Of a DNA stretch of 64,000 nt, positions 1-64,000 are shown piece after piece. Each line of letters begins with the position of its first letter. Within the stretch, counting starts at the first letter, position 1. The notes under the pieces were generated by a model. That model searched no databases, was not told where the DNA came from, and saw nothing but the letters and a program-made list of their open reading frames with translations. The stretch comes from Agitococcus lubricus (GTDB taxonomy: Bacteria > Pseudomonadota > Gammaproteobacteria > Pseudomonadales > Moraxellaceae), in assembly GCF_003051055.1 (NCBI RefSeq), contig NZ_QAON01000001.1, positions 186,001-250,000 of the forward strand. The letters run 5' to 3'. The position numbers were made by a program, and so were the translations under genes.

Positions 1-189
1 CAAAATATCGGTTAATTTATATTCCAAACTCGGGTCAGCAAAATACACTAAGGCTTTACCCAAAATCAGTTGTTGGTCTTCTGGATTGACTATAATGCGT
101 GTCTCACTGTTGGCATAAACAGGCGCAAACATCGTTAAACAGGCGTACACCAGCGCAATAACGTATGTCCTAAGATGATGAACGGTCAT
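1..189 (-). CDS. Partial sensor protein, N-terminus (signal peptide plus start of a 7TMR-DISM extracellular domain)
   Basis: This is the first 63 codons of a minus-strand gene that runs off the left edge. The translation starts with a hydrophobic signal peptide ending near VYA-N (residues 25-27). It continues with GKALVYFADPSLEYKLTDIL, which resembles the opening of the DISMED2 extracellular domain of 7TMR-DISM sensors, usually written as a lxyLeDpsgxltleeV pattern. Such proteins usually continue into seven membrane helices and a kinase or GGDEF output, but that part lies outside the window. An in-frame ATG four codons upstream (base 201) is an alternative start. The domain call rests on about 25 residues and is tentative. 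Confidence 0.5.
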   Translation of the reverse strand, partial: MTVHHLRTYVIALVYACLTMFAPVYANSETRIIVNPEDQQLILGKALVYFADPSLEYKLTDIL

Positions 190-337
190 GTCTATACCCA
201 TTGTTATACTTATCAGCATGCGTGCTTGTATTAGTCGCTGTTTGGCTTATTATCCATCCAAACTTCCCTTTTTAGCCGTCTTATGCTTGGCCTGAGCTAT
301 GTTAGAATAAGGCATATTCTCTTGTTTGAACTGCATC

Positions 338-1225
338 ATGAGCTCACCGAATCTACGCCCCTACGCTTGGCTTGCCATTGCCGCTGCTCTGCTTACCTTA
401 GCACTCAAAACAGGAGCCTACTTTTTAACTCATTCCGTGGGCATGTTATCTGACGCCTTAGAGTCTATCGTCAATGTTGCCGCCGCGACAATGGCGCTGG
501 CCATGCTCACCATTGCGGCACGTCCCGCAGATGACGACCATGCGTTTGGTCACACCAAAGCAGAGTATTTTTCGAGTGGGGTGGAAGGCGCACTCATTTT
601 TTTAGCGGCTATTGCTATTATTTATACCGCGATTCCACGTTTATTGCATCCACAACCCTTAGCGCAAGTCGATTTAGGCTTAATGATTGCGATATTAGCA
701 TCCGCCATTAACTTTGGTGTCGCACTCATTTTATTAAAAGCAGGTAAACGCTATCACTCCATTACCTTAGAGGCCGATGCTCACCATTTGTTGACTGACG
801 TATGGACATCGGTGGGTATTTTATTAGGGATTGGCGCCGTCGTTTGGACAGGTTGGTATGTTCTTGACCCACTGATTGCGATTGCAGTGGCCTTAAATAT
901 TATTTGGACAGGCTGGCAGTTATTACGTCGTTCGGTAGATGGTTTGATGGATGTTGCCTTGAGCGAACCCGAGTTAGACACAATCAAAACCATTCTCAGC
1001 ACCTACGAACAGCAATATGGGGTGCATTACAATGCCTTAAAAACACGGCAAGCGGGCAGTAAAAAATTTATTTCTTTTCATTTGTTAGTCAATGGTGCAT
1101 GGAGCGTAGAACAAGCACACGCGCTGCAAGACCAACTTGAAACCGCCATTGAAGCACAGATACTCGGTAGCCACGTATTGAGCCACGTTGAACCGATAGA
1201 TGCTCCCTCGACTCACCACTACTAA
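338..1225 (+). CDS. Cation diffusion facilitator (CDF) family metal transporter
   Basis: A 295-residue inner-membrane protein with about six hydrophobic segments, expected to export divalent metal ions in exchange for protons. CDF hallmarks are SDALES in TM2 (residues 38-43), DDDHAFGHTKAEY in the following loop, and HHLLTD in TM5 (149-154), which carries the usual His-x3-Asp half of the transport site. The TM2 half, normally H/D-x3-D, reads E42-x3-N46 here. The C-terminal 90 residues fit the cytoplasmic ferredoxin-like dimerisation domain. I start at the ATG at 338; a TTG twelve bases upstream is in frame but has no better ribosome site. The metal (Zn, Fe, Mn, Cd) cannot be told from sequence. 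Confidence 0.88.
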   Translation: MSSPNLRPYAWLAIAAALLTLALKTGAYFLTHSVGMLSDALESIVNVAAATMALAMLTIAARPADDDHAFGHTKAEYFSSGVEGALIFLAAIAIIYTAIPRLLHPQPLAQVDLGLMIAILASAINFGVALILLKAGKRYHSITLEADAHHLLTDVWTSVGILLGIGAVVWTGWYVLDPLIAIAVALNIIWTGWQLLRRSVDGLMDVALSEPELDTIKTILSTYEQQYGVHYNALKTRQAGSKKFISFHLLVNGAWSVEQAHALQDQLETAIEAQILGSHVLSHVEPIDAPSTHHY

Positions 1226-1457
1226 CCTTTAATGAAGGCCTCATAGACTATCCGTCTAGGTAAATCTGAACGGCCTTACCCTAATCATGGCTGCTGACAC
1301 TCCCCAATAATCCAGCCATCGCTATGCCAGTCATCGCGCCAAAAACCTGACTTTTTTCATCAAAGGCCTGTCGCTAATTCCAAAGACCTTCTACGCTAAG
1401 TGAGCTACTCTTATTGCTATACAAACGCTACCCTCTATTTGATGACGAGAACATACC

Positions 1458-2696
1458 ATGCCGTATACACTGAGTCCTTTGGCCAAAGAATTAAAACACT
1501 TGGAGCAACAAGGTGATTATTTGGCAGTGATAGCACTGGTCAAATCACAACTAGAGGCCAATAAACGTACCTTTGCCGACCCTTATATTAAAGAGTGGAT
1601 TGGCCGTCGTTGGCGTAATTTATTTTTGCAAGAAGCTATCCACGATAAACGCGCACTCAAAGTGGCTAGCAAAAAATTGGCAATGGCCAAAGATAAACGC
1701 TCTGCACCACAAAAAATTGCTGAACGCTTTTTGAAAGGTGACCATCATGTAGAATGGGCGGTAGACATGCCTGCTGCACAAATCTCCCAAGACTTAGCAA
1801 CGACCCTCATTTTTTGTCCTGGCTTTATTAACGGTTTATTACCTGCGCATGCCTTTGCCGAAGAGTTTCCTGCGATAGAAGCCGAATATGGCTGGAAGAT
1901 TTTTCAGGCCGATGCTCACCCCATGCGGGGCTGTGAAGCCAACCATAGTGACATTTTACAAGCGATTATTGATGGCAAAGGCTTTTTGTCTAACCCAGGT
2001 GCCGCCAGTGACCAATTTCGCCCCAGTGTGCCGCCCGAAGATGTATTTTTAATGGGCTATAGCAAAGGTGCACCCGATATTTTATCAACCCTTGTGCATC
2101 ATCATCAGGCTATTGGCCAGCGTGTACGCTGTGTCGTGACGTGGGCAGGCGCGATTGGTGGCTCATACATGGCAGACAATTTTTATGAATTGATTAAAAA
2201 CGCCGATACCGATTTATTAACGTCTCGTTTACATGACTTTTTGCAGCTACTAGTACCCAGTTTAACGCGCAAAGGGTCATTACGTCGTTTAGCAGAATAC
2301 GATATCAAAGGCGGGGTTCATAGCCTGACCACCAGTGCCCGTAACGAGTTTTATAAAAACTATCACGGCCTATTAGACGACCTCAATATCCCCGTCTTGA
2401 ACTTTACTGCGGCCACCACCGCACTGGAAGTCCCGACTTTTCAAATGGCAGATTGCTTAAACTTAACTCGCTATGACGGTAATAACGACATGCAGGTAAC
2501 ACAAGAGCAAGCAAAACTTAAAATTCCGATGGCAGCTCATGTGGCCATGCTACACGGCCATCATTGGGACGTATCGTATCCGCCCTTCCCTAAAGCCTTA
2601 CGCATGACTTCACCCAACTTAGACCATCCCTTTCCACGTAAGGCAGCGATTGTTGCGATTTTCAAACTCTTAGCAGAATTAGGGTTAATTGACTAA
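1458..2696 (+). CDS. Alpha/beta-hydrolase-like protein, function unassigned
   Basis: A 412-residue protein with no signal peptide. Residues 115-125 form a hydrophobic strand (TLIFCPGFING) and GYSKG at 200-204 is a GxSxG nucleophile elbow with Ser202 as probable nucleophile. DGNNDMQV and HGHHWDVSYPP near residues 355-390 could supply the acid and histidine. The first 100 residues are helical and basic and have no counterpart I recognise. GAG about nine bases before the ATG is a modest ribosome site. It stands alone between the CDF gene and a kinase. An esterase, lipase or thioesterase role is possible, but the substrate is unknown. Confidence 0.65.
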   Translation: MPYTLSPLAKELKHLEQQGDYLAVIALVKSQLEANKRTFADPYIKEWIGRRWRNLFLQEAIHDKRALKVASKKLAMAKDKRSAPQKIAERFLKGDHHVEWAVDMPAAQISQDLATTLIFCPGFINGLLPAHAFAEEFPAIEAEYGWKIFQADAHPMRGCEANHSDILQAIIDGKGFLSNPGAASDQFRPSVPPEDVFLMGYSKGAPDILSTLVHHHQAIGQRVRCVVTWAGAIGGSYMADNFYELIKNADTDLLTSRLHDFLQLLVPSLTRKGSLRRLAEYDIKGGVHSLTTSARNEFYKNYHGLLDDLNIPVLNFTAATTALEVPTFQMADCLNLTRYDGNNDMQVTQEQAKLKIPMAAHVAMLHGHHWDVSYPPFPKALRMTSPNLDHPFPRKAAIVAIFKLLAELGLID

Positions 2697-2974
2697 AAAC
2701 TTGGTCAAGGACGACCAAAATCCCGATAAAATGCCCGTAAACAGCCGTGATTTTATGGTAATTTGACTGAGGATCTGTTGGGGTTTGGCCTGTGACTTAG
2801 GTTACTGGTACAAGCCTACAATAGCCCTTAGGCGCTGTTGGATGTTAAAGCACGCGGCAACGCCTATTTTTGTCATATGCAAACATCACAGCCCCTCACT
2901 AGGCTTGAATAGCTCTGTCTCTTAAAGGTTGCGCCATGATGTCTGCATACTAACGTCATGGATTGAAAATAAAC

Positions 2975-5485
2975 ATGCCCCCACTGCTGCGCCATCGTTT
3001 ATTACGCTCAACCACAGGTTTGGTTGTCATCGTGATTTGTATTGTCGCGAGTGTGACACTGATTCTGGCGTTTCAACCCCAAATTCAACATCAACGGCAA
3101 CTGATAGAACAACATCAGCAACAAAAAGCGCAAGCGGTTGGTCAGCATTTAGAGCAAACCTTTTTTACCATTCAGCAGCAAGTAGTCAATCTTAATCAAC
3201 TCGCCTACCAATATCACCGTGACCCGTTAGCGATAGAAACCATTTTACGTACCTTATTGGGCGCATCGTCACCGCAAGCCATTTATGGCATGGGTGTCTG
3301 GTTTAGTCCGCAAAACCATCCGCAAAAAACCTCGTTATATGGTCCTTATGTCCATTTTAATGCCCAACAACAAGTAATTTTAACCTACGACTGGATGAAT
3401 CCTAATTATAACTATCCCAATCAGTCATGGTTCAAGACCATTATGAGTGCGCGTGGCGAGCAGCGTTGTACCCCACCTTATTTAGATATGGGCATGATTT
3501 ACGTGACCTGTGGACGGGCATTTCCTATGGGGGCAAGCCAACCCATGGGCGTTGTCACCGTCGATTTGGTCTTGCCACAAATAGAGGCAATGGTCACACA
3601 AGCCAGTACCCAGCCTTATGAACACGTATTTATCAGTGGCAATCAACAACAACTGATTGCCTTTCCTAATTCGGCTAAGGCATTAAAAAAATATTATCAA
3701 AACGACAAACAACAGAGTTTATTGGATATTTCTGTCAGCCACGTCTTAGCCCAACATAATAACCAATACCTAGCGTATGAACACCGCTTAAAAATGGGTT
3801 GGACAGTCCATGTACTCAGCCAAAAGTCGTGGTTAGAGCGCGAGATAAACCAACTCAATCAACAATTGTATTTATGGGTGATTTTTATTTGGTTTGCGGG
3901 GGCAATTACCGATGCAGTTTGGATGTATACCACACGCCGTATTCGTTCAGAACTACATCATAGTCTGACGTGGCGTAATGCCTTGAGCGATGTGATTCCA
4001 GCGGGGGTTTTTGCCGCCAATTTTAATGGCCAAGTGACATGGGCTAACCCTGTATTTAGTCAACTCACCCAACAAATTAAATATCCTTGCGAGCTCATTA
4101 ATTCGATTTACTTAGAAGACCAACCCAAGTTTCGCTTATTTTGGCATCGGGCCTGTTATGAACGTCGGTCCATGACCAGTGAATTTCGACTCAGTACCAA
4201 TGCCCGTAAGTGGGTACAAATTCGTTTGGTATTAGCCTTAAACAATGACAAAGAAGCGACAGCCATTGCAGGGACAATGGATGATATTACCGAACGGCGA
4301 CGTCACGAAGAAGAGTTAAGACACGCTAAAGAACAAGCCGAAGAAGCCAATAAGGCCAAAGGCGAGTTTTTGGCGATGATGAGCCACGAAATACGCACAC
4401 CCATGAATGGCGTCATTGGCATGTCTAGTCTCTTACTAGATACCCCTTTGTCCTCAGAACAACAAGAGTTTGCCCATACCATTCAAAATTCTGCCAACAT
4501 CTTACTCAAAATTATTAACGATATTTTAGATGTCTCTCGCATTGAAGCAGGCAAATTCCCCATTGAGCATTATCCGTTTCGCACCGAGAGCCTGATGAGT
4601 GAAATACTCACCTTACTCAGTCCTCTTGCCCAGCAAAAAGGCCTCGCCTTACGTTATGATAAAGCCGCAAATTTGCCTGCTATTTTAGTGGGTGACGCTG
4701 ACCGCCTGAAACAGGTGTTACTCAATCTGCTCAATAACGCACTCAAATTCACGGAACAAGGTAGCGTTAGCTTATTCGTAGACGTGAACCTCAGCGATGC
4801 GCAAAAAACCATCCTCACCTTTACCGTTAGCGATACAGGAATTGGACTGTCACAAGAGCAACAACAACGTATTTTTCAACCTTTTACCCAAGCCGATAGC
4901 TCAACCACACGACGGTACGGTGGAACAGGTTTAGGTTTAACCATTTGTCGGCACTTAATTGAGTTGATGGGCGGTGAAATTCATTGTGATAGCGACCTCG
5001 GCCACGGCTCACGTTTTTGGTTTAGACTCCCCTTTCAACATTATCAGGCAGCGCAATTACCTAGCGCCACCCGTAGCATGCCACAGGCGGTATTACGTAC
5101 AGATGCCATGATTTTGATTGTCGAAGATAACCCCGTCAATCAACAAGTGGTCGCCAAAATGCTACAAAAACTGGGCTTACATTATGATATTGCCCATAAT
5201 GGCCGTGAAGCCCTATCAAAACTCAGTACCTCTAATGCGTGGGATTTGGTACTGATGGACTGTCAAATGCCGATGATGGATGGTTTTGAAGCCACACGCC
5301 GTTGGCGTGAGCAAGAGCAGCTTTTAGGTCTTAAACGATTAACAATTATTGCCTTAACGGCGAATGCAATGCATGGCGATGAGGAACGCTGTTTAGCGGC
5401 GGGCATGGATGGTCATTTAGCCAAACCCATCGGCTTACAAAAACTCTATGAATTGTGCGCACAATGGTTAGCTGTGAAAGATTAA
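2975..5485 (+). CDS. Hybrid histidine kinase: periplasmic sensor, PAS, HisKA, HATPase, receiver
   Basis: About 836 residues. TM1 lies near residues 13-33, followed by a large periplasmic domain to about 295 with Cache-like features ([25 protein letters not shown]), then TM2, a PAS domain, and a HisKA H-box [12 protein letters not shown] with the phosphorylatable His near 471. The HATPase domain has its N box (LLNNALKFT), DTGIGL and GGTGLGL. A receiver domain carries the acceptor Asp in [11 protein letters not shown] near 762. No HPt domain follows, so phosphotransfer must go to a separate protein. An in-frame TTG at 2963 is a possible earlier start. No cognate regulator is adjacent, and the signal is unknown but probably a small molecule bound by the Cache domain. 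Confidence 0.9.
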
Positions 5486-5510
5486 GATCTTTTAAGGTCA
5501 ACAAGTGAGT

Positions 5511-5548
5511 AGATTAAGCCATTTAGCTAGGCGTGAATGGCTTAATCT
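5511..5548. terminator. Inverted repeat between convergent genes
   Basis: A perfect 13-base stem (AGATTAAGCCATT at 5511-5523, complement at 5536-5548) with a 12-base loop lies between the 3' ends of the kinase and amtB. There is no T-tract, so it may be a bidirectional stop or an mRNA 3'-end stabiliser rather than a classical intrinsic terminator. Confidence 0.5.
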
Positions 5549-5597
5549 CAGTCAAAGGAAGCGCCTCGCCATATCAGGCAAAGCACTTCAATTGTCA

Positions 5598-6902
5598 TTA
5601 TTTCAAATCATAACCCCGTTCTTCATGTAACACCAAATCCAAGCCTTCACGCTCTTCATCATCGGTCACACGTAAACCCTTAGTCATGATAGCAGTCAAT
5701 TTGAGTAGTACCCATGTTGCCAGTGCTGTATAAAGACCAATCACCAAAATACCTGTGACTTGTGTCGTCAACTGACTGCCAATGCTGTCGTGATTCGCGG
5801 TATAACCCAAACCAGAAAACACCCCTAAATCTGGGCTACAAAAGATACCTGCTAAAAATGTTCCTAAAATACCGCCTACACCGTGTACAGGGAACACGTC
5901 TAAGGAATCATCAATTTTTAGAGTCTTCTTGATTAAATTGGTCATCACGAAACAAATCGCACCTGCCAAGATACCCACAACTAACGCACCTGCGGGTCCG
6001 ACAACGCCTGCTGCGCCTGTAATCGTCCCTAAACCTGCGACCATACCCGTGACAATACCTAGGACAGATGGCTTACCAAATTTAAGCCATTCACACACCA
6101 TCCATGTGAGTGCACCTGCGGAAGCCGCAATATGCGTGACAAACAATGCCATGCCTGCCGCTCCGTTAGCCGCTAAGGCAGACCCTGCGTTAAAACCATA
6201 CCAGCCTACCCACAACATACCTGCGCCAGTCACGGTCATCGTTAAGTTATGCGGGGGCATGGCCACTTTACCAAAACCTTGACGTGGGCCAAGTACTAAA
6301 GCAGCCACTAAAGCGGCGACCCCTGCTGTAATGTGCACCACAGTGCCACCCGCAAAGTCAATCAAACCGCGTTGAAAGAAGTATCCGCCCCCCCAAACAC
6401 TGTGTGCGACAGGCACATAGACCACGAGTGTCCACAACACACTAAAAATGAGTACCGAACTGAACTTCATACGTTCAGCAAAAGCACCAATAATTAACGC
6501 AGGGGTAATAATAGCAAAGGTCATTTGAAAGGCCGCAAAAACGATTTCAGGGATATCCCCTGTCATGTTTTCTTTCCCTAAACCTGCCATTAATATGCGC
6601 GAACCACCACCCAACCAGTCATTTAAGCTACCGCCGTCGGTAAATGCCAAGGAATAAAAACCTACAAGCCATAACAAACTGATTATCGAGGCAATCGCAA
6701 AACATTGCATCAAAATAGAGAGGACGTTTTTAGTACGGACTAAACCGCCATAAAATAAAGCCAAACCAGGCAAGGTCATAAACAGCACTAAGGCTGTTGC
6801 GGTCAGAATCCATGCAGTATTACCGTTATTAAGCGGTGTATCGGCGGCAAACGCCGTAGAGGCTAACAAAATAGACGTTAGCCCTGCGAGAATGCGGAAC
6901 AT
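5598..6902 (-). CDS. amtB: Ammonium transporter AmtB
   Basis: A 434-residue polytopic inner-membrane channel for ammonium. A cleavable N-terminal signal (ending near AFAAD) precedes eleven hydrophobic helices. The pore histidine pair is visible in VPVAHSVWGGG and VFPVHGVGGILG, and GGLVRTKNVLS and NTAWILTATALVLFMTLPG are family signatures. It lies 20 bases downstream of glnK and is read in the same direction, the standard glnK-amtB operon in which GlnK plugs the channel when nitrogen is plentiful. Length and motifs match the family, and I see nothing abnormal. Confidence 0.97.
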   Translation of the reverse strand: MFRILAGLTSILLASTAFAADTPLNNGNTAWILTATALVLFMTLPGLALFYGGLVRTKNVLSILMQCFAIASIISLLWLVGFYSLAFTDGGSLNDWLGGGSRILMAGLGKENMTGDIPEIVFAAFQMTFAIITPALIIGAFAERMKFSSVLIFSVLWTLVVYVPVAHSVWGGGYFFQRGLIDFAGGTVVHITAGVAALVAALVLGPRQGFGKVAMPPHNLTMTVTGAGMLWVGWYGFNAGSALAANGAAGMALFVTHIAASAGALTWMVCEWLKFGKPSVLGIVTGMVAGLGTITGAAGVVGPAGALVVGILAGAICFVMTNLIKKTLKIDDSLDVFPVHGVGGILGTFLAGIFCSPDLGVFSGLGYTANHDSIGSQLTTQVTGILVIGLYTALATWVLLKLTAIMTKGLRVTDDEEREGLDLVLHEERGYDLK

Positions 6903-6922
6903 GATAAATTAACTCAAACAGA

Positions 6923-7622
<700 letters not shown>

Positions 7623-7654
7623 AAAAAAAAGCCCTAATGAAATTAGGGCTTTTT
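7623..7654 (-). terminator. Intrinsic terminator of the RRM protein gene
   Basis: AGCCCTAAT (7630-7638), a GAA loop and ATTAGGGCT (7642-7650) form a perfect stem. Read on the minus strand it is followed by eight T residues, and on the plus strand by four to five, so it terminates best on the minus strand. Confidence 0.85.
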
Positions 7655-7733
7655 ACAGGCTAGTATGGGCAATAACTATGGTGGTAAAAGCTCTCTTGCG
7701 ATAAGAAAGTTGATACGGTTGCCCATGTCAGTC

Positions 7734-8096
7734 TTAGTGGCGACCACCACCAAAACCGCCGTCGCGACGGCCACCGCCATCACCACGACCACCGCCGAAT
7801 CCACCGCGACCGCCATCACGACGACCACCGCCACCGCCGCCGCCTTCTTCTTTAGGACGAGCTTCGTTAACGGTCAATGTACGACCAGAAATTTCTTTAC
7901 CATGTAATGCGCTGATTGCAGTTTTGGCTTCTTGGTCACTGCCCATTTCCACAAAACCAAAACCTTTGGAGCGTCCTGTTTCACGATCCATAATTACCAT
8001 TGCTGAACGTACAGCACCATGAGCTGCAAATAGCTGCTCTAAATCGGCATTGCTTACACCATAGCTTAAGTTGCCAACATATAACTTATTGCCCAT
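7734..8096 (-). CDS. Glycine-rich RNA-binding protein with one RRM domain
   Basis: A 120-residue cytoplasmic protein. Residues 3-80 form a single RNA-recognition motif with RNP2 (LYVGNL, 5-10) and RNP1 (SKGFGFVEM, about 43-51). The last 35 residues are almost only Gly, Arg and Asp in GGGRRDGG-type repeats. This layout matches bacterial and cyanobacterial Rbp proteins, often cold-induced, which bind single-stranded RNA. A strong ribosome site (GAGGAG about nine bases before the ATG) and a clean terminator downstream mark it as a well-expressed monocistronic gene. The partner RNAs are unknown. Confidence 0.92.
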
Positions 8097-8447
8097 GAAA
8101 GGGACTCCTCAAAGAACGATAACTGACATAGGACTTAGCTTATTGTTTGCTGGACTCCAAGTTAATAATGAAGGAGCACAAACAAACTCAGCACAATAGA
8201 GGCGCACATAAGTCCTGTAATACCACAAACCAAACGCAGGACTTAAGCATTAACAGGGGGAACAAGGTGTTATTACGTAGCAATTATTATAATCAGTACA
8301 TGACAACTCATGGCCATCCGCGCATAAGCCACTCACCACTAGGCAGTGATACATGCAGTATACTCGCCTGCCTAGTGAGTACAATAGCTTAATTGCTAAA
8401 GTTACGGCCGATTTACCCTTTTTTGTGATGACTGGTTACAAAATAGT
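8097..8447 (-). other. Long leader or intergenic region upstream of the RRM gene
   Basis: A 351-base stretch between pyrC' and the RRM gene, both on the minus strand. It holds three AGGACTTA-type words (8130-8137, inverted at 8209-8216, direct at 8238-8245) and a 10-base stem CACTAGGCAG/CTGCCTAGTG (8337-8346 and 8368-8377). The stem could end the pyrBC' transcript or lie in a structured 5' leader of the RRM gene. An 81-codon plus-strand ORF crosses these repeats and I do not accept it as a gene. Confidence 0.45.
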
Positions 8448-9701
8448 TTAGAGAAACACACTCTGTACACGTCCTTGCACCGTCATTCCTAAAAATGGGG
8501 TGTTTTGTCCTAACGAAACGAGGGTTTCAGGCGCAACATGCCATGTCGCGGCAGGGTCTACTACAATCACACCCGCGCCTGTTGTTAATGCCCCTGCCTC
8601 TAAACCTAAAATACGCGCAGGATTGACGGTTAAAGCACGCCACAGTTTGTCTTCGGTCAGTAGCCCATCTCTGACTAATTTTAAGCCTAACGGTAATACA
8701 GTTTCTAAGGCAGAAATACCCGCTTCCGTGGCTGGGAATGGCGCTAACTTGGCTGCCGCATTTAAGGGTTGATGATGAGAACAAATGGCATCAATCACGC
8801 CCGATTGCAGTGCCGCACATAGAGCCAAGCGGTCTTCTTCGCTACGTAAAGGTGGACGCACATGCGCCAAGCTATTAAAACCGTCAATCGCAGCATCGGT
8901 TAAATGGAGTTGATGCATTGCTACATCTGCCGTAATGCTTAAACCTTTCGCTTTGGCAATACGAATTAACTCAACCGAACCTTTACACGATAATTGGCTA
9001 AAGTGAGCTTTAACCCCTGTTTCTTCGACCAATAATAATTGTTTAGCTAGCGCAATGGTTTCGGCGATGCTGGGAATGGCAGGTAAACCCAAGCGTGATG
9101 CCGTAAAACCGTCATGTACGCAACCCGTTGCTAAGCTGGGCTCTTCAGGATAAAAAAAGACCGTAATATTTAAGGACGCAGCGTATTCTAGACAGCGTAA
9201 GAGTGTCTCGTCATTGGCCATACCTTGACGCGCGTTTGTCACTGCAATACAACCTGCCTGCATGAGAGCATGCATATTTGCGGGTTGTTTGCCCTCTAAA
9301 CCTTTGGTTAATGCGCCAATGGGATATACCTTGACCAAGCCTGCTTGAGCGGTTTTTTCGTGTAATTGCGCCACAATCGCCGCATTATCAATCATCAACT
9401 TGGGATTCGGCGGTAATACCACGTGGGCAAAACCACCGTGTAAGGCGGCTTTATTTTCACTAAGCATACTGCCGTGTTGTTTTTCGCCTTCACGTAAACT
9501 GGCACACAAATCAATAAATGCAGGTAACACATAATGGCCATGAATTTCTTGCACGTGTGTCACCTGTGCCGCACGTGCTTCCGCCCCCATCGCCACCATA
9601 CGACCATTATCCACTAAGACATCCGCCACACGGTCTATGTTGGCCGCAATATCAATGACGCGGCCACCCACCAATAAGGTGCGTTGTTGTTGTACTTGCA
9701 T
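8448..9701 (-). CDS. pyrC': Inactive dihydroorotase homologue PyrC' (aspartate transcarbamoylase-associated)
   Basis: A 417-residue amidohydrolase-fold protein two bases downstream of pyrB. In active dihydroorotase the first metal motif is DxHxHLRxPG; here it is DLCASLREGE, so both histidines are lost (Cys and Ser). The later TDHAPH-type motif reads CSHHQPL, without the catalytic Asp, and the PHHL-type motif reads MHQLHL. This is the known Pseudomonas-type arrangement in which a non-catalytic PyrC' subunit is needed to assemble the PyrB dodecamer. The true dihydroorotase must be encoded elsewhere. The near-contiguous genes suggest co-translation and 1:1 subunit supply. Confidence 0.93.
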   Translation of the reverse strand: MQVQQQRTLLVGGRVIDIAANIDRVADVLVDNGRMVAMGAEARAAQVTHVQEIHGHYVLPAFIDLCASLREGEKQHGSMLSENKAALHGGFAHVVLPPNPKLMIDNAAIVAQLHEKTAQAGLVKVYPIGALTKGLEGKQPANMHALMQAGCIAVTNARQGMANDETLLRCLEYAASLNITVFFYPEEPSLATGCVHDGFTASRLGLPAIPSIAETIALAKQLLLVEETGVKAHFSQLSCKGSVELIRIAKAKGLSITADVAMHQLHLTDAAIDGFNSLAHVRPPLRSEEDRLALCAALQSGVIDAICSHHQPLNAAAKLAPFPATEAGISALETVLPLGLKLVRDGLLTEDKLWRALTVNPARILGLEAGALTTGAGVIVVDPAATWHVAPETLVSLGQNTPFLGMTVQGRVQSVFL

Positions 9702-9703
9702 GA

Positions 9704-10696
9704 TTAGCCCTCTTTGCGTGTGGTGAGTTGACCCTGCATCGTCAAAGCAAGTACGGCCATACGCACAGCAATACCATAATTGACTTGTTTGAGAATCAAA
9801 GATTGATGACCATCGGCCACTTCGGAAGCAATCTCTACCCCCCGATTAATCGGGCCGGGGTGCATAACAATCGCATTGGGTTTGGCATAAGCAAGTTTTT
9901 GTGGCGTCAAACCATATAAAGCATAAAACTCTTCGGGGCTGGCTAATAACGGTGACTCCATACGTTCATTTTGAATCCGTAACGCAATCACTACATCTGC
10001 GCCCTCTAAACCTTGTTCTAAACGCTCATACAACTTGATACCGAGTTGTTGAAAATCTTTAGGCTGTAAAGTACGTGGGGCAATCACGCGAATTTCTTTT
10101 GCCCCCAAGGTTTGCAAGGCATAAATTTCTGAACGCGCCACGCGTGAATGACGCACATCACCAATAATGGCGACGGTTAACTGACTAAAATCGCCCGCAT
10201 GACGGCGAATCGTTAACATATCCAACATCCCTTGTGTGGGATGATTGTGGCGGCCATCGCCTGCATTAATCACTGCCACTTTTGGGGTGACTTGACTGGC
10301 AATAAAATGGGCTGCACCCGATTGTGAGTGACGCACCACAAAGGTATCGGCAGTCATGGCTTCTAAGTTCCACAACATATCGCGCAAGGTTTCACCTTTA
10401 CTGTTAGAAGACTTGGCAATATCAATATTAACGACATCGGCACTCAAGCGTTTAGCTGCTACAGCGAAGGTCGTTAACGTACGGGTTGATGCCTCAAAAA
10501 ACAGGTTCATTACCGTACGCCCTGCTAACAGTGGCTGATTGGTAATGCTGCCGTCAGGCGCTAAAAAAGATTCGGCAAAATCGAGAATTTCGGTAAGCTG
10601 CTCTTTACTCAGGCCTTCAGTTGTTAAAAAGTGACGTAGGCGACCTTGAGAATTAAGCTGCAAACGACTGGGGGTATGCGCATGGGACAAGTGCAT
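9704..10696 (-). CDS. pyrB: Aspartate carbamoyltransferase catalytic subunit
   Basis: A 330-residue enzyme joining carbamoyl phosphate and aspartate in step two of pyrimidine synthesis. The carbamoyl-phosphate motif FFEASTRT is at about residues 67-74, followed by the SSNSKGE loop, HPTQ, and [11 protein letters not shown] near the C-terminus. The N-terminus is slightly longer than that of E. coli PyrB, as in Pseudomonas-class ATCases that pair with PyrC'. No pyrR gene precedes it, unlike Pseudomonas, and no pyrI regulatory chain follows. It is divergent from the wax synthase gene. Confidence 0.97.
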
Positions 10697-11010
10697 GATA
10701 GTTTACGATGTGATGAAAAAATTGGCCTCATTTTAACAGAAAGATGCTGGGCTGTTGGCGTTTTGATAGCATGCTGTTGCAGATTGATAACTGATTGCCA
10801 CAGACGACTTGATTTAGAGGATTCGCTGGCGAGTGCCTAGACACGAATTGCAACTGTTAACATCGCTTTTACCTGTATAAAACCCGCCCTTCTTGAGGCC
10901 GATACGATACAATACGCCAAAATAAGAAAGTGTTATGGCCTGTATATCTACAGAGTCATTTGCTAAATAATACCTCAAGGTAAACTGCCTTGCTTTTGTT
11001 GAGATGGATT
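10697..11010. other. Divergent intergenic region, pyrB and wax synthase
   Basis: These 314 bases must hold promoters for both flanking genes. I see no strong inverted repeat and no unambiguous -35/-10 pair, and no small ORF with a ribosome site. A 64-codon ORF overlapping the pyrB start is a shadow. Confidence 0.4.
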
Positions 11011-12375
11011 ATGGCTAAACGATTAAAACTCCTCGATTCTGGCTGGTTAATGATGGAAACTCCTGAAACGCCGATGCACGTTGGCGGCTTGATGTTGTTT
11101 CAATTACCCGAAAATGCGCCTGATGATTACATGCAGTCCTTTTTTCAATATTTGTTACAAGTGGACGATGTCTCTGCACCGTTTAATCAAAAATTGCAGC
11201 GCGTTTTACCCTTTAACTTAGATGCCAGTTGGATTAAAGACGGTAATTTTGATATTGAATACCATGTTCGTCCGTCCGCCTTGCCCAAACCCGGCCGTAT
11301 TCGTGAGTTGTTGGCTTTAGTATCACGTTTACATGCTCAACGAATGGACCAACGTCGTCCGATGTGGGAATGTTATTTAATTGAAGGCATTGAAGGTAAT
11401 CGTTTTGCCGTTTATAGCAAAATTCATCACTCAATGGTCGATGGTGTAGCGGCTACTCGCCTCATGCAATCACGCATGGCACGTTCTGCCGATGAAGATT
11501 TACCGCCTATTTGGTCAGGTGAATGGACAAAACGCTTACCCAAAAAAGAAAAGCGCAGTTTACCCATGCCGCCCTCGCCCAAAGAAGTGTTTCATAGTTT
11601 TAGTAATGGTGCCGCGCAACTGGTTGATTTGTTAAAAACACCACGCGAAAGTCATGCCAAAGCCTTATTTCAAGCCCCTAAAACCATTCTTAATCGTCGG
11701 GTTACACCTGCTCGGCGTTTTGCCGCGCAGTCATGGCCAATGGAACGCATTCGTCACGTTGCCAAAGGGTATCATGCCACGGTGAATGATATTGTTTTAG
11801 CCATGTGTGGTGGCTGTTTGCGTGATTACTTAAAAAGTTATGATGCCTTACCAGCCACCCCATTAGTCGCACAAGTGCCTGTGTCAGTGCGTGCGGCCGA
11901 TGCCAGTGATGATAATGGTAATGCGATTAGTGCGGTGCAAGTAACCTTGGGAACGGATATTGGCAATCCTGTTGATAGATTACGTGCCATTCAAGAGTCA
12001 ATGCACGCGGCCAAAAATCGACTATCACACATGGAAAAAGCCGATATTAATGCGTTTACCGTGTTGAGTAATTTGCCGTTAATGTTAGGTCAAGCCACAG
12101 GGTTGGCTGGCAGACGCACCACGATGTTTAATGTGGTCATTTCTAATGTACCCGGCCCAAAAGAGCCATTGTATATGCACGGTGCAAAAATGTTGGCTAA
12201 CTATCCTGTGTCGTTAATTTGGCATGGTTACGCAGCCAATATTACCGTACATAGTTATGTGGACAGTTTAGACTTTGGCATTATTGCTTGTCGTGATACG
12301 GTGCCACGTGTACAAAGAATGTTGGACTATTTGGAAGATGCGTTGGCCGCGTTGGAAAATCATTTACCAAAATAA
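11011..12375 (+). CDS. Wax ester synthase / diacylglycerol acyltransferase (WS/DGAT)
   Basis: A 454-residue bifunctional acyltransferase that makes wax esters from fatty alcohols and triacylglycerol from diacylglycerol, using acyl-CoA at the membrane or lipid-body surface. The catalytic HHxxxDG motif is HHSMVDG at 139-145. Further family blocks are PLVAQVPVSVR, NDIVLAMCGG and FNVVISNVPGP. I start at the ATG at 11011, preceded by GAGATGG with good spacing, not at an upstream TTG at 10990. The N-terminus MAKRLKLLDSGWLMMET matches the family (usually LSPLDxxFLxxEtPxxPMHVG). It suggests neutral-lipid storage, consistent with Acinetobacter-like bacteria. Confidence 0.95.
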   Translation: MAKRLKLLDSGWLMMETPETPMHVGGLMLFQLPENAPDDYMQSFFQYLLQVDDVSAPFNQKLQRVLPFNLDASWIKDGNFDIEYHVRPSALPKPGRIRELLALVSRLHAQRMDQRRPMWECYLIEGIEGNRFAVYSKIHHSMVDGVAATRLMQSRMARSADEDLPPIWSGEWTKRLPKKEKRSLPMPPSPKEVFHSFSNGAAQLVDLLKTPRESHAKALFQAPKTILNRRVTPARRFAAQSWPMERIRHVAKGYHATVNDIVLAMCGGCLRDYLKSYDALPATPLVAQVPVSVRAADASDDNGNAISAVQVTLGTDIGNPVDRLRAIQESMHAAKNRLSHMEKADINAFTVLSNLPLMLGQATGLAGRRTTMFNVVISNVPGPKEPLYMHGAKMLANYPVSLIWHGYAANITVHSYVDSLDFGIIACRDTVPRVQRMLDYLEDALAALENHLPK

Positions 12376-12445
12376 GGCCCCCCGCTCTGTGGGAGAGGGT
12401 ATTGACCTCACCTTAGCCCTCTCCTAATTAGGAGAGGGAACTTTG
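12376..12445. repeat. REP-like CCCTCTCC palindrome
   Basis: CCCTCTCCTAA and its exact complement form a 22-base perfect palindrome at 12417-12438, preceded by GGGAGAGGGT at about 12391-12400. The same CCCTCTCC/GGAGAGGG theme recurs near 48690, 50540, 50750 and 59360, always between genes. It lies between convergent genes and may act as a transcript end. Confidence 0.65.
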
Positions 12446-12453
12446 TCGCTAAT

Positions 12454-12837
12454 TTAAGGCACTACTTCTATTTGCACTTTTAGCAAGCCTTGATTAGTGT
12501 CACTGATTTCCATAAATGCTGATTTTGATAAATCAATAATCCGTCCTTTGCGAAATGGCCCTCGGTCGTTAATTTTTACCACAATACTTTTATTATTTTC
12601 TATATTCACCACTTTGACATTTGCGCCAAAGGGCAAACTTCTATGCGCGGCAGTTTTTAGTTTATGCTGATAAACCTCACCACTCGCAGTTTTTTGGTTT
12701 TGATGTTTATCGGCATAATAAGAAGCAATGCCTGTTTGGGTATAGCCTAACCAGCTTTTATTTTTGTTGTTTTGGACGGTGCTACAAGCGGTTAAGATTA
12801 AGGTATTGATTAAAATGATTATTTTTATAAGTTTCAT
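12454..12837 (-). CDS. RlpA-like double-psi beta-barrel lipoprotein
   Basis: A 127-residue lipoprotein. The signal peptide ends in a lipobox, LTAC, with Cys18 as lipidation site. The rest is a single RlpA-type double-psi barrel: GIASYYADKHQNQKTASGE, TAAHRSLPFGANVKV and VKINDRGPF, with the His and Asp used by RlpA lytic transglycosylases on denuded glycan strands both present. It lacks the C-terminal SPOR domain of full-length RlpA, so septal targeting is doubtful. A cell-wall cleaving role is inferred. It is a single gene with adjacent repeats on its 3' side. Confidence 0.87.
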   Translation of the reverse strand: MKLIKIIILINTLILTACSTVQNNKNKSWLGYTQTGIASYYADKHQNQKTASGEVYQHKLKTAAHRSLPFGANVKVVNIENNKSIVVKINDRGPFRKGRIIDLSKSAFMEISDTNQGLLKVQIEVVP

Positions 12838-13044
12838 GGTGTTTTTAATCTTTACTCATTAATACAAATTGTAGGAAAAGCCAACGATACATCGTTAGTC
12901 CCTGTGGTCGTTTTAATAGTGGCCACCGAATAAACCCTTTTTCGAGGATACAAGGTTTAGATTGCGTGAGTTGGTCACTCCAACTCAGTTTCTTATTTGT
13001 GTGGAGATAGTGACATTATTATAAAGAAAAAACTGATAACAGCT

Positions 13045-13096
13045 TAGGGGCTATTGATGTTTTGATTGTGGTTACGCAAAACGTCAACAGCCCCTA
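13045..13096 (-). terminator. Long imperfect hairpin downstream of the pyruvyl transferase gene
   Basis: TAGGGGCT (13045-13052) pairs with AGCCCCTA (13089-13096), and inside it GATGTTTTG (13056-13064) pairs with CAAAACGTC (13077-13085) with one G-T. A related word pattern occurs at 40113-40178. It may serve as the terminator of the flippase/pyruvyl-transferase operon, and it may also be a dispersed repeat. Confidence 0.5.
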
Positions 13097-13114
13097 GCGT
13101 TGAGTACGATCATT

Positions 13115-14188
13115 TTAGTCTTTGACTAAGCCCTCTACCCTGAGTTCTAAATCATGTAAACGCTGACGAGCACGGTATAAATCCTGTTGTACAAGGTCAC
13201 AGCTTTCAGGAGATATTGCATCTTGAATACGGCTACGCCAGTCACTCACCGAAATAGTGCTCATTTGCTCCAAATCAATAGGGCGACAATTAGACATCAC
13301 TACGCGCATCGTTGGCACAAGTTTTGTGTCTTTAGATGAAGTCAAGGTAAATGGTATTGCACCTATTCTGACTCCCATAATTAAACCATGTAGTCGATTA
13401 CTGATAATAATGGCTGTACGTGCATAAATAGCTTCCACTTTTTCAGTCTGCTGATGATGAGTTTCTTGTCCCCAGTCAACTAAATCCATACCATATTTAG
13501 TCGCTAGTTCTTGTGCTAATTTATTATCTCGATGTACCTGCACAACCACTGTCGGCTTTAGCCCTTCAGCTCTAGCCGCTGCTACAAAATTAGAAAATAT
13601 ATCGGATGATATAAATTGAGCCTCTCGCAACACAAGGACAGCTAAATCCCTGTCTTTGGTGCCTTGTTGTTGTGCAAAAAAACCTAAATCAGGCGATACT
13701 TCGCCTAGACCATTCAGCACAGGTGAGGAAATATCATCTCGAAATGTCAAAATATCCGCTTGACGAGCATACGCCTGTATCAAACGAGCATGTGCAGGAT
13801 TTCCTCTATATGAGCGTCCCACAATAATAGCTCTACCCCCCGACAAACGAGCAATCTTGATATTGATAAATGCCAATAAATCCCTTAGTCGCGCACGCCA
13901 ACTCGCAGAGACTATTTGCGGACCTGGTGCAATACAAAAAACAATACGTTTACCACTAAAAAAGGCCATCAATAAAGCCAACTGTAAGGCAAAGTACGAT
14001 AGGAATAGGCGATACTTTCCTTTTAAGGGGTACGCATTGATATAACTATCCGACATTGTCCCACGATATAATAATAATTCGTTGTTAGATGCTTGTAGCC
14101 AAGTCAATAGCACACTTCTAATTTCTATATCACCTAGATTGTCTTCTTGAGCTGCCAAGCTCATTACTACCGTCGTCTGCCTAGACAC
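13115..14188 (-). CDS. Polysaccharide pyruvyl transferase family protein
   Basis: A 357-residue protein of the PF04230 family, which adds ketal pyruvate to sugars of exopolysaccharides. The N-terminal motif AAQEDNLGDIEIR corresponds to the family's NxGDexi signature and IISNRLHGLIMG is the conserved C-terminal donor-site block. I choose the GTG at 14188 as start because AGGAG lies eight bases before it; the open frame extends 24 codons further but has no ribosome site there and would place the first strand too deep. It follows the flippase gene by 124 bases and ends in a short coiled-coil-like tail. Confidence 0.82.
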   Translation of the reverse strand: MSRQTTVVMSLAAQEDNLGDIEIRSVLLTWLQASNNELLLYRGTMSDSYINAYPLKGKYRLFLSYFALQLALLMAFFSGKRIVFCIAPGPQIVSASWRARLRDLLAFINIKIARLSGGRAIIVGRSYRGNPAHARLIQAYARQADILTFRDDISSPVLNGLGEVSPDLGFFAQQQGTKDRDLAVLVLREAQFISSDIFSNFVAAARAEGLKPTVVVQVHRDNKLAQELATKYGMDLVDWGQETHHQQTEKVEAIYARTAIIISNRLHGLIMGVRIGAIPFTLTSSKDTKLVPTMRVVMSNCRPIDLEQMSTISVSDWRSRIQDAISPESCDLVQQDLYRARQRLHDLELRVEGLVKD

Positions 14189-14312
14189 CTTTATTTCTCC
14201 TAAGAGTGTTACTATTAAACATAACCCATGTACTGCGACAAAAAGCAGTATTGATGACACAACATAGTCTGTAAACAGATTTTTGACTACATCTGCCTTT
14301 ATTTATTGAGGC

Positions 14313-15500
14313 TTATTGATAACGTTTTAACGCAACGACTAAGACTAAGGTGTGAATAGCGCTGCCAGTTGAATAACCCATTGCCGCACCGACACTGCCT
14401 TGTATGTATGCCCCCACTCCTATCAAAGCCAGTACATACAAGCTCGACCAGACACTAATTGCGGATACAATATGACCAAATCCCTTGGCTTGTAATACAG
14501 AGCTTGCAATGGATGTACTTGAGGAAACGACTAAGCCCAAACAAATAATTTGTAATGGCAAAACCGCACCCGCATAGTTTTCACCAAACAGTGGGACTAC
14601 TGCAAAAGGCATCACTCCAATTAAAATAAGATATGGAATAGCCATAATTGCAGTCATACCACCTAATAAACGCATGGGACTTTCATGGGTATTGTCTGGA
14701 CGAGCAAACCAAGGTAGCACAACGGACGACAAAGAGGTGGGTAACATACGCAATGGCGCAATTAGACGAGAGCCTAGCCCATAAAATCCAGCCTGTAATG
14801 GGCCGGCCAACGTACTCACAATTAAAGCATCTAAGTTACGTGCTTGTAAGGCGAAAGAGTGCACCCAATAATGCTTACTTTCCTGAAACACGGTCTTCCA
14901 ACTCATTTCAATTTCTTCAATTTGAGTGGGTATATTTCTAAATACCATAAAGGCTATCAAAGAGCCTATAAAACTACCCATTGCAAATGAAAATAATGGG
15001 TCTAAGCCACCAAAAGCAAAGCCTAAAAATAATGCTAAAGCCAAAAAGCGTCTGATAGTCAGGTCGCGTGTTGTTTTAGTTACGTGGCCTAAGCCCATCC
15101 AGACTGCATTACGTACCATTGCCGCTCGTTCAATGGCAAACCATCCCCATAAAGGTAACAATGAATATAAGTCGATAATCTCTAATAACGACAAAGTCAC
15201 ACATGCGCCTAAGGCTAATACACCCAGTAAACTTGTAATATATAAGCTAAAACGTTGTGCTGTTATTGACCCAGTATCCATACCACATGCTGCAACACGT
15301 CGTGTAATATAGGTTGTTGCTCCCACATCGCCCACAGAGTGCAAAGTATTCATCACGCCCAATAAGGTCATACAATAGCCTAATTGTACAGGGGTTACCC
15401 AGCGTGCTAAAAATACGATACTAATAGCCTGTAATCCTGTACTGACTAGCCTGCCACTCAGCACACTCATGAACTGCCGCAGTAATTTCTTGTGATTCAC
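14313..15500 (-). CDS. Polysaccharide flippase (Wzx/MOP superfamily)
   Basis: A 395-residue membrane protein with roughly ten to twelve helices. The opening GRLVSTGLQAISIVFLARWVTPVQLGYCM is typical of MOP-superfamily oligosaccharide flippases, which move lipid-linked glycans across the inner membrane. The central VHSFALQARNLDALIVSTLAGPLQAGFYG block and the C-terminal helices also fit. It is slightly shorter than most Wzx (420-480 residues). It pairs with the pyruvyl transferase, but no glycosyltransferase, polymerase or priming enzyme lies nearby, so the substrate is unknown. Confidence 0.85.
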   Translation of the reverse strand: MNHKKLLRQFMSVLSGRLVSTGLQAISIVFLARWVTPVQLGYCMTLLGVMNTLHSVGDVGATTYITRRVAACGMDTGSITAQRFSLYITSLLGVLALGACVTLSLLEIIDLYSLLPLWGWFAIERAAMVRNAVWMGLGHVTKTTRDLTIRRFLALALFLGFAFGGLDPLFSFAMGSFIGSLIAFMVFRNIPTQIEEIEMSWKTVFQESKHYWVHSFALQARNLDALIVSTLAGPLQAGFYGLGSRLIAPLRMLPTSLSSVVLPWFARPDNTHESPMRLLGGMTAIMAIPYLILIGVMPFAVVPLFGENYAGAVLPLQIICLGLVVSSSTSIASSVLQAKGFGHIVSAISVWSSLYVLALIGVGAYIQGSVGAAMGYSTGSAIHTLVLVVALKRYQ

Positions 15501-15666
15501 ATTACGACCTCAAATATGAGCTTTACAAAGATACATTGGGTAAGTTGGTTGACATATTTTGCTAGGCATGAAGGGACAGAAAACAAAAGGATACTTGATT
15601 TCAGCGTAAAATTTTCGACTGCTTGATAACGTATGATAGTGAGCCTCTACGTGATTTAGCATTTAA

Positions 15667-15708
15667 AGTCTGAGTCTCATCTAGACTCTAGTCACTAAGA
15701 CTCAGACT
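15667..15708 (-). terminator. Perfect 11-base stem downstream of greA
   Basis: AGTCTGAGTCT (15667-15677) and AGACTCAGACT (15698-15708) form a perfect stem around a 20-base loop that itself contains CTAGA/TCTAG. It lies about 70 bases past the greA stop and probably ends the carA-pdxJ-carB-greA transcript, though the T-tract is weak. Confidence 0.55.
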
Positions 15709-15775
15709 GTAATCTAATCAATACCAGATACGTTAAGTATGTCTATATAAAAATACAAACATGTTATAAAACTCA

Positions 15776-16252
15776 CTAAATATAACGCACTTCACTAATT
15801 TCGTATTCGACTTTGCCTGACGGGGTGGTAATCGTCACGGTGTCGCCTTCTTCTTTGCCCATTAAACCACGGGCAATGGGCGAACCAGAGGAAATTTTAC
15901 CCAACTTAATGTCAGCTTCGTCTTCGCCAACAATTTGATAGGTTTTAACTTCACCTGTTTCGACGTTTTCAATATCAACCGTTGCACCAAAAATTACCTT
16001 GCCATTATTGGTCATCTTGGTGATGTCAATAATTTGCACATTAGATAATTTGGCTTCGATTTCTTTAATACGACCTTCAGCAAAACTTTGTTGTTCACGC
16101 GCGGCGTGATATTCGGCGTTTTCTTTTAAGTCGCCATGTGCGCGTGCTTCAGCAATCGCCGCAGTAATCCGCGGACGCTCAACATTTTTTAATCGGTCGA
16201 GTTCAGCGCGTAAGGCATCTGCCCCCGCTACTGTCATCGGATAACGTTGCAT
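15776..16252 (-). CDS. greA: Transcription elongation factor GreA
   Basis: A 158-residue factor that enters the RNA polymerase secondary channel and stimulates cleavage of backtracked transcripts. The N-terminal coiled coil (residues 1-75) carries the acidic tip [10 protein letters not shown] with Asp and Glu in place. The C-terminal FKBP-like domain starts near GATVDIEN and ends with ISEVRYI. The start [12 protein letters not shown] aligns with E. coli MQAIPMTLRGAE. It begins two bases after the carB stop, the common Pseudomonadales carB-greA arrangement. Confidence 0.97.
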
Positions 16253-16254
16253 GA

Positions 16255-19200
16255 CTAAACCTCCAAATGCAAGTCTTGTAAACGAGCAACCGATAACTCA
16301 CCTTGTGCTTTTAAGGCTTGGCACACTGCATTTGCACCACTAATCGTGGTGGTGTAATACACTTTACCTTGTAAGGCACTGCGACGAATCGAGAAGGAAT
16401 CTTGTTGTGCTTGTTTACCTTCGGTGGTGTTAATAATTAAATTAATCTCACCATTTTTTAACATATCAACAATGTGTGGACGACCTTCAGTCACTTTATT
16501 GACACGCTTACAAGGTACACCTGCTTGCGCGAGAATTTTTTGACTACCGCCTGTAGCCACCAAATTAAAGCCTAAAGCGATTAAATCACGGCCAATTTGT
16601 GGCAATAAGGCTTTGTCGGAGTCACGCACAGAAATAAAGGCACAACCACCATTCGGTAATTTTTCGTTAGAACCCAACACGGCTTTATGGAAGGCTTCAC
16701 CAAAGGTTTTGCCAACGCCCATCACTTCGCCTGTTGATTTCATTTCTGGCCCTAAAATGGGGTCAACACCCGGAAATTTAGCAAACGGGAATACCGCTTC
16801 TTTGACGCTAAAATAAGGTGGAATGATTTCTTTAGTAAAGTTTTGGCTTTGTAAGCTTTGACCAGCCATACAACGTGCAGCCACTTTAGCTAATGACACA
16901 CCAATACACTTCGATACAAACGGCACAGTACGAGAAGCACGTGGGTTTACTTCTAAAACATACACATCGTTGTTTTTGACAGCGAATTGTACGTTCATCA
17001 AGCCCACAACACCCAACTCACGCGCCATATCAATCGATTGTTGACGCATCACGTTTTGTACTTGCTCATCTAAGGCATACGGTGGCAAGGAACACGCCGA
17101 GTCACCTGAGTGAATACCTGCTTGTTCAATGTGCTGCATAATGCCGCCAATGACCACAGTTTCACCATCGGACACACAGTCCACGTCAACTTCAATGGCA
17201 TCATCCAAGAAACGGTCTAATAATACGGGTGATTCATTAGAAACTTGTACCGCTTCACGCATATAACGACGTAATTCTTCTTCGTTATAAACGATTTCCA
17301 TCGCACGACCACCCAACACATAGGAAGGACGTACCACTAAAGGATAACCAATCTCGGCTGCTAAACGTACACCCTCTTCTGGGTTACGTGCAGTACGGTT
17401 GGGTGGCTGACGTAAATTTAAACGCTCAACCATTTGTTGGAACCGTTCACGGTCTTCGGCACGGTCAATCGCATCTGGGCTAGTACCAATAATCGGCACA
17501 CCTGCGGCCTCTAAATGACGGGCTAATTTTAAGGGTGTTTGACCACCGTATTGGACAATCACACCTTTTGGCTTTTCAACACGAACAATCTCTAACACGT
17601 CTTCGAGAGTAACTGGTTCAAAATACAAACGGTCAGAGGTGTCATAGTCGGTAGAAACGGTTTCTGGGTTACAGTTAACCATAATCGTTTCATAACCATC
17701 TTCACGCATTGCTAAGGCTGCATGAACACAACAATAGTCAAACTCAATACCTTGACCAATACGGTTTGGCCCGCCGCCTAACACCACAATTTTGTCACGT
17801 TGTGAAGGTTGTGCTTCACACTCTTCTTCGTACGAAGAATACATATAAGCCGTGCTAGTAGCAAATTCAGCAGCACACGTATCAACACGTTTGTAAGTCG
17901 GATAAACACCCAATTCCCAACGTTTTTTGCGCAATTGCTTTTCGCTAACACCTAATAAACTGGCTAAACGGCTATCAGAGAAGCCTTTACGTTTTAAGCC
18001 CCACAATACATCACGGCTACAACCCGCAAAACCTAATTGCTTGACTTGAGCTTCGGCTTTGATGATGTCTTCGATTTGTACTAAGAACCAAGGGTCAACT
18101 GCAGAGTACTCATACACTTGTTCAACGCTTAACCCTGCACGGAACGCATCACCAATGTACCAAATACGGTCAGGGCCGGGATTTTTTAATTCGTGACGGA
18201 GTTTGTCTTCAGATTCTGGCGAAGCCAAATTCAATTTTGGACTAAAACCATCTGCACCAACTTCTAAACCACGTAAGGCTTTTTGTACAGACTCTTGGAA
18301 AGTACGGCCAATCGCCATCACCTCACCCACCGACTTCATTTGAGTGGTTAAGCGTTGTTCGGCTTGGGGGAACTTTTCAAAGGTAAAACGAGGAACTTTG
18401 GTCACTACATAATCAATGGATGGTTCAAAAGACGCAGGCGTTTTGCCGCCTGTAATGTCGTTTTGTAATTCATCTAAGGTATAACCCACCGCTAATTTAG
18501 CGGCCACTTTGGCAATGGGGAAACCTGTGGCTTTGGAGGCTAAAGCAGATGAACGGCTAACGCGTGGGTTCATCTCAATCACAACCATACGACCCGTTTT
18601 TGGATCAATACCAAACTGAACGTTAGAACCACCTGTTTCTACGCCAATCTCACGCAATACCGCAATACTGGCATTACGCATGATTTGATATTCTTTATCC
18701 GTTAAGGTTTGTGCAGGGGCAACAGTAATCGAGTCACCAGTATGCACGCCCATGGCATCAAAGTTTTCAATCGAACAGATAATGATACAGTTGTCGTTTT
18801 TATCACGCACAACTTCCATTTCGTATTCTTTCCAACCAATCAACGATTCGTCGATTAACAATTGATGAGTGGGTGATAAATCAAAACCACGCTCACAAAT
18901 TTCGACAAATTCTTCACGGTTGTAAGCAATACCACCGCCCGAACCACCCATGGTAAAGGATGGACGAATAATGACTGGAAAACCAAAACGTGATTGAATT
19001 TCTAAGGCTTGTTCCATGGTCTCTGCAATAGAGGCGCGTGGACATTCTAAGCCAATTTTACGCATCGCTTGGTCGAATAATTTACGATCTTCCGCTTTTT
19101 CAATCGCTTCTTTGGTTGCACCAATTAACTCAACACCAAACTTCTCTAATACACCGTTAGCATCCAAGGCTAAAGCACAGTTTAATGCGGTTTGACCACC

Positions 19201-19470
19201 CATCGTTGGCAATACCGCATCAGGACGCTCTTTTTCGATAATTTTAGCAACCGTCTGCCATGTGATTGGCTCGATATAGGTTGAATCGGCCATGCTAGGG
19301 TCGGTCATAATGGTCGCAGGATTGGAGTTAACCAAAATGACGCGATAGCCTTCTTCGCGCAGAGCTTTACAGGCTTGTGCGCCAGAATAGTCAAACTCAC
19401 ACGCTTGGCCGATGACAATCGGACCTGCACCAATAATCAGAATGCTTTTAAGGTCTTGCCGTTTTGGCAT
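16255..19470 (-). CDS. carB: Carbamoyl-phosphate synthase large subunit
   Basis: A 1071-residue enzyme making carbamoyl phosphate from bicarbonate, ammonia passed from CarA, and two ATP. The two ATP-grasp halves lie at about 130-400 and 670-930 ([16 protein letters not shown] and [16 protein letters not shown] are the paired loops). An MGS-like allosteric domain occupies the last 135 residues. The open frame extends 32 codons upstream, but I start at the ATG at 19470 because [22 protein letters not shown] is the family N-terminus and GGAG precedes it with about nine bases spacing. pdxJ lies between it and carA. Confidence 0.97.
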
Positions 19471-19519
19471 CACTCTACTCCAATAAAACGCTTGTGGACG
19501 GGTGCATAGCACCTGCCTC

Positions 19520-20248
19520 TTATTTGGACTGCAAAATTTGTCTATAAGCCTGCATCGTTGCTTCAATACCTTGTTCTAGGCATTCCACAATTAATGCATG
19601 ACCAATGGAAACTTCTAAAATATTTGGAATTTGGACAAACCTTGGTAGGTTTTGTAAATTCAAATCATGCCCTGCATTGACCCCTAAACCTGCTTGTTGA
19701 GCCAATTGTGCGGCACGCGCAAATTGTTGCCATACAGCCTCTTCATCGGCTGTGCCAAACGCTTCGGCATACGGTTCGGTATACAACTCAACCCGTGCTG
19801 CACCAATTTCTTTGGCTAAGGCAATATCCGCATTGTCATAATCAACAAACAAGCTGACTTCAATGCCCAAAGGCGTTAGCTCTTGGCAAATTTGCTGCAA
19901 AAACTCAGCATGTTGGCGCAAATCCCAACCGTGGTCGGAGGTAACTTGCTGTGGGTCATCAGGAACTAAGGTACATTGTGCAGGACGATTTTGTTTCACA
20001 ACCGCCAAAAAGTCAGGGGTTGGATAACCCTCAACATTTAATGGCTGTTGATAACGATCACATAAGGCTTTGAGTTCAACCACATCTTGATAACGCGCAT
20101 GACGTTGATCGGGACGTGGATGCAAGGTAATGCCACTTGCACCAAGCTGCAAAAAACGCTCAGCAAAGTAGTTAACATCAGGGTAATTACGCCCTCTCGA
20201 ATTGCGGATTAACGCAATTTTATTGATGTTGACAGATAAAGCAGTCAT
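19520..20248 (-). CDS. pdxJ: Pyridoxine 5'-phosphate synthase PdxJ
   Basis: A 242-residue TIM-barrel enzyme condensing 1-deoxyxylulose 5-phosphate with aminoacetone phosphate, the last ring-forming step of DXP-dependent vitamin B6 synthesis. Visible blocks are [48 protein letters not shown] and [10 protein letters not shown] start at the ATG at 20248; nine further codons upstream (MRGKKSKQG) are in frame but not conserved-looking. Its usual partner in gammaproteobacteria is recO-pdxJ-acpS. Here it sits between carA and carB, 49 bases before carB, presumably on the same mRNA. Confidence 0.96.
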
Positions 20249-20341
20249 ACCTTGTTTACTCTTTTTGCCCCTCACCCTGTCAAAAGGCTAGAATGAGGGC
20301 AATAATTACTTCGCCTGATAAATTTACTTTCACAAAACACG

Positions 20342-21484
20342 CTAATTACGCTGCGATACGTAAGTCGTCATTAACTCAGTAAAATGGTCAAACAACTTAT
20401 CAGCATCGTGTGGGCCGGGTGCTGCTTCTGGATGGCCTTGGAAGCTAAATGCAGGTTTATCGGTACGATGAATACCTTGTAAAGAACCATCAAACAAAGA
20501 TTTGTGTGTCGCACGCAAGTTTGCTGGCAAACTGGGTTCATCCACCGCAAAACCATGATTTTGGCTGGTAATCATTACCCGACCTGTTGCTAAATCTTGA
20601 ACAGGATGATTCGCACCATGATGGCCAAATTTCATTTTTAAGGTTTTTGCACCAGAAGCCAAGGCTAATAATTGATGCCCCAAACAAATACCAAACACAG
20701 GAATATCTGTGGTTAAGAATTGTTTAATGGCTTCAATGGCATAAGTACATGGCTCAGGATCACCCGGACCATTAGACAAAAACACACCATCAGGATTCAT
20801 GGCTAACACAACATCCGCAGGGGTTTGCGCAGGTACAACAGTCACATCACAACCACGGTCAACCAACATTCTTAAAATGTTACGTTTTACACCAAAGTCA
20901 TAAGCAACCACTTTAAATTTGGCTGGCTCTTTTGGTGTCACGTGGCCTTGACCTAATTGCCAAGAACCTTCTGTCCACAAGTAGTTGTCAGTCACGGTCA
21001 CGACTTTTGCTAAGTCAGCACCTTTTAAACCACCAAAACCGCGTGCAGCAGCTAAGGCAGCTTCTTCACTGATATTGTCGCCTGCTAAGATACAACCGTT
21101 TTGTGCACCTTTTTCACGCAAAATACGGGTTAAACGACGGGTATCGATATTGGCAATACCCACAATACCATGACGTTTTAAGTAGTCAGACAAGGTTTCT
21201 TGACTACGGAAGCTACTGGCAACCAAAGGCAAATCACGAATAATTAAACCAGCTGCCCATAATTTTGCAGCTTCTTCATCTTCGTTATTGATACCTGTAT
21301 TACCAATATGCGGATAAGTTAAAGTAACGATTTGTTGACAATAAGAAGGGTCGGTGAGGATTTCTTGATAACCTGTTAAGGCCGTATTAAAAACAACTTC
21401 CCCAACAGTGCTACCGTCAGCACCAATAGCAGTTCCCCGAAAAATACTGCCATCTGCTAGGGCTAAAAGGGCGGGCTTACTCAA
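20342..21484 (-). CDS. carA: Carbamoyl-phosphate synthase small (glutaminase) subunit
   Basis: A 380-residue class I glutamine amidotransferase subunit that hydrolyses glutamine and feeds ammonia to CarB. The nucleophile Cys is in [10 protein letters not shown] and the catalytic His/Glu in [12 protein letters not shown]. The start I favour is a TTG at 21484: GGAGGT lies four bases upstream and [17 protein letters not shown] (with fMet) matches CarA N-termini. The longer ATG frame at 21538 adds 18 residues unlike the family. A TTG start may lower translation. The product serves both arginine and pyrimidine pathways. Confidence 0.95.
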
Positions 21485-21678
21485 ACGAACCTCCGCGCAT
21501 AAACGAGACTTACAAAAAAGCGAGACAGAACTAGACACAACGGTGATTTTGTCATCCCGCTGACCGATTCGCCTCGCTTAGAAAAAATTTGTGCGATTCT
21601 ACGGAAAAGTGCAGCAAATGTCCAATTCTTAGCGTAGGCTTTTATAGATGCAAGGACATCGCTCAGCTATTTTTTGGC

Positions 21679-21780
21679 TTATTTTTTCTTCCTGCTGGTT
21701 TGAACCTTACTCACACTAGGCTCAACAATACGTCGTGTATCAAAAAATTGATGACTGTTGTAAAGTGACAAATTAGCCAC
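21679..21780 (-). CDS. Possible 33-codon leader ORF upstream of carA
   Basis: A GTG-initiated frame 195 bases upstream of carA and in the same direction. Its product would start VANLSLYNSHQFFDTRR and end in the strongly basic tail KVQTSRKKK. The residues look protein-like, but I see no clear ribosome site before the GTG and I recognise no family. It could be a small protein, a leader peptide used in transcription control of the car genes, or chance. The rest of the 573-base gap is described separately. Confidence 0.35.
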   Translation of the reverse strand: MANLSLYNSHQFFDTRRIVEPSVSKVQTSRKKK

Positions 21781-22057
21781 TGAGTAGATAGAAATAGCCT
21801 TTTATCTCAAAATCCCCCCTAAAATCATCCTTTTTTCACCCTGTCGGAGGATATATTTTAGACAGTTTTTTTTCGATGATAGCCCTACCACAGCGAGCAT
21901 CAACATTTAGAACAACAACCGTGATGACGCCAGCCTTGTGACCTTAATGGGCTGCCTGCATTATGTGTCCTGTGCTAATAACATTGACGTGAGTCAACCT
22001 GTTGAACCACTCGCAAAAAAAACAAACACATAACGACAATAAACAGGGAAACCTATC
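21781..22057 (+). promoter_or_regulatory. Upstream region of the lipase gene
   Basis: This gene-free stretch precedes the lipase. TTGAC-N4-GTCAA at 21984-21997 is a short palindrome that could be an operator. From 22014 the leader is A-rich (AAAAAAAACAAAC, then ACAATAAAC abutting the AGGGA ribosome site), which resembles Hfq/Crc target sites of Pseudomonas catabolite repression. I searched for a -24/-12 sigma54 promoter and found no good match. No -35/-10 pair stands out. Confidence 0.4.
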
Positions 22058-23014
22058 ATGAAAAAACTACTTGGCTTAAGTGCTATGGCATTGGCAAGCT
22101 CTTTAGTATTCACCGCTCCTGCTGCTCATGCGGGTTATACAACCACAAAATATCCTACGTTATTGGTACATGGTATTTTAGGCTTCAAAAACTTTTGGGG
22201 TGCAGATTACTTCTATCAAATTCCTTCTACCTTGCAAGCAGACGGCGGCAAAGTGCATGTTGCTACCGTGTCTGCTGTGGGCAGTAATGAGTTACGTGGC
22301 GAGCAGTTAATCAAAGAAATGCAAGACCTAAAAGCCATTTACGGCTATGCAAAGTTTAACTTAATTGGCCACAGCCAAGGCAGCCCAACGTCTCGTTATG
22401 CTGCTGCTGTACGCCCAGACTTAGTTGCCTCCGTCACCAGCGTTGATGGCGTCAATAAAGGCTCTCGGGTTGCGGATGTGGTGCGTAAAGTAGCCCCTGC
22501 TGGGACGGTAACAGAAGCGGTATTCAAATCTGTGGCTGATGGTTTAGCTGCGTTTTTAACCTTTGTTTACGGCACACCCAACTTAGACCAAAGCTCGATT
22601 AATGCATTAAATAGTTTAACCACACAAGGTTTAACTACCTTTAATAGCAAATACCCAGCGGGTGTACCGAGCGGTTGTGGTGAAGGCGCCTATAGCCAAA
22701 ACTATGTTAAGAATGGTGTCACACACAAAGTAAACTACTACTCTTGGGGTGGAACACGCGTATTAACCAATGTACTTGACCCCTTAGATGGCGGCATTGG
22801 CTTACTTTCTGCTGCCTTCTTATTTAGCGGTGAGCAAAATGATGGTTTAGTCAGTGAATGTTCACAACGTTTAGGCAAAGTGATTCGCTCTAACTACGGC
22901 AATAACCACTTAGATGTGATTAATGGTTTCTTTGGGATTATCAATTTATTCGAAACAAATCCGAAAACCATTTATCGTACACACGCTAACCGTTTACAAA
23001 CAGCTGGCTTATAA
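22058..23014 (+). CDS. lip: Secreted triacylglycerol lipase, family I (Pseudomonas/Burkholderia type)
   Basis: A 318-residue extracellular lipase hydrolysing long-chain triacylglycerols. The Sec signal peptide ends at AHA-G (cleavage after residue 25). The mature protein starts with YPTLLVHGILGF (oxyanion region). GHSQG at 104-108 holds nucleophile Ser106, with Asp262 (EQNDGLVSE) and His284 (NNHLDVING) completing the triad; Cys207 and Cys268 are placed to form the family disulfide. Export fits Sec plus type II secretion. Family I.1/I.2 lipases normally need a foldase (Lif) encoded directly downstream, but none is here; the next gene is a MalT-like regulator 660 bases away. Confidence 0.96.
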   Translation: MKKLLGLSAMALASSLVFTAPAAHAGYTTTKYPTLLVHGILGFKNFWGADYFYQIPSTLQADGGKVHVATVSAVGSNELRGEQLIKEMQDLKAIYGYAKFNLIGHSQGSPTSRYAAAVRPDLVASVTSVDGVNKGSRVADVVRKVAPAGTVTEAVFKSVADGLAAFLTFVYGTPNLDQSSINALNSLTTQGLTTFNSKYPAGVPSGCGEGAYSQNYVKNGVTHKVNYYSWGGTRVLTNVLDPLDGGIGLLSAAFLFSGEQNDGLVSECSQRLGKVIRSNYGNNHLDVINGFFGIINLFETNPKTIYRTHANRLQTAGL

Positions 23015-23029
23015 GCCCATACGACCTGT

Positions 23030-23059
23030 CCTTTAAGGTTGAACACACAACCTTAAAGG
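23030..23059 (+). terminator. Hairpin after the lipase gene
   Basis: CCTTTAAGGTTG (23030-23041) and CAACCTTAAAGG (23048-23059) form a perfect 12-base stem with a six-base loop, 16 bases past the lipase stop. No T-run follows, so it may stabilise the 3' end rather than terminate alone. Confidence 0.6.
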
Positions 23060-23678
23060 GCGTGATAATACGTTAAGATTGTTGTGTCGCCTAAAAATCG
23101 AGTCCCCTACAGACTTTTTCTTAGAGTCTCTGTTCTCGCTAATGACATCACTCTCAATACCGCTGGTCTCACCCACTATGTATAAATAGTCTGTCACGAC
23201 AGCCTAATAGGTGTATTGTCCACTGCTTTACCCTATATGGTGGTTATTCGTGTGTGTGCGAGTGTTCATGACAGCCGTATCCATACGGTGAGATTATTTT
23301 TTGTATTGAGAGTTTTTTAGCGTTTTATTCGTCCATTTTCTCCATCCCTCTCCCGTCTTATCGTTATTTGTGTGGCAAAGTTAAAAATTGTCGTCTTTTC
23401 ACATCTAAAGTGACAGAATTTATCAATAGAAAGTCGCCAATAGTCAATAAAATGATAAGCGGTAAAAATTGGCTTCTATATGGTCTAAACCAAATACCAA
23501 GCCAGTGTTTTAATAACAACAATTATTTCATGACTTAGAGCGTACTGAGTCGCTGACGTCGTTAATTACAAAGTAATGACGTTTATGGCAGGAACACCTA
23601 ATTAGCGCAACGCCAATCATGACGGCTTTCATAATAAAAACCGCCGATAACACGCGCGAGCGTCGTTAATGTGCGCCA
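23060..23678. other. Gene-free interval between lipase and LuxR-type regulator
   Basis: About 620 bases without a supported ORF. Palindromes are CTGTC-AC-GACAG near 23192-23203 and CCGTA-TCCA-TACGG at 23275-23288, the latter followed by ATTATTTTTT and therefore a second terminator candidate. An AATAAAAA word lies about 45 bases before the regulator. I see no sigma54 promoter here. The rest appears featureless and AT-rich. Confidence 0.45.
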
Positions 23679-26378
23679 ATGGTAATGACCATGGACTATA
23701 TACTAACGACCAAATTACTGATTCCTGCATTGCCTGCACAATTTATTGCGCGGCCTAGACTGATGTTGTCTGAATTCACTCGATTAACCTTAGTGTGTGC
23801 GCCTGCGGGTTATGGTAAAACTACCTTATTGACCGATTGGGCACGGCGTCTAGATATGCCTTGCGCATGGTTATCTTTAGATGCCAGCGATAATGATGCA
23901 CAGCAATTTATTATGCATCTGCTCAGTGCCATCCAAAATCCATGCCCAGCCTTCGCTCAAACAACCGCAACCACCCTCACTTCCACACAGTTACCTTCTA
24001 TCAATGGCGTTATTCGTACTCTCCTAAATGAGCTGTGCCGCTTACCTCAACATTTGGCGATTTTTATTGACGATTTACACTATATCGACCAACCGAGTAT
24101 TTATGACGCCCTCGCTTTTATGATTGACCACTTGCCGTCGCATATCCATGTCATTATTGCCAGCCGTAATATTCCACTGTTATCCCTATCTAGACTACGC
24201 GCACAACGGCAACTAACCGAGTTTTATACCGAAGATTTACGTTTTAATCGCCTCGAAGTTGCTGAATTTTGCAATCAAGCAATGCAACTCCATCTATCTA
24301 CCGTGTTAATCGATAGTTTAAGTGAGCGCACCGAAGGCTGGATTGTCGGTTTACAGTTAGCCGCCTTATCGCTTATCAATAATCCGCAGCCTGCGACATT
24401 TATTAATAGTTTTGCAGGTGATGACCGCCATATTACCGACTTCCTAATGGACGAAGTATTGCGCTTTCTACCTGCACATATTCAAGACTTTCTCTTAGAA
24501 ACCTGTTTGGTGAGCCAATTTAATGCTTCTTTATGTGATGCCATTAGACAAAGTCATAATAGCCGTGAACTGATAGACGAATTAGAACGTACCAATTTAT
24601 TTATCAGTCGCTTAGACCACAAACGTATTTGGTATCGTTATCATCATTTATTTGCCTCTTTATTAACGAGCCGTTTATCTCAACTCACACCCGACCGTGT
24701 GGTGGTGATTCATCATCGTGCCAGTTTATGGTTCAAAGAACACGGTTTATTAAGCGAAGCCATTCAGCATGGTATTAAAGCAGGCGATTTTGAGTTTGTT
24801 GCGAGTATCATGGAGGAGCACAGTGCAACGCTATTTTCTTTAGGACGTTTTACCACGGCATTGGCATGGGCATACCAACTTCCCGCACAGCTATTGGCTA
24901 AACACCCTAAATTGACCATGTTATGTGCTTGGGCTGGTTTAGTCATGGACAACCTCCCCGAAATCGAGCGCCATGTACGCGCCGCTAGTCAATGTTTAGA
25001 GCCATACCGTGAAGCACCGTTGGCTAGCCAAGAGCGGGCTTTATTTGGTCAACTCGCCCTGATTCGTAGTTGCCAGTATTGTTTAATGGGCGATGTAGAG
25101 CGTGCCGAAGCTTCGGTTATGGATGCCTTGGGTTCTTTATCGCCTAAACAAGTGTTGTATCGTGGCGCGTCTGTCTGCTTAGGCTTTTGTTATTATGCCC
25201 AAGGTGATTTAGCAAAGGCACAACGGTTATTTACAGAAAATGCGGCTATTCGAGATGCTAAATACAATTTAATGATTCCTATTTTTGCCACCTTAGGATT
25301 GGGACGTACCTTACTACTGCAAGGTCAACTCGTAAAAGCACAAGCGGTGTATTTACAAGCCTTAAGCGAGTGTCAAATATTGGGCTGGCAAGACGTACCT
25401 GTCTGTGGGATGTTATATTTAGGTCTGGGGGAACTCTATTATGAACAAGGTTTATGGCAAGACGCAGCCCGTGTTTTACAGTTAGGGATTGACATGACGG
25501 CTGCTGGCCACATGCAATATATCAATACGTGGGGACGCGTTTTATTTGCCCGTACACAACATCAATTATGCTTAGACATCACGGCATTAAGTAGCCAACA
25601 CGACAATTTATTACAAAGCTACTCAGGACGATATGTCGTTGAAACCCCGCCTCTTTCGGCAACCTTAGCACAATTTTGGCGACAAGAAGGCCGTTTAGAC
25701 TTATGGCAAAAATGGCAGCAACAAGCCCAACTACCAAGCCCAGAGCAACTCGCCTATGAACGACGTGCCGAATATTTGGTATTATTAGATGCATATTGCC
25801 AACAAAAACAAGCACAACTGGCACAGCCCCTAATTGATGCGCTGATGAGTCATCCTCATAGCTCGCAAAATATACGTAGTTTAATCGTCATTAAATTAAG
25901 CAGTATGCGTTTAGCACTGCAACAACAAGACCTTGAAAACGCTCGCCATCATTTACTCTATGCGCTTGCGTTAGTACAAGACCAACCCTTCAAGGAGCTT
26001 TTTCATCATTACTACGATGAGATAATGCGCTTAATTCAACACTATGCCTTAGATGTACAGCATTACCCCGCCATTTGTAAGATTGAAAGCTATCACGCAT
26101 ATCAGCAAACAATGACAGAAATCGCAACGGAGCCACGTATGACGATTAGCTCGTCTTTCGGTGACGTTCTCCTCTCACAACCCACCATCGTGTTAAGTAA
26201 AAAAGAGCGTCAAGTCGCTAAACAATTACTGACGGGCGCAACCAGCCAAGAAATTGCCGAGCAACTTTGTGTATCTTTAAGTACCATCAAAACGCATACC
26301 AAACATATTTATGCAAAACTGGGCGTTAATAAACGCTTACAGGCCATCGAACTGCTCGTTAAACTCAATCTTGCTTAA
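23679..26378 (+). CDS. LuxR-family transcriptional regulator, MalT-like (large ATP-binding LuxR)
   Basis: An 899-residue STAND-type regulator. An N-terminal P-loop NTPase has Walker A APAGYGKTTLL (about 46-56) and a Walker B-like LAIFIDDLHYID. Winged-helix and TPR-like helical repeats fill the middle (about 300-780), and a C-terminal LuxR HTH starts at LSKKERQVAKQLLTGATSQEIAEQLCVSLSTIKTHTKHIY. Such proteins sense an inducer through the TPR region and need ATP. Three ATGs lie at 23679, 23685 and 23691 with no decisive ribosome site. Its place after the lipase suggests it may regulate it, as related MalT-like proteins do for lipid or alkane genes, but this is inference. Confidence 0.9.
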   Translation: MVMTMDYILTTKLLIPALPAQFIARPRLMLSEFTRLTLVCAPAGYGKTTLLTDWARRLDMPCAWLSLDASDNDAQQFIMHLLSAIQNPCPAFAQTTATTLTSTQLPSINGVIRTLLNELCRLPQHLAIFIDDLHYIDQPSIYDALAFMIDHLPSHIHVIIASRNIPLLSLSRLRAQRQLTEFYTEDLRFNRLEVAEFCNQAMQLHLSTVLIDSLSERTEGWIVGLQLAALSLINNPQPATFINSFAGDDRHITDFLMDEVLRFLPAHIQDFLLETCLVSQFNASLCDAIRQSHNSRELIDELERTNLFISRLDHKRIWYRYHHLFASLLTSRLSQLTPDRVVVIHHRASLWFKEHGLLSEAIQHGIKAGDFEFVASIMEEHSATLFSLGRFTTALAWAYQLPAQLLAKHPKLTMLCAWAGLVMDNLPEIERHVRAASQCLEPYREAPLASQERALFGQLALIRSCQYCLMGDVERAEASVMDALGSLSPKQVLYRGASVCLGFCYYAQGDLAKAQRLFTENAAIRDAKYNLMIPIFATLGLGRTLLLQGQLVKAQAVYLQALSECQILGWQDVPVCGMLYLGLGELYYEQGLWQDAARVLQLGIDMTAAGHMQYINTWGRVLFARTQHQLCLDITALSSQHDNLLQSYSGRYVVETPPLSATLAQFWRQEGRLDLWQKWQQQAQLPSPEQLAYERRAEYLVLLDAYCQQKQAQLAQPLIDALMSHPHSSQNIRSLIVIKLSSMRLALQQQDLENARHHLLYALALVQDQPFKELFHHYYDEIMRLIQHYALDVQHYPAICKIESYHAYQQTMTEIATEPRMTISSSFGDVLLSQPTIVLSKKERQVAKQLLTGATSQEIAEQLCVSLSTIKTHTKHIYAKLGVNKRLQAIELLVKLNLA

Positions 26379-26385
26379 GAGGGTG

Positions 26386-26481
26386 TGTTACTTATGTTAC
26401 GCAGTTCTCCTATTTGTTACCGTAACACCACAAAGTGTTACTTAGACAGTGTCTAGATGTTACCTTTTAACGAAGGTAACA
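26386..26481 (+). promoter_or_regulatory. Cluster of TGTTAC/GTAACA sites, probable activator-binding region (CbrB-like UAS)
   Basis: Seven GTTAC/GTAAC words occur in 94 bases: at 26387, 26396, 26416, 26422 (inverted), 26437, 26459 and 26476 (inverted). Two form palindromes, TGTTAC-C-GTAACA (26415-26427) and TGTTACC-N10-GGTAACA (26458-26481). They lie about 105-200 bases upstream of the inferred start of the sigma54 transcript, the usual distance for an enhancer-binding protein. From memory, CbrB sites in Pseudomonas also use TGTTAC/GTAACA half-sites. An IHF-like AATCAATAAACTA (26512-26524) lies between this cluster and the promoter. Confidence 0.65.
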
Positions 26482-26558
26482 TCGCATATCACACAGAAAA
26501 AAAGACGCAAAAATCAATAAACTATTGATAAATATAGATTAAATTTTTTATTATAAAG

Positions 26559-26576
26559 TTGGCACGCTATCTGCAT
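26559..26576 (+). promoter_or_regulatory. Sigma54 (-24/-12) promoter
   Basis: TTGGCACGCTATCTGCAT matches the YTGGCACG-N4-TTGCW consensus with one deviation (CTGCA for TTGCA). GG (26561-26562) and GC (26573-26574) are exactly ten bases apart, as required. Transcription should start near 26586-26588. No ORF follows on this strand before 33 kb. Confidence 0.85.
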
Positions 26577-26586
26577 TATATATTGT

Positions 26587-26861
26587 GCGTAGCAGATAAT
26601 AATAAGAAGCACGCGTAACAACAAAAAGAAGACCGACAATAACAACAATAAACATGCTTGTAAGTCAGGATGACAATAAACAAGCCTTAACAAGAGTGGC
26701 AACTAACAATAATAAATTGTGCCGCTACAAGTAGAAAAACTGACGAAAAACGATAATAAGCGTCAACTTGCGAAAATATAACAACAATAGTCGCAGCAAC
26801 AATAAAAATAAGAGGCAATTTAGTGCAAACGTGGGAGCCACAAGCTCCCACGCCTCCTCTT
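26587..26861 (+). ncRNA. Candidate CrcZ-like CA-rich small RNA (Hfq/Crc titrating)
   Basis: About 275 bases downstream of the sigma54 promoter without an ORF on the plus strand. It is strikingly rich in A with scattered C and poor in T. AAnAAnAA-type clusters occur at 26598-26608 (AATAATAAGAA), 26617-26631, 26638-26652 (AATAACAACAATAAA), 26674-26682, 26705-26716, 26780-26788 and 26798-26812. This is the signature of Pseudomonas CrcZ/CrcY/CrcX, which carry five or more such CA motifs, are sigma54- and CbrB-dependent and sequester Hfq-Crc. A hairpin at 26830-26852 may end it. The start and end are inferred. No homologue can be confirmed without a search. Confidence 0.7.
26810..26861 (+). terminator. 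Two-tier hairpin at the end of the CA-rich RNA
   Basis: CGTGGGAGC (26830-26838) pairs with GCTCCCACG (26844-26852) over a CACAA loop, and AAGAGG (26810-26815) can pair with CCTCTT (26856-26861). A T7 run follows only at 26871, inside the gloA 3' end. It lies between convergent transcripts and may serve both. Confidence 0.6.
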
Positions 26862-26867
26862 AAACTC

Positions 26868-27251
26868 TCATTTTTTTCCCAAAAGCTCAATTTTATAACC
26901 GTCAGGGTCTTCAACAAACGCTAAAATAGTTGTGCCATGCTTCATTGGCCCTGCTTCACGAACCACCTTAGCACCTGCCGCTTTAATTCGTTCGCAGGCT
27001 TGATAAACATCGTCTACTTCCAACGCAATATGGCCATAAGCCGTCCCTAATTCATAGGCTGTTGTATCCCAATTATGGGTTAACTCCAGTGCTGCTTGCT
27101 CGCTTTCGTCGGCATATCCCACAAATGCTAAGGTAAATCGGCCTTCAGGATAGTCTTTTTGCCGTAATAAACGCATCCCTAAAACCTCTGTATAAAAAGC
27201 GATGGAACGCTCTAAATGAGTCACTCTTAACATCGTATGTAAAATACGCAT
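26868..27251 (-). CDS. gloA: Lactoylglutathione lyase (glyoxalase I)
   Basis: A 127-residue metalloenzyme converting the methylglyoxal-glutathione hemithioacetal to S-lactoylglutathione. Metal ligands are in place: His in [10 protein letters not shown], Glu in ALELTHNW, His in YGHIALEV and Glu in YKIELLGKK. The start at 27251 gives the family N-terminus [17 protein letters not shown]; a second ATG lies one codon earlier and GGGGTG serves both. The frame extends further upstream over the 3' end of the preceding kinase gene but without family similarity. It starts 33 bases after that kinase and may be cotranscribed. Confidence 0.96.
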
Positions 27252-27283
27252 CATACACCCCAAAAAATATAAAAAACGAAAGA

Positions 27284-30175
27284 CTAGGAATTGTGCCAAA
27301 ACAACTGCATCAACAATTGTTTTAAGCGTTCAAAGGCGAGTGGTTTGGTCAGAAAATCGTCCATTCCCGACTTCAAACAACGCAATTGTTGTTCTCGCAT
27401 AGCATGTGCCGTTAATGCGACTATCGGTATAGTACGTAGTTTTTGCGTTTGCTCAAACTCTCTAATAGCAACTGTTGCACCGTAACCATCCAATCTTGGC
27501 ATTTCACAATCCATTAAAATGGCATCATAGGCAAGTGGCTGTTGTTGATAATACTGCACGGCTTGTAAGCCATCTTGGGCGATATCTACATGAATCGCTA
27601 GTTTTTTTAACATGCCCGAAATCACCATTTGATTGACGGCATTATCTTCGGCAATCAATAGTCGTTTACCTGCCAGTGCTTGTTGAATGCTATCGTGGTC
27701 TTGGCGTTTATCATGTTGCGAGCGGTAGTGCTGTTGACAACCTAAAAGTTTTAATAAGGCATCTCGTAACATATTGGCCGATGTCGGCTTTTGGATAACT
27801 AAGGTTAAACCAACCGCAGCCAATTCGTCCTGACTGGGCGGCATACGCATGGCGGTCAATAAAATACGTTTAGTCTGGCTGAATGTAGGGTCTTGAGCCA
27901 TTTTTTCTGCTAACTCTAAACCTGTCATACGCGGCATGCGCATATCTAAAGCAGCGATATCATACGGCTCGTTGCGTTGTGTGGCCTGACGCATGAGTTG
28001 CAGTGCATGTTCGCCATCATGTACGGCCTCCGCAATCATGCCCCATGCTCGTGCTTGTTCGGTCATAATTTGAGTAAAGTCAATCGAATCATCGACAAAT
28101 AAAATACGTTGATTTTGTAAGGCCGTCAGCGGGACAAAATGGTCGTTAATATAATCGTGACTGGCGGTTTGATACGGTATTCGGACACTAAACAGTGTAC
28201 CCTGCCCTATCTGACTCTGTACGGTCATGTGTCCTTGCATTAAATCAATCAAACGCTTACTGATACTCAAGCCCAAGCCTGTACCGCCAAACTGACGGGT
28301 GGTTGACGCATCGGCCTGATGAAATGCAGTAAATAACCGTGTTTGTTGTTCTTCGGTCATACCTATGCCTGTGTCACTCACCTCAAAGCACAACTCGGCT
28401 TGCTGCTGATTTTCTTCTGCATGCACCCGCAAGCTAATACAACCACGATGGGTAAATTTGAAGGCATTACTGAGTAAATTGAGTAATACTTGTCGCAAAC
28501 GTGTGGGGTCAGACTTAATAAATAATGGCGTCTGCGGCTCTATAGAGGCTAAAAACTCTAACTGTTTTTGTTCGGCGGTTAAGGAAAAAATTGAGGCGCA
28601 TTCTAGCAGTAACTTATCTAAGTCCATATCGATTAACTCAATATCCATTTTGCCTGCTTCAATTTTTGAGTAATCCAATATGTCATTGATAATATTGAGT
28701 AATGCACTACCTGAGCTATGAATCACTTGCAAATACTGTTGTTGCTGCGGGGTTAATTCGGTATTTTGTAAGAGTTCGGTCATGCCTAATACACCATTCA
28801 TAGGCGTGCGTATTTCATGGCTCATGGTCGCTAAAAATAAACTTTTGGCGCGACTTTCGCTTTGCGCTTGATAAATCGCTTGTTTGGCTTTGATTTCTTC
28901 TTCTTGGGCTTTTAATTTAGTTTGTAAATGCTGTTCGCGTTCCGCATTCGCTCGGCGCTCTTCATTCATTAACAAAAGTTGTGCTTGTTGCTCTTGTTGA
29001 CGACTGAGGTTAATTCTATCGGCTAAGGCAAAAGATAATAGCAATACCTCACATAATTCCCCTATCTGTAATGCAATATTGGTTAAGGTGGTTTTGGGAA
29101 TAAGATGTAACTGGCTTAAATCGTAGAGCAGCACCATCGCCGCCAAAAACAACCATGCACACACAAAAAATCGAGCCGCTCTATTGCCTGCACGCCAATT
29201 CAAAATACCCGTTGTAATTAATAATAAGGCTACCCCCGCAGACAAAACGATGGTGATAATAATCATTTGCCGATACGGCATTACACACGCCAGTCCCGCT
29301 ATCAGTATCATCAATAACATATAGGCTATTAATAGACGGTCTATGCGCGGATTAAACCGTTGTGTATGCAAAAAATAGCGACTAAACAGCATACTTAGAA
29401 AGAGTGCTAACGCCAAAATGATGACAATGGCTTTGTTATTCCATATCGTCAAGGTTGGCCATAGGTATTGAAACGTCAGGCCATCCACTGTCGTCAACAG
29501 CAGGGTATAGACCATGACAAATGCAACATAAATTAAGTAGCTTTTTTCGCGTACCGATAACCAAATAAAAAAGTTATATGCCGCCATAATCAAAAAAGCG
29601 CCATATAAAACCCCTAATAATAGTTGCCGATGATGGTCATACTCTTGAAAACGATGTGACTCCCATAAGCTAAGAGGGACTTGCAAGCCGCTAGTACTGA
29701 CAACACGAATGTAAAGGGTATAGTTTTTCTCAGGCTCTACATGTAAAGGAACTAAGAATAGTCGATGCCGAATGGGACGTTGGTCAAACGCAAAACGGTC
29801 GCCTAATTGATACGATTGACGTAATTCAGACTGGCCTTGTACTAAATACAGTTGAATGTCGTCTAATAAGGGATAACTAATTTCTAATAAACGGTCTATC
29901 GCTTGTGGATGGTGATGATGTAAATTGACTTTTAGCCAATAAGCAGAGGTCGAATATCCAAAATAGGGTTTTTCTTGGGTTTGTGCTTGCCAGTCTTGGC
30001 GTGTTGCAACTTGCTGCCATGTCAGTTGTTGGCTTTTATCCTCAATATACCGCAAGGATTTAGCCAGATTTTGTTGCTCAACCGCAACATCAACAGACGA
30101 TACAAGGTCTGCCCAACTGGTAGAGCATAACAAACACCACACACACCAGACGCGACAAAACCACGCTATAGGCAT
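27284..30175 (-). CDS. 7TMR-DISM hybrid histidine kinase with two receiver domains
   Basis: A 963-residue sensor. After a signal peptide (to about residue 22) comes a periplasmic DISMED2-like beta-sandwich (about 30-170; [18 protein letters not shown]). Seven membrane helices follow (about 180-385; [21 protein letters not shown]), then a coiled-coil linker, HisKA ([20 protein letters not shown]), HATPase ([25 protein letters not shown]), receiver 1 (LFVDDS, ALDMRMP, IQKPT) and receiver 2 ([24 protein letters not shown]). No HPt domain. DISM proteins are thought to sense carbohydrate or similar ligands. The partial gene at the left edge appears to have the same kind of sensor. Confidence 0.93.
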
Positions 30176-30327
30176 TTTTTAATACTTATGAAGGACATTA
30201 GGGAGGCTTAATAACGCTTATGTATTCAGATTGACAAGAATCTAGAATTAAGAAAGTTTCCCTTTTTCTTTCAAGCGTAGTTAAAAAACTTAGACTTGTA
30301 TAGGGTCTATTATCAGCCCACACAAAT

Positions 30328-30354
30328 AAAAAAGGGCGCACTGAGTGCGCCCTT
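30328..30354 (-). terminator. Intrinsic terminator of the monooxygenase gene
   Basis: AAGGGCGCA (30332-30340), loop CTGAG and TGCGCCCTT (30346-30354) form a GC-rich stem. On the minus strand it runs into six T residues, a textbook intrinsic terminator 18 bases past the stop. Confidence 0.9.
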
Positions 30355-30371
30355 GTTTTATGCGTCAGCCG

Positions 30372-31892
30372 TTACGCGGTAACCACCTCCACGTCACTGA
30401 CTGCTGCATAAACTTGGTGGTAGGCGTTTAAGTCTAAGCGACGTGTTGCCAACCAATATTGCCATGTAAAACCTGGCCATGCGGCACCGTTATGGCCATC
30501 GGCACTTAAATACCAACTTTGACAACCCGATGCCCAAACTGATTTTTGTAGGCGTTGCTGAATATCTTGGCTGTATTCGGCCTGTACGTTCTTGCGTACA
30601 TCTAAATAATTCAACTGCTTATCACGAATTGCCTGAATACATTGCACAATATAACGTGCCTGTGCCTCAATCATAAACACCATCGAGTTATGGCCTAAGC
30701 CCGTATTTGGCCCCATCATTAAAAACATATTAGGGAAATCGGCAACGGTAATACCCAAGTAATGCTCGCGTTGTTCTGTCATCGTGGTATTCAGGTCTGC
30801 CCCTTGTAACCCCTTGATGGTTAGGCGAGATAAATAATTAGTGACCATAAAACCCGTCGCTAATACGATGGCATCGACTTCATGCTCAACCCCATCACGC
30901 GTTTTAATTCCTTTGGCAGTAATCGCGTCAATTCCGTCTGTAATCACGTGCGCATTGGCTTGAGTCAAGGCCTGATAATAGGTGTTTGACATCAAAATCC
31001 GTTTGCAACCAATGGTAAATTTGGGCGCTAATTTCTCACGCAATACCGTGTCTTTGACCACATGACGTAAGTACAGACGCCCAATAAACTCTAGGCCTTT
31101 CATTAAACGTGGGTCTACGACAAAGCCCGTTGCTACCGCTTCATTACGCCAGTAAATATACGCTCGGTGTAACCAACGCGAACTGGGCACAAGGGCAAAT
31201 AAACGCTTTTCCACAGCGGTCATATAACGGTCAGGCTTAGGTAAGACCCACGGTGCCGTACGTTGGAACAAGGTTAATTGACCTACGGTTTTAGCAATTT
31301 CAGGCACAATTTGAATGGCAGAAGCACCAGTACCTACGACTGCGACTTTTTTACCTGCTAAATCCACATCATGGTTCCAGCGTGCTGAGTGAAACATATC
31401 ACCCTTAAAGTTTTTTAGGCCTTTAATGTCAGGGTCTGCGGGGGTAGATAATGCGCCGTTACCTAAAATAAACGCACGCGCCAGTAATTTTTTAGTTTTC
31501 CCTTTTTCCTTAAAACTGACTGTCCACAAACCTTGGCTTTCATTAAAGGTTGCACCCGTTACCTCGCAACCAAAACGAATTTTTTCACGAATTTGGTATT
31601 TATCGACACAATGGTCTAAATAACTTTTAATTTCTTGTTGCGGCGAAAAGGCTCTAGACCAATCGGTTTTAGGTTCAAAAGAAAAGGAATACAAATGCGA
31701 AGGCACATCACACGCAGCACCAGGATAGGTATTATCACGCCATGTACCGCCTATATCTTCTGCTTTTTCTAACAAGGTATAACTATTAATGCCTGCGCGT
31801 TGTAACATGACCGCCATGGCAATGCCTGAAAAACCAGTACCCACAATAATTATAGGGAAATTATTTTCAATGATACTTGCTTTTGCTGTCAT
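30372..31892 (-). CDS. Class B flavoprotein monooxygenase (Baeyer-Villiger-like, FAD/NADPH)
   Basis: A 506-residue flavoenzyme. It has an N-terminal FAD Rossmann motif (IIVGTGFSGIAMAV, GGTWRDNTYPGAACD), a second NADPH Rossmann motif (VAVVGTGASAIQI) and the ATGF motif near 365. The BVMO fingerprint FxGxxxHxxxW(P/D) is present as FKGDMFHSARWN, with Asn at the last position, so ketone oxygenation versus another heteroatom reaction is uncertain. The ATG at 31892 has GAGAA eight bases upstream; the frame runs 22 codons further without a ribosome site. It is the second gene after the PF10118 hydrolase, on the same strand, opposite an AraC regulator. Confidence 0.9.
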   Translation of the reverse strand: MTAKASIIENNFPIIIVGTGFSGIAMAVMLQRAGINSYTLLEKAEDIGGTWRDNTYPGAACDVPSHLYSFSFEPKTDWSRAFSPQQEIKSYLDHCVDKYQIREKIRFGCEVTGATFNESQGLWTVSFKEKGKTKKLLARAFILGNGALSTPADPDIKGLKNFKGDMFHSARWNHDVDLAGKKVAVVGTGASAIQIVPEIAKTVGQLTLFQRTAPWVLPKPDRYMTAVEKRLFALVPSSRWLHRAYIYWRNEAVATGFVVDPRLMKGLEFIGRLYLRHVVKDTVLREKLAPKFTIGCKRILMSNTYYQALTQANAHVITDGIDAITAKGIKTRDGVEHEVDAIVLATGFMVTNYLSRLTIKGLQGADLNTTMTEQREHYLGITVADFPNMFLMMGPNTGLGHNSMVFMIEAQARYIVQCIQAIRDKQLNYLDVRKNVQAEYSQDIQQRLQKSVWASGCQSWYLSADGHNGAAWPGFTWQYWLATRRLDLNAYHQVYAAVSDVEVVTA

Positions 31893-32059
31893 AAATCGGT
31901 TCTCAGTTGGGGATAAATGTCGTTTTTGAGGGCACCACATGAGCGATGTCGTGACCAAACGAGAGAATTTTGAAGGTTAGAGTCTATGCCCAACTGGGCG
32001 AGAGTTAGCAGGCATAGACTCTAGGGGGTTGCACAGGATAGGTGTCAAATCACCACAAA

Positions 32060-32983
32060 TTAATGCACACCAACAGCGGCTTTATTTTTTAATTGGTCGT
32101 ATAACAACCCTTCTTTAGCAAATAGAATGTCTTTCCATTGTGCCAATAAAGCATCGGTGTCGTGTTGTTTAGGATGAAAGCTCGGCTTAAAGAAATCCAA
32201 GTATTGGGGTAACAAACGGGAAAAGACGCCCTTTTTACCATTCCAACAATACTTAAACGCATCCCAATTTTGACGGAATTTGAATAACTGACCATCCGTT
32301 GCCAATAAGCGTGCGTGAAAGGCAAAGGTCACTGCAAAGAAAATAACTGTCACAGGAATCATCGTGCCTACGCGTAAAGCATAGCTGCCAACAACTTGCT
32401 CATACACATCATAAGCAACGGTTTTATGTTCATTTTCTTCTAAGGCATGCCATAACCATAATTGACGTGCTTCAGCAGCAAATTTTTGTTGAACTACTGG
32501 GTCACGCAACAACATTTCAGCAATAATCGCGGTATAGTGTTCTAAGGATACGGTAATCGACAATTGCACCGATTTAGGTAATGCTTTTTGGCCAAAATGC
32601 AATAGTTTGGCCAGTGTTTTATCTAATTTATCAACGGGATAACCTAAACGTGTGGCCATATCATTGAACGCTTGATGTTCTTTGCTGTGCATGGCTTCTT
32701 GGCCAATAAAACCAGACACTTGAGCTTTCAAAATGGGGTCAGTAATTTGCTCACGATACGCACGTACCGACTCAACAAAAAATGATTCGCCTTCGGGAAA
32801 CAAAGAGGATAATGCGGTCAAGAACGTACTTAAATATGGGTTATTGTCATAATAATAACGCTCAGAATCCGTCGAAAACTCAAAGTCTAAACGACGAGGA
32901 GGAATGTTAACGCTAGTCCCTAATGCTTGTTTTGTCTTGTTTGGTACGGTGTTAATAACTGTTTGAGAAACTGCTGTGTTCAT
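32060..32983 (-). CDS. Predicted metal-dependent hydrolase (PF10118 family)
   Basis: A 307-residue all-helical protein. ExxxHSKEH (GQEAMHSKEHQAF) and ENEHKTVAYDVYE supply Glu and His ligands for a probable di-metal site like that of ferritin-fold oxidases. One long hydrophobic helix (MIPVTVIFFAVTFAF) suggests membrane contact. I start at the ATG at 32983, seven bases after AGGGG; a TTG two codons earlier is possible. The family is common in Acinetobacter, Mycobacterium and Pseudomonas near lipid and alkane genes, but its reaction is not known to me. It precedes the flavin monooxygenase by 170 bases. Confidence 0.85.
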   Translation of the reverse strand: MNTAVSQTVINTVPNKTKQALGTSVNIPPRRLDFEFSTDSERYYYDNNPYLSTFLTALSSLFPEGESFFVESVRAYREQITDPILKAQVSGFIGQEAMHSKEHQAFNDMATRLGYPVDKLDKTLAKLLHFGQKALPKSVQLSITVSLEHYTAIIAEMLLRDPVVQQKFAAEARQLWLWHALEENEHKTVAYDVYEQVVGSYALRVGTMIPVTVIFFAVTFAFHARLLATDGQLFKFRQNWDAFKYCWNGKKGVFSRLLPQYLDFFKPSFHPKQHDTDALLAQWKDILFAKEGLLYDQLKNKAAVGVH

Positions 32984-32994
32984 ATTCAACCCCT

Positions 32995-33020
32995 AGTGTT
33001 ACATTGACTAATGTCACACT
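32995..33020. promoter_or_regulatory. 26-base operator-like palindrome in the AraC/hydrolase divergent gap
   Basis: AGTGTTACATT (32995-33005), spacer GACT, AATGTCACACT (33010-33020): ten of eleven positions are complementary. It is centred between the divergent hydrolase and AraC genes and overlaps the region just upstream of the hydrolase ribosome site. It is a strong candidate for regulator binding. Confidence 0.65.
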
Positions 33021-33090
33021 GATAATGTAATTGTATGACCATACGGTAAATAGGTGCTTTGGTGCCATTTTTTTATCATTAGAGGCCAAG

Positions 33091-34107
33091 ATGACAAATA
33101 ATTTACAAAGCCTACCTGTGGTGTATCCACTCTTACTCGTTGATGTCGCTGCCAACTGGCAAGTGAAGCCAGAAGAGTTACTCAGCGACTTAGGCTTAAC
33201 ACGGGAAATGTTATTAGACCCACAGCGACGCATCTCTTTTGATGACCTAAACAAACTGATTATTAAAGCGGGACAGCTTACCCAAGAAGCGGCTCTGGCC
33301 ATTTATTTTGGCCAAAAAATGCAGATTTCGATGCATGGCTTTGTGGGTTTTGCTGCCTTAACGGCTGCGAATGTGCGCGAGGCTTTAATGATTGCCGAGC
33401 GTTTTGTAGGCATGATTAGCAGTATTGTGAATTTGCGTTTAGAAGAAGGCACAGACGAAAGTGCCATCTATTTAGAAATGAACACGCAGTTACAACCGCT
33501 ACGCGAAGTGGCTGTGCTTGCGGTGATGTTTGGTTTTGCTCACATGGGACAAGCAGCCACAGGCCAATTAGTGACTGGCCGTGCCGAATTGGACTTTCCT
33601 CCGCCCTCTTATTTGGAGCCGTTAATTCCATTTTTGCCTGCCCAAGTCAGCTTTAATCAAGCACAAAATCGTATTATTTTTCCGAGTAGTTATTTAGACT
33701 TACCTCTCGTCATGGCTAACCCTGTTGCCAGTCAAATCGCGTTAACACAATGCGAACAAGAGTTGCAGCGTTTTGGCTTAGAACAACCATTTATTGCCCA
33801 AGTCAAAGCCCTGATGTTTGATGAAAAATATGGCTTTTCTACCTTAGAACAAGTGGCTCAACGTTTACACATGTCCGAACGTACCTTAAAACGCCAGCTT
33901 GCCAAATATGATGTGACTTACACCGATTTAGTCGAAGATACGCGTAAGCAAAAAGCTCTGGATTTATTAGCGAATCCCAAATTAAGCCTAGAAGATATTT
34001 CTGAGCATTTAGGCTATTCTGATATGGCTAACTTTACCCGCGCCTTTAAGCGCTGGACGGAACAGACGCCTGCCGCTTACCGCAAAAGTTTAGGGAAACC
34101 GATATGA
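33091..34107 (+). CDS. AraC-family transcriptional regulator
   Basis: A 338-residue regulator with an N-terminal ligand domain of the arabinose-binding-like (PF12625) type and a C-terminal double HTH: QVAQRLHMSERTLKRQLAKYDVTYTDLVEDTRKQKALDLL, then LSLEDISEHLGYSDMANFTRAFKRW. The ATG at 33091 has GAGG five bases before it; twenty earlier in-frame codons lack a site. It is divergent from the hydrolase/monooxygenase pair, with a palindrome between, and its TGA overlaps the ATG of the next gene. It most likely controls the divergent pair in response to a small organic ligand. Confidence 0.92.
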   Translation: MTNNLQSLPVVYPLLLVDVAANWQVKPEELLSDLGLTREMLLDPQRRISFDDLNKLIIKAGQLTQEAALAIYFGQKMQISMHGFVGFAALTAANVREALMIAERFVGMISSIVNLRLEEGTDESAIYLEMNTQLQPLREVAVLAVMFGFAHMGQAATGQLVTGRAELDFPPPSYLEPLIPFLPAQVSFNQAQNRIIFPSSYLDLPLVMANPVASQIALTQCEQELQRFGLEQPFIAQVKALMFDEKYGFSTLEQVAQRLHMSERTLKRQLAKYDVTYTDLVEDTRKQKALDLLANPKLSLEDISEHLGYSDMANFTRAFKRWTEQTPAAYRKSLGKPI

Positions 34108-34646
34108 GCGATGCACACACGATTTTAAGATTTTGGTTTCAAGAAATTGATTCTGCCTTATGGTGGCGTAAAGATGCAGCATTTGATGCGTTAATTGGCG
34201 AACGTTTTGGCGCATTACATCGCCAGGCTAGCCAAGGAGAATTGGCACATTGGCGTACAGATGCACAGGGACGTTTAGCTGAAATTATTGTCTTAGACCA
34301 ATTCTCGCGTAATTTATACCGTGATTCTGCCTTAGCATTCAGTCAGGATTTAGCGGCCTTGTGTTTAGCCCAAGAAGCCATTAGGCTCGGCTTAGACCAC
34401 ACGTTAAACGCCAATGAAAAAGCCTTTTTATATTTGCCGTTTATGCACAGTGAATCTTTGGCGATACATGAGCAAGCGGTACAACTCTATCAAGCCGCAG
34501 GTTTAGAATATAATTTAGCCTTTGAATACAAACATAAGATAATTATTGAGCGTTTTGGTCGTTATCCACACCGCAATCAAGTCTTAGGTCGTCTATCTAG
34601 TCCAGAGGAATTGGCTTTTTTACAACAACCCGACTCTCATTTTTAG
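34104..34646 (+). CDS. DUF924 family protein
   Basis: A 180-residue soluble helical protein of the DUF924 (COG3803) family. Recognisable blocks are ILRFWFQEID, WWRKDAAFDALI, IIVLDQFSRNLYRDSALAFSQD, FLYLPFMHSESLAIHEQAV and RFGRYPHRNQVLGR. The family is often compared with TPR-like folds and has no firm biochemical role. It overlaps the AraC stop codon (ATGA), so the two are translationally coupled. It could serve the regulon of that AraC protein, but nothing in the sequence defines how. Confidence 0.88.
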   Translation: MSDAHTILRFWFQEIDSALWWRKDAAFDALIGERFGALHRQASQGELAHWRTDAQGRLAEIIVLDQFSRNLYRDSALAFSQDLAALCLAQEAIRLGLDHTLNANEKAFLYLPFMHSESLAIHEQAVQLYQAAGLEYNLAFEYKHKIIIERFGRYPHRNQVLGRLSSPEELAFLQQPDSHF

Positions 34647-34720
34647 CGAGGCATCTAAGGCCTCACCCATCATACACCTGTACAATATGAGAATCGGGTA
34701 GATGCTCAAAATAAGCGCTA

Positions 34721-35482
34721 TTATTGCGCCTGCGGTAACTGCCCTAAGCGTTGTTTTTCCATATAATCGTTATAAGAATAGACCTTAAAAGGCACAGGCT
34801 CACGGGATTTGACATATTCATCTTTCTTCAACATTCGCAACACCCCTAACGCCACACTGTAGGGGGCACTGTGTTGAATAAAATTAGCTGCCCATGACGG
34901 TACTTGTCCACCAGGGTCAACATAACCTTCGGCTTCAACAAAAATATCGTTACCATTCACAGGCGTAAACTTAAAGCTCAAGTCTTCGGCAATCATACGG
35001 ACTAACGGCGGCTTAGGCGGAATATAATTCGGCTCTGTATCGACTTTTAACAGTAAGTAATTACGCGTGGCAGTTTGTGGTTGTACTGTTGCGTGTAAAA
35101 TGACATCGCGGTCGGGCAAACCCGTAGGGGCTTTGTGCACTAAGTACAAATAATATTCGGTAGGTGATACTTTTTTGAGCAGTTTGGACTCCAATACCTG
35201 CCAGTACCATTTATTATAATTATCAAAATCTAAAATTAAACGCACCAGTGTTTCGGGCTTAACCTCCTTCATAAGTACCGTGGCTTTGAAGGAACGATAG
35301 CGTTTACCATCCTCTAAACGAGCATAGGTCTTAATATCGCGTAGGCGGTCATTTTTTACCAGCGTCCATTCATTGGTTAATTTCATTTGTAATTCATCGA
35401 GGTCGTCATTTTCAGCATGTGTTACGGCTGAAACCGTCAAAAGCGAGACGAAGCCCATAGCGATGAATAATTGTCGTAGCAT
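34721..35482 (-). CDS. Secreted START-domain (SRPBCC) lipid-binding-like protein
   Basis: A 253-residue protein with a signal peptide cleaved near THA-E (residue 23). The body has START-fold features: YRSFKATVLMKEVKPETLVRLILDFDNYNKWYWQV, YYLYLVHKAPTGLPDRDVIL and FTPVNGNDIFVEAEGYVDPGGQVPSWAANFIQ. Periplasmic START-like proteins are believed to bind lipids or sterol-like ligands. It sits alone with no clear operon. A role in handling hydrophobic compounds would suit the neighbouring lipid and monooxygenase genes, but that is inference. Confidence 0.82.
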   Translation of the reverse strand: MLRQLFIAMGFVSLLTVSAVTHAENDDLDELQMKLTNEWTLVKNDRLRDIKTYARLEDGKRYRSFKATVLMKEVKPETLVRLILDFDNYNKWYWQVLESKLLKKVSPTEYYLYLVHKAPTGLPDRDVILHATVQPQTATRNYLLLKVDTEPNYIPPKPPLVRMIAEDLSFKFTPVNGNDIFVEAEGYVDPGGQVPSWAANFIQHSAPYSVALGVLRMLKKDEYVKSREPVPFKVYSYNDYMEKQRLGQLPQAQ

Positions 35483-35779
35483 AGTGATACCTTTTGTTGT
35501 TGCACTCTTGTGTATATCAAAGACACGCGGCTCATCATGGCCAAACGCTTATTTATCTGTATTTTTTATAAAAGGCTAAAAACAGAGATAAACCCACCCT
35601 CTCTCCATCATAGCGAGGAGACAACGTTGTTTTTGGGTAGATAACTGACAAAATTTTTATACGATTTATTTAACACAAGTTCTAAATACTTAGCGGCAAC
35701 ATTTAGATATGAGGTTGCTATTTACAGATATTAACTGACAAGCATTGTACAAACATTGACCTTAGAACACGAAATGGTG

Positions 35780-35817
35780 AAAAAAAAGCCAACCAGTTCT
35801 CATTTAATGGGGTTGGC
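35780..35817 (-). terminator. Intrinsic terminator downstream of the GH35-like gene
   Basis: GCCAACC (35788-35794) pairs with GGTTGGC (35811-35817). Read on the minus strand the stem is followed by eight T residues. It lies about 125 bases past the gene and after a second hairpin. Confidence 0.75.
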
Positions 35818-35903
35818 AATCTCTTGAGAGACGGAATAGTGGTGCGTAGATACAGAGAAAAACTGGGTAAGGCTTAGACAAATTTTCCGCATCGCTTAGA
35901 TGC

Positions 35904-35930
35904 ACATGGCGTCCTGACAGGACGCCATGT
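35904..35930. terminator. Perfect 13-base inverted repeat after the GH35-like gene
   Basis: ACATGGCGTCCTG (35904-35916) and CAGGACGCCATGT (35918-35930) are exact complements around one base. This would fold as an 11-base stem with a five-base loop, ten bases beyond the stop, with no T-run. Confidence 0.6.
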
Positions 35931-35940
35931 ACGCGCTCAG

Positions 35941-38900
35941 TTACTCTAAAAAGTCCACATTCAACAGCGTTTTACCACGTGGTTGATTAATCAACATCGA
36001 CTGACCATTAATATCAGCTCTGATTTCTGGACTATAGGCCAAAGATACTTCACCTACTTGTCCTGCGCTTTCGCTACCATCCGAGACATCTTCAAAGGCA
36101 ACTGCTAACACATTGGCGGTACCTGCTGGGTTTAAGCCTGTGGTGCTAATGGGGAAATAATCAGGGTTAGTATTCATCCACATATCACGAATTGCACGCC
36201 CCCAAAAGCCATTATCAATCCAACCGTCACCACTCAACCAACGACCAATTAACTGACCATTTAACCAAACTGTGGCTTTAACACGTTGACCCGCAAAACG
36301 TAAGGATAAAGGCGCGTGTAAATTGCTGGTATTGGGTAATTGGCTAGCATCAAACTTGGCACGATACCAACGTACTTCACCTTTGGCTAAGTTCATGGGT
36401 AAAGTTGCAGATTGCCATGTGCTATCACTATAACTGTGACTCATTAAACCTGTACGTTCACCATTTAAGTCGGCACGTAACGACCAATTAGTTAAATTGG
36501 TGCCACCTAAACGCGCTGTTCCCCATAAGCCTTTAAAGCTATCAAAACCCAAACTGGGGATTTTCATGTTGGTTGCAGCTAATGTGCCACGTGGGAACAT
36601 AAAGCTACCGTGTCCCCATGATTCAACACGGAAAGCCACCACATTTTTGCCTTGTTTTAAGTAAGGACGTAATGACGGGAATTTATATTTATCATTCCAA
36701 GAATCCGAATCCAATTCAGTGCCTACAGGTAACTTGGTACTTAAATACGTGCCGTTGACATAAATCCCAACAATATCACTGGCATGTTCAATATATAAGG
36801 AACAATCTTCCCACCAATATGGCGCATGGTCAAAATCTAACTCAGTACGATACCAAGCATGACCTGTATAAATGCCTTTGCTTTCTAAGGGTTGTGGCTC
36901 ACCTGTCCACTTTATCCATGTGCTGTCGTTATAATCTAACTTGGCTTCGGCCATATCGCTGGCTACTTTACCTGCCATTAAACTCGGTAATGGTGCTAAG
37001 TTAGGAATAGTTTGTGGCTTGGTAAACGTTGCACTTTGAGTTTGACTATTCCATGCACTATTCACCACTAAATTACGCAACTGCATCCGACGTGGTGACA
37101 TAACAAACAGGGGGCGATTTTTAACGTCATATTCCGCTGCCAACTGTAAGTTGTACACTGAGGATACACCTGTTTCTTTTAACAGTTCTAAACCTGCCAC
37201 CACATAATCTTGATTATTGATACGTGGAAACCAAAAACGTCCTGCTTCTTCCGTAGTTGTCACTAACACACGCACCGTTTTACCCGCTTCACTACGCACC
37301 ACTAATTCTAAATGTGGATAGTGGCTATAGGTTAAGGCTAGACGATTGGCATTTTGTTCGGCAATGTTAATACCATTATCACGGGTGATAACGGTAGCAT
37401 TGCCCAAACCTTCTAACACCAATTCACCTTGATTATTGGCCACACCATGCACAATCACTAGGGCATCACCGTTATAACTGCGTGAAGTCAATAACTCACT
37501 GCTTGTCCATGCGACTTTGCCTGCACCATTGCTTAACGGTAAATCTTTGACCAAAATCATCGCATAGTCTTTAGAAGCGACACCTGCTTCTGGATTGGTT
37601 GGCACAGTCATTGACACATACTTAGGCAAGGTTTGACCATTTAAGTTAATGCCATTGACAGGAATATTTTGTGCAAAACCTGATTGATTCACCAAACCAA
37701 CAAATTGCACACCTTGAGTGCCTTGCAACCAATAATTGACCTTAACATTGTTTGGTTCACGCGCACCCAACTCCGTATTACTGATACTTAAACCTGTTTT
37801 TTGCGCTGTACCTGCACTGGCAAAATATGGCTCTACCGCATCAAAAAATACGTTATCACGGCGGAAAGCATGGAATGATGGACGCAACAAACCAGACGGA
37901 GACACAGGCCCATAATAATCAACAACTCCATGAAAATAGCCCACTTGTGGTGAGACAAAACCATTCATGATGTTGTTAATCGAACTAAAATCAAAGGCGT
38001 TATCAACACTGCGGGTATTTAACACAATCGCATTACGATAACCAGGGGTCATCATACCCACCGCATTAAAGGCAAATGTGCCATCTAAACCGCCTAATAA
38101 TAAGCGTTTGATTTTGACTGGGTCACGGTCGGTTTCGGTAGTACCACTGGGCATATTGGCATAGACACCACCATGATTACTGCTGTGCATATCGGTTAAT
38201 AAATCAACAGCCGTTTTTTCGGGATAATCACCCCCTAAGCCATTATAAATATTGGGCATAGGCACAACACCAGACACATCACCTGTGGCTGAGGCTTTGC
38301 CATCACCCGGACAAGTGGTAATGGGGACGGTAATACCATCATTACGGACAATATCACGTAAGGCAGTAAAATACGCATTAGGATTAAAGTTTTGCCACAA
38401 ACCACGCTCTGGCCCACCTTCATAACCAAACAATTTGTCAGCCTCGTGGAAAGGTTGAAACCAGTTATATTCATTTTCTACCGAATATAAAATAATTGGC
38501 CCACCACGGTCAGCAAACAAATCGCGCACTTCGGCATTCACACGGCGTAAATATTTACCCACATAGTGTAAATAATCAGGGTCATGGGTACGTAAATTGG
38601 GTTTGCCATCCGCCGCAATGTCTTTTTTGGTGGATTTGGCCATTAACCATGCTGGCACACCGCCACCATCCATCTCATTGGTAATATAAGGGCCTGGTCG
38701 TAAATAAACATACAAACCTAACTCTTTACACAACAAAATAAATTGACGCAAATTAGGACTGCTAAAATTAAACTGCCCTTCTCGCGGCTCTACACTGTTC
38801 CACGCCACATATAAATCTACCGTATTAAAACCTGCGGCCTTAAAACGCTCTAAACGGTCACGCCATTCACTGCTTGGAATCCGAAACCATTGCACCGTGC

Positions 38901-39051
38901 CGCCACGCAACAAACGATACTGACCATCAATCATAAAACCATTGGCATCCATACTGACATCATAAGGCAATCCATTGCTTAAACTGGCATAGGCAGCACT
39001 GGCACTCATCATGGTTATGGCAATTGCTGCACTTAAGTAGGTTTTTTTCAT
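35941..39051 (-). CDS. Secreted GH35-like protein (beta-galactosidase family), nucleophile motif not visible
   Basis: A 1036-residue exported protein with signal peptide MKKTYLSAAIAITMMSASAAYA. Residues 30-400 match the GH35 barrel: RLLRGGTVQWFRIPSSEWRDRL, AGFNTVDLYVAWNSVEP, YVYLRPGPYITNEMDGGGVPAWLM, and ILYSVENEYNW with the acid/base Glu. The following strand, normally SEFxxGW with the nucleophile Glu, reads LLTDMHSSNHGGVYANM and I find no equivalent Glu. Two C-terminal jelly-roll domains follow (HAWYRTELDFDHAPYWWEDCSLYIEH; RWYRAKFDASQL). I start at the ATG at 39051 (AAGGG upstream), not 14 codons earlier. Substrate unknown. Confidence 0.82.
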   Translation of the reverse strand: MKKTYLSAAIAITMMSASAAYASLSNGLPYDVSMDANGFMIDGQYRLLRGGTVQWFRIPSSEWRDRLERFKAAGFNTVDLYVAWNSVEPREGQFNFSSPNLRQFILLCKELGLYVYLRPGPYITNEMDGGGVPAWLMAKSTKKDIAADGKPNLRTHDPDYLHYVGKYLRRVNAEVRDLFADRGGPIILYSVENEYNWFQPFHEADKLFGYEGGPERGLWQNFNPNAYFTALRDIVRNDGITVPITTCPGDGKASATGDVSGVVPMPNIYNGLGGDYPEKTAVDLLTDMHSSNHGGVYANMPSGTTETDRDPVKIKRLLLGGLDGTFAFNAVGMMTPGYRNAIVLNTRSVDNAFDFSSINNIMNGFVSPQVGYFHGVVDYYGPVSPSGLLRPSFHAFRRDNVFFDAVEPYFASAGTAQKTGLSISNTELGAREPNNVKVNYWLQGTQGVQFVGLVNQSGFAQNIPVNGINLNGQTLPKYVSMTVPTNPEAGVASKDYAMILVKDLPLSNGAGKVAWTSSELLTSRSYNGDALVIVHGVANNQGELVLEGLGNATVITRDNGINIAEQNANRLALTYSHYPHLELVVRSEAGKTVRVLVTTTEEAGRFWFPRINNQDYVVAGLELLKETGVSSVYNLQLAAEYDVKNRPLFVMSPRRMQLRNLVVNSAWNSQTQSATFTKPQTIPNLAPLPSLMAGKVASDMAEAKLDYNDSTWIKWTGEPQPLESKGIYTGHAWYRTELDFDHAPYWWEDCSLYIEHASDIVGIYVNGTYLSTKLPVGTELDSDSWNDKYKFPSLRPYLKQGKNVVAFRVESWGHGSFMFPRGTLAATNMKIPSLGFDSFKGLWGTARLGGTNLTNWSLRADLNGERTGLMSHSYSDSTWQSATLPMNLAKGEVRWYRAKFDASQLPNTSNLHAPLSLRFAGQRVKATVWLNGQLIGRWLSGDGWIDNGFWGRAIRDMWMNTNPDYFPISTTGLNPAGTANVLAVAFEDVSDGSESAGQVGEVSLAYSPEIRADINGQSMLINQPRGKTLLNVDFLE

Positions 39052-39336
39052 CGTTTTGCCCTTACACATCAATATGGTTAAACTGTAGGACAATCTTACG
39101 TTTCAACATAAGGCATTAATTGATAATTTCTGACAATGATTAGGGAAAAGGTGTCTAAAGTTAAAAAAATGGCGCAAAAAGTTAAGACCATTAAAGACAT
39201 ACATTTGTATATAAATTTGTATATTTATTATTCCGTATTAATTCGTACTTTTGGGCAACACCCTGTTATCTGTTTTATGGCTACTCTGTAGATAATTAAC
39301 TCATTACACTGGATTTATTTATATGGAGTAATCAAT

Positions 39337-40110
39337 ATGACTCTTAGCCCTGCTTTGTTTTTAGGACATGGTTCGCCAGAAAATGTCGTGCTTGATAATC
39401 GTTTTACCCAACATCTAAAACATTGTGGTCAACAACTTGCTAAACCAAGAGCCATTTTGATGATTTCGGCACATTGGCTGACACAAGATGTACGCATAAC
39501 CAGTGCGATTCAGCCTAAGCAGATATTTGATTTTTACGGTTTTCCACCTGCGTTGTATGAGGTGCAATACCCTGCCAAAACTGACCAGAACTTAGTACAA
39601 CAATTATTAGCGATGAACATAGGGATTGTTGCCGACCCACAAGCTGGCTTTGACCACGGAACATGGACAGTGCTCAAACATCTTTTTCCACAAGCGGATG
39701 TACCTGTGGTGCAAATGAGCCTCAATACCCAATTTACTCGTCAACAACACCTTGAATTTGCAAAAAAACTGCAAGACTTACGTCATCAAGGGGTAATGAT
39801 TATGGGTAGTGGCAACGTGGTACATAATTTAGGGCTTTTAGACTGGCAGCAACGCGAACAAGGTGCTGATTGGGCGATTAGTTTTGATATGCAAATAAAA
39901 GCGGTTATTGAACAACACGATTTGTCTTTTTTAACACAAACACGGCAACAGATGAGCCAAATTGCCCGTTTGGCCATTCCCAGTGAAGACCATTATTGGC
40001 CTCTATTATATATCGAGGCGGTGCGGCTAGCTGACGAGAGACTGGAATGGCTGTATGAGGGCTATGAATATGGCAGTATCAGTTTGAGAAGTTATGTATT
40101 AATGACCTAA
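39337..40110 (+). CDS. ygiD: DODA-type extradiol ring-cleavage dioxygenase (YgiD-like)
   Basis: A 257-residue class III extradiol dioxygenase-like protein. Metal-site histidines are in FLGHGSPENVV, ISAHWLTQDV, FDHGTWTVLKHLFP and EDHYWPLLY. It aligns in layout with E. coli YgiD and plant DOPA dioxygenase, which cleave catecholic substrates such as DOPA using Zn or Fe. The ATG has GGAG eight bases upstream. It is a single gene, divergent from the GH35-like gene across 285 bases in which I see AT-rich promoter-like sequence only. The physiological substrate is not known. Confidence 0.9.
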   Translation: MTLSPALFLGHGSPENVVLDNRFTQHLKHCGQQLAKPRAILMISAHWLTQDVRITSAIQPKQIFDFYGFPPALYEVQYPAKTDQNLVQQLLAMNIGIVADPQAGFDHGTWTVLKHLFPQADVPVVQMSLNTQFTRQQHLEFAKKLQDLRHQGVMIMGSGNVVHNLGLLDWQQREQGADWAISFDMQIKAVIEQHDLSFLTQTRQQMSQIARLAIPSEDHYWPLLYIEAVRLADERLEWLYEGYEYGSISLRSYVLMT

Positions 40111-40112
40111 TA

Positions 40113-40178
40113 CCTAGGGCGTGTGTTCTATTGACCCGCTTTATCGCGACACCATCAAAAGCTCAACAGCGCCTAGGC
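40113..40178. repeat. Palindromic intergenic repeat
   Basis: CCTAGGGCG (from 40113) and CGCCTAGG (to 40177) flank about 48 bases that include GTTCTATTGAC and CATCAAAAGCTCAACAG. The words resemble the hairpin at 13045-13096 and sequence near 2840 and 54136, suggesting a dispersed family. It lies between convergent genes. Confidence 0.45.
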
Positions 40179-40187
40179 ATTGGCTAG

Positions 40188-41105
40188 TTATAAAACATAC
40201 AGCCTGTTACGGCCTTCTTCTTTAGCACGATACAAGGCTTGGTCGGCTATTTCGACTAAATCACTGACATGCTGTTCGGGTTGCGGCATTAAGGTCGTCA
40301 AGCCGATACTCAAGGTCACGATGCCATAAGGTGATAATTTATGTTCTACCGCTAATTTGCGGCAGCGATTGAGAACCTGTTCGGCCATCATAGCCGCACC
40401 GTTGGCATCGGTGTCTGGTAATAGGCAAACAAACTCTTCGCCACCGTATCTAAACACCACATCCGCAGGACGACGTAAGAGTTGTGTTAAGGTGTTGACA
40501 ATCGCTTTTAGGCAATCATCTCCTGCTAAATGGCCGTATTGGTCGTTGTATTGCTTAAAATAGTCGACATCTATCATCATCAAAGACAAGGGCAAATGCG
40601 CGCGCATGGCGCGTCTAAACTCACGCGGCAAACACTCATCAAAATAACGACGATTACGCGCACCTGTTAAGCCATCAATCCAGACTAAATCGGCCAATAA
40701 ATCGCGATAGCGTTTTAGCTCTAAATGGTTCGCAATACGTGCCTTGACCACTGCGGGACTGAATGGTTTAACGATATAGTCGATTGCGCCCAAACGTAGG
40801 CCTTTTTCTTCGCTATCCGTTGCGGCCATCGCGGTCACAAAAACAATAGGAATGTCTTTGGTAACAACATCTGACTTCAAACGCTGACACACTTCATGCC
40901 CATTCATTTCGGGCATAATAATATCAAGCAAAATTAAATCGGGTCGTGTTTTAGCGGCTAACTCTAAGGCCTCATGGCCGTTAGTGGCAAACAATACCTC
41001 GTAATCAGGTGCTAACATCGCGTGCATAACTTCGATATTGGCAGGAGTGTCATCAACGACCAAAATGGTCGCACGTGTTGTTACAGGGTTGATAGGGTCA
41101 ATCAA
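40188..41105 (-). CDS. Response regulator with diguanylate cyclase (REC-GGDEF)
   Basis: About 305 residues. An N-terminal receiver ([29 protein letters not shown]) is joined to a GGDEF domain with an intact active site RYGGEEF and a RxxD inhibitory site (RPAD) five residues before it, so it should make cyclic di-GMP with product feedback. The probable start is the TTG at 41105, with GGAGAC upstream; it overlaps the TGA of the preceding kinase gene by eight bases. That overlap and the receiver domain make the MASE1 kinase its likely phosphodonor. Confidence 0.92.
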
Positions 41106-44100
41106 CGTTTGTCTCCACAATAGAAATCAACTCAGCCAACAGTTGTTGCGCATATTTAAAGTCTAGCTTTGCTAAGGCATTTGCTAAGTCTTCTGTTTTA
41201 ACCACATCGTATTTAGCCAAGTCTTGTTGTAACTCATTAAATACACGGCGTCCATCTAAACTATTACGCAATAATAAATGATTCAGTTGCATAATGCGCT
41301 GTACAAATGTCTGTTGTTCTTGAGTTTCTATGGGTGGTAAGGTCTGCGTATCGGTCTGTAAGACTAAAAATTGGCTCAGTACCTCCGCCAACTCATGAAA
41401 ATCTATAGGCTTGGCAATATGGCCATTCATGCCTATTTCTAAGCACCGTTGTTTGTCTGTGGGCATGGCATAAGCCGTTAGTGCAATAATCGGTAGCGTT
41501 TCACGGTCAAAACGCTCCCGAATTCTGAGTGTGGTTTCAAAGCCATCCATAACGGGCATTTGTAAGTCCATTAAAATTAAGGCATAGGGATGTGTGGTAT
41601 TATGTAATTTTTCGAGGGCTTTAGTGCCATTAGCGGCAATATCTACCTCTAAGCCTAAACGCTGTAACATTTCTTTTTGAAGACGTTGGTTAATCGCGTT
41701 ATCTTCTACCAATAAAATACGTGCCATTAAAAATCGACGGATTGGCGTAATCATGGCGGGTTCTTGCAACATGGGTTGTTGGCCAAACACTTGCTCTATG
41801 GCAGTTTGCAAGACGGAGGGGAGAATGGGCTTTTGTAAGTGCGCACTAAAAAATGCGCCTTCGGTCATTTGTTTAATGCGTGCAAAACCATAACCAGTCA
41901 TTAAAAATAAACTAGGACGATGTTTTAGATTGAGTTGTTGTAGCCGTCGCGCGACCTCTATGCCATCACAAATGGGCATTTTCCAATCCATAATCACCAA
42001 ATCGAAGGGATGCGTGTTATCTTGTTCTTGAATCAGCGTTAATGCTTGTAAGCCCGAAGATAAAGACCTTGCTTCATACCCCTGATGTCGCAGCATGGCA
42101 ACTAACACCGCTTGCAATGCCGATGAGTCATCCACGACCAACACATGCAGGGGCTGACTGACAGAGCTAATAGATGGGGTATTTAACTGCGTTGGCGCAA
42201 TATCAAACTCTAACTCTATACTAAATGTACTCCCTACCCCTGCCGTACTCTCGACACGGATATGCCCTCCCATCAACTCTACTAATCCTTTACTCACCAC
42301 AAGACCTAAGCCTGTACCGCCATAACGACGCGTGATTGAACCATCGGCTTGTGAAAATGCAGAAAATAGCCGTTTTTGTTGTTCTGGGTTAATGCCAATC
42401 CCTGTATCGCTGACAGCAAATAACAGACGTACATGTGTGGTTTGTAAACTCAATACGGTCACACGGACAACCACTTCGCCACGCTCCGTAAATTTGACTG
42501 CGTTATTGGCTAAGTTAAGTAATACCTGTCCTAAACGTATGGGGTCACCCATCAACTGGGTGGGAAGCTGCGGGGGTAAATCGACAATAAATTCAATTTT
42601 TTTATCGGCTGCAATTAACATGACTTGTTGTGAGATTTTTTGTAATACGTCTGCGACATCAAACATATCATGGCCAATCTCGATACGACCCGCCTCAATT
42701 TTAGAAAAATCCAAAATATCGTTAATAATACTTAATAAGGAACGCGCTGAACTGTCAATTTTTTCTAAATATTCTCGTTCTTGCGCTTGTAAAGGCAATC
42801 CTAATAACAAATGCGAAAAGCCAATAATCGCATTCATGGGGGTTCTAATTTCATGACTCATGTTGGCCAAAAATTGCCCTTTTGCAATATTCGCTTGTTC
42901 GGCTTCTTGTCTGGCACTCTCTAAAGCCGCATTTTGCTGTACTAATACCTCGGTATGTTGAGCAATCATGCGCTCTAAGTATTGGCGGCGACCCGAGTTA
43001 ATCATGGTATAGGTGACAGCCAATGCGGTACTTAATAATCCAATCATTAAGACAGACCATGTTAGCCACGATTCATATTGGGTCAGTCGTTGGGGCGTTG
43101 GCCAAATTTGCATTTGCCAATGTTGTTGGCCAATCGCCAATTGATAGGTGTTATACATGCCTAATGACTTCACCAAACGCCACACTTGGGGACTAGGCGG
43201 TTGGCCATAGACAACTTTAGCCGCCACGGTATCTTTTACCATCAACGAAAGCTCAGGCGTCATTAACTCCTCTGTTAAACGTTCCAACACCCTATCAGCT
43301 TTGAGCACAATCACAATAAAGCCTTGTATCTGTGACCAATCATTTTGTCCCGTTAAGGGTCGCTTAAAGACAGGCGTATATAACAACACACTGATTTTAT
43401 TGGTGGGAGCTTGAATCAATTGCACAGGTGAAGTGAGTGTCGGAGAGTTAGTCAGTACGGCACGGTTCAGCGCAGGGAGTCGGTCTGCTTTCGCTAAAAT
43501 ATTAAAGCCAAAGGCTTTGCTATTTTCTTCATTGACAGGATAAATATAACGAATCGCTAGACGATGTGTGGCCGCTTGTAATGTCTTTGAGTCTACATCT
43601 TCAAAAACCTGAATCGCTCTTTTTTGCTCTTGGGAGACTTGATTCTGCCATGCTAAGCGTTCCGTATCTGGTAAATATTCCGCCCATTGTACCGCTTGCA
43701 CTTCGGGATGCGAGGCCTGCCACTCGCCAACAAAGGCACTGAATTCATCGGCTGCAACATGGTGACTGCCATAAAAAAAGCCCCGTACAAGTTGAGAAAA
43801 CTCATCATAATCCGTAAAACGACGCTGAACTTGCGAGGTGAATAACTGAGCACTGACCGTGAAACGATTAATACGCTCTTGACGCTCTAATTGGCTAACC
43901 AACACACAACCAAGCACCGCAAAACTGAAGGTCGCTATTAATACAACGGTGACTATGACTGCGCGAGTACGGTCATAAAAAGGTTTATTCATCCCCCAAA
44001 TAATCAGCAATGGTGCAAAAACTAACACACCAATACTGTCCCCCATCCACCATGTTAACCAATTTTGTATATATTGGTCTGGTGGGATAAAACCCGCGAT

Positions 44101-44577
44101 ATAGCGTACCGTGACACTCCATGTCGGGTTAATTAAGGTTGCAACGATACCGCCTAATGCTAAGGACTTAATAACAACCGCAGGCTCTTGAAACCCTTCT
44201 TGACGCGGCACAAAATGCTGAATCAGAGCAGCACCCACCCACGCCTGTAAGCCTGCACCTAATGCACACAGAATGGGAATCAGCCAATTTACTTGATAAA
44301 TGGGTAGTCCAGTCACATTGGCACTGATAACCACATTAATCGCTATCGTACCAACAATCACACCAATAACAAATCGTGCACCCGCCAATAAAACCCATGC
44401 AAGGGCAATACCCGCAGGTGGCCATACAGGAGAGGCAAATCCTAAGGGACTACTCAACGCCAAACCAATATACGCAGTCGCAAAATAAACGAGGGCTAGG
44501 AACAAATTGCCCATAATGGGATGGCGAATGGTATGTGCAATATAGTGGTCAATACTCAATTTCTGCAAATTATCCAT
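41098..44577 (-). CDS. MASE1-CHASE hybrid histidine kinase with two receiver domains
   Basis: An 1159-residue sensor. A MASE1 membrane domain of about eight helices occupies residues 20-225 ([20 protein letters not shown] is typical). A CHASE-type periplasmic domain spans about 240-480, with another helix near 510, HisKA ([20 protein letters not shown]), HATPase ([25 protein letters not shown]), receiver 1 ([16 protein letters not shown]) and receiver 2 ([21 protein letters not shown]). The last 95 residues are helical like an HPt bundle but lack its phosphorylatable His motif. The overlapping downstream gene is a REC-GGDEF protein, so the pair probably controls cyclic di-GMP. Confidence 0.93.
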
Positions 44578-44788
44578 ATCGGCTTTAGGCTTAGGTGAGT
44601 GCGGCAGATAAACAAGTGGGTCGTCTTATCATACACGCGCCTCTATAAGACGGCACTAGCTAGTTTGGGATTAAACGCTGCCAATTCATTATAAAAAACT
44701 ATCATAACAATAAAAAATAATAGTTTTACACAATCGCATTTTCTCTCTAAGATGGAGTCTATAGAAGCACAACTTAGAGGATACGATC

Positions 44789-45034
44789 ATGGCTCACATT
44801 AAACAATTTATTAGCACCCATCGTCATACCTTAAAGAAGACCTTAAGTTACTATGTGATGCACATTACTGTCGCTGCGATTGTCGCTTTTATGGTAACAG
44901 GCAATATTTGGATGGCGTTAACGTTGAGTATGTTGGAGCCTAGTGTGCAAGCGGTGGCGTTTTTCTTTCATGAACGGGCATGGGCGCGTAAAGAGCAAAC
45001 AACCATTGCCGTACCAACGGTGGTTCATGCTTAG
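44789..45034 (+). CDS. DUF2061 small membrane protein
   Basis: An 81-residue protein of the DUF2061 family: THRHTLKKTLSYYVMHITVAAIVAFMVTGN, a second helix, and the conserved EPSVQAVAFFFHERAWAR, which is the family's usual end motif. Two membrane segments are likely (about 22-40 and 44-66). The ribosome site AGAGGA lies about seven bases before the ATG. Some 70 bases upstream there is an AACAATAAAAAATAA run. Its function is unknown. It is a single gene ending at a hairpin. Confidence 0.85.
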   Translation: MAHIKQFISTHRHTLKKTLSYYVMHITVAAIVAFMVTGNIWMALTLSMLEPSVQAVAFFFHERAWARKEQTTIAVPTVVHA

Positions 45035-45056
45035 CTTAGCATCTTAGTCATCATGT

Positions 45057-45081
45057 CGACTCCATGCAAAACACGGAGTCG
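45057..45081. terminator. Hairpin between DUF2061 gene and quinone oxidoreductase
   Basis: CGACTCC (45057-45063) pairs with GGAGTCG (45075-45081) over an 11-base loop; flanking ATCAT/ATGAT words extend it imperfectly. It lies between convergent genes and has no long T-run. Confidence 0.55.
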
Positions 45082-45090
45082 ATGATTACT

Positions 45091-46068
45091 TTACTCCATG
45101 ACTAATAACGCTTTACCTGTCACTTTACGCTGCATTAAGTCATTCAAGGCTTGAGCGGCTTGCGCCAAGGGATATTCTGCTGAAATATGCGGTTTTAATT
45201 GCCCCTGCATCAGCCATGCAAACAACTGCATCATATTGGCTTGATTATCTTGTTTTTGCCGAACCGCAAACTCTCCCCAAAACACACCAACAATTGCACA
45301 ACCTTTGAGTAAAGCTAAATTTAGTGGCACTTTGGGAATATCGCCCGCAGCAAAGCCAACCACTAAATAACGACCACGCCATGCCATTGAACGCAAGGCG
45401 GGTTCGGCATAATCGCCACCCACCGCATCGTAAACCACATCCACTCCTTTGCCGTCAGTCAAGGTTTTGATTTGTTCACGCCAGTTAGCTTCGGTGTAAT
45501 TCACCACAGCATCTGCGCCATATTGTTGGCAAACCGCTAATTTTTCAGCCGTTGAAGCGGCAGCAATCACTTTTGCCCCCATGACTTTGGCGAGTTGCAC
45601 CGCAGCTAAACCCACTCCACCTGCTGCCCCCAAGACCAATACGGTTTCACCTGCTTGCAACTGAGCGCGGTCTTTTAATGCGTGATAGGACGTGCCAAAG
45701 ACATAAGCAAAGCTTGCTGCTGTTTTAAAATCAAAGACGGGTGGCACAGGAAACACCCGTGAGCCATCAGTGACAACTTCTTCGGCAAAACCACCCCAAC
45801 CAGTCATGGCAATGACGGTATCTCCGACTTTTAGGTGTTTAACACCTTCGCCAACTTCTTTAACCACACCTGCCACTTCGCCACCCGGTGAAAAGGGCAA
45901 TTCGGGTTTGAATTGGTATTTATTTTGAATAATTAAGGTATCAGGAAAATTAACACCACAGGCTTTGACGCTAATGACGACTTGTTTTGCACCTGCTTGT
46001 GGTGAAGGAATATCTTCTAAAACAAGTGTTTCGGGAAGGCCATGAGTTTTGCAAAGAATAGCTTTCAT
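45091..46068 (-). CDS. NADPH:quinone oxidoreductase-type medium-chain dehydrogenase
   Basis: A 325-residue zinc-free MDR-superfamily enzyme. The N-terminal GroES-like half has FSPGGEVAGVVKEVG; the nucleotide-binding half has VLVLGAAGGVGLAAVQLAKVMGAKVIAAAST and VYDAVGGDYAEPALRSM. The structural-zinc cysteines of alcohol dehydrogenases are absent. Members reduce quinones, enones or acyl-CoA enoyl groups with NADPH. It is the last gene of a seven-gene operon, its ATG overlapping the stop of the preceding hydrolase gene by one base. The specific substrate cannot be told. Confidence 0.9.
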   Translation of the reverse strand: MKAILCKTHGLPETLVLEDIPSPQAGAKQVVISVKACGVNFPDTLIIQNKYQFKPELPFSPGGEVAGVVKEVGEGVKHLKVGDTVIAMTGWGGFAEEVVTDGSRVFPVPPVFDFKTAASFAYVFGTSYHALKDRAQLQAGETVLVLGAAGGVGLAAVQLAKVMGAKVIAAASTAEKLAVCQQYGADAVVNYTEANWREQIKTLTDGKGVDVVYDAVGGDYAEPALRSMAWRGRYLVVGFAAGDIPKVPLNLALLKGCAIVGVFWGEFAVRQKQDNQANMMQLFAWLMQGQLKPHISAEYPLAQAAQALNDLMQRKVTGKALLVME

Positions 46069-46868
46069 TATATTACCTTTATAAACTTTTCTAAGGCTGC
46101 ATTGACTGCATCAGGTGTTTCAACGGTTGAGGTATGCCCTGCTTGTGGAATCACCACCAATTGACTGTGTTTAATTGCGGCGTGCATGCGTCGTGATTTG
46201 GCAGGAATGGTGGCAATATCCTCATCACCGACAATAATCAAAGTGGGTGTCGTAATTGAAGGTAAATATTGATAAACCCCTTGTCGACTAAACACACCAT
46301 TAATGGCTTTGCCAATATTGACTCGGTCGTTTTGCAACAAACGCCGACGCATTTCAACGCGTTGTTCAGCACGATGAGGGTCAGTTAAAAAGGTTTGACC
46401 AAACATGATGTGCATCGCTTGTGGCGCAACCACGGCCATCCCCAACCAACGGGCAATTTTGGGTAAGACTTTATATTTTAATAAATTTTGCTTAGGTTCT
46501 AGATCGGCGGAAGTTTCGAGCAAACTTAAAGACAACAACCATTCCCGATGATGAATGGCCAAACGCATACCGACAAAACCGCCCATCGACAAACCAACAA
46601 AATGCACAGGTTTGCCAACCAATTGTTTAATCAAAGCCAAAGCATCAGCAGCGAGTGTGTCCATGTCATAACCACTGTCGGTCGCTTGGGAACGGCCTTG
46701 TGCTCTAAAATCAAAGGTAATACAACGATAATGCTGTTTGAAGAAGGCAACTTGTGCCTCATACATTTGACCACTCCACAACAAACCATGCGCAAAAACA
46801 ATGGTTTGCGCACCTTGGCCATGCTCTTCGTAATAAATATTTGCACCATTTACCGTTAAATAAGGCAT
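46068..46868 (-). CDS. Alpha/beta hydrolase
   Basis: A 266-residue cytosolic hydrolase. FAHGLLWSGQMYE is the oxyanion loop, FVGLSMGGFVGMRLA holds the nucleophile Ser in GLSMGG, GDEDIATIP contains the acid and AGHTSTVE the His. The cap region is helical (about 120-190). It belongs to the broad family of esterases and lactonases near 3-oxoadipate enol-lactonase. Its coupling to the flanking SDR and quinone oxidoreductase genes (1-2 base junctions) suggests it removes an ester, lactone or thioester intermediate of the same pathway. Confidence 0.9.
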   Translation of the reverse strand: MPYLTVNGANIYYEEHGQGAQTIVFAHGLLWSGQMYEAQVAFFKQHYRCITFDFRAQGRSQATDSGYDMDTLAADALALIKQLVGKPVHFVGLSMGGFVGMRLAIHHREWLLSLSLLETSADLEPKQNLLKYKVLPKIARWLGMAVVAPQAMHIMFGQTFLTDPHRAEQRVEMRRRLLQNDRVNIGKAINGVFSRQGVYQYLPSITTPTLIIVGDEDIATIPAKSRRMHAAIKHSQLVVIPQAGHTSTVETPDAVNAALEKFIKVI

Positions 46869-46869
46869 G

Positions 46870-47712
46870 TCACAAACTCACTAACGTTGGATTACGCTCT
46901 TGTAAAATATCTTCCATGCGTAGTTGAATGGATGATTTAATTTTGGCATGGGTAAAGATGTAAAAGCGTTCTTCTTGAATCGCCGTAAAGACATCATTAG
47001 CCACTTTTTCGACAGGAATACCTTTCGCCACTGCTTGTTGCACCATACCTGCGGTAAAACGATTAACTTGGTCGGCTTGACTAAAATCAATGCTTTGGCC
47101 AACAGTGCGATTACGCTCTGCCTCGGCAATGCCTGTTTTGACCCATGCAGGACACAATACCGAGACTTTTAACTTAGCTTGGCGCAGTTGTAAATCAAAA
47201 AACAAACCTTCAGAAACCGTCACCACCGCATGTTTACTGGCATTATAAGCGGCAGTACATGGCAACGATAACATGCCTGCAACTGATGCTGTATTAACAA
47301 TATGTCCTTCTTCATTGTTGGCTAACATTCGGGGAATAAAAGCTCTTAAACCATTGGTTACCCCATAAAAATTAACCCCCATCACCCATTGCCAATCTTC
47401 AGGTGTGGTTTCCCAAACAGGCCGAGAAATCGCCACCCCTGCATTATTGACTAACAGATGAACGTTACCAAAATGAGCAAATACCGCATTGGCAAAGGCA
47501 TCAACCTGTTGGTGATTAGCCACATCAAATGCTTGGCTAAATACCTCGACCCCTTGTGCAACAAACTCATCGACTGTTGTTTGTAATTTTTGGCTATTAA
47601 TATCGGCTAAAGCGAGCTTCATGCCGTGTTGTGCCGCTTGTTGAGCAATCGCCTTGCCAATGCCTTCGGCTGCACCTGTAATCACCGCAACTTTGTTTTT
47701 TAAATCTTTCAT
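46870..47712 (-). CDS. Short-chain dehydrogenase/reductase
   Basis: A 280-residue SDR. The cofactor motif is TGAAEGIGKAIA with a following ADIN, the NNAG motif is LLVNNAGVAIS, and the catalytic set is ASVAGML (Ser) and YNASK (Tyr, Lys). The C-terminal 60 residues are longer than in classical SDRs and resemble proteins annotated as membrane-associated SDRs in Acinetobacter lipid operons. It lies one base upstream of the alpha/beta hydrolase gene, and a 182-base gap with a palindromic repeat separates it from the other SDR. Confidence 0.91.
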   Translation of the reverse strand: MKDLKNKVAVITGAAEGIGKAIAQQAAQHGMKLALADINSQKLQTTVDEFVAQGVEVFSQAFDVANHQQVDAFANAVFAHFGNVHLLVNNAGVAISRPVWETTPEDWQWVMGVNFYGVTNGLRAFIPRMLANNEEGHIVNTASVAGMLSLPCTAAYNASKHAVVTVSEGLFFDLQLRQAKLKVSVLCPAWVKTGIAEAERNRTVGQSIDFSQADQVNRFTAGMVQQAVAKGIPVEKVANDVFTAIQEERFYIFTHAKIKSSIQLRMEDILQERNPTLVSL

Positions 47713-47766
47713 AAGTACTCTGTATTATTATCATTAACGGTACGCAAAATGTCAGAAAATCATCAA

Positions 47767-47888
47767 TGGGTATTAACAGGGATAGCGTGGTGCAGCATGT
47801 TCGAGGCAGGGATGCCGAGTTCTGCGCCACAAATGGTTTTGCTTACTTTTGCCGAAACAAAAGTAAGGCCTGCCGCAGGCAATACCCA
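47767..47888. repeat. Palindromic repeat inside the catabolic operon
   Basis: CTTACTTTTG (47842-47851) and CAAAAGTAAG (47858-47867) form a perfect 10-base hairpin with a CCGAAA loop. TGGGTATT (47767-47774) and AATACCCA (47881-47888) bound a 122-base block. The gap between the two SDR genes carries no ORF. I believe similar TTACTTTTGxxxCAAAAGTAA repeats occur in many proteobacterial genomes. Confidence 0.55.
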
Positions 47889-47894
47889 GAACGC

Positions 47895-48659
47895 CTATCC
47901 CAACAAATATCCACCATCAACATTTAAACACACACCCGTTGTATAACTGGCCGCAGGTGACACCAAATACAATACCGCACCTGCCATTTCATTCGGTTGA
48001 GCAATACGATTCATAGGCACATGTTGTAAAACCGACTTAACAATTTGCTCATTTTTCACCAAGGCTGAGGCAAATTTGGTGTCGGTAAAACCCGGTAATA
48101 AAGCATTAACACGCACGCCCATGCCTGCACATTCTTTGGCAAAGGCTTGGGTCATTGACATCACAGCGGCTTTGGTAATCGAATAAATGCCCTGAAATAA
48201 ACCCGGAATCACACCATTCACTGAGGCAACATTAACGATTGCCCCACCACCGTTTTTCGCCATCAATTTTGCGCCATACGATGACATAAAAAAGTAACCA
48301 CGAATGTTAACATCAACCGTCTTTTGAAAAGCATTAACATCGGTATCGATAATCGAACCAAAATGCGGATTGGTTGCGGCATTATTAACCAGAATATCTA
48401 AACGACCATGTTTAGCCTCAATTTGGGCAAAAATGGCTTCAATTTGTGCCATTTCACCAATATGACAAGCCATTGCTTCGGCTGAGCCACCTGCATTAAT
48501 AATATTATCAACCACCACCTGACAACTTTCGGCTTTACGGCTCGAAATAATCACATGTGCGCCATGTTGGGCTAATAACTCAGCAATCGCTTGGCCAATG
48601 CCACGACTTGCACCTGTCACTAGGGCTATTTTTCCAGATAAATCAAAGGTATTTGCCAT
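47895..48659 (-). CDS. Short-chain dehydrogenase (3-ketoacyl reductase-like)
   Basis: A 254-residue classical SDR. NAD(P)-binding is seen in VTGASRGIGQAIAELL, the structural motif in DILVNNAATNP, the catalytic Ser in VASVNGV and YSITK with Tyr and Lys. The ending NVDGGYLLG is the standard C-terminus of FabG-like enzymes. I start at the ATG at 48659 (MANTFDLSGK); another ATG two codons earlier is possible. It likely oxidises or reduces a hydroxyacyl-CoA or similar alcohol in the operon's pathway. Confidence 0.92.
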   Translation of the reverse strand: MANTFDLSGKIALVTGASRGIGQAIAELLAQHGAHVIISSRKAESCQVVVDNIINAGGSAEAMACHIGEMAQIEAIFAQIEAKHGRLDILVNNAATNPHFGSIIDTDVNAFQKTVDVNIRGYFFMSSYGAKLMAKNGGGAIVNVASVNGVIPGLFQGIYSITKAAVMSMTQAFAKECAGMGVRVNALLPGFTDTKFASALVKNEQIVKSVLQHVPMNRIAQPNEMAGAVLYLVSPAASYTTGVCLNVDGGYLLG

Positions 48660-48684
48660 TATCATTTTTTATACTCAACTGTAA

Positions 48685-48718
48685 CTCCCTCTCCCTTTGG
48701 GGAGGGTTGGGGTGAGGG
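48685..48718. repeat. REP-like CCCTCTCCC hairpin
   Basis: CTCCCTCTCCC, TTT, GGGGAGGG (48685-48706) followed by TTGGGGTGAGGG. It is the same theme as at 12417, 50540, 50750 and 59360. It sits between the phosphatase stop and the SDR start within one operon. Confidence 0.65.
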
Positions 48719-49420
48719 TTAACGATAGGTAATTAATTCTGCTTGATGCTGTTGTTCTAAATGGCCATGACTATTGAGATAGCTAAGACTGAGTCGCTCG
48801 CCACTAAACAACAGCTTAGTCACACCTGTATTCACTAAATTCCAATTAATAGTAAAGGCTTGTTGAGGGTCTAAAGCCAATAACTGCTGCACAATCGCGG
48901 TAATTGTGCCGCCCGACGTAAACACCCAAATATGACGTGCATTCGCTGCTTCAGCACGCACTTGTGCTAAGGCTTGCCAAGTTGCCTGTTGAAATGCTGA
49001 CCATGTTTGTTGGTAATCATGGTCATATTCGCCACTTAACCAACGGTCAACTGCCGCACTAAACAAGGCTTGAAAGGCTTTGCGTGGATTAGGACTAGCC
49101 GCTAAAAACTGCGCCATCGCACTATGTTCGGCCAAATCAGGACGATAACGATTTAAAATCTCAACATGGTCAAACTCATTAAAGCCCGTTAAGCTTTGCC
49201 AAGCACTTGCTGATAAATCATCGGTCATTGCCAAACAATGTTGTGCGGTTTGTAAATGCCGTTTTGCCTGCCCTAAATAGACTTTTTCAACAGGTAAAAG
49301 ACAATCTTTTAACCATTGACCAAGGAGCTGAGCTTGTTGCTCACCACGCGCCGATAATTGGTCGTAATCCGCCGCGCCAAAACTGGCTTGACCATGTCGC
49401 ACCAAATAAATTGCCGCCAT
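48719..49420 (-). CDS. Histidine phosphatase family protein
   Basis: A 233-residue branch-1 histidine phosphatase. LVRHGQASF contains the phosphohistidine, SARGEQQAQLLG follows, and FTSGGTI replaces the usual VsHGgti, so the second catalytic His is not in its normal place. Conserved linkage with APH-like kinases and acyl-CoA dehydrogenases is known in Acinetobacter and Pseudomonas. A dephosphorylating role on the operon's phosphorylated intermediate is tempting but unproven. It starts 15 bases after the kinase gene. Confidence 0.88.
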   Translation of the reverse strand: MAAIYLVRHGQASFGAADYDQLSARGEQQAQLLGQWLKDCLLPVEKVYLGQAKRHLQTAQHCLAMTDDLSASAWQSLTGFNEFDHVEILNRYRPDLAEHSAMAQFLAASPNPRKAFQALFSAAVDRWLSGEYDHDYQQTWSAFQQATWQALAQVRAEAANARHIWVFTSGGTITAIVQQLLALDPQQAFTINWNLVNTGVTKLLFSGERLSLSYLNSHGHLEQQHQAELITYR

Positions 49421-49435
49421 TTTTTACCTCAAAAC

Positions 49436-50506
49436 TTATAATTTAGAGTTTGCGATGAAACCTAAACAACGTTGCTCAAGATAATTGACCATTTGGCCAA
49501 ACATGGCAAATTGGGCATTTTTGCTTTGACCATGATAAAAACGATAATAAATTTGTTGGGCAATCACCGCTAAACGGAACAAGCCATAAATACTATAAAA
49601 ATCAAAATTATCGACTTGATAACCTGTTTTTTGGCCATAATAATCAATCACTTCTTGGCGCGTTAACATACCTGCCAAATGGGTGGGTTGACGACGCATC
49701 ATTTGCATCACCCCATCATCATCAGCCTGCACCCAATACGCTAAAGTATTGCCTAAATCCATTAAGGGGTCGCCAAGTGTTGCCATTTCCCAATCTAACA
49801 CACCAATCACTTCTAAAGGATTATCAGGATTTAACACGACATTATCAAAACGAAAATCATTATGAATCAAACAAGTAGCCACATCCTGACTGGGCATTTT
49901 GGCTTTTAACCATGCCATCACGTCCGCAAAACTGCCGACATCGGGTGTACGTGCTTTTTCATAACGGTCTGTCCAACCATCAATTTGTCGTTTGACATAG
50001 CCCTCACCTTTGCCCAAATGGCTTAAACCTGCTGCGCGATAATCCACTTGATGCAATTCAATCATTTTATCAATGACATTAATGCACAACTGGCGCGTTT
50101 GCTCAGGGCTTAAATTGAGTGATTTGGGCAAGTTTTGCCGAGGAATAATGCCTTTAATCCGTTCCATGACATAAAAATCGACATCCATCACCTCATCTGC
50201 ATGGCTACTCGCCAATACGCTTGGCACATAAGGATAGACAGGTTTTAGTGCAGTCATAATGTGTGCTTCACGCAACATATCATGTGCCGATTTTGCTTTA
50301 TGGCCAAACGGTGGACGACGTAAAATCAAATCACGATCGGCATACGCTAACAAATAGGTTAAATTTGACGCACCACCTGCAAACTGTTCTAAACGTGGTT
50401 CACCTTGTAAAGACGGCAACTGACTTTTTAAAAATTGGTCAATACGGGTAATATCTAACTCTTCACCCTGACGCACCGAACTGGCTTTGTCTAAAAGATT
50501 GTCCAT
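49436..50506 (-). CDS. Phosphotransferase family protein (APH-like, ACAD10/11 N-domain type)
   Basis: A 356-residue protein-kinase-fold enzyme of the aminoglycoside phosphotransferase superfamily. QFAGGASNLTYLL is the nucleotide loop, DLILRRPP carries the Lys-equivalent strand, LIHNDFRFDNVV is the Brenner-type catalytic loop with Asp and Asn, and GVLDWEMATLGDPLMDLG contains the metal-binding Asp. It resembles the N-terminal domain of ACAD10/11 and LvaA of levulinate catabolism, which phosphorylate hydroxyacyl-CoA substrates. Resistance is not implied. The leader has AATAACAA against the ATG, a possible Hfq/Crc site. Confidence 0.9.
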   Translation of the reverse strand: MDNLLDKASSVRQGEELDITRIDQFLKSQLPSLQGEPRLEQFAGGASNLTYLLAYADRDLILRRPPFGHKAKSAHDMLREAHIMTALKPVYPYVPSVLASSHADEVMDVDFYVMERIKGIIPRQNLPKSLNLSPEQTRQLCINVIDKMIELHQVDYRAAGLSHLGKGEGYVKRQIDGWTDRYEKARTPDVGSFADVMAWLKAKMPSQDVATCLIHNDFRFDNVVLNPDNPLEVIGVLDWEMATLGDPLMDLGNTLAYWVQADDDGVMQMMRRQPTHLAGMLTRQEVIDYYGQKTGYQVDNFDFYSIYGLFRLAVIAQQIYYRFYHGQSKNAQFAMFGQMVNYLEQRCLGFIANSKL

Positions 50507-50531
50507 TGTTATTCTCTAAAATAATTAAGTT

Positions 50532-50768
50532 CCTCCCCCTAATTTAGGGAGAGGTTAGGAGAGGGCTATTTGCGAAACCCCACCCTAACCCTAATGCCAG
50601 TCAGTTAAGAGAAAATTGCCCCTTAAAAATAACCCTTCGACTTCGCTCAGGGTACATTTTTCGTTGGTTGAGCGGTGGTCACTGAGCGCAGCCGAAGTGA
50701 GTCGAAACCAACAAAAAATGCTTAACTGACCAGCATTAACCCTAACCCTCCCCTTAACAAAGGGAGGG
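50532..50768. repeat. REP and foldback composite between kinase and acyl-CoA dehydrogenase genes
   Basis: Three parts fill this 290-base gap: a CCTCCCCCTAA/TTAGGGAGAGG repeat (50532-50565), a foldback element (50593-50737), and CCCTCCCCTT-AACA-AAGGGAGGG (50746-50768). The outer two belong to the CCCTCTCC family seen elsewhere in the window. No ORF is supported. Confidence 0.65.
50593..50737. mobile_element. MITE-like foldback element, 145 bases
   Basis: Terminal inverted repeats AATGCCAGTCAGTTAAG (50593-50609) and CTTAACTGACCAGCATT (50721-50737) match at 15 of 17 positions. Inside, CATTTTTCGTTGGTT pairs with AACCAACAAAAAATG, and CTTCGACTTCGCTCAG recurs inverted as CTGAGCGCAGCCGAAG. No transposase gene is present. 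The element could be mobilised in trans or be a large REP variant. Confidence 0.55.
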
Positions 50769-50796
50769 AAGACATATATTCACAACTGAGCTTAGT

Positions 50797-52023
50797 TCAA
50801 CCTGCCAATTTAGCGATTTGCTTTTTATATTCTAATTTAGCAATCAAGGCTCTATGCACCTCATCAGGGCCATCCGCCAAACGCAACACACGCGCATAGG
50901 TATATAAGGCGGCTAAGGGGAAATCATCGGACAAGCCTGCACCACCATGAATCTGAATCGCTGCATCAATCACTTGTTGGGCAACATTGGGCGCAACCAC
51001 TTTAATTTGGGAAATTTCACTCATTGCCCCTTTTACACCTACGGTATCCATCATCCATGCTGCTTTTAACGTTAATAATCGGGCTTGTTCAATCGCCATC
51101 CGACTGTTAGCAACAATATCAGGATTACCACCTAGTCTTGCCAATTGTTTACCAAAAGCGACTCGTGTGCCTGCACGTTGACACAACAAACTTAAAGCAC
51201 GTTCAGACGCACCAATCGCACGCATACAATGATGAATACGACCCGGCCCTAAACGCCCTTGTGCAATTTCAAAACCACGTCCTGCGCCTGCAATAATGTG
51301 GCTAATCGGCACACGCACATTGGTAAAGGACACCTCACCATGTCCTGACGGCTCATCAAAACTGGAAAAAACAGGCAACATTCTTTCTACTTTAACGCCT
51401 TGAGCATCAATCGGGACTAATACCATCGAATGTTGACGATGTTTTTCGGCTGTTTGATCGGTTAAGCCCATAAAAATCAAAATTTTGCAGTTGGGATGAC
51501 CAATGCCTGTACTCCACCACTTGCGGCCATTAATCACCACTTCATCACCGTCAATAATCGCAGTAGCTTGCATATTGGTGGCATCACTTGAGGCAACATC
51601 AGGTTCAGTCATACAAAATGCCGAACGAATCTCACCACTTAATAATGGCAATAACCATTGTTGTTTTTGCTGTTCAGAACCATATTTAACCAAGACTTCC
51701 ATATTGCCTGTGTCGGGTGCATTACAGTTAAATACTTCAGAAGCAATAAAAGACGTACCCATCATTTCGGCTAAGGGTGCATAATCACTATTACTTAAAC
51801 CTGCGCCATATTCCTCATCAGGCAAAAATAAATTCCATAAACCTGCGGCCTTCGCTTTGGCTTTTAATTGCTCCATCACTTCGGGCTGCCGCCAATGTTG
51901 ATGATTTGGGCTATGACTTAAACGTTGAAAATAGGCCGCTTCGGCAGGATAAACCTCGTCACGCATAAACTGTTGTAAACGTGCCAGATAATCTTGGGCT
52001 TTGGCAGAATAAGAAAAATCCAT
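50797..52023 (-). CDS. Acyl-CoA dehydrogenase
   Basis: A 408-residue FAD enzyme of the acyl-CoA dehydrogenase superfamily. [17 protein letters not shown] is the FAD/substrate motif, [35 protein letters not shown] is the C-terminal signature, and ARVLRLADG lies where the catalytic base and FAD loop sit. The start at 52023 gives [19 protein letters not shown], as in the ACAD10/11-like clade, where an APH-like kinase partners it. It is the first gene of the operon, divergent from LysR by 90 bases. It may act on 4-hydroxy- or phosphorylated acyl-CoA rather than simple chains. Confidence 0.94.
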
Positions 52024-52113
52024 GATTTTGTTCTCTGTGCAATAAATTTGCATTGAGCTTAGACCGCGCTCTATCATCTAGCAAATGAATAGTTTGCATG
52101 GACAACTATCAAT

Positions 52114-53025
52114 ATGCTGCATATTAGTCGGGTGGATTTGAATTTATTTATCGTCTTAGATGCTATTTATCGTGAAGGCAATATTACTCGTGCCAGTCAA
52201 AAACTGCATTTAACTCAACCTGCGGTCAGTCATGCCTTGGCGCGTTTACGTGAACTTCTCAAAGACCCGTTATTTGTGCGTCAAGGTACACAGATGATTC
52301 CTACACCCTACACGCGGCAATTGATTGTCCCCATTCAACAGGCCTTACAAAGTGTTGAACAAAGTATCAATCAAGAACCGTTATTTGAGCCATTACAGAG
52401 CGAACGACATTTTTATTTAGGCTTACGAGATGTGTTAGAAGCGTCGATTCTGCCGCCGTTATTACAACACCTACAACAACATGCGCCGCATATTTGTTTA
52501 TCCAGTGTGCGTTTAGACCGACAAGATTTAGAGAGTGAGTTAACGGCAGGAAATATTGATTTTGCCTTAGAAATTCCTTATGCCGTCAGTGATAGCATTG
52601 AACATTTGCCTGTAGTCAGTGACCAATTAGTTGTCGTTGCTCGTCAACAACATCCTGCATTAGCTTCAGGTTTAAATTTAGAAAATTATTTAGCCCAACG
52701 TCATATTATGGTGTCTACACGACGTAAAGGCTGGGCATTGGAAGACGTAGAATTAAATAAAGCTGGCTATAAACGAGACATTCGTTTACGTTGCCAACAT
52801 TATTTTGCCGCGTGTCGTGTCGTCAGTGAAACCGATTTATTATTAACCATGCCCGAGCAATATGCGCGCTTAGCAAATGCACAATTTGGCAACCAACTCT
52901 TTGATTTTCCGCTCAAAAGCCCGATATTGGATATGCACTTATATTGGCATCGCAGTGCTAACAAAGACCCTGCCCATCGTTGGTTACGCGGTCTTATTAA
53001 TGACTTGTTTCAGCGTTTTAGTTAG
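52114..53025 (+). CDS. LysR-family transcriptional regulator
   Basis: A 303-residue regulator. The winged HTH at residues 5-65 reads VDLNLFIVLDAIYREGNITRASQKLHLTQPAVSHALARLR, and the rest is a two-lobed effector domain. It is divergent from the acyl-CoA dehydrogenase operon across 90 bases, the standard layout for a LysR protein controlling its neighbour. The gap holds TAGCAAATGAATAGTTTGCATG with CAAA/TTTG symmetry that could be the operator. The effector is unknown, probably a pathway intermediate. Confidence 0.93.
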   Translation: MLHISRVDLNLFIVLDAIYREGNITRASQKLHLTQPAVSHALARLRELLKDPLFVRQGTQMIPTPYTRQLIVPIQQALQSVEQSINQEPLFEPLQSERHFYLGLRDVLEASILPPLLQHLQQHAPHICLSSVRLDRQDLESELTAGNIDFALEIPYAVSDSIEHLPVVSDQLVVVARQQHPALASGLNLENYLAQRHIMVSTRRKGWALEDVELNKAGYKRDIRLRCQHYFAACRVVSETDLLLTMPEQYARLANAQFGNQLFDFPLKSPILDMHLYWHRSANKDPAHRWLRGLINDLFQRFS

Positions 53026-53035
53026 AGCGTCTTCT

Positions 53036-54022
53036 CTAAAGTGCTTTACGATAGACTTTGGGCGGCTGCTGATACCAACGCTTAAACGCACGATTAAAGG
53101 CACTTTGCTCTGAATACCCCAACAACAAGGCAATATCGGTCAACGATAAACTTTTATCTTCTAAATAACGAACAGCCAATTCTCGACGGGTATCTTCTAA
53201 AATATCCTGAAAAATCAGTCCACGCTCTTGTAGACGACGTTGTAAGGTGCGTGTGGATAACGCCATATAAGCCGCAACCGCTGGTAAGGTAGGTTCACCT
53301 TCGTGTAAACATTGCACCATAATTTGCTGCAATTTTTCTTCAAAGGCATCGGCTTTAGGCAAGACTACTAACAAAGATTCTGCCTGTTGAGATAACAACT
53401 CTAATAAAGTCGGGTCGCTGTGCAACAATGGCGCTTCTAAATAAGCGGCAGGAAAACGGACACGGGTAACCGTATCTTCAAATTCGACAGGACAATGAAA
53501 ATAGTCACTATAGACTTGGCAGTTTTTGGGTTTTGGATTGACAAAACTGACAAACGAAGGATGCAGAGGCTGATTGGTCAAAATATGCAAAAAGTTGAAC
53601 AACGCAGCAATAGACGTTTCATCAACTAATGACCCCGGTTTGCCATAATCAATGCCCCAGCGTAACTCCATGCCCTGCTCGTCCATGTGCACACTGAACG
53701 GATTTACGTCATAGACCAAACGCTGGTAGCGGGCAAAACGCAGTAAGGCTTGACCTAAGGTTTGACAAGATAAGACCAAATAGCCCAACACCCCCACATG
53801 ACGCGGTGCAATACGTTGACCAATGGCAAGACCTAAGGCGGGGTCATTGACCGCAGTAGAAATTTTTTGTAGCAGACTCGACCACAATTGCAAAGAGATG
53901 CGTGCTTGTGTGCCATATTGCGCGACAGCGTCATCAACTTCAGGGATATGTACTCCTTTTTCGTGAATAAAGTCTCCTAACATGCCTAGCATGGAGCCTG
54001 TCAAAAAAAGACCTTTGAACAT
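53036..54022 (-). CDS. AraC-family transcriptional regulator
   Basis: A 328-residue regulator of the arabinose-binding-like (PF12625) AraC group. The N-terminal domain includes DPALGLAIGQRIAPRHVGVLGYLVLSCQTLG. The C-terminal HTHs are AAYMALSTRTLQRRLQERGLIFQDILEDTRRELAVRYL and LSLTDIALLLGYSEQSAFNRAFKRWYQQPPKVYRK. It is a paralogue type to the protein at 33 kb. It converges with the LysR gene and lies 245 bases downstream of the flavodoxin-fold gene. The gap carries CGGCTATC/GATAGCCG (54168-54206). Its targets are not evident. Confidence 0.91.
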   Translation of the reverse strand: MFKGLFLTGSMLGMLGDFIHEKGVHIPEVDDAVAQYGTQARISLQLWSSLLQKISTAVNDPALGLAIGQRIAPRHVGVLGYLVLSCQTLGQALLRFARYQRLVYDVNPFSVHMDEQGMELRWGIDYGKPGSLVDETSIAALFNFLHILTNQPLHPSFVSFVNPKPKNCQVYSDYFHCPVEFEDTVTRVRFPAAYLEAPLLHSDPTLLELLSQQAESLLVVLPKADAFEEKLQQIMVQCLHEGEPTLPAVAAYMALSTRTLQRRLQERGLIFQDILEDTRRELAVRYLEDKSLSLTDIALLLGYSEQSAFNRAFKRWYQQPPKVYRKAL

Positions 54023-54267
54023 AATCCGCTCTCTTGCTTCCCCTGTTTAGGGATGCTGTTATGGTTATTGTCATGAGCTAATGGCGTGATATGTTAAAAA
54101 TACTACAGTCGAGACGTTTTGCAAAGTGCCTAATCAGCGCTATTGATGACCGTCAAAAGCAGATTATCGGCTATCTTTTAGGCATTACGCGCTTATAGGA
54201 TAGCCGCGTTTAGCTGAATCTATCGACAACACAGCGTCATCTACAGAGATACCTGAGCGCCTTCGGT

Positions 54268-54849
54268 TTAGCGCATCTGAGCCCCTAATTGATAGACTTG
54301 GGCTAACCATCGCTGTTTTTGTGTGTCACTAGCCGCCTTCATTGAACCAAAACTACTGATTTTGACAGGTTTAATGCCACAAAATTCTAAAATAGCGTTT
54401 TTCATTTGATAATGATTAGGCATGTGGTTAATCCACTTAAAGTACCAAGGTGGCGAATCCATCGTCACTAATAATCGAGCGCTACGGCCTGTCAACAACT
54501 TGTCCCATAAGGCTGAATTTTTACGATACTTAAAGGCAAAACTGGGTAAAAAAGTACGGTCGATAAAGCCTTTTAATAAGGCTGGCATCGCCCCCCACCA
54601 TAAGGGATAAACAAAGACTAAATGTTCTGCCCATTGAATTAAACGCTGCGCCTCTTGTAAATCAGGTTCAAGTTGTGCAGATTCGGTTTTATAGCCTTGA
54701 AAACTCAATTCAAAACGCAGTTGGCTTAGGATGAGTTGTTTGATGTCTGCGCCTGCCTGTGTTGCCCCCAAGACATACTGCTCGGCTAAAGCATGACAAA
54801 AACTGTGTGGTGCAGGATGCGCCAAAATCAGCAAAATACGTTTTGACAT
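54268..54849 (-). CDS. NAD(P)H oxidoreductase, flavodoxin-like fold (KefF/NQO1-like)
   Basis: A 193-residue FMN or FAD reductase of the flavodoxin-like fold-2 family. ILLILAHPAPHSFCHALAE is the phosphate-binding start, VFVYPLWWGAMPALLKGFIDRTFLPSFAF is the hallmark middle segment, and ARLLVTMDSPPWYF precedes the flavin loop. Such enzymes reduce quinones with NAD(P)H and protect against electrophiles. No kef efflux gene is next to it. It is a single gene whose start is separated from the dapB terminator by 14 bases. Confidence 0.92.
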   Translation of the reverse strand: MSKRILLILAHPAPHSFCHALAEQYVLGATQAGADIKQLILSQLRFELSFQGYKTESAQLEPDLQEAQRLIQWAEHLVFVYPLWWGAMPALLKGFIDRTFLPSFAFKYRKNSALWDKLLTGRSARLLVTMDSPPWYFKWINHMPNHYQMKNAILEFCGIKPVKISSFGSMKAASDTQKQRWLAQVYQLGAQMR

Positions 54850-54862
54850 CGTGTTATTCCAT

Positions 54863-54888
54863 AAAAAAAGAGGCCAATTAGCCTCTTT
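54863..54888 (-). terminator. Intrinsic terminator of dapB
   Basis: AAAGAGGC (54867-54874), loop CAATTA, GCCTCTTT (54881-54888). On the minus strand seven T residues follow the stem. It lies about 20 bases past the dapB stop and just upstream of the next gene's ATG. Confidence 0.9.
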
Positions 54889-54909
54889 CTTTAATCAGGT
54901 CAAATGCGT

Positions 54910-55716
54910 TTATTTCAATCCTAAAACATCACGCATATCATACAAACCCGCCCGACGGGTGCCAATCCAAGCAGCCGCACGTACTGCACCATTGGCAAAA
55001 TTCATACGGTTAGTTGCCACATGACGAATTTCCACACGTTCACCGTCACCCATAAAGTAAACGGTGTGGTCGCCCACAATATCGCCACCCCGAATGGTCT
55101 GGAAACCAATCGTTTGGCGGTCTCGTGGCCCTGTGTGGCCTTCACGTGCATAACAAGCGACTTCTTTTAAGTCACGGCCTAAGGCCTTAGCCACCGCTTC
55201 GCCCATCATTAACGCTGTTCCAGATGGGGCATCGACTTTATAACGGTGATGCGCTTCTAAGACATCTATATCGACGGTATCTCCAAAGGCCTTGGCAGCT
55301 AACTCCAACAGCTTCAATGAGACATTGACCCCAACGGAATAGTTACCCGAATAAACTATTGGGATTTCTTGACTGGCTTCAATCAAAAACTGCTTTTGCT
55401 GGTCATTTAAGCCCGTTGTACCAATGACAATCCCTTTGCCTTCCTGACGACACAAAGCCACATTATCAATGGTAGCGGCGGGTGCGGTAAAATCAATCAC
55501 GACATCAACTAAGTCTATTTGACTGGCTAAAGAGGCGTTGATTTTGACGTTCATCGGACTTAATGCCGCCATTTCGCCCGCATCCGCGCCAATTAATGTA
55601 CTGCCTACGCGTTCAATGGCCGCCGCTAGTACCACGTCTTCACGCGCATCGACAGCATGAATCAACGCACGTCCCATACGACCTGCTGCCCCACAAATTC
55701 CAATACGTGTTGGCAT
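54910..55716 (-). CDS. dapB: 4-hydroxy-tetrahydrodipicolinate reductase
   Basis: A 268-residue NAD(P)H-dependent enzyme of the diaminopimelate/lysine pathway. The nucleotide loop is [15 protein letters not shown], followed by FTAPAAT and VIGTTGLND. The catalytic region [20 protein letters not shown] contains the His pair and Lys, and GHTGPRD and [20 protein letters not shown] are conserved. The ATG at 55716 has AGGAGA seven bases upstream; the frame extends 33 codons upstream without a site. It follows dnaJ, as in other Pseudomonadales. The carAB genes that often follow dapB there are 33 kb away here. Confidence 0.97.
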
Positions 55717-55829
55717 GACTACTCTCCTAAAATCTGCAACATTAGGATTAACACAGAAGACAAAAAATAGCGAGCTACGACAGGGTGTTGAGCCTGCAAA
55801 CTGAGTTAATCCCAACTTTTTCAGCTCAT

Positions 55830-55861
55830 AAGGCTTGTTAGGTTAACCTTCAACAAGCCTT
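55830..55861 (-). terminator. Hairpin between dnaJ and dapB
   Basis: AAGGCTTGTT (55830-55839) and AACAAGCCTT (55852-55861) form a perfect 10-base stem with a 12-base loop, 13 bases after the dnaJ stop. Without a T-run it probably attenuates rather than fully ends transcription into dapB. Confidence 0.6.
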
Positions 55862-55874
55862 TGCTGCGTGTCCC

Positions 55875-57002
55875 TTACGAAAATAACTCTTTTAAGCCGT
55901 CAAAAAAAGACTTTTTATTGGGAGATTGCTTATCGTTACCATCTAAACTGGCCTGAAATTCCCGCAATAGTTCTTTTTGTTTGGTATTAAGGTGTACAGG
56001 CGTTTCGACAATCACACGGCACAACATATCACCCGCATCATAGGCTCTGACAGGTTTAACACCTTTACCACGTAAACGGAATAATTTACCTGACTGTGTG
56101 CCTTCGGGAATTTTAAGTTTAACGCGACCATCTAAAGTCGGCACTTCAATTTCTGCCCCTAAAGCCGCATCAACAAAACTAATAGGGACTTCGCAATATA
56201 AATCTGCCCCGTCACGCTTAAAGATACTGTGTTCTTTCACCACGACTTGTACATACAAATTACCTGCGGGCGCACCATTTGCCCCTGCTTCACCTTCACC
56301 TGCCAAACGTACTTTATCGCCTGTATCTACACCTGCGGGAATGGTGACCTCTAAGGTTTTTTGTTTGTTGGTTCGGCCTTCACCATGACACGCCTCACAC
56401 GGGTCTTTAATAATTTGGCCTTTACCACGACAGGTTGGGCACGTTTGCTGAACGGTAAAGAAACCTTGTTGCATCCGCACTTGGCCTTGTCCACCACACG
56501 TACGGCAGGTAGTCATGCTAGAGCCTTTTTTAGCACCTGAGCCATCACATACTTCACACACTGCCGCTGTGGTAAAGCGAACCTGCTTTTTAACCCCTTT
56601 GACTGCTTCTTCCAGCGTTAACTCTAAGGTGTATTGTAAGTCAGCACCACCGCGCTGACGACTTCCGCCACCACGACCACCGCCACCACCAAAAATATCA
56701 CCAAAGGCTTCAAAAATATCACTAAAACCGCCGCCACCACCAAAACCGCCGCCAAAGCCCCCTGCGCCCATGTTGGGGTCAACACCTGCATGGCCATGAC
56801 GGTCATAAGCAGCACGTTTATCGGCGTTAGAGAGAATTTCGTAGGCTTCGTTCGCTTCTTTAAATTTCTCTTCGGCTTCTTTGTTATCAGGGTTACGGTC
56901 TGGGTGATACTTCATCGCCAAGCGGCGATAAGCCTTCTTGAGCTCTTCCTCAGTGGCTGTTTTGGCCACACCCAAGACTTCATAATAATCGCGTTTCGCC
57001 AT
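55875..57002 (-). CDS. dnaJ: Chaperone protein DnaJ (Hsp40)
   Basis: A 375-residue cochaperone that delivers unfolded proteins to DnaK and triggers its ATPase. The J-domain (residues 5-70) contains HPD ([10 protein letters not shown]). A Gly/Phe-rich linker follows, then the zinc-binding domain with four CxxCxGxG repeats ([32 protein letters not shown]), and the C-terminal substrate-binding domains. The ATG at 57002 is the family start ([11 protein letters not shown]) with GGAGAA nine bases before it; the frame continues 30 codons upstream. A 280-base repeat-filled gap separates it from dnaK. Confidence 0.98.
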
Positions 57003-57040
57003 TTGGCTATTCTCCGCTAAAATGACAAACGCCAAAGTTA

Positions 57041-57141
57041 TAGGACTTATGCATTGCACTGCAATTAGCGCGCTTTGTGAGCATAAAGCCATCTAGGATG
57101 ACGAATATGTGAACAAATAAGCGATAACCGCGTAAGTCCTA
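57041..57141. repeat. TAGGACTTA inverted-repeat element upstream of dnaJ
   Basis: TAGGACTTATGC (57041-57052) and GCGTAAGTCCTA (57130-57141) match at 11 of 12 positions and bound a 101-base block with no ORF. AGGACTTA words in inverted and direct order also occur at 8130-8245. The form suggests a small MITE or its remnant. Confidence 0.55.
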
Positions 57142-57181
57142 AACAAGTTGGCGTTGGAAAACTGGCTTTTGTCAGCAGTAG

Positions 57182-57269
57182 CCCGTGTGATAACACGGGG
57201 CTTAAATAATCCTGTATTTCGCTACGCGGCATACAGGCTACTGGCGTGTTGGTGGGTTATTAACCCACC
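57182..57269. repeat. Three adjacent hairpins downstream of dnaK
   Basis: CCCGTGT-GATA-ACACGGG (57182-57199), CCTGTAT-N13-ATACAGG (57211-57237) and GGTGGGTTA-T-TAACCCACC (57251-57269). The last lies 14 bases past the dnaK stop. Together they may end or process the dnaK mRNA, so dnaJ expression may depend on read-through. Confidence 0.65.
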
Positions 57270-57282
57270 CTACGACAACACT

Positions 57283-59199
57283 TTACTTCTTGTCGCTAAC
57301 GTCTTCAAACTCAGCGTCAACCACACCATCATCAGCCTTGCTGTTGCCACCTGCTTGTTGTGCACCTGCACCACCAGCAGCTTGTTCAGCAGCATAAAGC
57401 TTTTGCATTAATGGCATAGAGGCATTGCTTAATGCTTCTGTTTTAGCGACGATGTCATCTTTGTCGTTGCCTTTTAAGGCTTCTTCCAACTCTTTGATTG
57501 CCGCTTCAATGGGTGTTTTTTCAGCATCGGTCGCTTTGTCACCCAAATCTTTTAAGGTTTTGCGCGTTGCGTGCACTAAGTTGTCGCCTTGGTTGCGAGC
57601 ATCAACCAATTCAGCAAACTTCTTGTCTTCTTCAGCATTGGCTTCTGCATCACGAACCATTTGTTGAATTTCTTCTTCACTCAAACCAGAGCTGGCTTTA
57701 ATGACGATGCTCTGAGCCTTGCCTGTGCCTTTGTCTTTAGCAGACACATTCAAAATACCGTTGGCATCAATATCAAAGGTGACTTCGATTTGTGGCATAC
57801 CACGTGGTGCTGGTGGAATATCACTTAAATCAAAACGGCCAAGCAATTTGTTTTGTTGTGCCATTTTACGCTCACCTTGGTAAACTTGAATGGTCACAGC
57901 CGTTTGGTTGTCGTCAGCAGTCGAGAACACTTGTGATTTTTTGGTTGGAATCGTGGTGTTTTTCTCGATTAAGGCAGTCATCACACCACCCATCGTTTCA
58001 ATACCAAGGGTTAATGGCGTGACGTCTAACAACAATACGTCTGTGACACCACCTGATAACACCGCACCTTGAATCGCTGCACCAACAGCAACCGCTTCGT
58101 CTGGGTTAACGTCTTTACGTGGCTCTTTACCAAAGAACTCTTTCACCTTTTGTTGTACTAAAGGCATACGAGTTTGACCACCTACCAAAATCACATCACC
58201 AATTTGGCCAACACTTAAACCCGCATCTTTTAAGGCAATTTTACATGGCTCGATGGTGCGTGCGACTAAATCTTCAACCAAAGATTCTAACTTAGCACGT
58301 GTCACTTTGATGTTAAGGTGCTTAGGCCCTGTGGCATCAGCAGTGATGTAAGGTAAGTTAACTTCGGTTTGTTGGCTGGAAGATAATTCAATCTTGGCTT
58401 TTTCAGCCGCTTCTTTTAAACGCTGCATCGCTAAAGGGTCACCTTTAAGGTTGATGCTTTGTTCTTTTTTGAACTCATCGGCTAAATAATCAATTAAGCG
58501 TAAGTCAAAATCTTCACCACCTAAGAAAGTGTCACCGTTAGTGGCTAATACTTCAAAAGACTGTTCGCCATCCACATCCGCGATGTCGATGATAGAAATA
58601 TCGAATGTACCACCACCTAAGTCATAAACAGCGATTTTACGGTCGCCTTCTTTTTTGTCCATACCAAAGGCTAGAGCAGCCGCTGTTGGTTCGTTAATGA
58701 TACGTTTAACATCTAAACCCGCAATACGGCCTGCATCTTTAGTTGCTTGACGTTGGCTGTCGTTAAAGTAAGCAGGAACGGTAATAACGGCTTCAGTGAC
58801 TGGCTCACCTAAATAATCTTCTGCTGTCTTTTTCATTTTCTTCAAGACTTCAGCAGAGATTTGTGGAGGTGCCATACGGTTACCACGAGCAGATACCCAA
58901 GCATCGCCATTGTCAGCAGCAACGATTTCGTAAGGCACCATGCCGATGTCTTTTTGCACAACGTCGTCTTTAAACTTACGACCAATTAAACGCTTAACCG
59001 CGAATAAGGTGTTTTTAGGATTCGTTACTGCTTGACGTTTTGCACCAGCACCAACTAAAACTTCATTTTCGGTATAAGCAACGATAGATGGAGTAGTACG
59101 TGCGCCTTCAGCATTTTCGATAACTTTGGCTTTATCGCCTTCCATAATAGCGATACACGAGTTGGTTGTGCCTAAGTCGATACCAATAATTTTGCCCAT
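57283..59199 (-). CDS. dnaK: Chaperone protein DnaK (Hsp70)
   Basis: A 638-residue ATP-dependent chaperone. The nucleotide-binding domain (1-385) opens with [18 protein letters not shown] and includes [16 protein letters not shown] and [11 protein letters not shown]. The linker [19 protein letters not shown] is followed by the peptide-binding domain and a helical lid, and the C-terminus ends [11 protein letters not shown], near the usual EEVKD tail. AGGAG lies seven bases before the ATG. It has its own sigma32 promoter at 59304-59331, separate from that of grpE, with a 227-base gap between the two genes. Confidence 0.98.
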
Positions 59200-59303
59200 T
59201 TTTTGCTCCTAAAGCGGTGTTAATCGAAGGAGTTCTTTTTGCCTTCGTTAGTTTATTTGTTTGACAATGTGTGCTTGTTAATCACATCGTTTACATGATT
59301 CTG

Positions 59304-59331
59304 ATATGGTGATTACCTTAAATTTTTCAAG
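59304..59331 (-). promoter_or_regulatory. Sigma32 heat-shock promoter of dnaK
   Basis: On the minus strand CTTGAAA (59331-59325), 13 bases, then CACCATAT (59311-59304). This fits the CTTGAAA-N11-16-CCCCATnT heat-shock consensus with one change in the -10. A start near 59297 gives a leader of about 100 bases. Confidence 0.8.
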
Positions 59332-59357
59332 GTTTTTTTATTACCCTTCACCCGAAT

Positions 59358-59403
59358 CCTCTCCCACAGGGAGAGGCTATTCGTTCTCTCTATAGGAGAG
59401 AAC
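59358..59403. repeat. Two REP-like hairpins between grpE and dnaK
   Basis: CCTCTCCC-ACA-GGGAGAGG (59358-59376) and GTTCTCTC-TATAG-GAGAGAAC (59383-59403). The first belongs to the CCCTCTCC family. Lying 23 bases after the grpE stop, they probably mark the grpE transcript end. Confidence 0.65.
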
Positions 59404-59426
59404 TAGAGCGGGAGGACAAAGGTGTT

Positions 59427-59972
59427 TTATTGCGCAACCACCACCATCGCTGGACGCATTAAACGACCATACAGGGTGTAGCCTTTTTGGAAGACGGTCA
59501 CGACGGTGTTTGCGGGTGTCGCTTCGCTTGCAGGCTGTGTTGCAACCGCTTGATGTAACTCCGCGCTAAACGCTTGACCTGTGGGGTCAACAGCGTCTAC
59601 ACCAAATTTTTTGAGTGCATCTAAAAAGGCTTTTTGGGTTAGTTGCAAACCTTCAACTAAATTTTTATTGGCTTCGTCTTGAGGCGCCGCAGCCACAGCA
59701 CGTTCTAAGTTATCCACGACGTCTAACAGACTATTGGCAAATTTTTCGACGCCAAATTTATGGGCATTACTGACTTCGCGTTCCGCACGTGCCTGAATGT
59801 TACGAATCTCTGCTTGCGCACGTAGTTGGCTATCTTTTAGTTGCGCCTCTAATTCCGCAATACGCGCCGTTAATACTTCCACTTGTGTTTCGGTAACTTC
59901 TAAAAACTCTTGTTCGGTTTGGGCATCTATACTGGCGTTATCTACCGTATCGTTTGTGGGCTTCTCAGACAT
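59427..59972 (-). CDS. grpE: Nucleotide exchange factor GrpE
   Basis: A 181-residue cochaperone that releases ADP from DnaK. The N-terminal acidic tail is followed by a long coiled coil (about 30-90) with QLRAQAEIRNIQARAEREV. The core motif NLLDVVDNLERAVAA and the C-terminal beta-wing FSAELHQAVATQPASEATPANTVVTVFQKGYTLYGRLMRPAMVVVAQ fit the family. It is the first gene of the heat-shock group, divergent from recN, with its own sigma32 promoter upstream. Confidence 0.97.
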   Translation of the reverse strand: MSEKPTNDTVDNASIDAQTEQEFLEVTETQVEVLTARIAELEAQLKDSQLRAQAEIRNIQARAEREVSNAHKFGVEKFANSLLDVVDNLERAVAAAPQDEANKNLVEGLQLTQKAFLDALKKFGVDAVDPTGQAFSAELHQAVATQPASEATPANTVVTVFQKGYTLYGRLMRPAMVVVAQ

Positions 59973-60039
59973 TCTTTGTTCCTCTTGTCAGCTCTTTGTG
60001 ACTGGGGATTGACCCCATTACCTAAAATATGGACGTTTT

Positions 60040-60065
60040 ATGGGGTTATTGCGTCAATATTCAAG
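60040..60065 (-). promoter_or_regulatory. Sigma32 heat-shock promoter of grpE
   Basis: On the minus strand CTTGAA (60065-60060), 14 bases, CCCCAT (60045-60040). This is a near-perfect heat-shock promoter. A start near 60033 leaves a 60-base leader before the grpE ATG. It overlaps the only upstream extension of the recN frame, supporting a later recN start. Confidence 0.85.
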
Positions 60066-60133
60066 GTGTGACCTGTTTGCAGCGTAAAAAAGTCCCGTTA
60101 TCATCGCCACAGCCCACAACAATGACGTTCATC

Positions 60134-61789
60134 ATGCTGACTTATCTTGCTATTAAACAATTTACCTTAGTGGATAACCTAGAATTAGACATTGCACAGG
60201 GATTTACGGTGATTACAGGCGAAACAGGGGCAGGCAAATCGATTTTGTTAGATGCCTTGGGTTTATGTTTGGGGGATAAAGCCGATGGCCAAGCGGTGCG
60301 TTATGGCGCAGATAAAGCCGAATTAACCGCAATTTTTGACCTGAGTCAGTTGGCACAAGCTCAGACTTGGCTACTTGAGCGCGACCTTGCTCACGACCAA
60401 GAATGCAGTTTACGGCGTGTGATTCATAAAGAAGGACGTTCTAAAGCATGGATTAACGGGACAGCCGTTACCTTAGCCGAATTACGGACATTGGGTGAAT
60501 TGCTGATTAATATTCATAGCCAACATGCACATCAATCCTTACTCAAAAAAGAGGCACATCGACAACTACTGGATAATGTCGGTGGCTTACAAGCACTCGC
60601 CCAACAAGTCGCTAACGCTTATCAAACATGGTTGAACGCCAAACAACAATTGCAACACAGCCAAACGCATTATGCGACTCAACAAGCCAAACTCGCCTTA
60701 ATTGGCAGTCATTTAGAGGAATTAGACAAACTCCATCTTAAAGCAGGCGACTATGCACAACTCGAACAAGAGTATGACCGTCTAGCCCATTTTGAAGCCT
60801 TAATGCACGATGGCCAGCATAGTCTGAACTTATTAACCGACGGTGAAAATCCGATTTATCGGCAACTACAACAGGCATTACGGACACTCGAAACACACCA
60901 AAGCCGTGCCACTACCTTAGCCAATGTCTATACTGGCTTACAATCCGCCTTAATTGACATTAAAGAAAGTAGCCGCGAATTAAGTGCCTTTTTAGCAGAA
61001 CAAGAGTTAGACCCTGTGCGCTTAGCCTATCTGGAAGAAAAAATTGGCGAAGCTCAACGCTTAGCTCGCAAACATAAAGTCTTGGCCTCCGACCTGCCAA
61101 CACTACAGCAGCAATTACGTCATGAACAACAGACCTACCAACAAGCTCAAGACTTAAGCGCCTTAGAACAAGCCGTCACGTTGGCTAAAGAGGACTATCT
61201 TGGGATAGCCGAACAATTGCGCCAAGCCCGTCAGTCGGTTGCCCCGCAGATAACCGCTAAAGTGAGTGCGCATTTACGGGACTTAAGTATGCCTAACACA
61301 CAACTGAGTTATGCATTTACGGCACTAGACAAAGCAAGTCGAGACGGCTTAGATGACATTGAGCTGTTATTTAGTGCCAATTTAGGCCAACAACTACAAC
61401 CACTCGCCAAAATTGCCTCTGGGGGGGAGTTATCACGTTTTGCTTTAGCGGTACAAGTGATTCAAGCCCAACACAGTGCGGTACCCGTACTGGTATTTGA
61501 TGAAGTAGACGTAGGGATTAGTGGTGGCACGGCGGAAGTGGTTGGTAATTTGTTGCGTCAGTTGGGTGAGCGTGCGCAAATTTTATGTATTACCCATCAA
61601 CCACAAGTGGCGGCTAAAGGCCATCAACATTGGCAAGTGCAAAAATATACCCAAGATGATAAAACCCTCAGCCGTGTTGTCTGTTTAACACATCGGCAAC
61701 GCGTTGAAGAAATCGCCCGCATGTCAGGTGGATTAACGATTACCCCAGAAACCTTAAAACATGCGGAGAGTATGCTTATATCAACGTAA
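60134..61789 (+). CDS. recN: DNA repair protein RecN
   Basis: A 551-residue SMC-like ATPase that tethers broken DNA ends for recombinational repair. Walker A is TGETGAGKSILLDAL, the coiled coil spans about 150-340, the signature motif is IASGGELSRFALAVQ and Walker B is VPVLVFDEVDVGISGGTAE. I start at the ATG at 60134, giving MLTYLAIKQFTLVDNLELD, which aligns with E. coli MLAQLTISNFAIVRELEID; ATG 60122 and a frame to 60029 are alternatives. No ribosome site decides it. No CTGT-N8-ACAG LexA box is visible upstream, unlike E. coli. Confidence 0.96.
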   Translation: MLTYLAIKQFTLVDNLELDIAQGFTVITGETGAGKSILLDALGLCLGDKADGQAVRYGADKAELTAIFDLSQLAQAQTWLLERDLAHDQECSLRRVIHKEGRSKAWINGTAVTLAELRTLGELLINIHSQHAHQSLLKKEAHRQLLDNVGGLQALAQQVANAYQTWLNAKQQLQHSQTHYATQQAKLALIGSHLEELDKLHLKAGDYAQLEQEYDRLAHFEALMHDGQHSLNLLTDGENPIYRQLQQALRTLETHQSRATTLANVYTGLQSALIDIKESSRELSAFLAEQELDPVRLAYLEEKIGEAQRLARKHKVLASDLPTLQQQLRHEQQTYQQAQDLSALEQAVTLAKEDYLGIAEQLRQARQSVAPQITAKVSAHLRDLSMPNTQLSYAFTALDKASRDGLDDIELLFSANLGQQLQPLAKIASGGELSRFALAVQVIQAQHSAVPVLVFDEVDVGISGGTAEVVGNLLRQLGERAQILCITHQPQVAAKGHQHWQVQKYTQDDKTLSRVVCLTHRQRVEEIARMSGGLTITPETLKHAESMLIST

Positions 61790-61915
61790 TTCAAATGCCT
61801 GCAAAAACACACTCTTTATATCAATATGGAATATAAAACATAAAAACTATTATTTTATCTCTGATAAGTATTATCGTATTTTTGCTATGCCTATATTTTA
61901 TACAGGATAGCAATC

Positions 61916-62839
61916 ATGGCTTTTTCTCGTCTTCTACTCAAAATTCAGGCGGTTGGCTTATTATTAGCCACTAGCCTCTCTGCCTTAGCGAGTGATTTTT
62001 TGGTCACGACGGATTGGGTTGAAAAGAACTTAAATAATCCTAAAGTACGCTTAATTGAAGTTAGTGTTAATACGGGTTTATATGAACGTGGTCATATTCC
62101 CGGTGCCGTCAATTTTCCTTGGCATACGGAGTTTGTAGACACTGTCCGCCGTGATATTGTCTCTTTAGAGCGTTTTCAGCAAGCACTACGCAAAGCTGGC
62201 GTGAACCAAGATACGACCATAGTCTTGTATGGCGATAATAACAACTGGTTTGCTGCATGGGGTGCTTGGATTTTTGATGTTTATCAAGTGAAAAATGTTA
62301 AGTTGTTAGATGGTGGCCGTAAAAAATGGGAAGCTGAAAGCCGTCCTTTATCACCATTAGCCTCCACTTATAGTGCTGGGAATATCAGCCTTAGCAAAGC
62401 GAATTATAGTCTGCGTGCCCGTTTGCCTGATGTGCTTGCTGTCGCTGAAAAAAAGAATAATGCAGTACTCGTCGATATTCGTTCCCCTGATGAATATAAC
62501 GGTAAAGTTTTTGCCCCAGCAGGAGTAGATGAATTATCTGTACGCGCAGGCCATATCCCTAGTGCAGTTAATATACCGTGGAGTAAAGCTGTAGCGGCTG
62601 ATGGTACGTTTAAGCCTGTTGCAGAACTCAAACAATTATATGCAGAGGCAGGAATCGATGGCACTAAGCCCATTATTGTTTATTGCCGTATTGGGGAGCG
62701 CTCTAGCCATACTTGGTTTGCGTTAAAAAAACTACTTGGCTATAACGTAAAAAACTATGATGGCTCTTGGACAGAATACGGAAACGCTGTCGGTGTACCT
62801 ATCACTAATTTAGCTGGCACCGTTTGGGGTGGTAAATAA
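61916..62839 (+). CDS. Periplasmic thiosulfate sulfurtransferase (tandem rhodanese)
   Basis: A 307-residue exported protein with signal peptide ending near ALA-S (residue 25). Two rhodanese domains: the first (about 30-150) has VLYGDNNNWFAAW where the active loop would be, with Asp in place of Cys and so inactive. The second (about 180-300) has IVYCRIGERSSHTW with the catalytic Cys. The CRxGxR-type loop differs from the CRxGxT consensus for thiosulfate in one position. It could transfer sulfur from thiosulfate to an acceptor. The YeeE-like transporter gene lies 384 bases downstream, supporting a sulfur role. Confidence 0.93.
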   Translation: MAFSRLLLKIQAVGLLLATSLSALASDFLVTTDWVEKNLNNPKVRLIEVSVNTGLYERGHIPGAVNFPWHTEFVDTVRRDIVSLERFQQALRKAGVNQDTTIVLYGDNNNWFAAWGAWIFDVYQVKNVKLLDGGRKKWEAESRPLSPLASTYSAGNISLSKANYSLRARLPDVLAVAEKKNNAVLVDIRSPDEYNGKVFAPAGVDELSVRAGHIPSAVNIPWSKAVAADGTFKPVAELKQLYAEAGIDGTKPIIVYCRIGERSSHTWFALKKLLGYNVKNYDGSWTEYGNAVGVPITNLAGTVWGGK

Positions 62840-63223
62840 CCTGAGCTCTGGATAAAAACATGTTAACTTCTTGAGTATTGTGTAGAAATTATCTTAAGAC
62901 CTTATAACAGCCGCCTTCCGTGGGATTGACGTTGGTTTCGGCCAACGTCAGCAAAGCCATTTCGTGGTGCAAAACTCGTTGCCTAACCGCAATCCAGCCT
63001 TCGCCCTGCATGGCTCAAGCATTCAGCAGGCAAGCAACGGTGTTGCTTGAAAGCCCCGCTTCACACTTGGCTCAAACAGTTGCACCACAAGGCTCCAACA
63101 GTGCCTTTGACGTTATAAACAGTACACTTTCAACTAAAAAGCCATAGGCTTATCCCGAACTTAGGTTAAATAATATATCTGTACGAGGCCAACTCCTGAG
63201 TTGACCTCCCTCTAGAGACGACT
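62840..63223. other. Gene-free interval holding a large foldback repeat
   Basis: 384 bases between the rhodanese and the YeeE-like gene. The bulk is the nested repeat listed at 62902-63118. A 75-codon ORF there (62920-63147) lies entirely within the repeat and I do not accept it. The last 100 bases should hold the YeeE promoter; I see no clear element. Confidence 0.5.
62902..63118. repeat. Nested foldback repeat, 217 bases
   Basis: Outermost TTATAAC (62902-62908) pairs with GTTATAA (63112-63118), GTGGTGCAA (62964-62972) with TTGCACCAC (63080-63088), and the centre CAAGCAAC-GGT-GTTGCTTG (63031-63049) is a hairpin. A side hairpin TGACGTTGG-N6-CCAACGTCA lies at 62927-62950. The block is richer in GC than its flanks, which hints at a mobile origin. 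Confidence 0.55.
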
Positions 63224-64000
63224 ATGACTACCCACTTATTATCCTATCCCTTGTCTTGGCAGCGCACGGTCAGCGCGAGTCTTGTTTTAGGCTGCTTGTT
63301 CATTTGGGCTTACAACTTGTCACTTAATACGGAGCTTGACCCTAACTTAAGTTTATCTTTGTTATTTGGTATTGCATTCGGTGTGATTCTACAACGCAGT
63401 CGCTTTTGTTTTTATTGCATTAGTAATGACTTTTTACGTGAACGTAAAATTGAAGGGGTTCTAGGTATTATTGTTGCACTAGCGATTGGGACATTAGGCT
63501 ATCATACGATTTTTGGCGCCTTCTTACCCGAAGCGACAACAGGCCGCTTACCACCTAATGCGCATATTGGTCCTGTGAGTATTGTACTTATATTAGCGGC
63601 AGGCAGTTTTGGTGTGGGGATGGCGTTAGCTGGCTCTTGTATTAGCGCACTATTTTATCGGTTGGGCGAGGGATATTTTGCGGGTCTAATCCCCCTGTTC
63701 GGTACATTATTAGGTTTTATCCTTGGCTTTTATGTATGGAATGATGCCTATCTTTGGACAATTCAATCTGCACCTATCGTTTGGCTGCCCTCACAATGGG
63801 GCTATGCAACAAGTCTTCTTATACAATTAAGTATATTAACTGTACTCGTGATAGCGTTCCAATACTGGGGTAAAAAACCACTCAACTCACCTACTCTTTC
63901 ATTAAAACAGAGTATTTTTATTCAACGCTGGCCAACTTATGTTGGTGGAATTCTAATGGGTATGTTGAGCACTTTAGCTTTTTTACGTCTTAGTCCGTTG
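63224..64000 (+). CDS. YeeE/YedE family transporter (thiosulfate-uptake type), truncated by window end
   Basis: 259 codons are present and the frame is open at the right edge. The protein is polytopic, starting MTTHLLSYPLSWQRTVSAS. Family blocks are LLFGIAFGVILQRSRFCFYC and SFGVGMALAGSCISALFYRLGEG. YeeE (TsuA) proteins carry thiosulfate across the inner membrane by transient contact with conserved cysteines; FCFYC and AGSC provide candidates. The ribosome site AGAGACG is modest. With the rhodanese upstream it suggests a thiosulfate use or sulfur-relay module. Confidence 0.88.
   Translation, partial: MTTHLLSYPLSWQRTVSASLVLGCLFIWAYNLSLNTELDPNLSLSLLFGIAFGVILQRSRFCFYCISNDFLRERKIEGVLGIIVALAIGTLGYHTIFGAFLPEATTGRLPPNAHIGPVSIVLILAAGSFGVGMALAGSCISALFYRLGEGYFAGLIPLFGTLLGFILGFYVWNDAYLWTIQSAPIVWLPSQWGYATSLLIQLSILTVLVIAFQYWGKKPLNSPTLSLKQSIFIQRWPTYVGGILMGMLSTLAFLRLSPL

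Follow-up and report, generated by a model that had tools for sequence, protein, structure and literature searches.

Pseudomonas uses a CrcZ-type RNA to lift its 'best food first' rule. The basis described in Pseudomonas and Azotobacter is CbrB-dependent transcription of the RNA at carbon limitation, sequestration of Hfq and relief of repression (PMC6292655). The order cbrA-cbrB-crcZ is highly conserved in both genera (PMC8871633). According to a 2022 review, CbrAB occurs in no family but Pseudomonadaceae and its only hosts are Pseudomonas and Azotobacter (PMC8871633), and a 2018 paper likewise describes it as exclusive to Pseudomonadaceae (PMC6296734). Transcripts of cbrAB have been counted in ocean microcosms, with no host assigned in the accessible text (PMC5073097). 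Our literature search, which most subscription journals fall outside, found no report of the circuit beyond Pseudomonadaceae. We looked at 80 named cbrA loci, most of them from Pseudomonas: pcnB follows cbrB within 2 kb at 77, and a sigma54-type word occurs behind cbrB at 74. In Pseudomonas the gene order continues with folK-panBC.

The window analysed here, a 64,000-nucleotide stretch of the Agitococcus lubricus genome, very probably holds a crcZ-type gene, one whose CbrB- and sigma54-driven RNA would titrate Hfq. The candidate RNA (26586-26861, forward strand) lies in a 489-base gap between the stop codon of a MalT-like regulator gene (23679-26378, forward) and the end of gloA (26868-27299, reverse), whose product is a glyoxalase by Pfam. 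The gap contains five TGTTAC and two GTAACA sites, a sigma54 promoter, an A-rich stretch without a spanning open frame and a GC-rich hairpin. The MalT stop codon ends 7 bases 5' of the first TGTTAC, and the regulator is on the same strand as the candidate RNA. Judging from the promoter, the RNA would start at 26586/26587; judging from the hairpin, it would end at about 26861.

The locus resembles CrcZ (RF01675; Pseudomonas, Azotobacter) in its sigma54 promoter with a GTTAC-type enhancer about 80-145 bp upstream, in its non-coding RNA with repeated AAN clusters and a GC-rich 3' hairpin, and in having a homologue behind cbrB in the same genus. It differs in length (about 275 bases against 398 model positions), in its site between MalT and gloA, and in its Rfam score (24.6 of 95 bits). 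CrcY and CrcX, additional copies known from Pseudomonas and Azotobacter, likewise combine a CbrB-type promoter with CA clusters away from cbrAB; they coexist with crcZ, unlike the window copy, which is the only one found in its genome (PMC8871633). Another relative by description is sRNA99 of Acinetobacter baumannii, which has A-rich Hfq motifs and is compared with CrcZ by its authors; it is set apart from the window RNA by its three potential motifs, a distinction drawn from the published description and not from sequence (PMC12802169).

The promoter, TTGGCACGCTATCTGCA at 26559-26575 (forward), has the GG-N10-GC arrangement and is the single occurrence of exact TTGGCAC-N6-TGCA in the whole window. 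If one mismatch is allowed, the window has four such words where 2.45 are expected, and the promoter word would not be convincing by itself. Its TTGGCA and TGC are conserved in an alignment of seven units, the window's included. Upstream, the proposed CbrB sites form an array at 26386-26481 (forward), with TGTTAC at 26386, 26395, 26415, 26436 and 26458 and GTAACA at 26422 and 26476. Such sites are rarer than chance in the window (29 against 44.7 expected), and 7 of the 29 crowd into these 96 bases directly 5' of the promoter, with another at 26615. The three nearest forward sites are spaced at 21-22 bp, with starts that lie 101-144 bp ahead of the promoter. Every unit in the seven-unit alignment has three sites at that spacing before its promoter, and 20 of the 21 read TGTTAC; the exception is TGCTAC in the second copy of G031, a genome of the same genus (labels of this kind are our own for genomes, loci and families). 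A CbrB subsite and a spacing of 20-25 bp have been described (PMC6296734). At the level of sequence, the locus has a sigma54 promoter preceded by phased CbrB subsites. All three of the window's phased sites are forward, whereas in Pseudomonas loci the usual array, at comparable distances, is made up of one forward and two reverse sites; to judge from these sites, the Moraxellaceae arrangement is a variant of the Pseudomonas array. Searching the A. lubricus genome for the enhancer-promoter pattern gave one match, the studied locus, while reversed controls gave two.

The RNA itself has stops in all three forward frames of 26587-26861 and is dense in A-rich repeats. The word AANAANAA starts at 14 positions in this interval; dinucleotide shuffles gave a mean of 2.6 (sd 1.8, largest 12), with none of 2000 reaching 14. 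Among 5098 windows of 275 bases on both strands, the interval ranks best for this word, and distant windows have at most five. The 14 starts fall into six clusters on the forward strand, several AAN clusters in a non-coding RNA being a feature of the functional class. Cluster 1 (AATAATAAGAA, 26598-26608) lies inside the loop of a predicted 5' hairpin, and clusters 2 (26617-26630) and 3 (26638-26651) follow it. Cluster 4 (26705-26715) is held in the loop of a hairpin with stem AGUGGC/GCCGCU (26695-26726), and in the single-sequence fold part of it pairs within that loop. After a further hairpin, UGACG/CGUCA with an A-rich loop (26741-26765), come clusters 5 (26780-26787) and 6 (26798-26811) and the GC-rich 3' hairpin, CGTGGGAGC-CACAA-GCTCCCACG (26830-26852). 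Six A-rich clusters are also given for A. vinelandii CrcZ/Y in a figure legend (PMC6292655).

The predicted fold of 26587-26878 beats 200 of 200 shuffles (z -3.8). In four same-genus RNAs, the AGUGGC/GCCGCU hairpin has one pair changed on both sides, one changed on one side, and one broken in one of the four; G012 is gapped here. RNAalifold on five RNAs gave three hairpins, two with A-rich loops, and 6 of 21 pairs changed on both sides with pairing kept; the first hairpin is absent in the G012 row and the second is poorly formed in it. Five sequences are few, and this covariation would give the hairpins modest support. A terminator scan of the locus called no terminator; a T run at 26871-26877 starts 18 bases past the hairpin stem.

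An earlier note, made from the window's letters, had proposed most of this layout. Its near-consensus -24/-12 promoter is the exact sigma54 word above, its upstream TGTTAC sites are the array of seven, its roughly 275 bases without an ORF are interrupted in every forward frame, and its terminal hairpin is in place. Of the seven repeat clusters it listed, those at 26598, 26617, 26638, 26705, 26780 and 26798 hold under the strict AANAANAA rule and the one at 26674 fails it. Its central idea of a CrcZ-like RNA gains support from the Rfam match, from the partner genes and from homologous units that relatives carry behind cbrB, all given below.

The same word was looked for near start codons in the window as a mark of Hfq targets, with no clear enrichment: 4 of the 44 predicted genes have it, compared with 5.4% of random 60-mers. 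At the lipase gene (22058-23014) it lies at -43 and -40 before the start. The lipase gene lipA is a reported CbrB target in P. alcaligenes (PMC8871633).

Scanned over the 3.74 Mb A. lubricus genome, with 94 of 223 first-look candidates scored, RF01675 gave one match, at the locus (24.6 bits, E 1.9e-4). When 26300-27000 was compared with 4227 Rfam families, only two matches reached E <=1, both to CrcZ, the better at E 1.5e-4. The better match spans 26768-26863 and places the last CA cluster and the 3' hairpin opposite their CrcZ counterparts. The Rfam gathering cut-off (95 bits) was reached neither by the window RNA nor by the RNA behind cbrB in G031, which matches CrcZ across all model positions (37.4 bits, E 2.3e-6). 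Formal RF01675 membership fails on this measure, and homology appears supported through the nearer relative. Elsewhere in the family, at E <=0.1, the model matched none of the G031 second copy, the G004 copy and L065, and 8 of 10 other unit-carrying loci went unmatched, with matches at L056 (E 0.0024) and L064 (E 0.025). It gave no match in L016, L065, L017 and L004, nor, at E <=0.1, in five named loci (Bermanella, two Alcanivorax, DC_out160 and 42_54_T18). Bermanella and DC_out160 show the promoter and CA words and were left out of the CrcZ match counts.

Homologous units were found in relatives. A search of 199 family genomes with the window DNA matched 14, that of A. lubricus included. Outside it, long matches came from members of its genus alone: G031 has two, and G004 has one that is split into three pieces. 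The genus has a fourth genome, G020 (88% complete), in which no RNA was matched. In most of the remaining 11 genomes the matches were short and AT-rich and were not used; those in L007 and L014 lie behind cbrA on the same contig. A 28-base match on G004:C6 was rejected as no RNA but a sigma54-like promoter upstream of a gene that looks, by eye, like a pilin gene.

In G031 the gene order is gluQ-cbrA-cbrB-RNA-pcnB-folK-panB-panC; NCBIfam names gluQ, pcnB, folK, panB and panC above cut-off, and cbrB only as an NtrC-class regulator. The second RNA copy of G031 sits on another contig. G004 is rearranged: its RNA still adjoins pcnB, with cbrAB on another contig. Between the window RNA and the G031 RNA behind cbrB, identity is 71% in the search alignment and 65% in the full alignment. 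Counted over aligned positions, identity to the window unit is 65% for that copy, 64% for the G004 copy and 61% for the second G031 copy, values so close together that we name no source for it.

Across 29 family loci, the region behind cbrB has the strict promoter and CA words in 19, a near-match in one (L065) and no unit in nine, A. lubricus among them. Its own cbrB-pcnB gap of 278 bp contains no promoter, TGTTAC, GTAACA or CA word. Conversely, G031 and G004 keep the window's order lipase-MalT-gloA-hybrid kinase, and the space between MalT and gloA, 9 bp in G031 and 67 bp in G004, holds no RNA. The common place of the crcZ-type gene in the family is behind cbrB, where the G031 homologue lies, and the window holds a crcZ-type gene at a new site. 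The earlier note was right that the RNA follows a MalT-like regulator and not cbrB, and its suggested search of related genomes for the promoter and CA motifs recovered the unit in the same genus and behind cbrB elsewhere. Its view of the RNA as a novelty of this genome gives way on the same evidence: such units are common behind cbrB in the family, and it is the window copy that is displaced. Most simply, the unit would have moved away from cbrB to its present place between MalT and gloA; a duplication whose original copy was later lost would explain the difference equally well. Searches of the A. lubricus genome with the window DNA, the G031 second copy, RF01675 and the enhancer-promoter pattern found no second copy, and diverged copies could escape them.

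Several of the loci behind cbrB have features of their own. G003 carries two tandem promoter-RNA-hairpin units behind one cbrB (L061:3317-3473 and 3892-4042). The cbrB-pcnB gap of L161 (Bermanella sp. 47_1433_sub80_T6) is 1801 bp long with three sigma54-like promoters, two of which precede long CA-rich stretches that resemble each other in sequence; a CrcZ-type gene appears to have multiplied here. L083 and L142, in records titled Pedobacter sp. and Pantoea sp., have cbrAB and a crcZ-type unit and are probably mislabelled.

The partner genes that define the functional class are present. The earlier note had left cbrAB and rpoN to a genome search; A. lubricus encodes cbrA, cbrB and rpoN, and also hfq. 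Its CbrA is 90% identical to that of G031 over 985/993 residues, and cbrB lies directly behind it (85% identical to G031 cbrB). The best named Pseudomonas matches to this CbrA are about 52% identical over the full length. The protein has an SLC5-STAC transporter domain fused to a histidine kinase with HisKA and HATPase domains. Its residues 2-596 align with the Pseudomonas CbrA structure 10ed (E 6e-192), and 10ED is described as CbrXA SLC5-STAC (PMC13022988). No NCBIfam model names this CbrA or CbrB above cut-off. Within the family, CbrA-type matches (at least 36% identity over most of the protein or as fragments) occur in 30 of 199 genomes and 9 of 16 genera. The other kinase matches listed are about 30% identical and cover approximately the N-terminal half of proteins some 1140-1200 residues long, and we take these to be of the CrbS type. 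The family's by far most sampled genus (g15, presumably Acinetobacter) has such partial matches of about 30% and no CbrA-type match among the matches listed.

The state of Crc is less clear-cut. One ExoIII-fold protein was found in the genome, adjoining pyrE, which we take to be the place of crc in Pseudomonas. NCBIfam names it exodeoxyribonuclease III, above cut-off, and its nearest structure is 2jc5 (E 8e-93; presumably the Neisseria exonuclease), ahead of Crc 4jg3 (E 1e-62). It keeps all six catalytic residues checked (N7, E35, D147, N149, D246 and H247), where the Pseudomonas and Stutzerimonas Crc proteins checked have D, S, Y and Q at E35, D147, N149 and D246. These ExoIII residues are kept in the best homologues of all 12 Moraxellaceae genomes tested (L163:1489-2259, L166-L175, L177 and L178). 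Most are lost in the Crc of two Pseudomonas, one Stutzerimonas and UMS_A.mb.24, and in the Bermanella homologue. The crc that the earlier note proposed to look for has a pyrE-linked counterpart, and since this keeps its nuclease residues, a Pseudomonas-type partnership of Hfq and Crc cannot be assumed. Either this protein is a Crc that has remained a nuclease, or the genome lacks Crc and the RNA would work through Hfq alone. In another genome, G203 (L136, Alcanivorax limicola), cbrAB is present and cbrB is followed by an A-rich stretch, but a Crc-like homologue was not found at E <=1e-15.

Beyond the family, we searched 390 genomes drawn evenly from the order Pseudomonadales as defined by the genome collection. 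The collection's order is wider than the classical Pseudomonadales. CbrA was found at E <=1e-100 in 276 of the 390, and RF01675 matched at E <=0.001 in 71 of 390 (apparently the same sample, as the handles agree). The order-wide search used stricter filters, scoring three candidates per listed genome, and gave no match in A. lubricus. Of the 71 matches, 19 are above cut-off, 16 of them in f21 and 3 in f2; we take f21 to be Pseudomonadaceae because most strong CrcZ matches fall there. Positions of both elements were listed for 54 genomes; 49 of these, 16 in f21 and 33 in seven other families, have the RNA match on the strand of cbrA, 1610-1894 bases behind it. This distance, anchored on cbrA and not on cbrB, is what would be expected if the RNA lay just behind cbrB. 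The five exceptions are G207, whose match is near a contig end, and four f8 genomes with the match elsewhere; the 17 matches without a position comparison may include chance matches. CbrA and CrcZ-like RNAs at the expected distance recur across the order, contrary to the published view of a circuit confined to Pseudomonadaceae.

Two further observations come from the order-wide set. In the f8 genomes G213, G364, G385 and G405 the CrcZ match is on another contig or about 57 or 187 kb from the end of cbrA, so displaced CrcZ copies may have arisen more than once. In G338, G575, G312 (f43), G389 and G565 (f16), otherwise full-length CbrA frames carry a single internal stop, TGA in four of these genomes and TAA in G565.

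On the reading we prefer, exhaustion of good carbon sources would lead the sensor CbrA to phosphorylate CbrB, which would bind the phased TGTTAC sites and have sigma54 RNA polymerase make an untranslated RNA of about 275 bases. Its A-rich AAN repeats, in loops and single strands, would bind Hfq and pull it off target mRNAs, and catabolite repression would be relieved. The whole unit of enhancer, promoter and RNA would act from between the MalT-like regulator and gloA, with the genome's own cbrB gap empty. Titration of Hfq seems the likeliest action of the RNA. Many Hfq-bound RNAs work by pairing, and we leave a small chance that this one, likewise driven by CbrB and sigma54, mainly base-pairs with a few mRNAs; the hairpins between the A-rich stretches, kept in four same-genus RNAs, would suit such a role. 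Many of the invariant columns, however, are A residues of the AAN repeats, alongside hairpins with A-rich loops, and six repeat clusters seemingly exceed what one Hfq landing site would need.

Whether the unit is in use at all is a separate matter. Its position is absent in the two relatives checked and its CrcZ score is weak, as would be expected of a second-site copy, moved or copied, that is dead or dying; we rate this as a slim chance, since promoter, phased enhancer, CA clusters and 3' hairpin are all intact and this is the sole copy found in a genome that has kept cbrA, cbrB, rpoN and hfq. It is very improbable that the stretch is a 5' leader or a long 3' end of a neighbouring gene. A gloA leader does not fit, as gloA runs on the opposite strand, with its end at 26868; MalT, upstream on the same strand, makes read-through possible, and read-through forms are known in P. 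putida (PMC6292655), but the unit has its own promoter and its homologue stands elsewhere in relatives. Finally, the locus could be A-rich intergenic DNA that just happens to adjoin a sigma54-like word, and with one mismatch allowed the promoter pattern does occur at chance level in the window; the CA excess, the fold z-score, the single Rfam match and the homologous units behind cbrB in relatives leave this idea next to no credit.

With an Hfq-titrating RNA as the preferred reading, the new site would have consequences for its supply. In P. putida, basal CrcZ comes from cbrB read-through, and processed read-through forms of CrcZ and CrcY are described (PMC6292655). At the MalT-gloA site, basal RNA made by cbrB read-through would be lost, and read-through from MalT could replace it.

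We tentatively propose, at somewhat short of an even chance, that the CbrAB-CrcZ circuit did not arise within Pseudomonadaceae but is ancestral to Pseudomonadales as the collection defines them and older than the change of Crc from nuclease to RNA-binding co-repressor, that the Moraxellaceae RNA regulates Hfq alone or with a nuclease Crc, and that the gene is a self-contained unit that has been repeatedly moved, multiplied or lost with its CbrB/sigma54 control kept. The circuit's origin becomes testable in organisms whose Crc partner still looks like a nuclease, and there the effect of the RNA on Hfq could be separated from its effect on Crc. An intact decoy-RNA gene at a new site would also be an uncomplicated example in which to study the movement of regulatory RNA genes.
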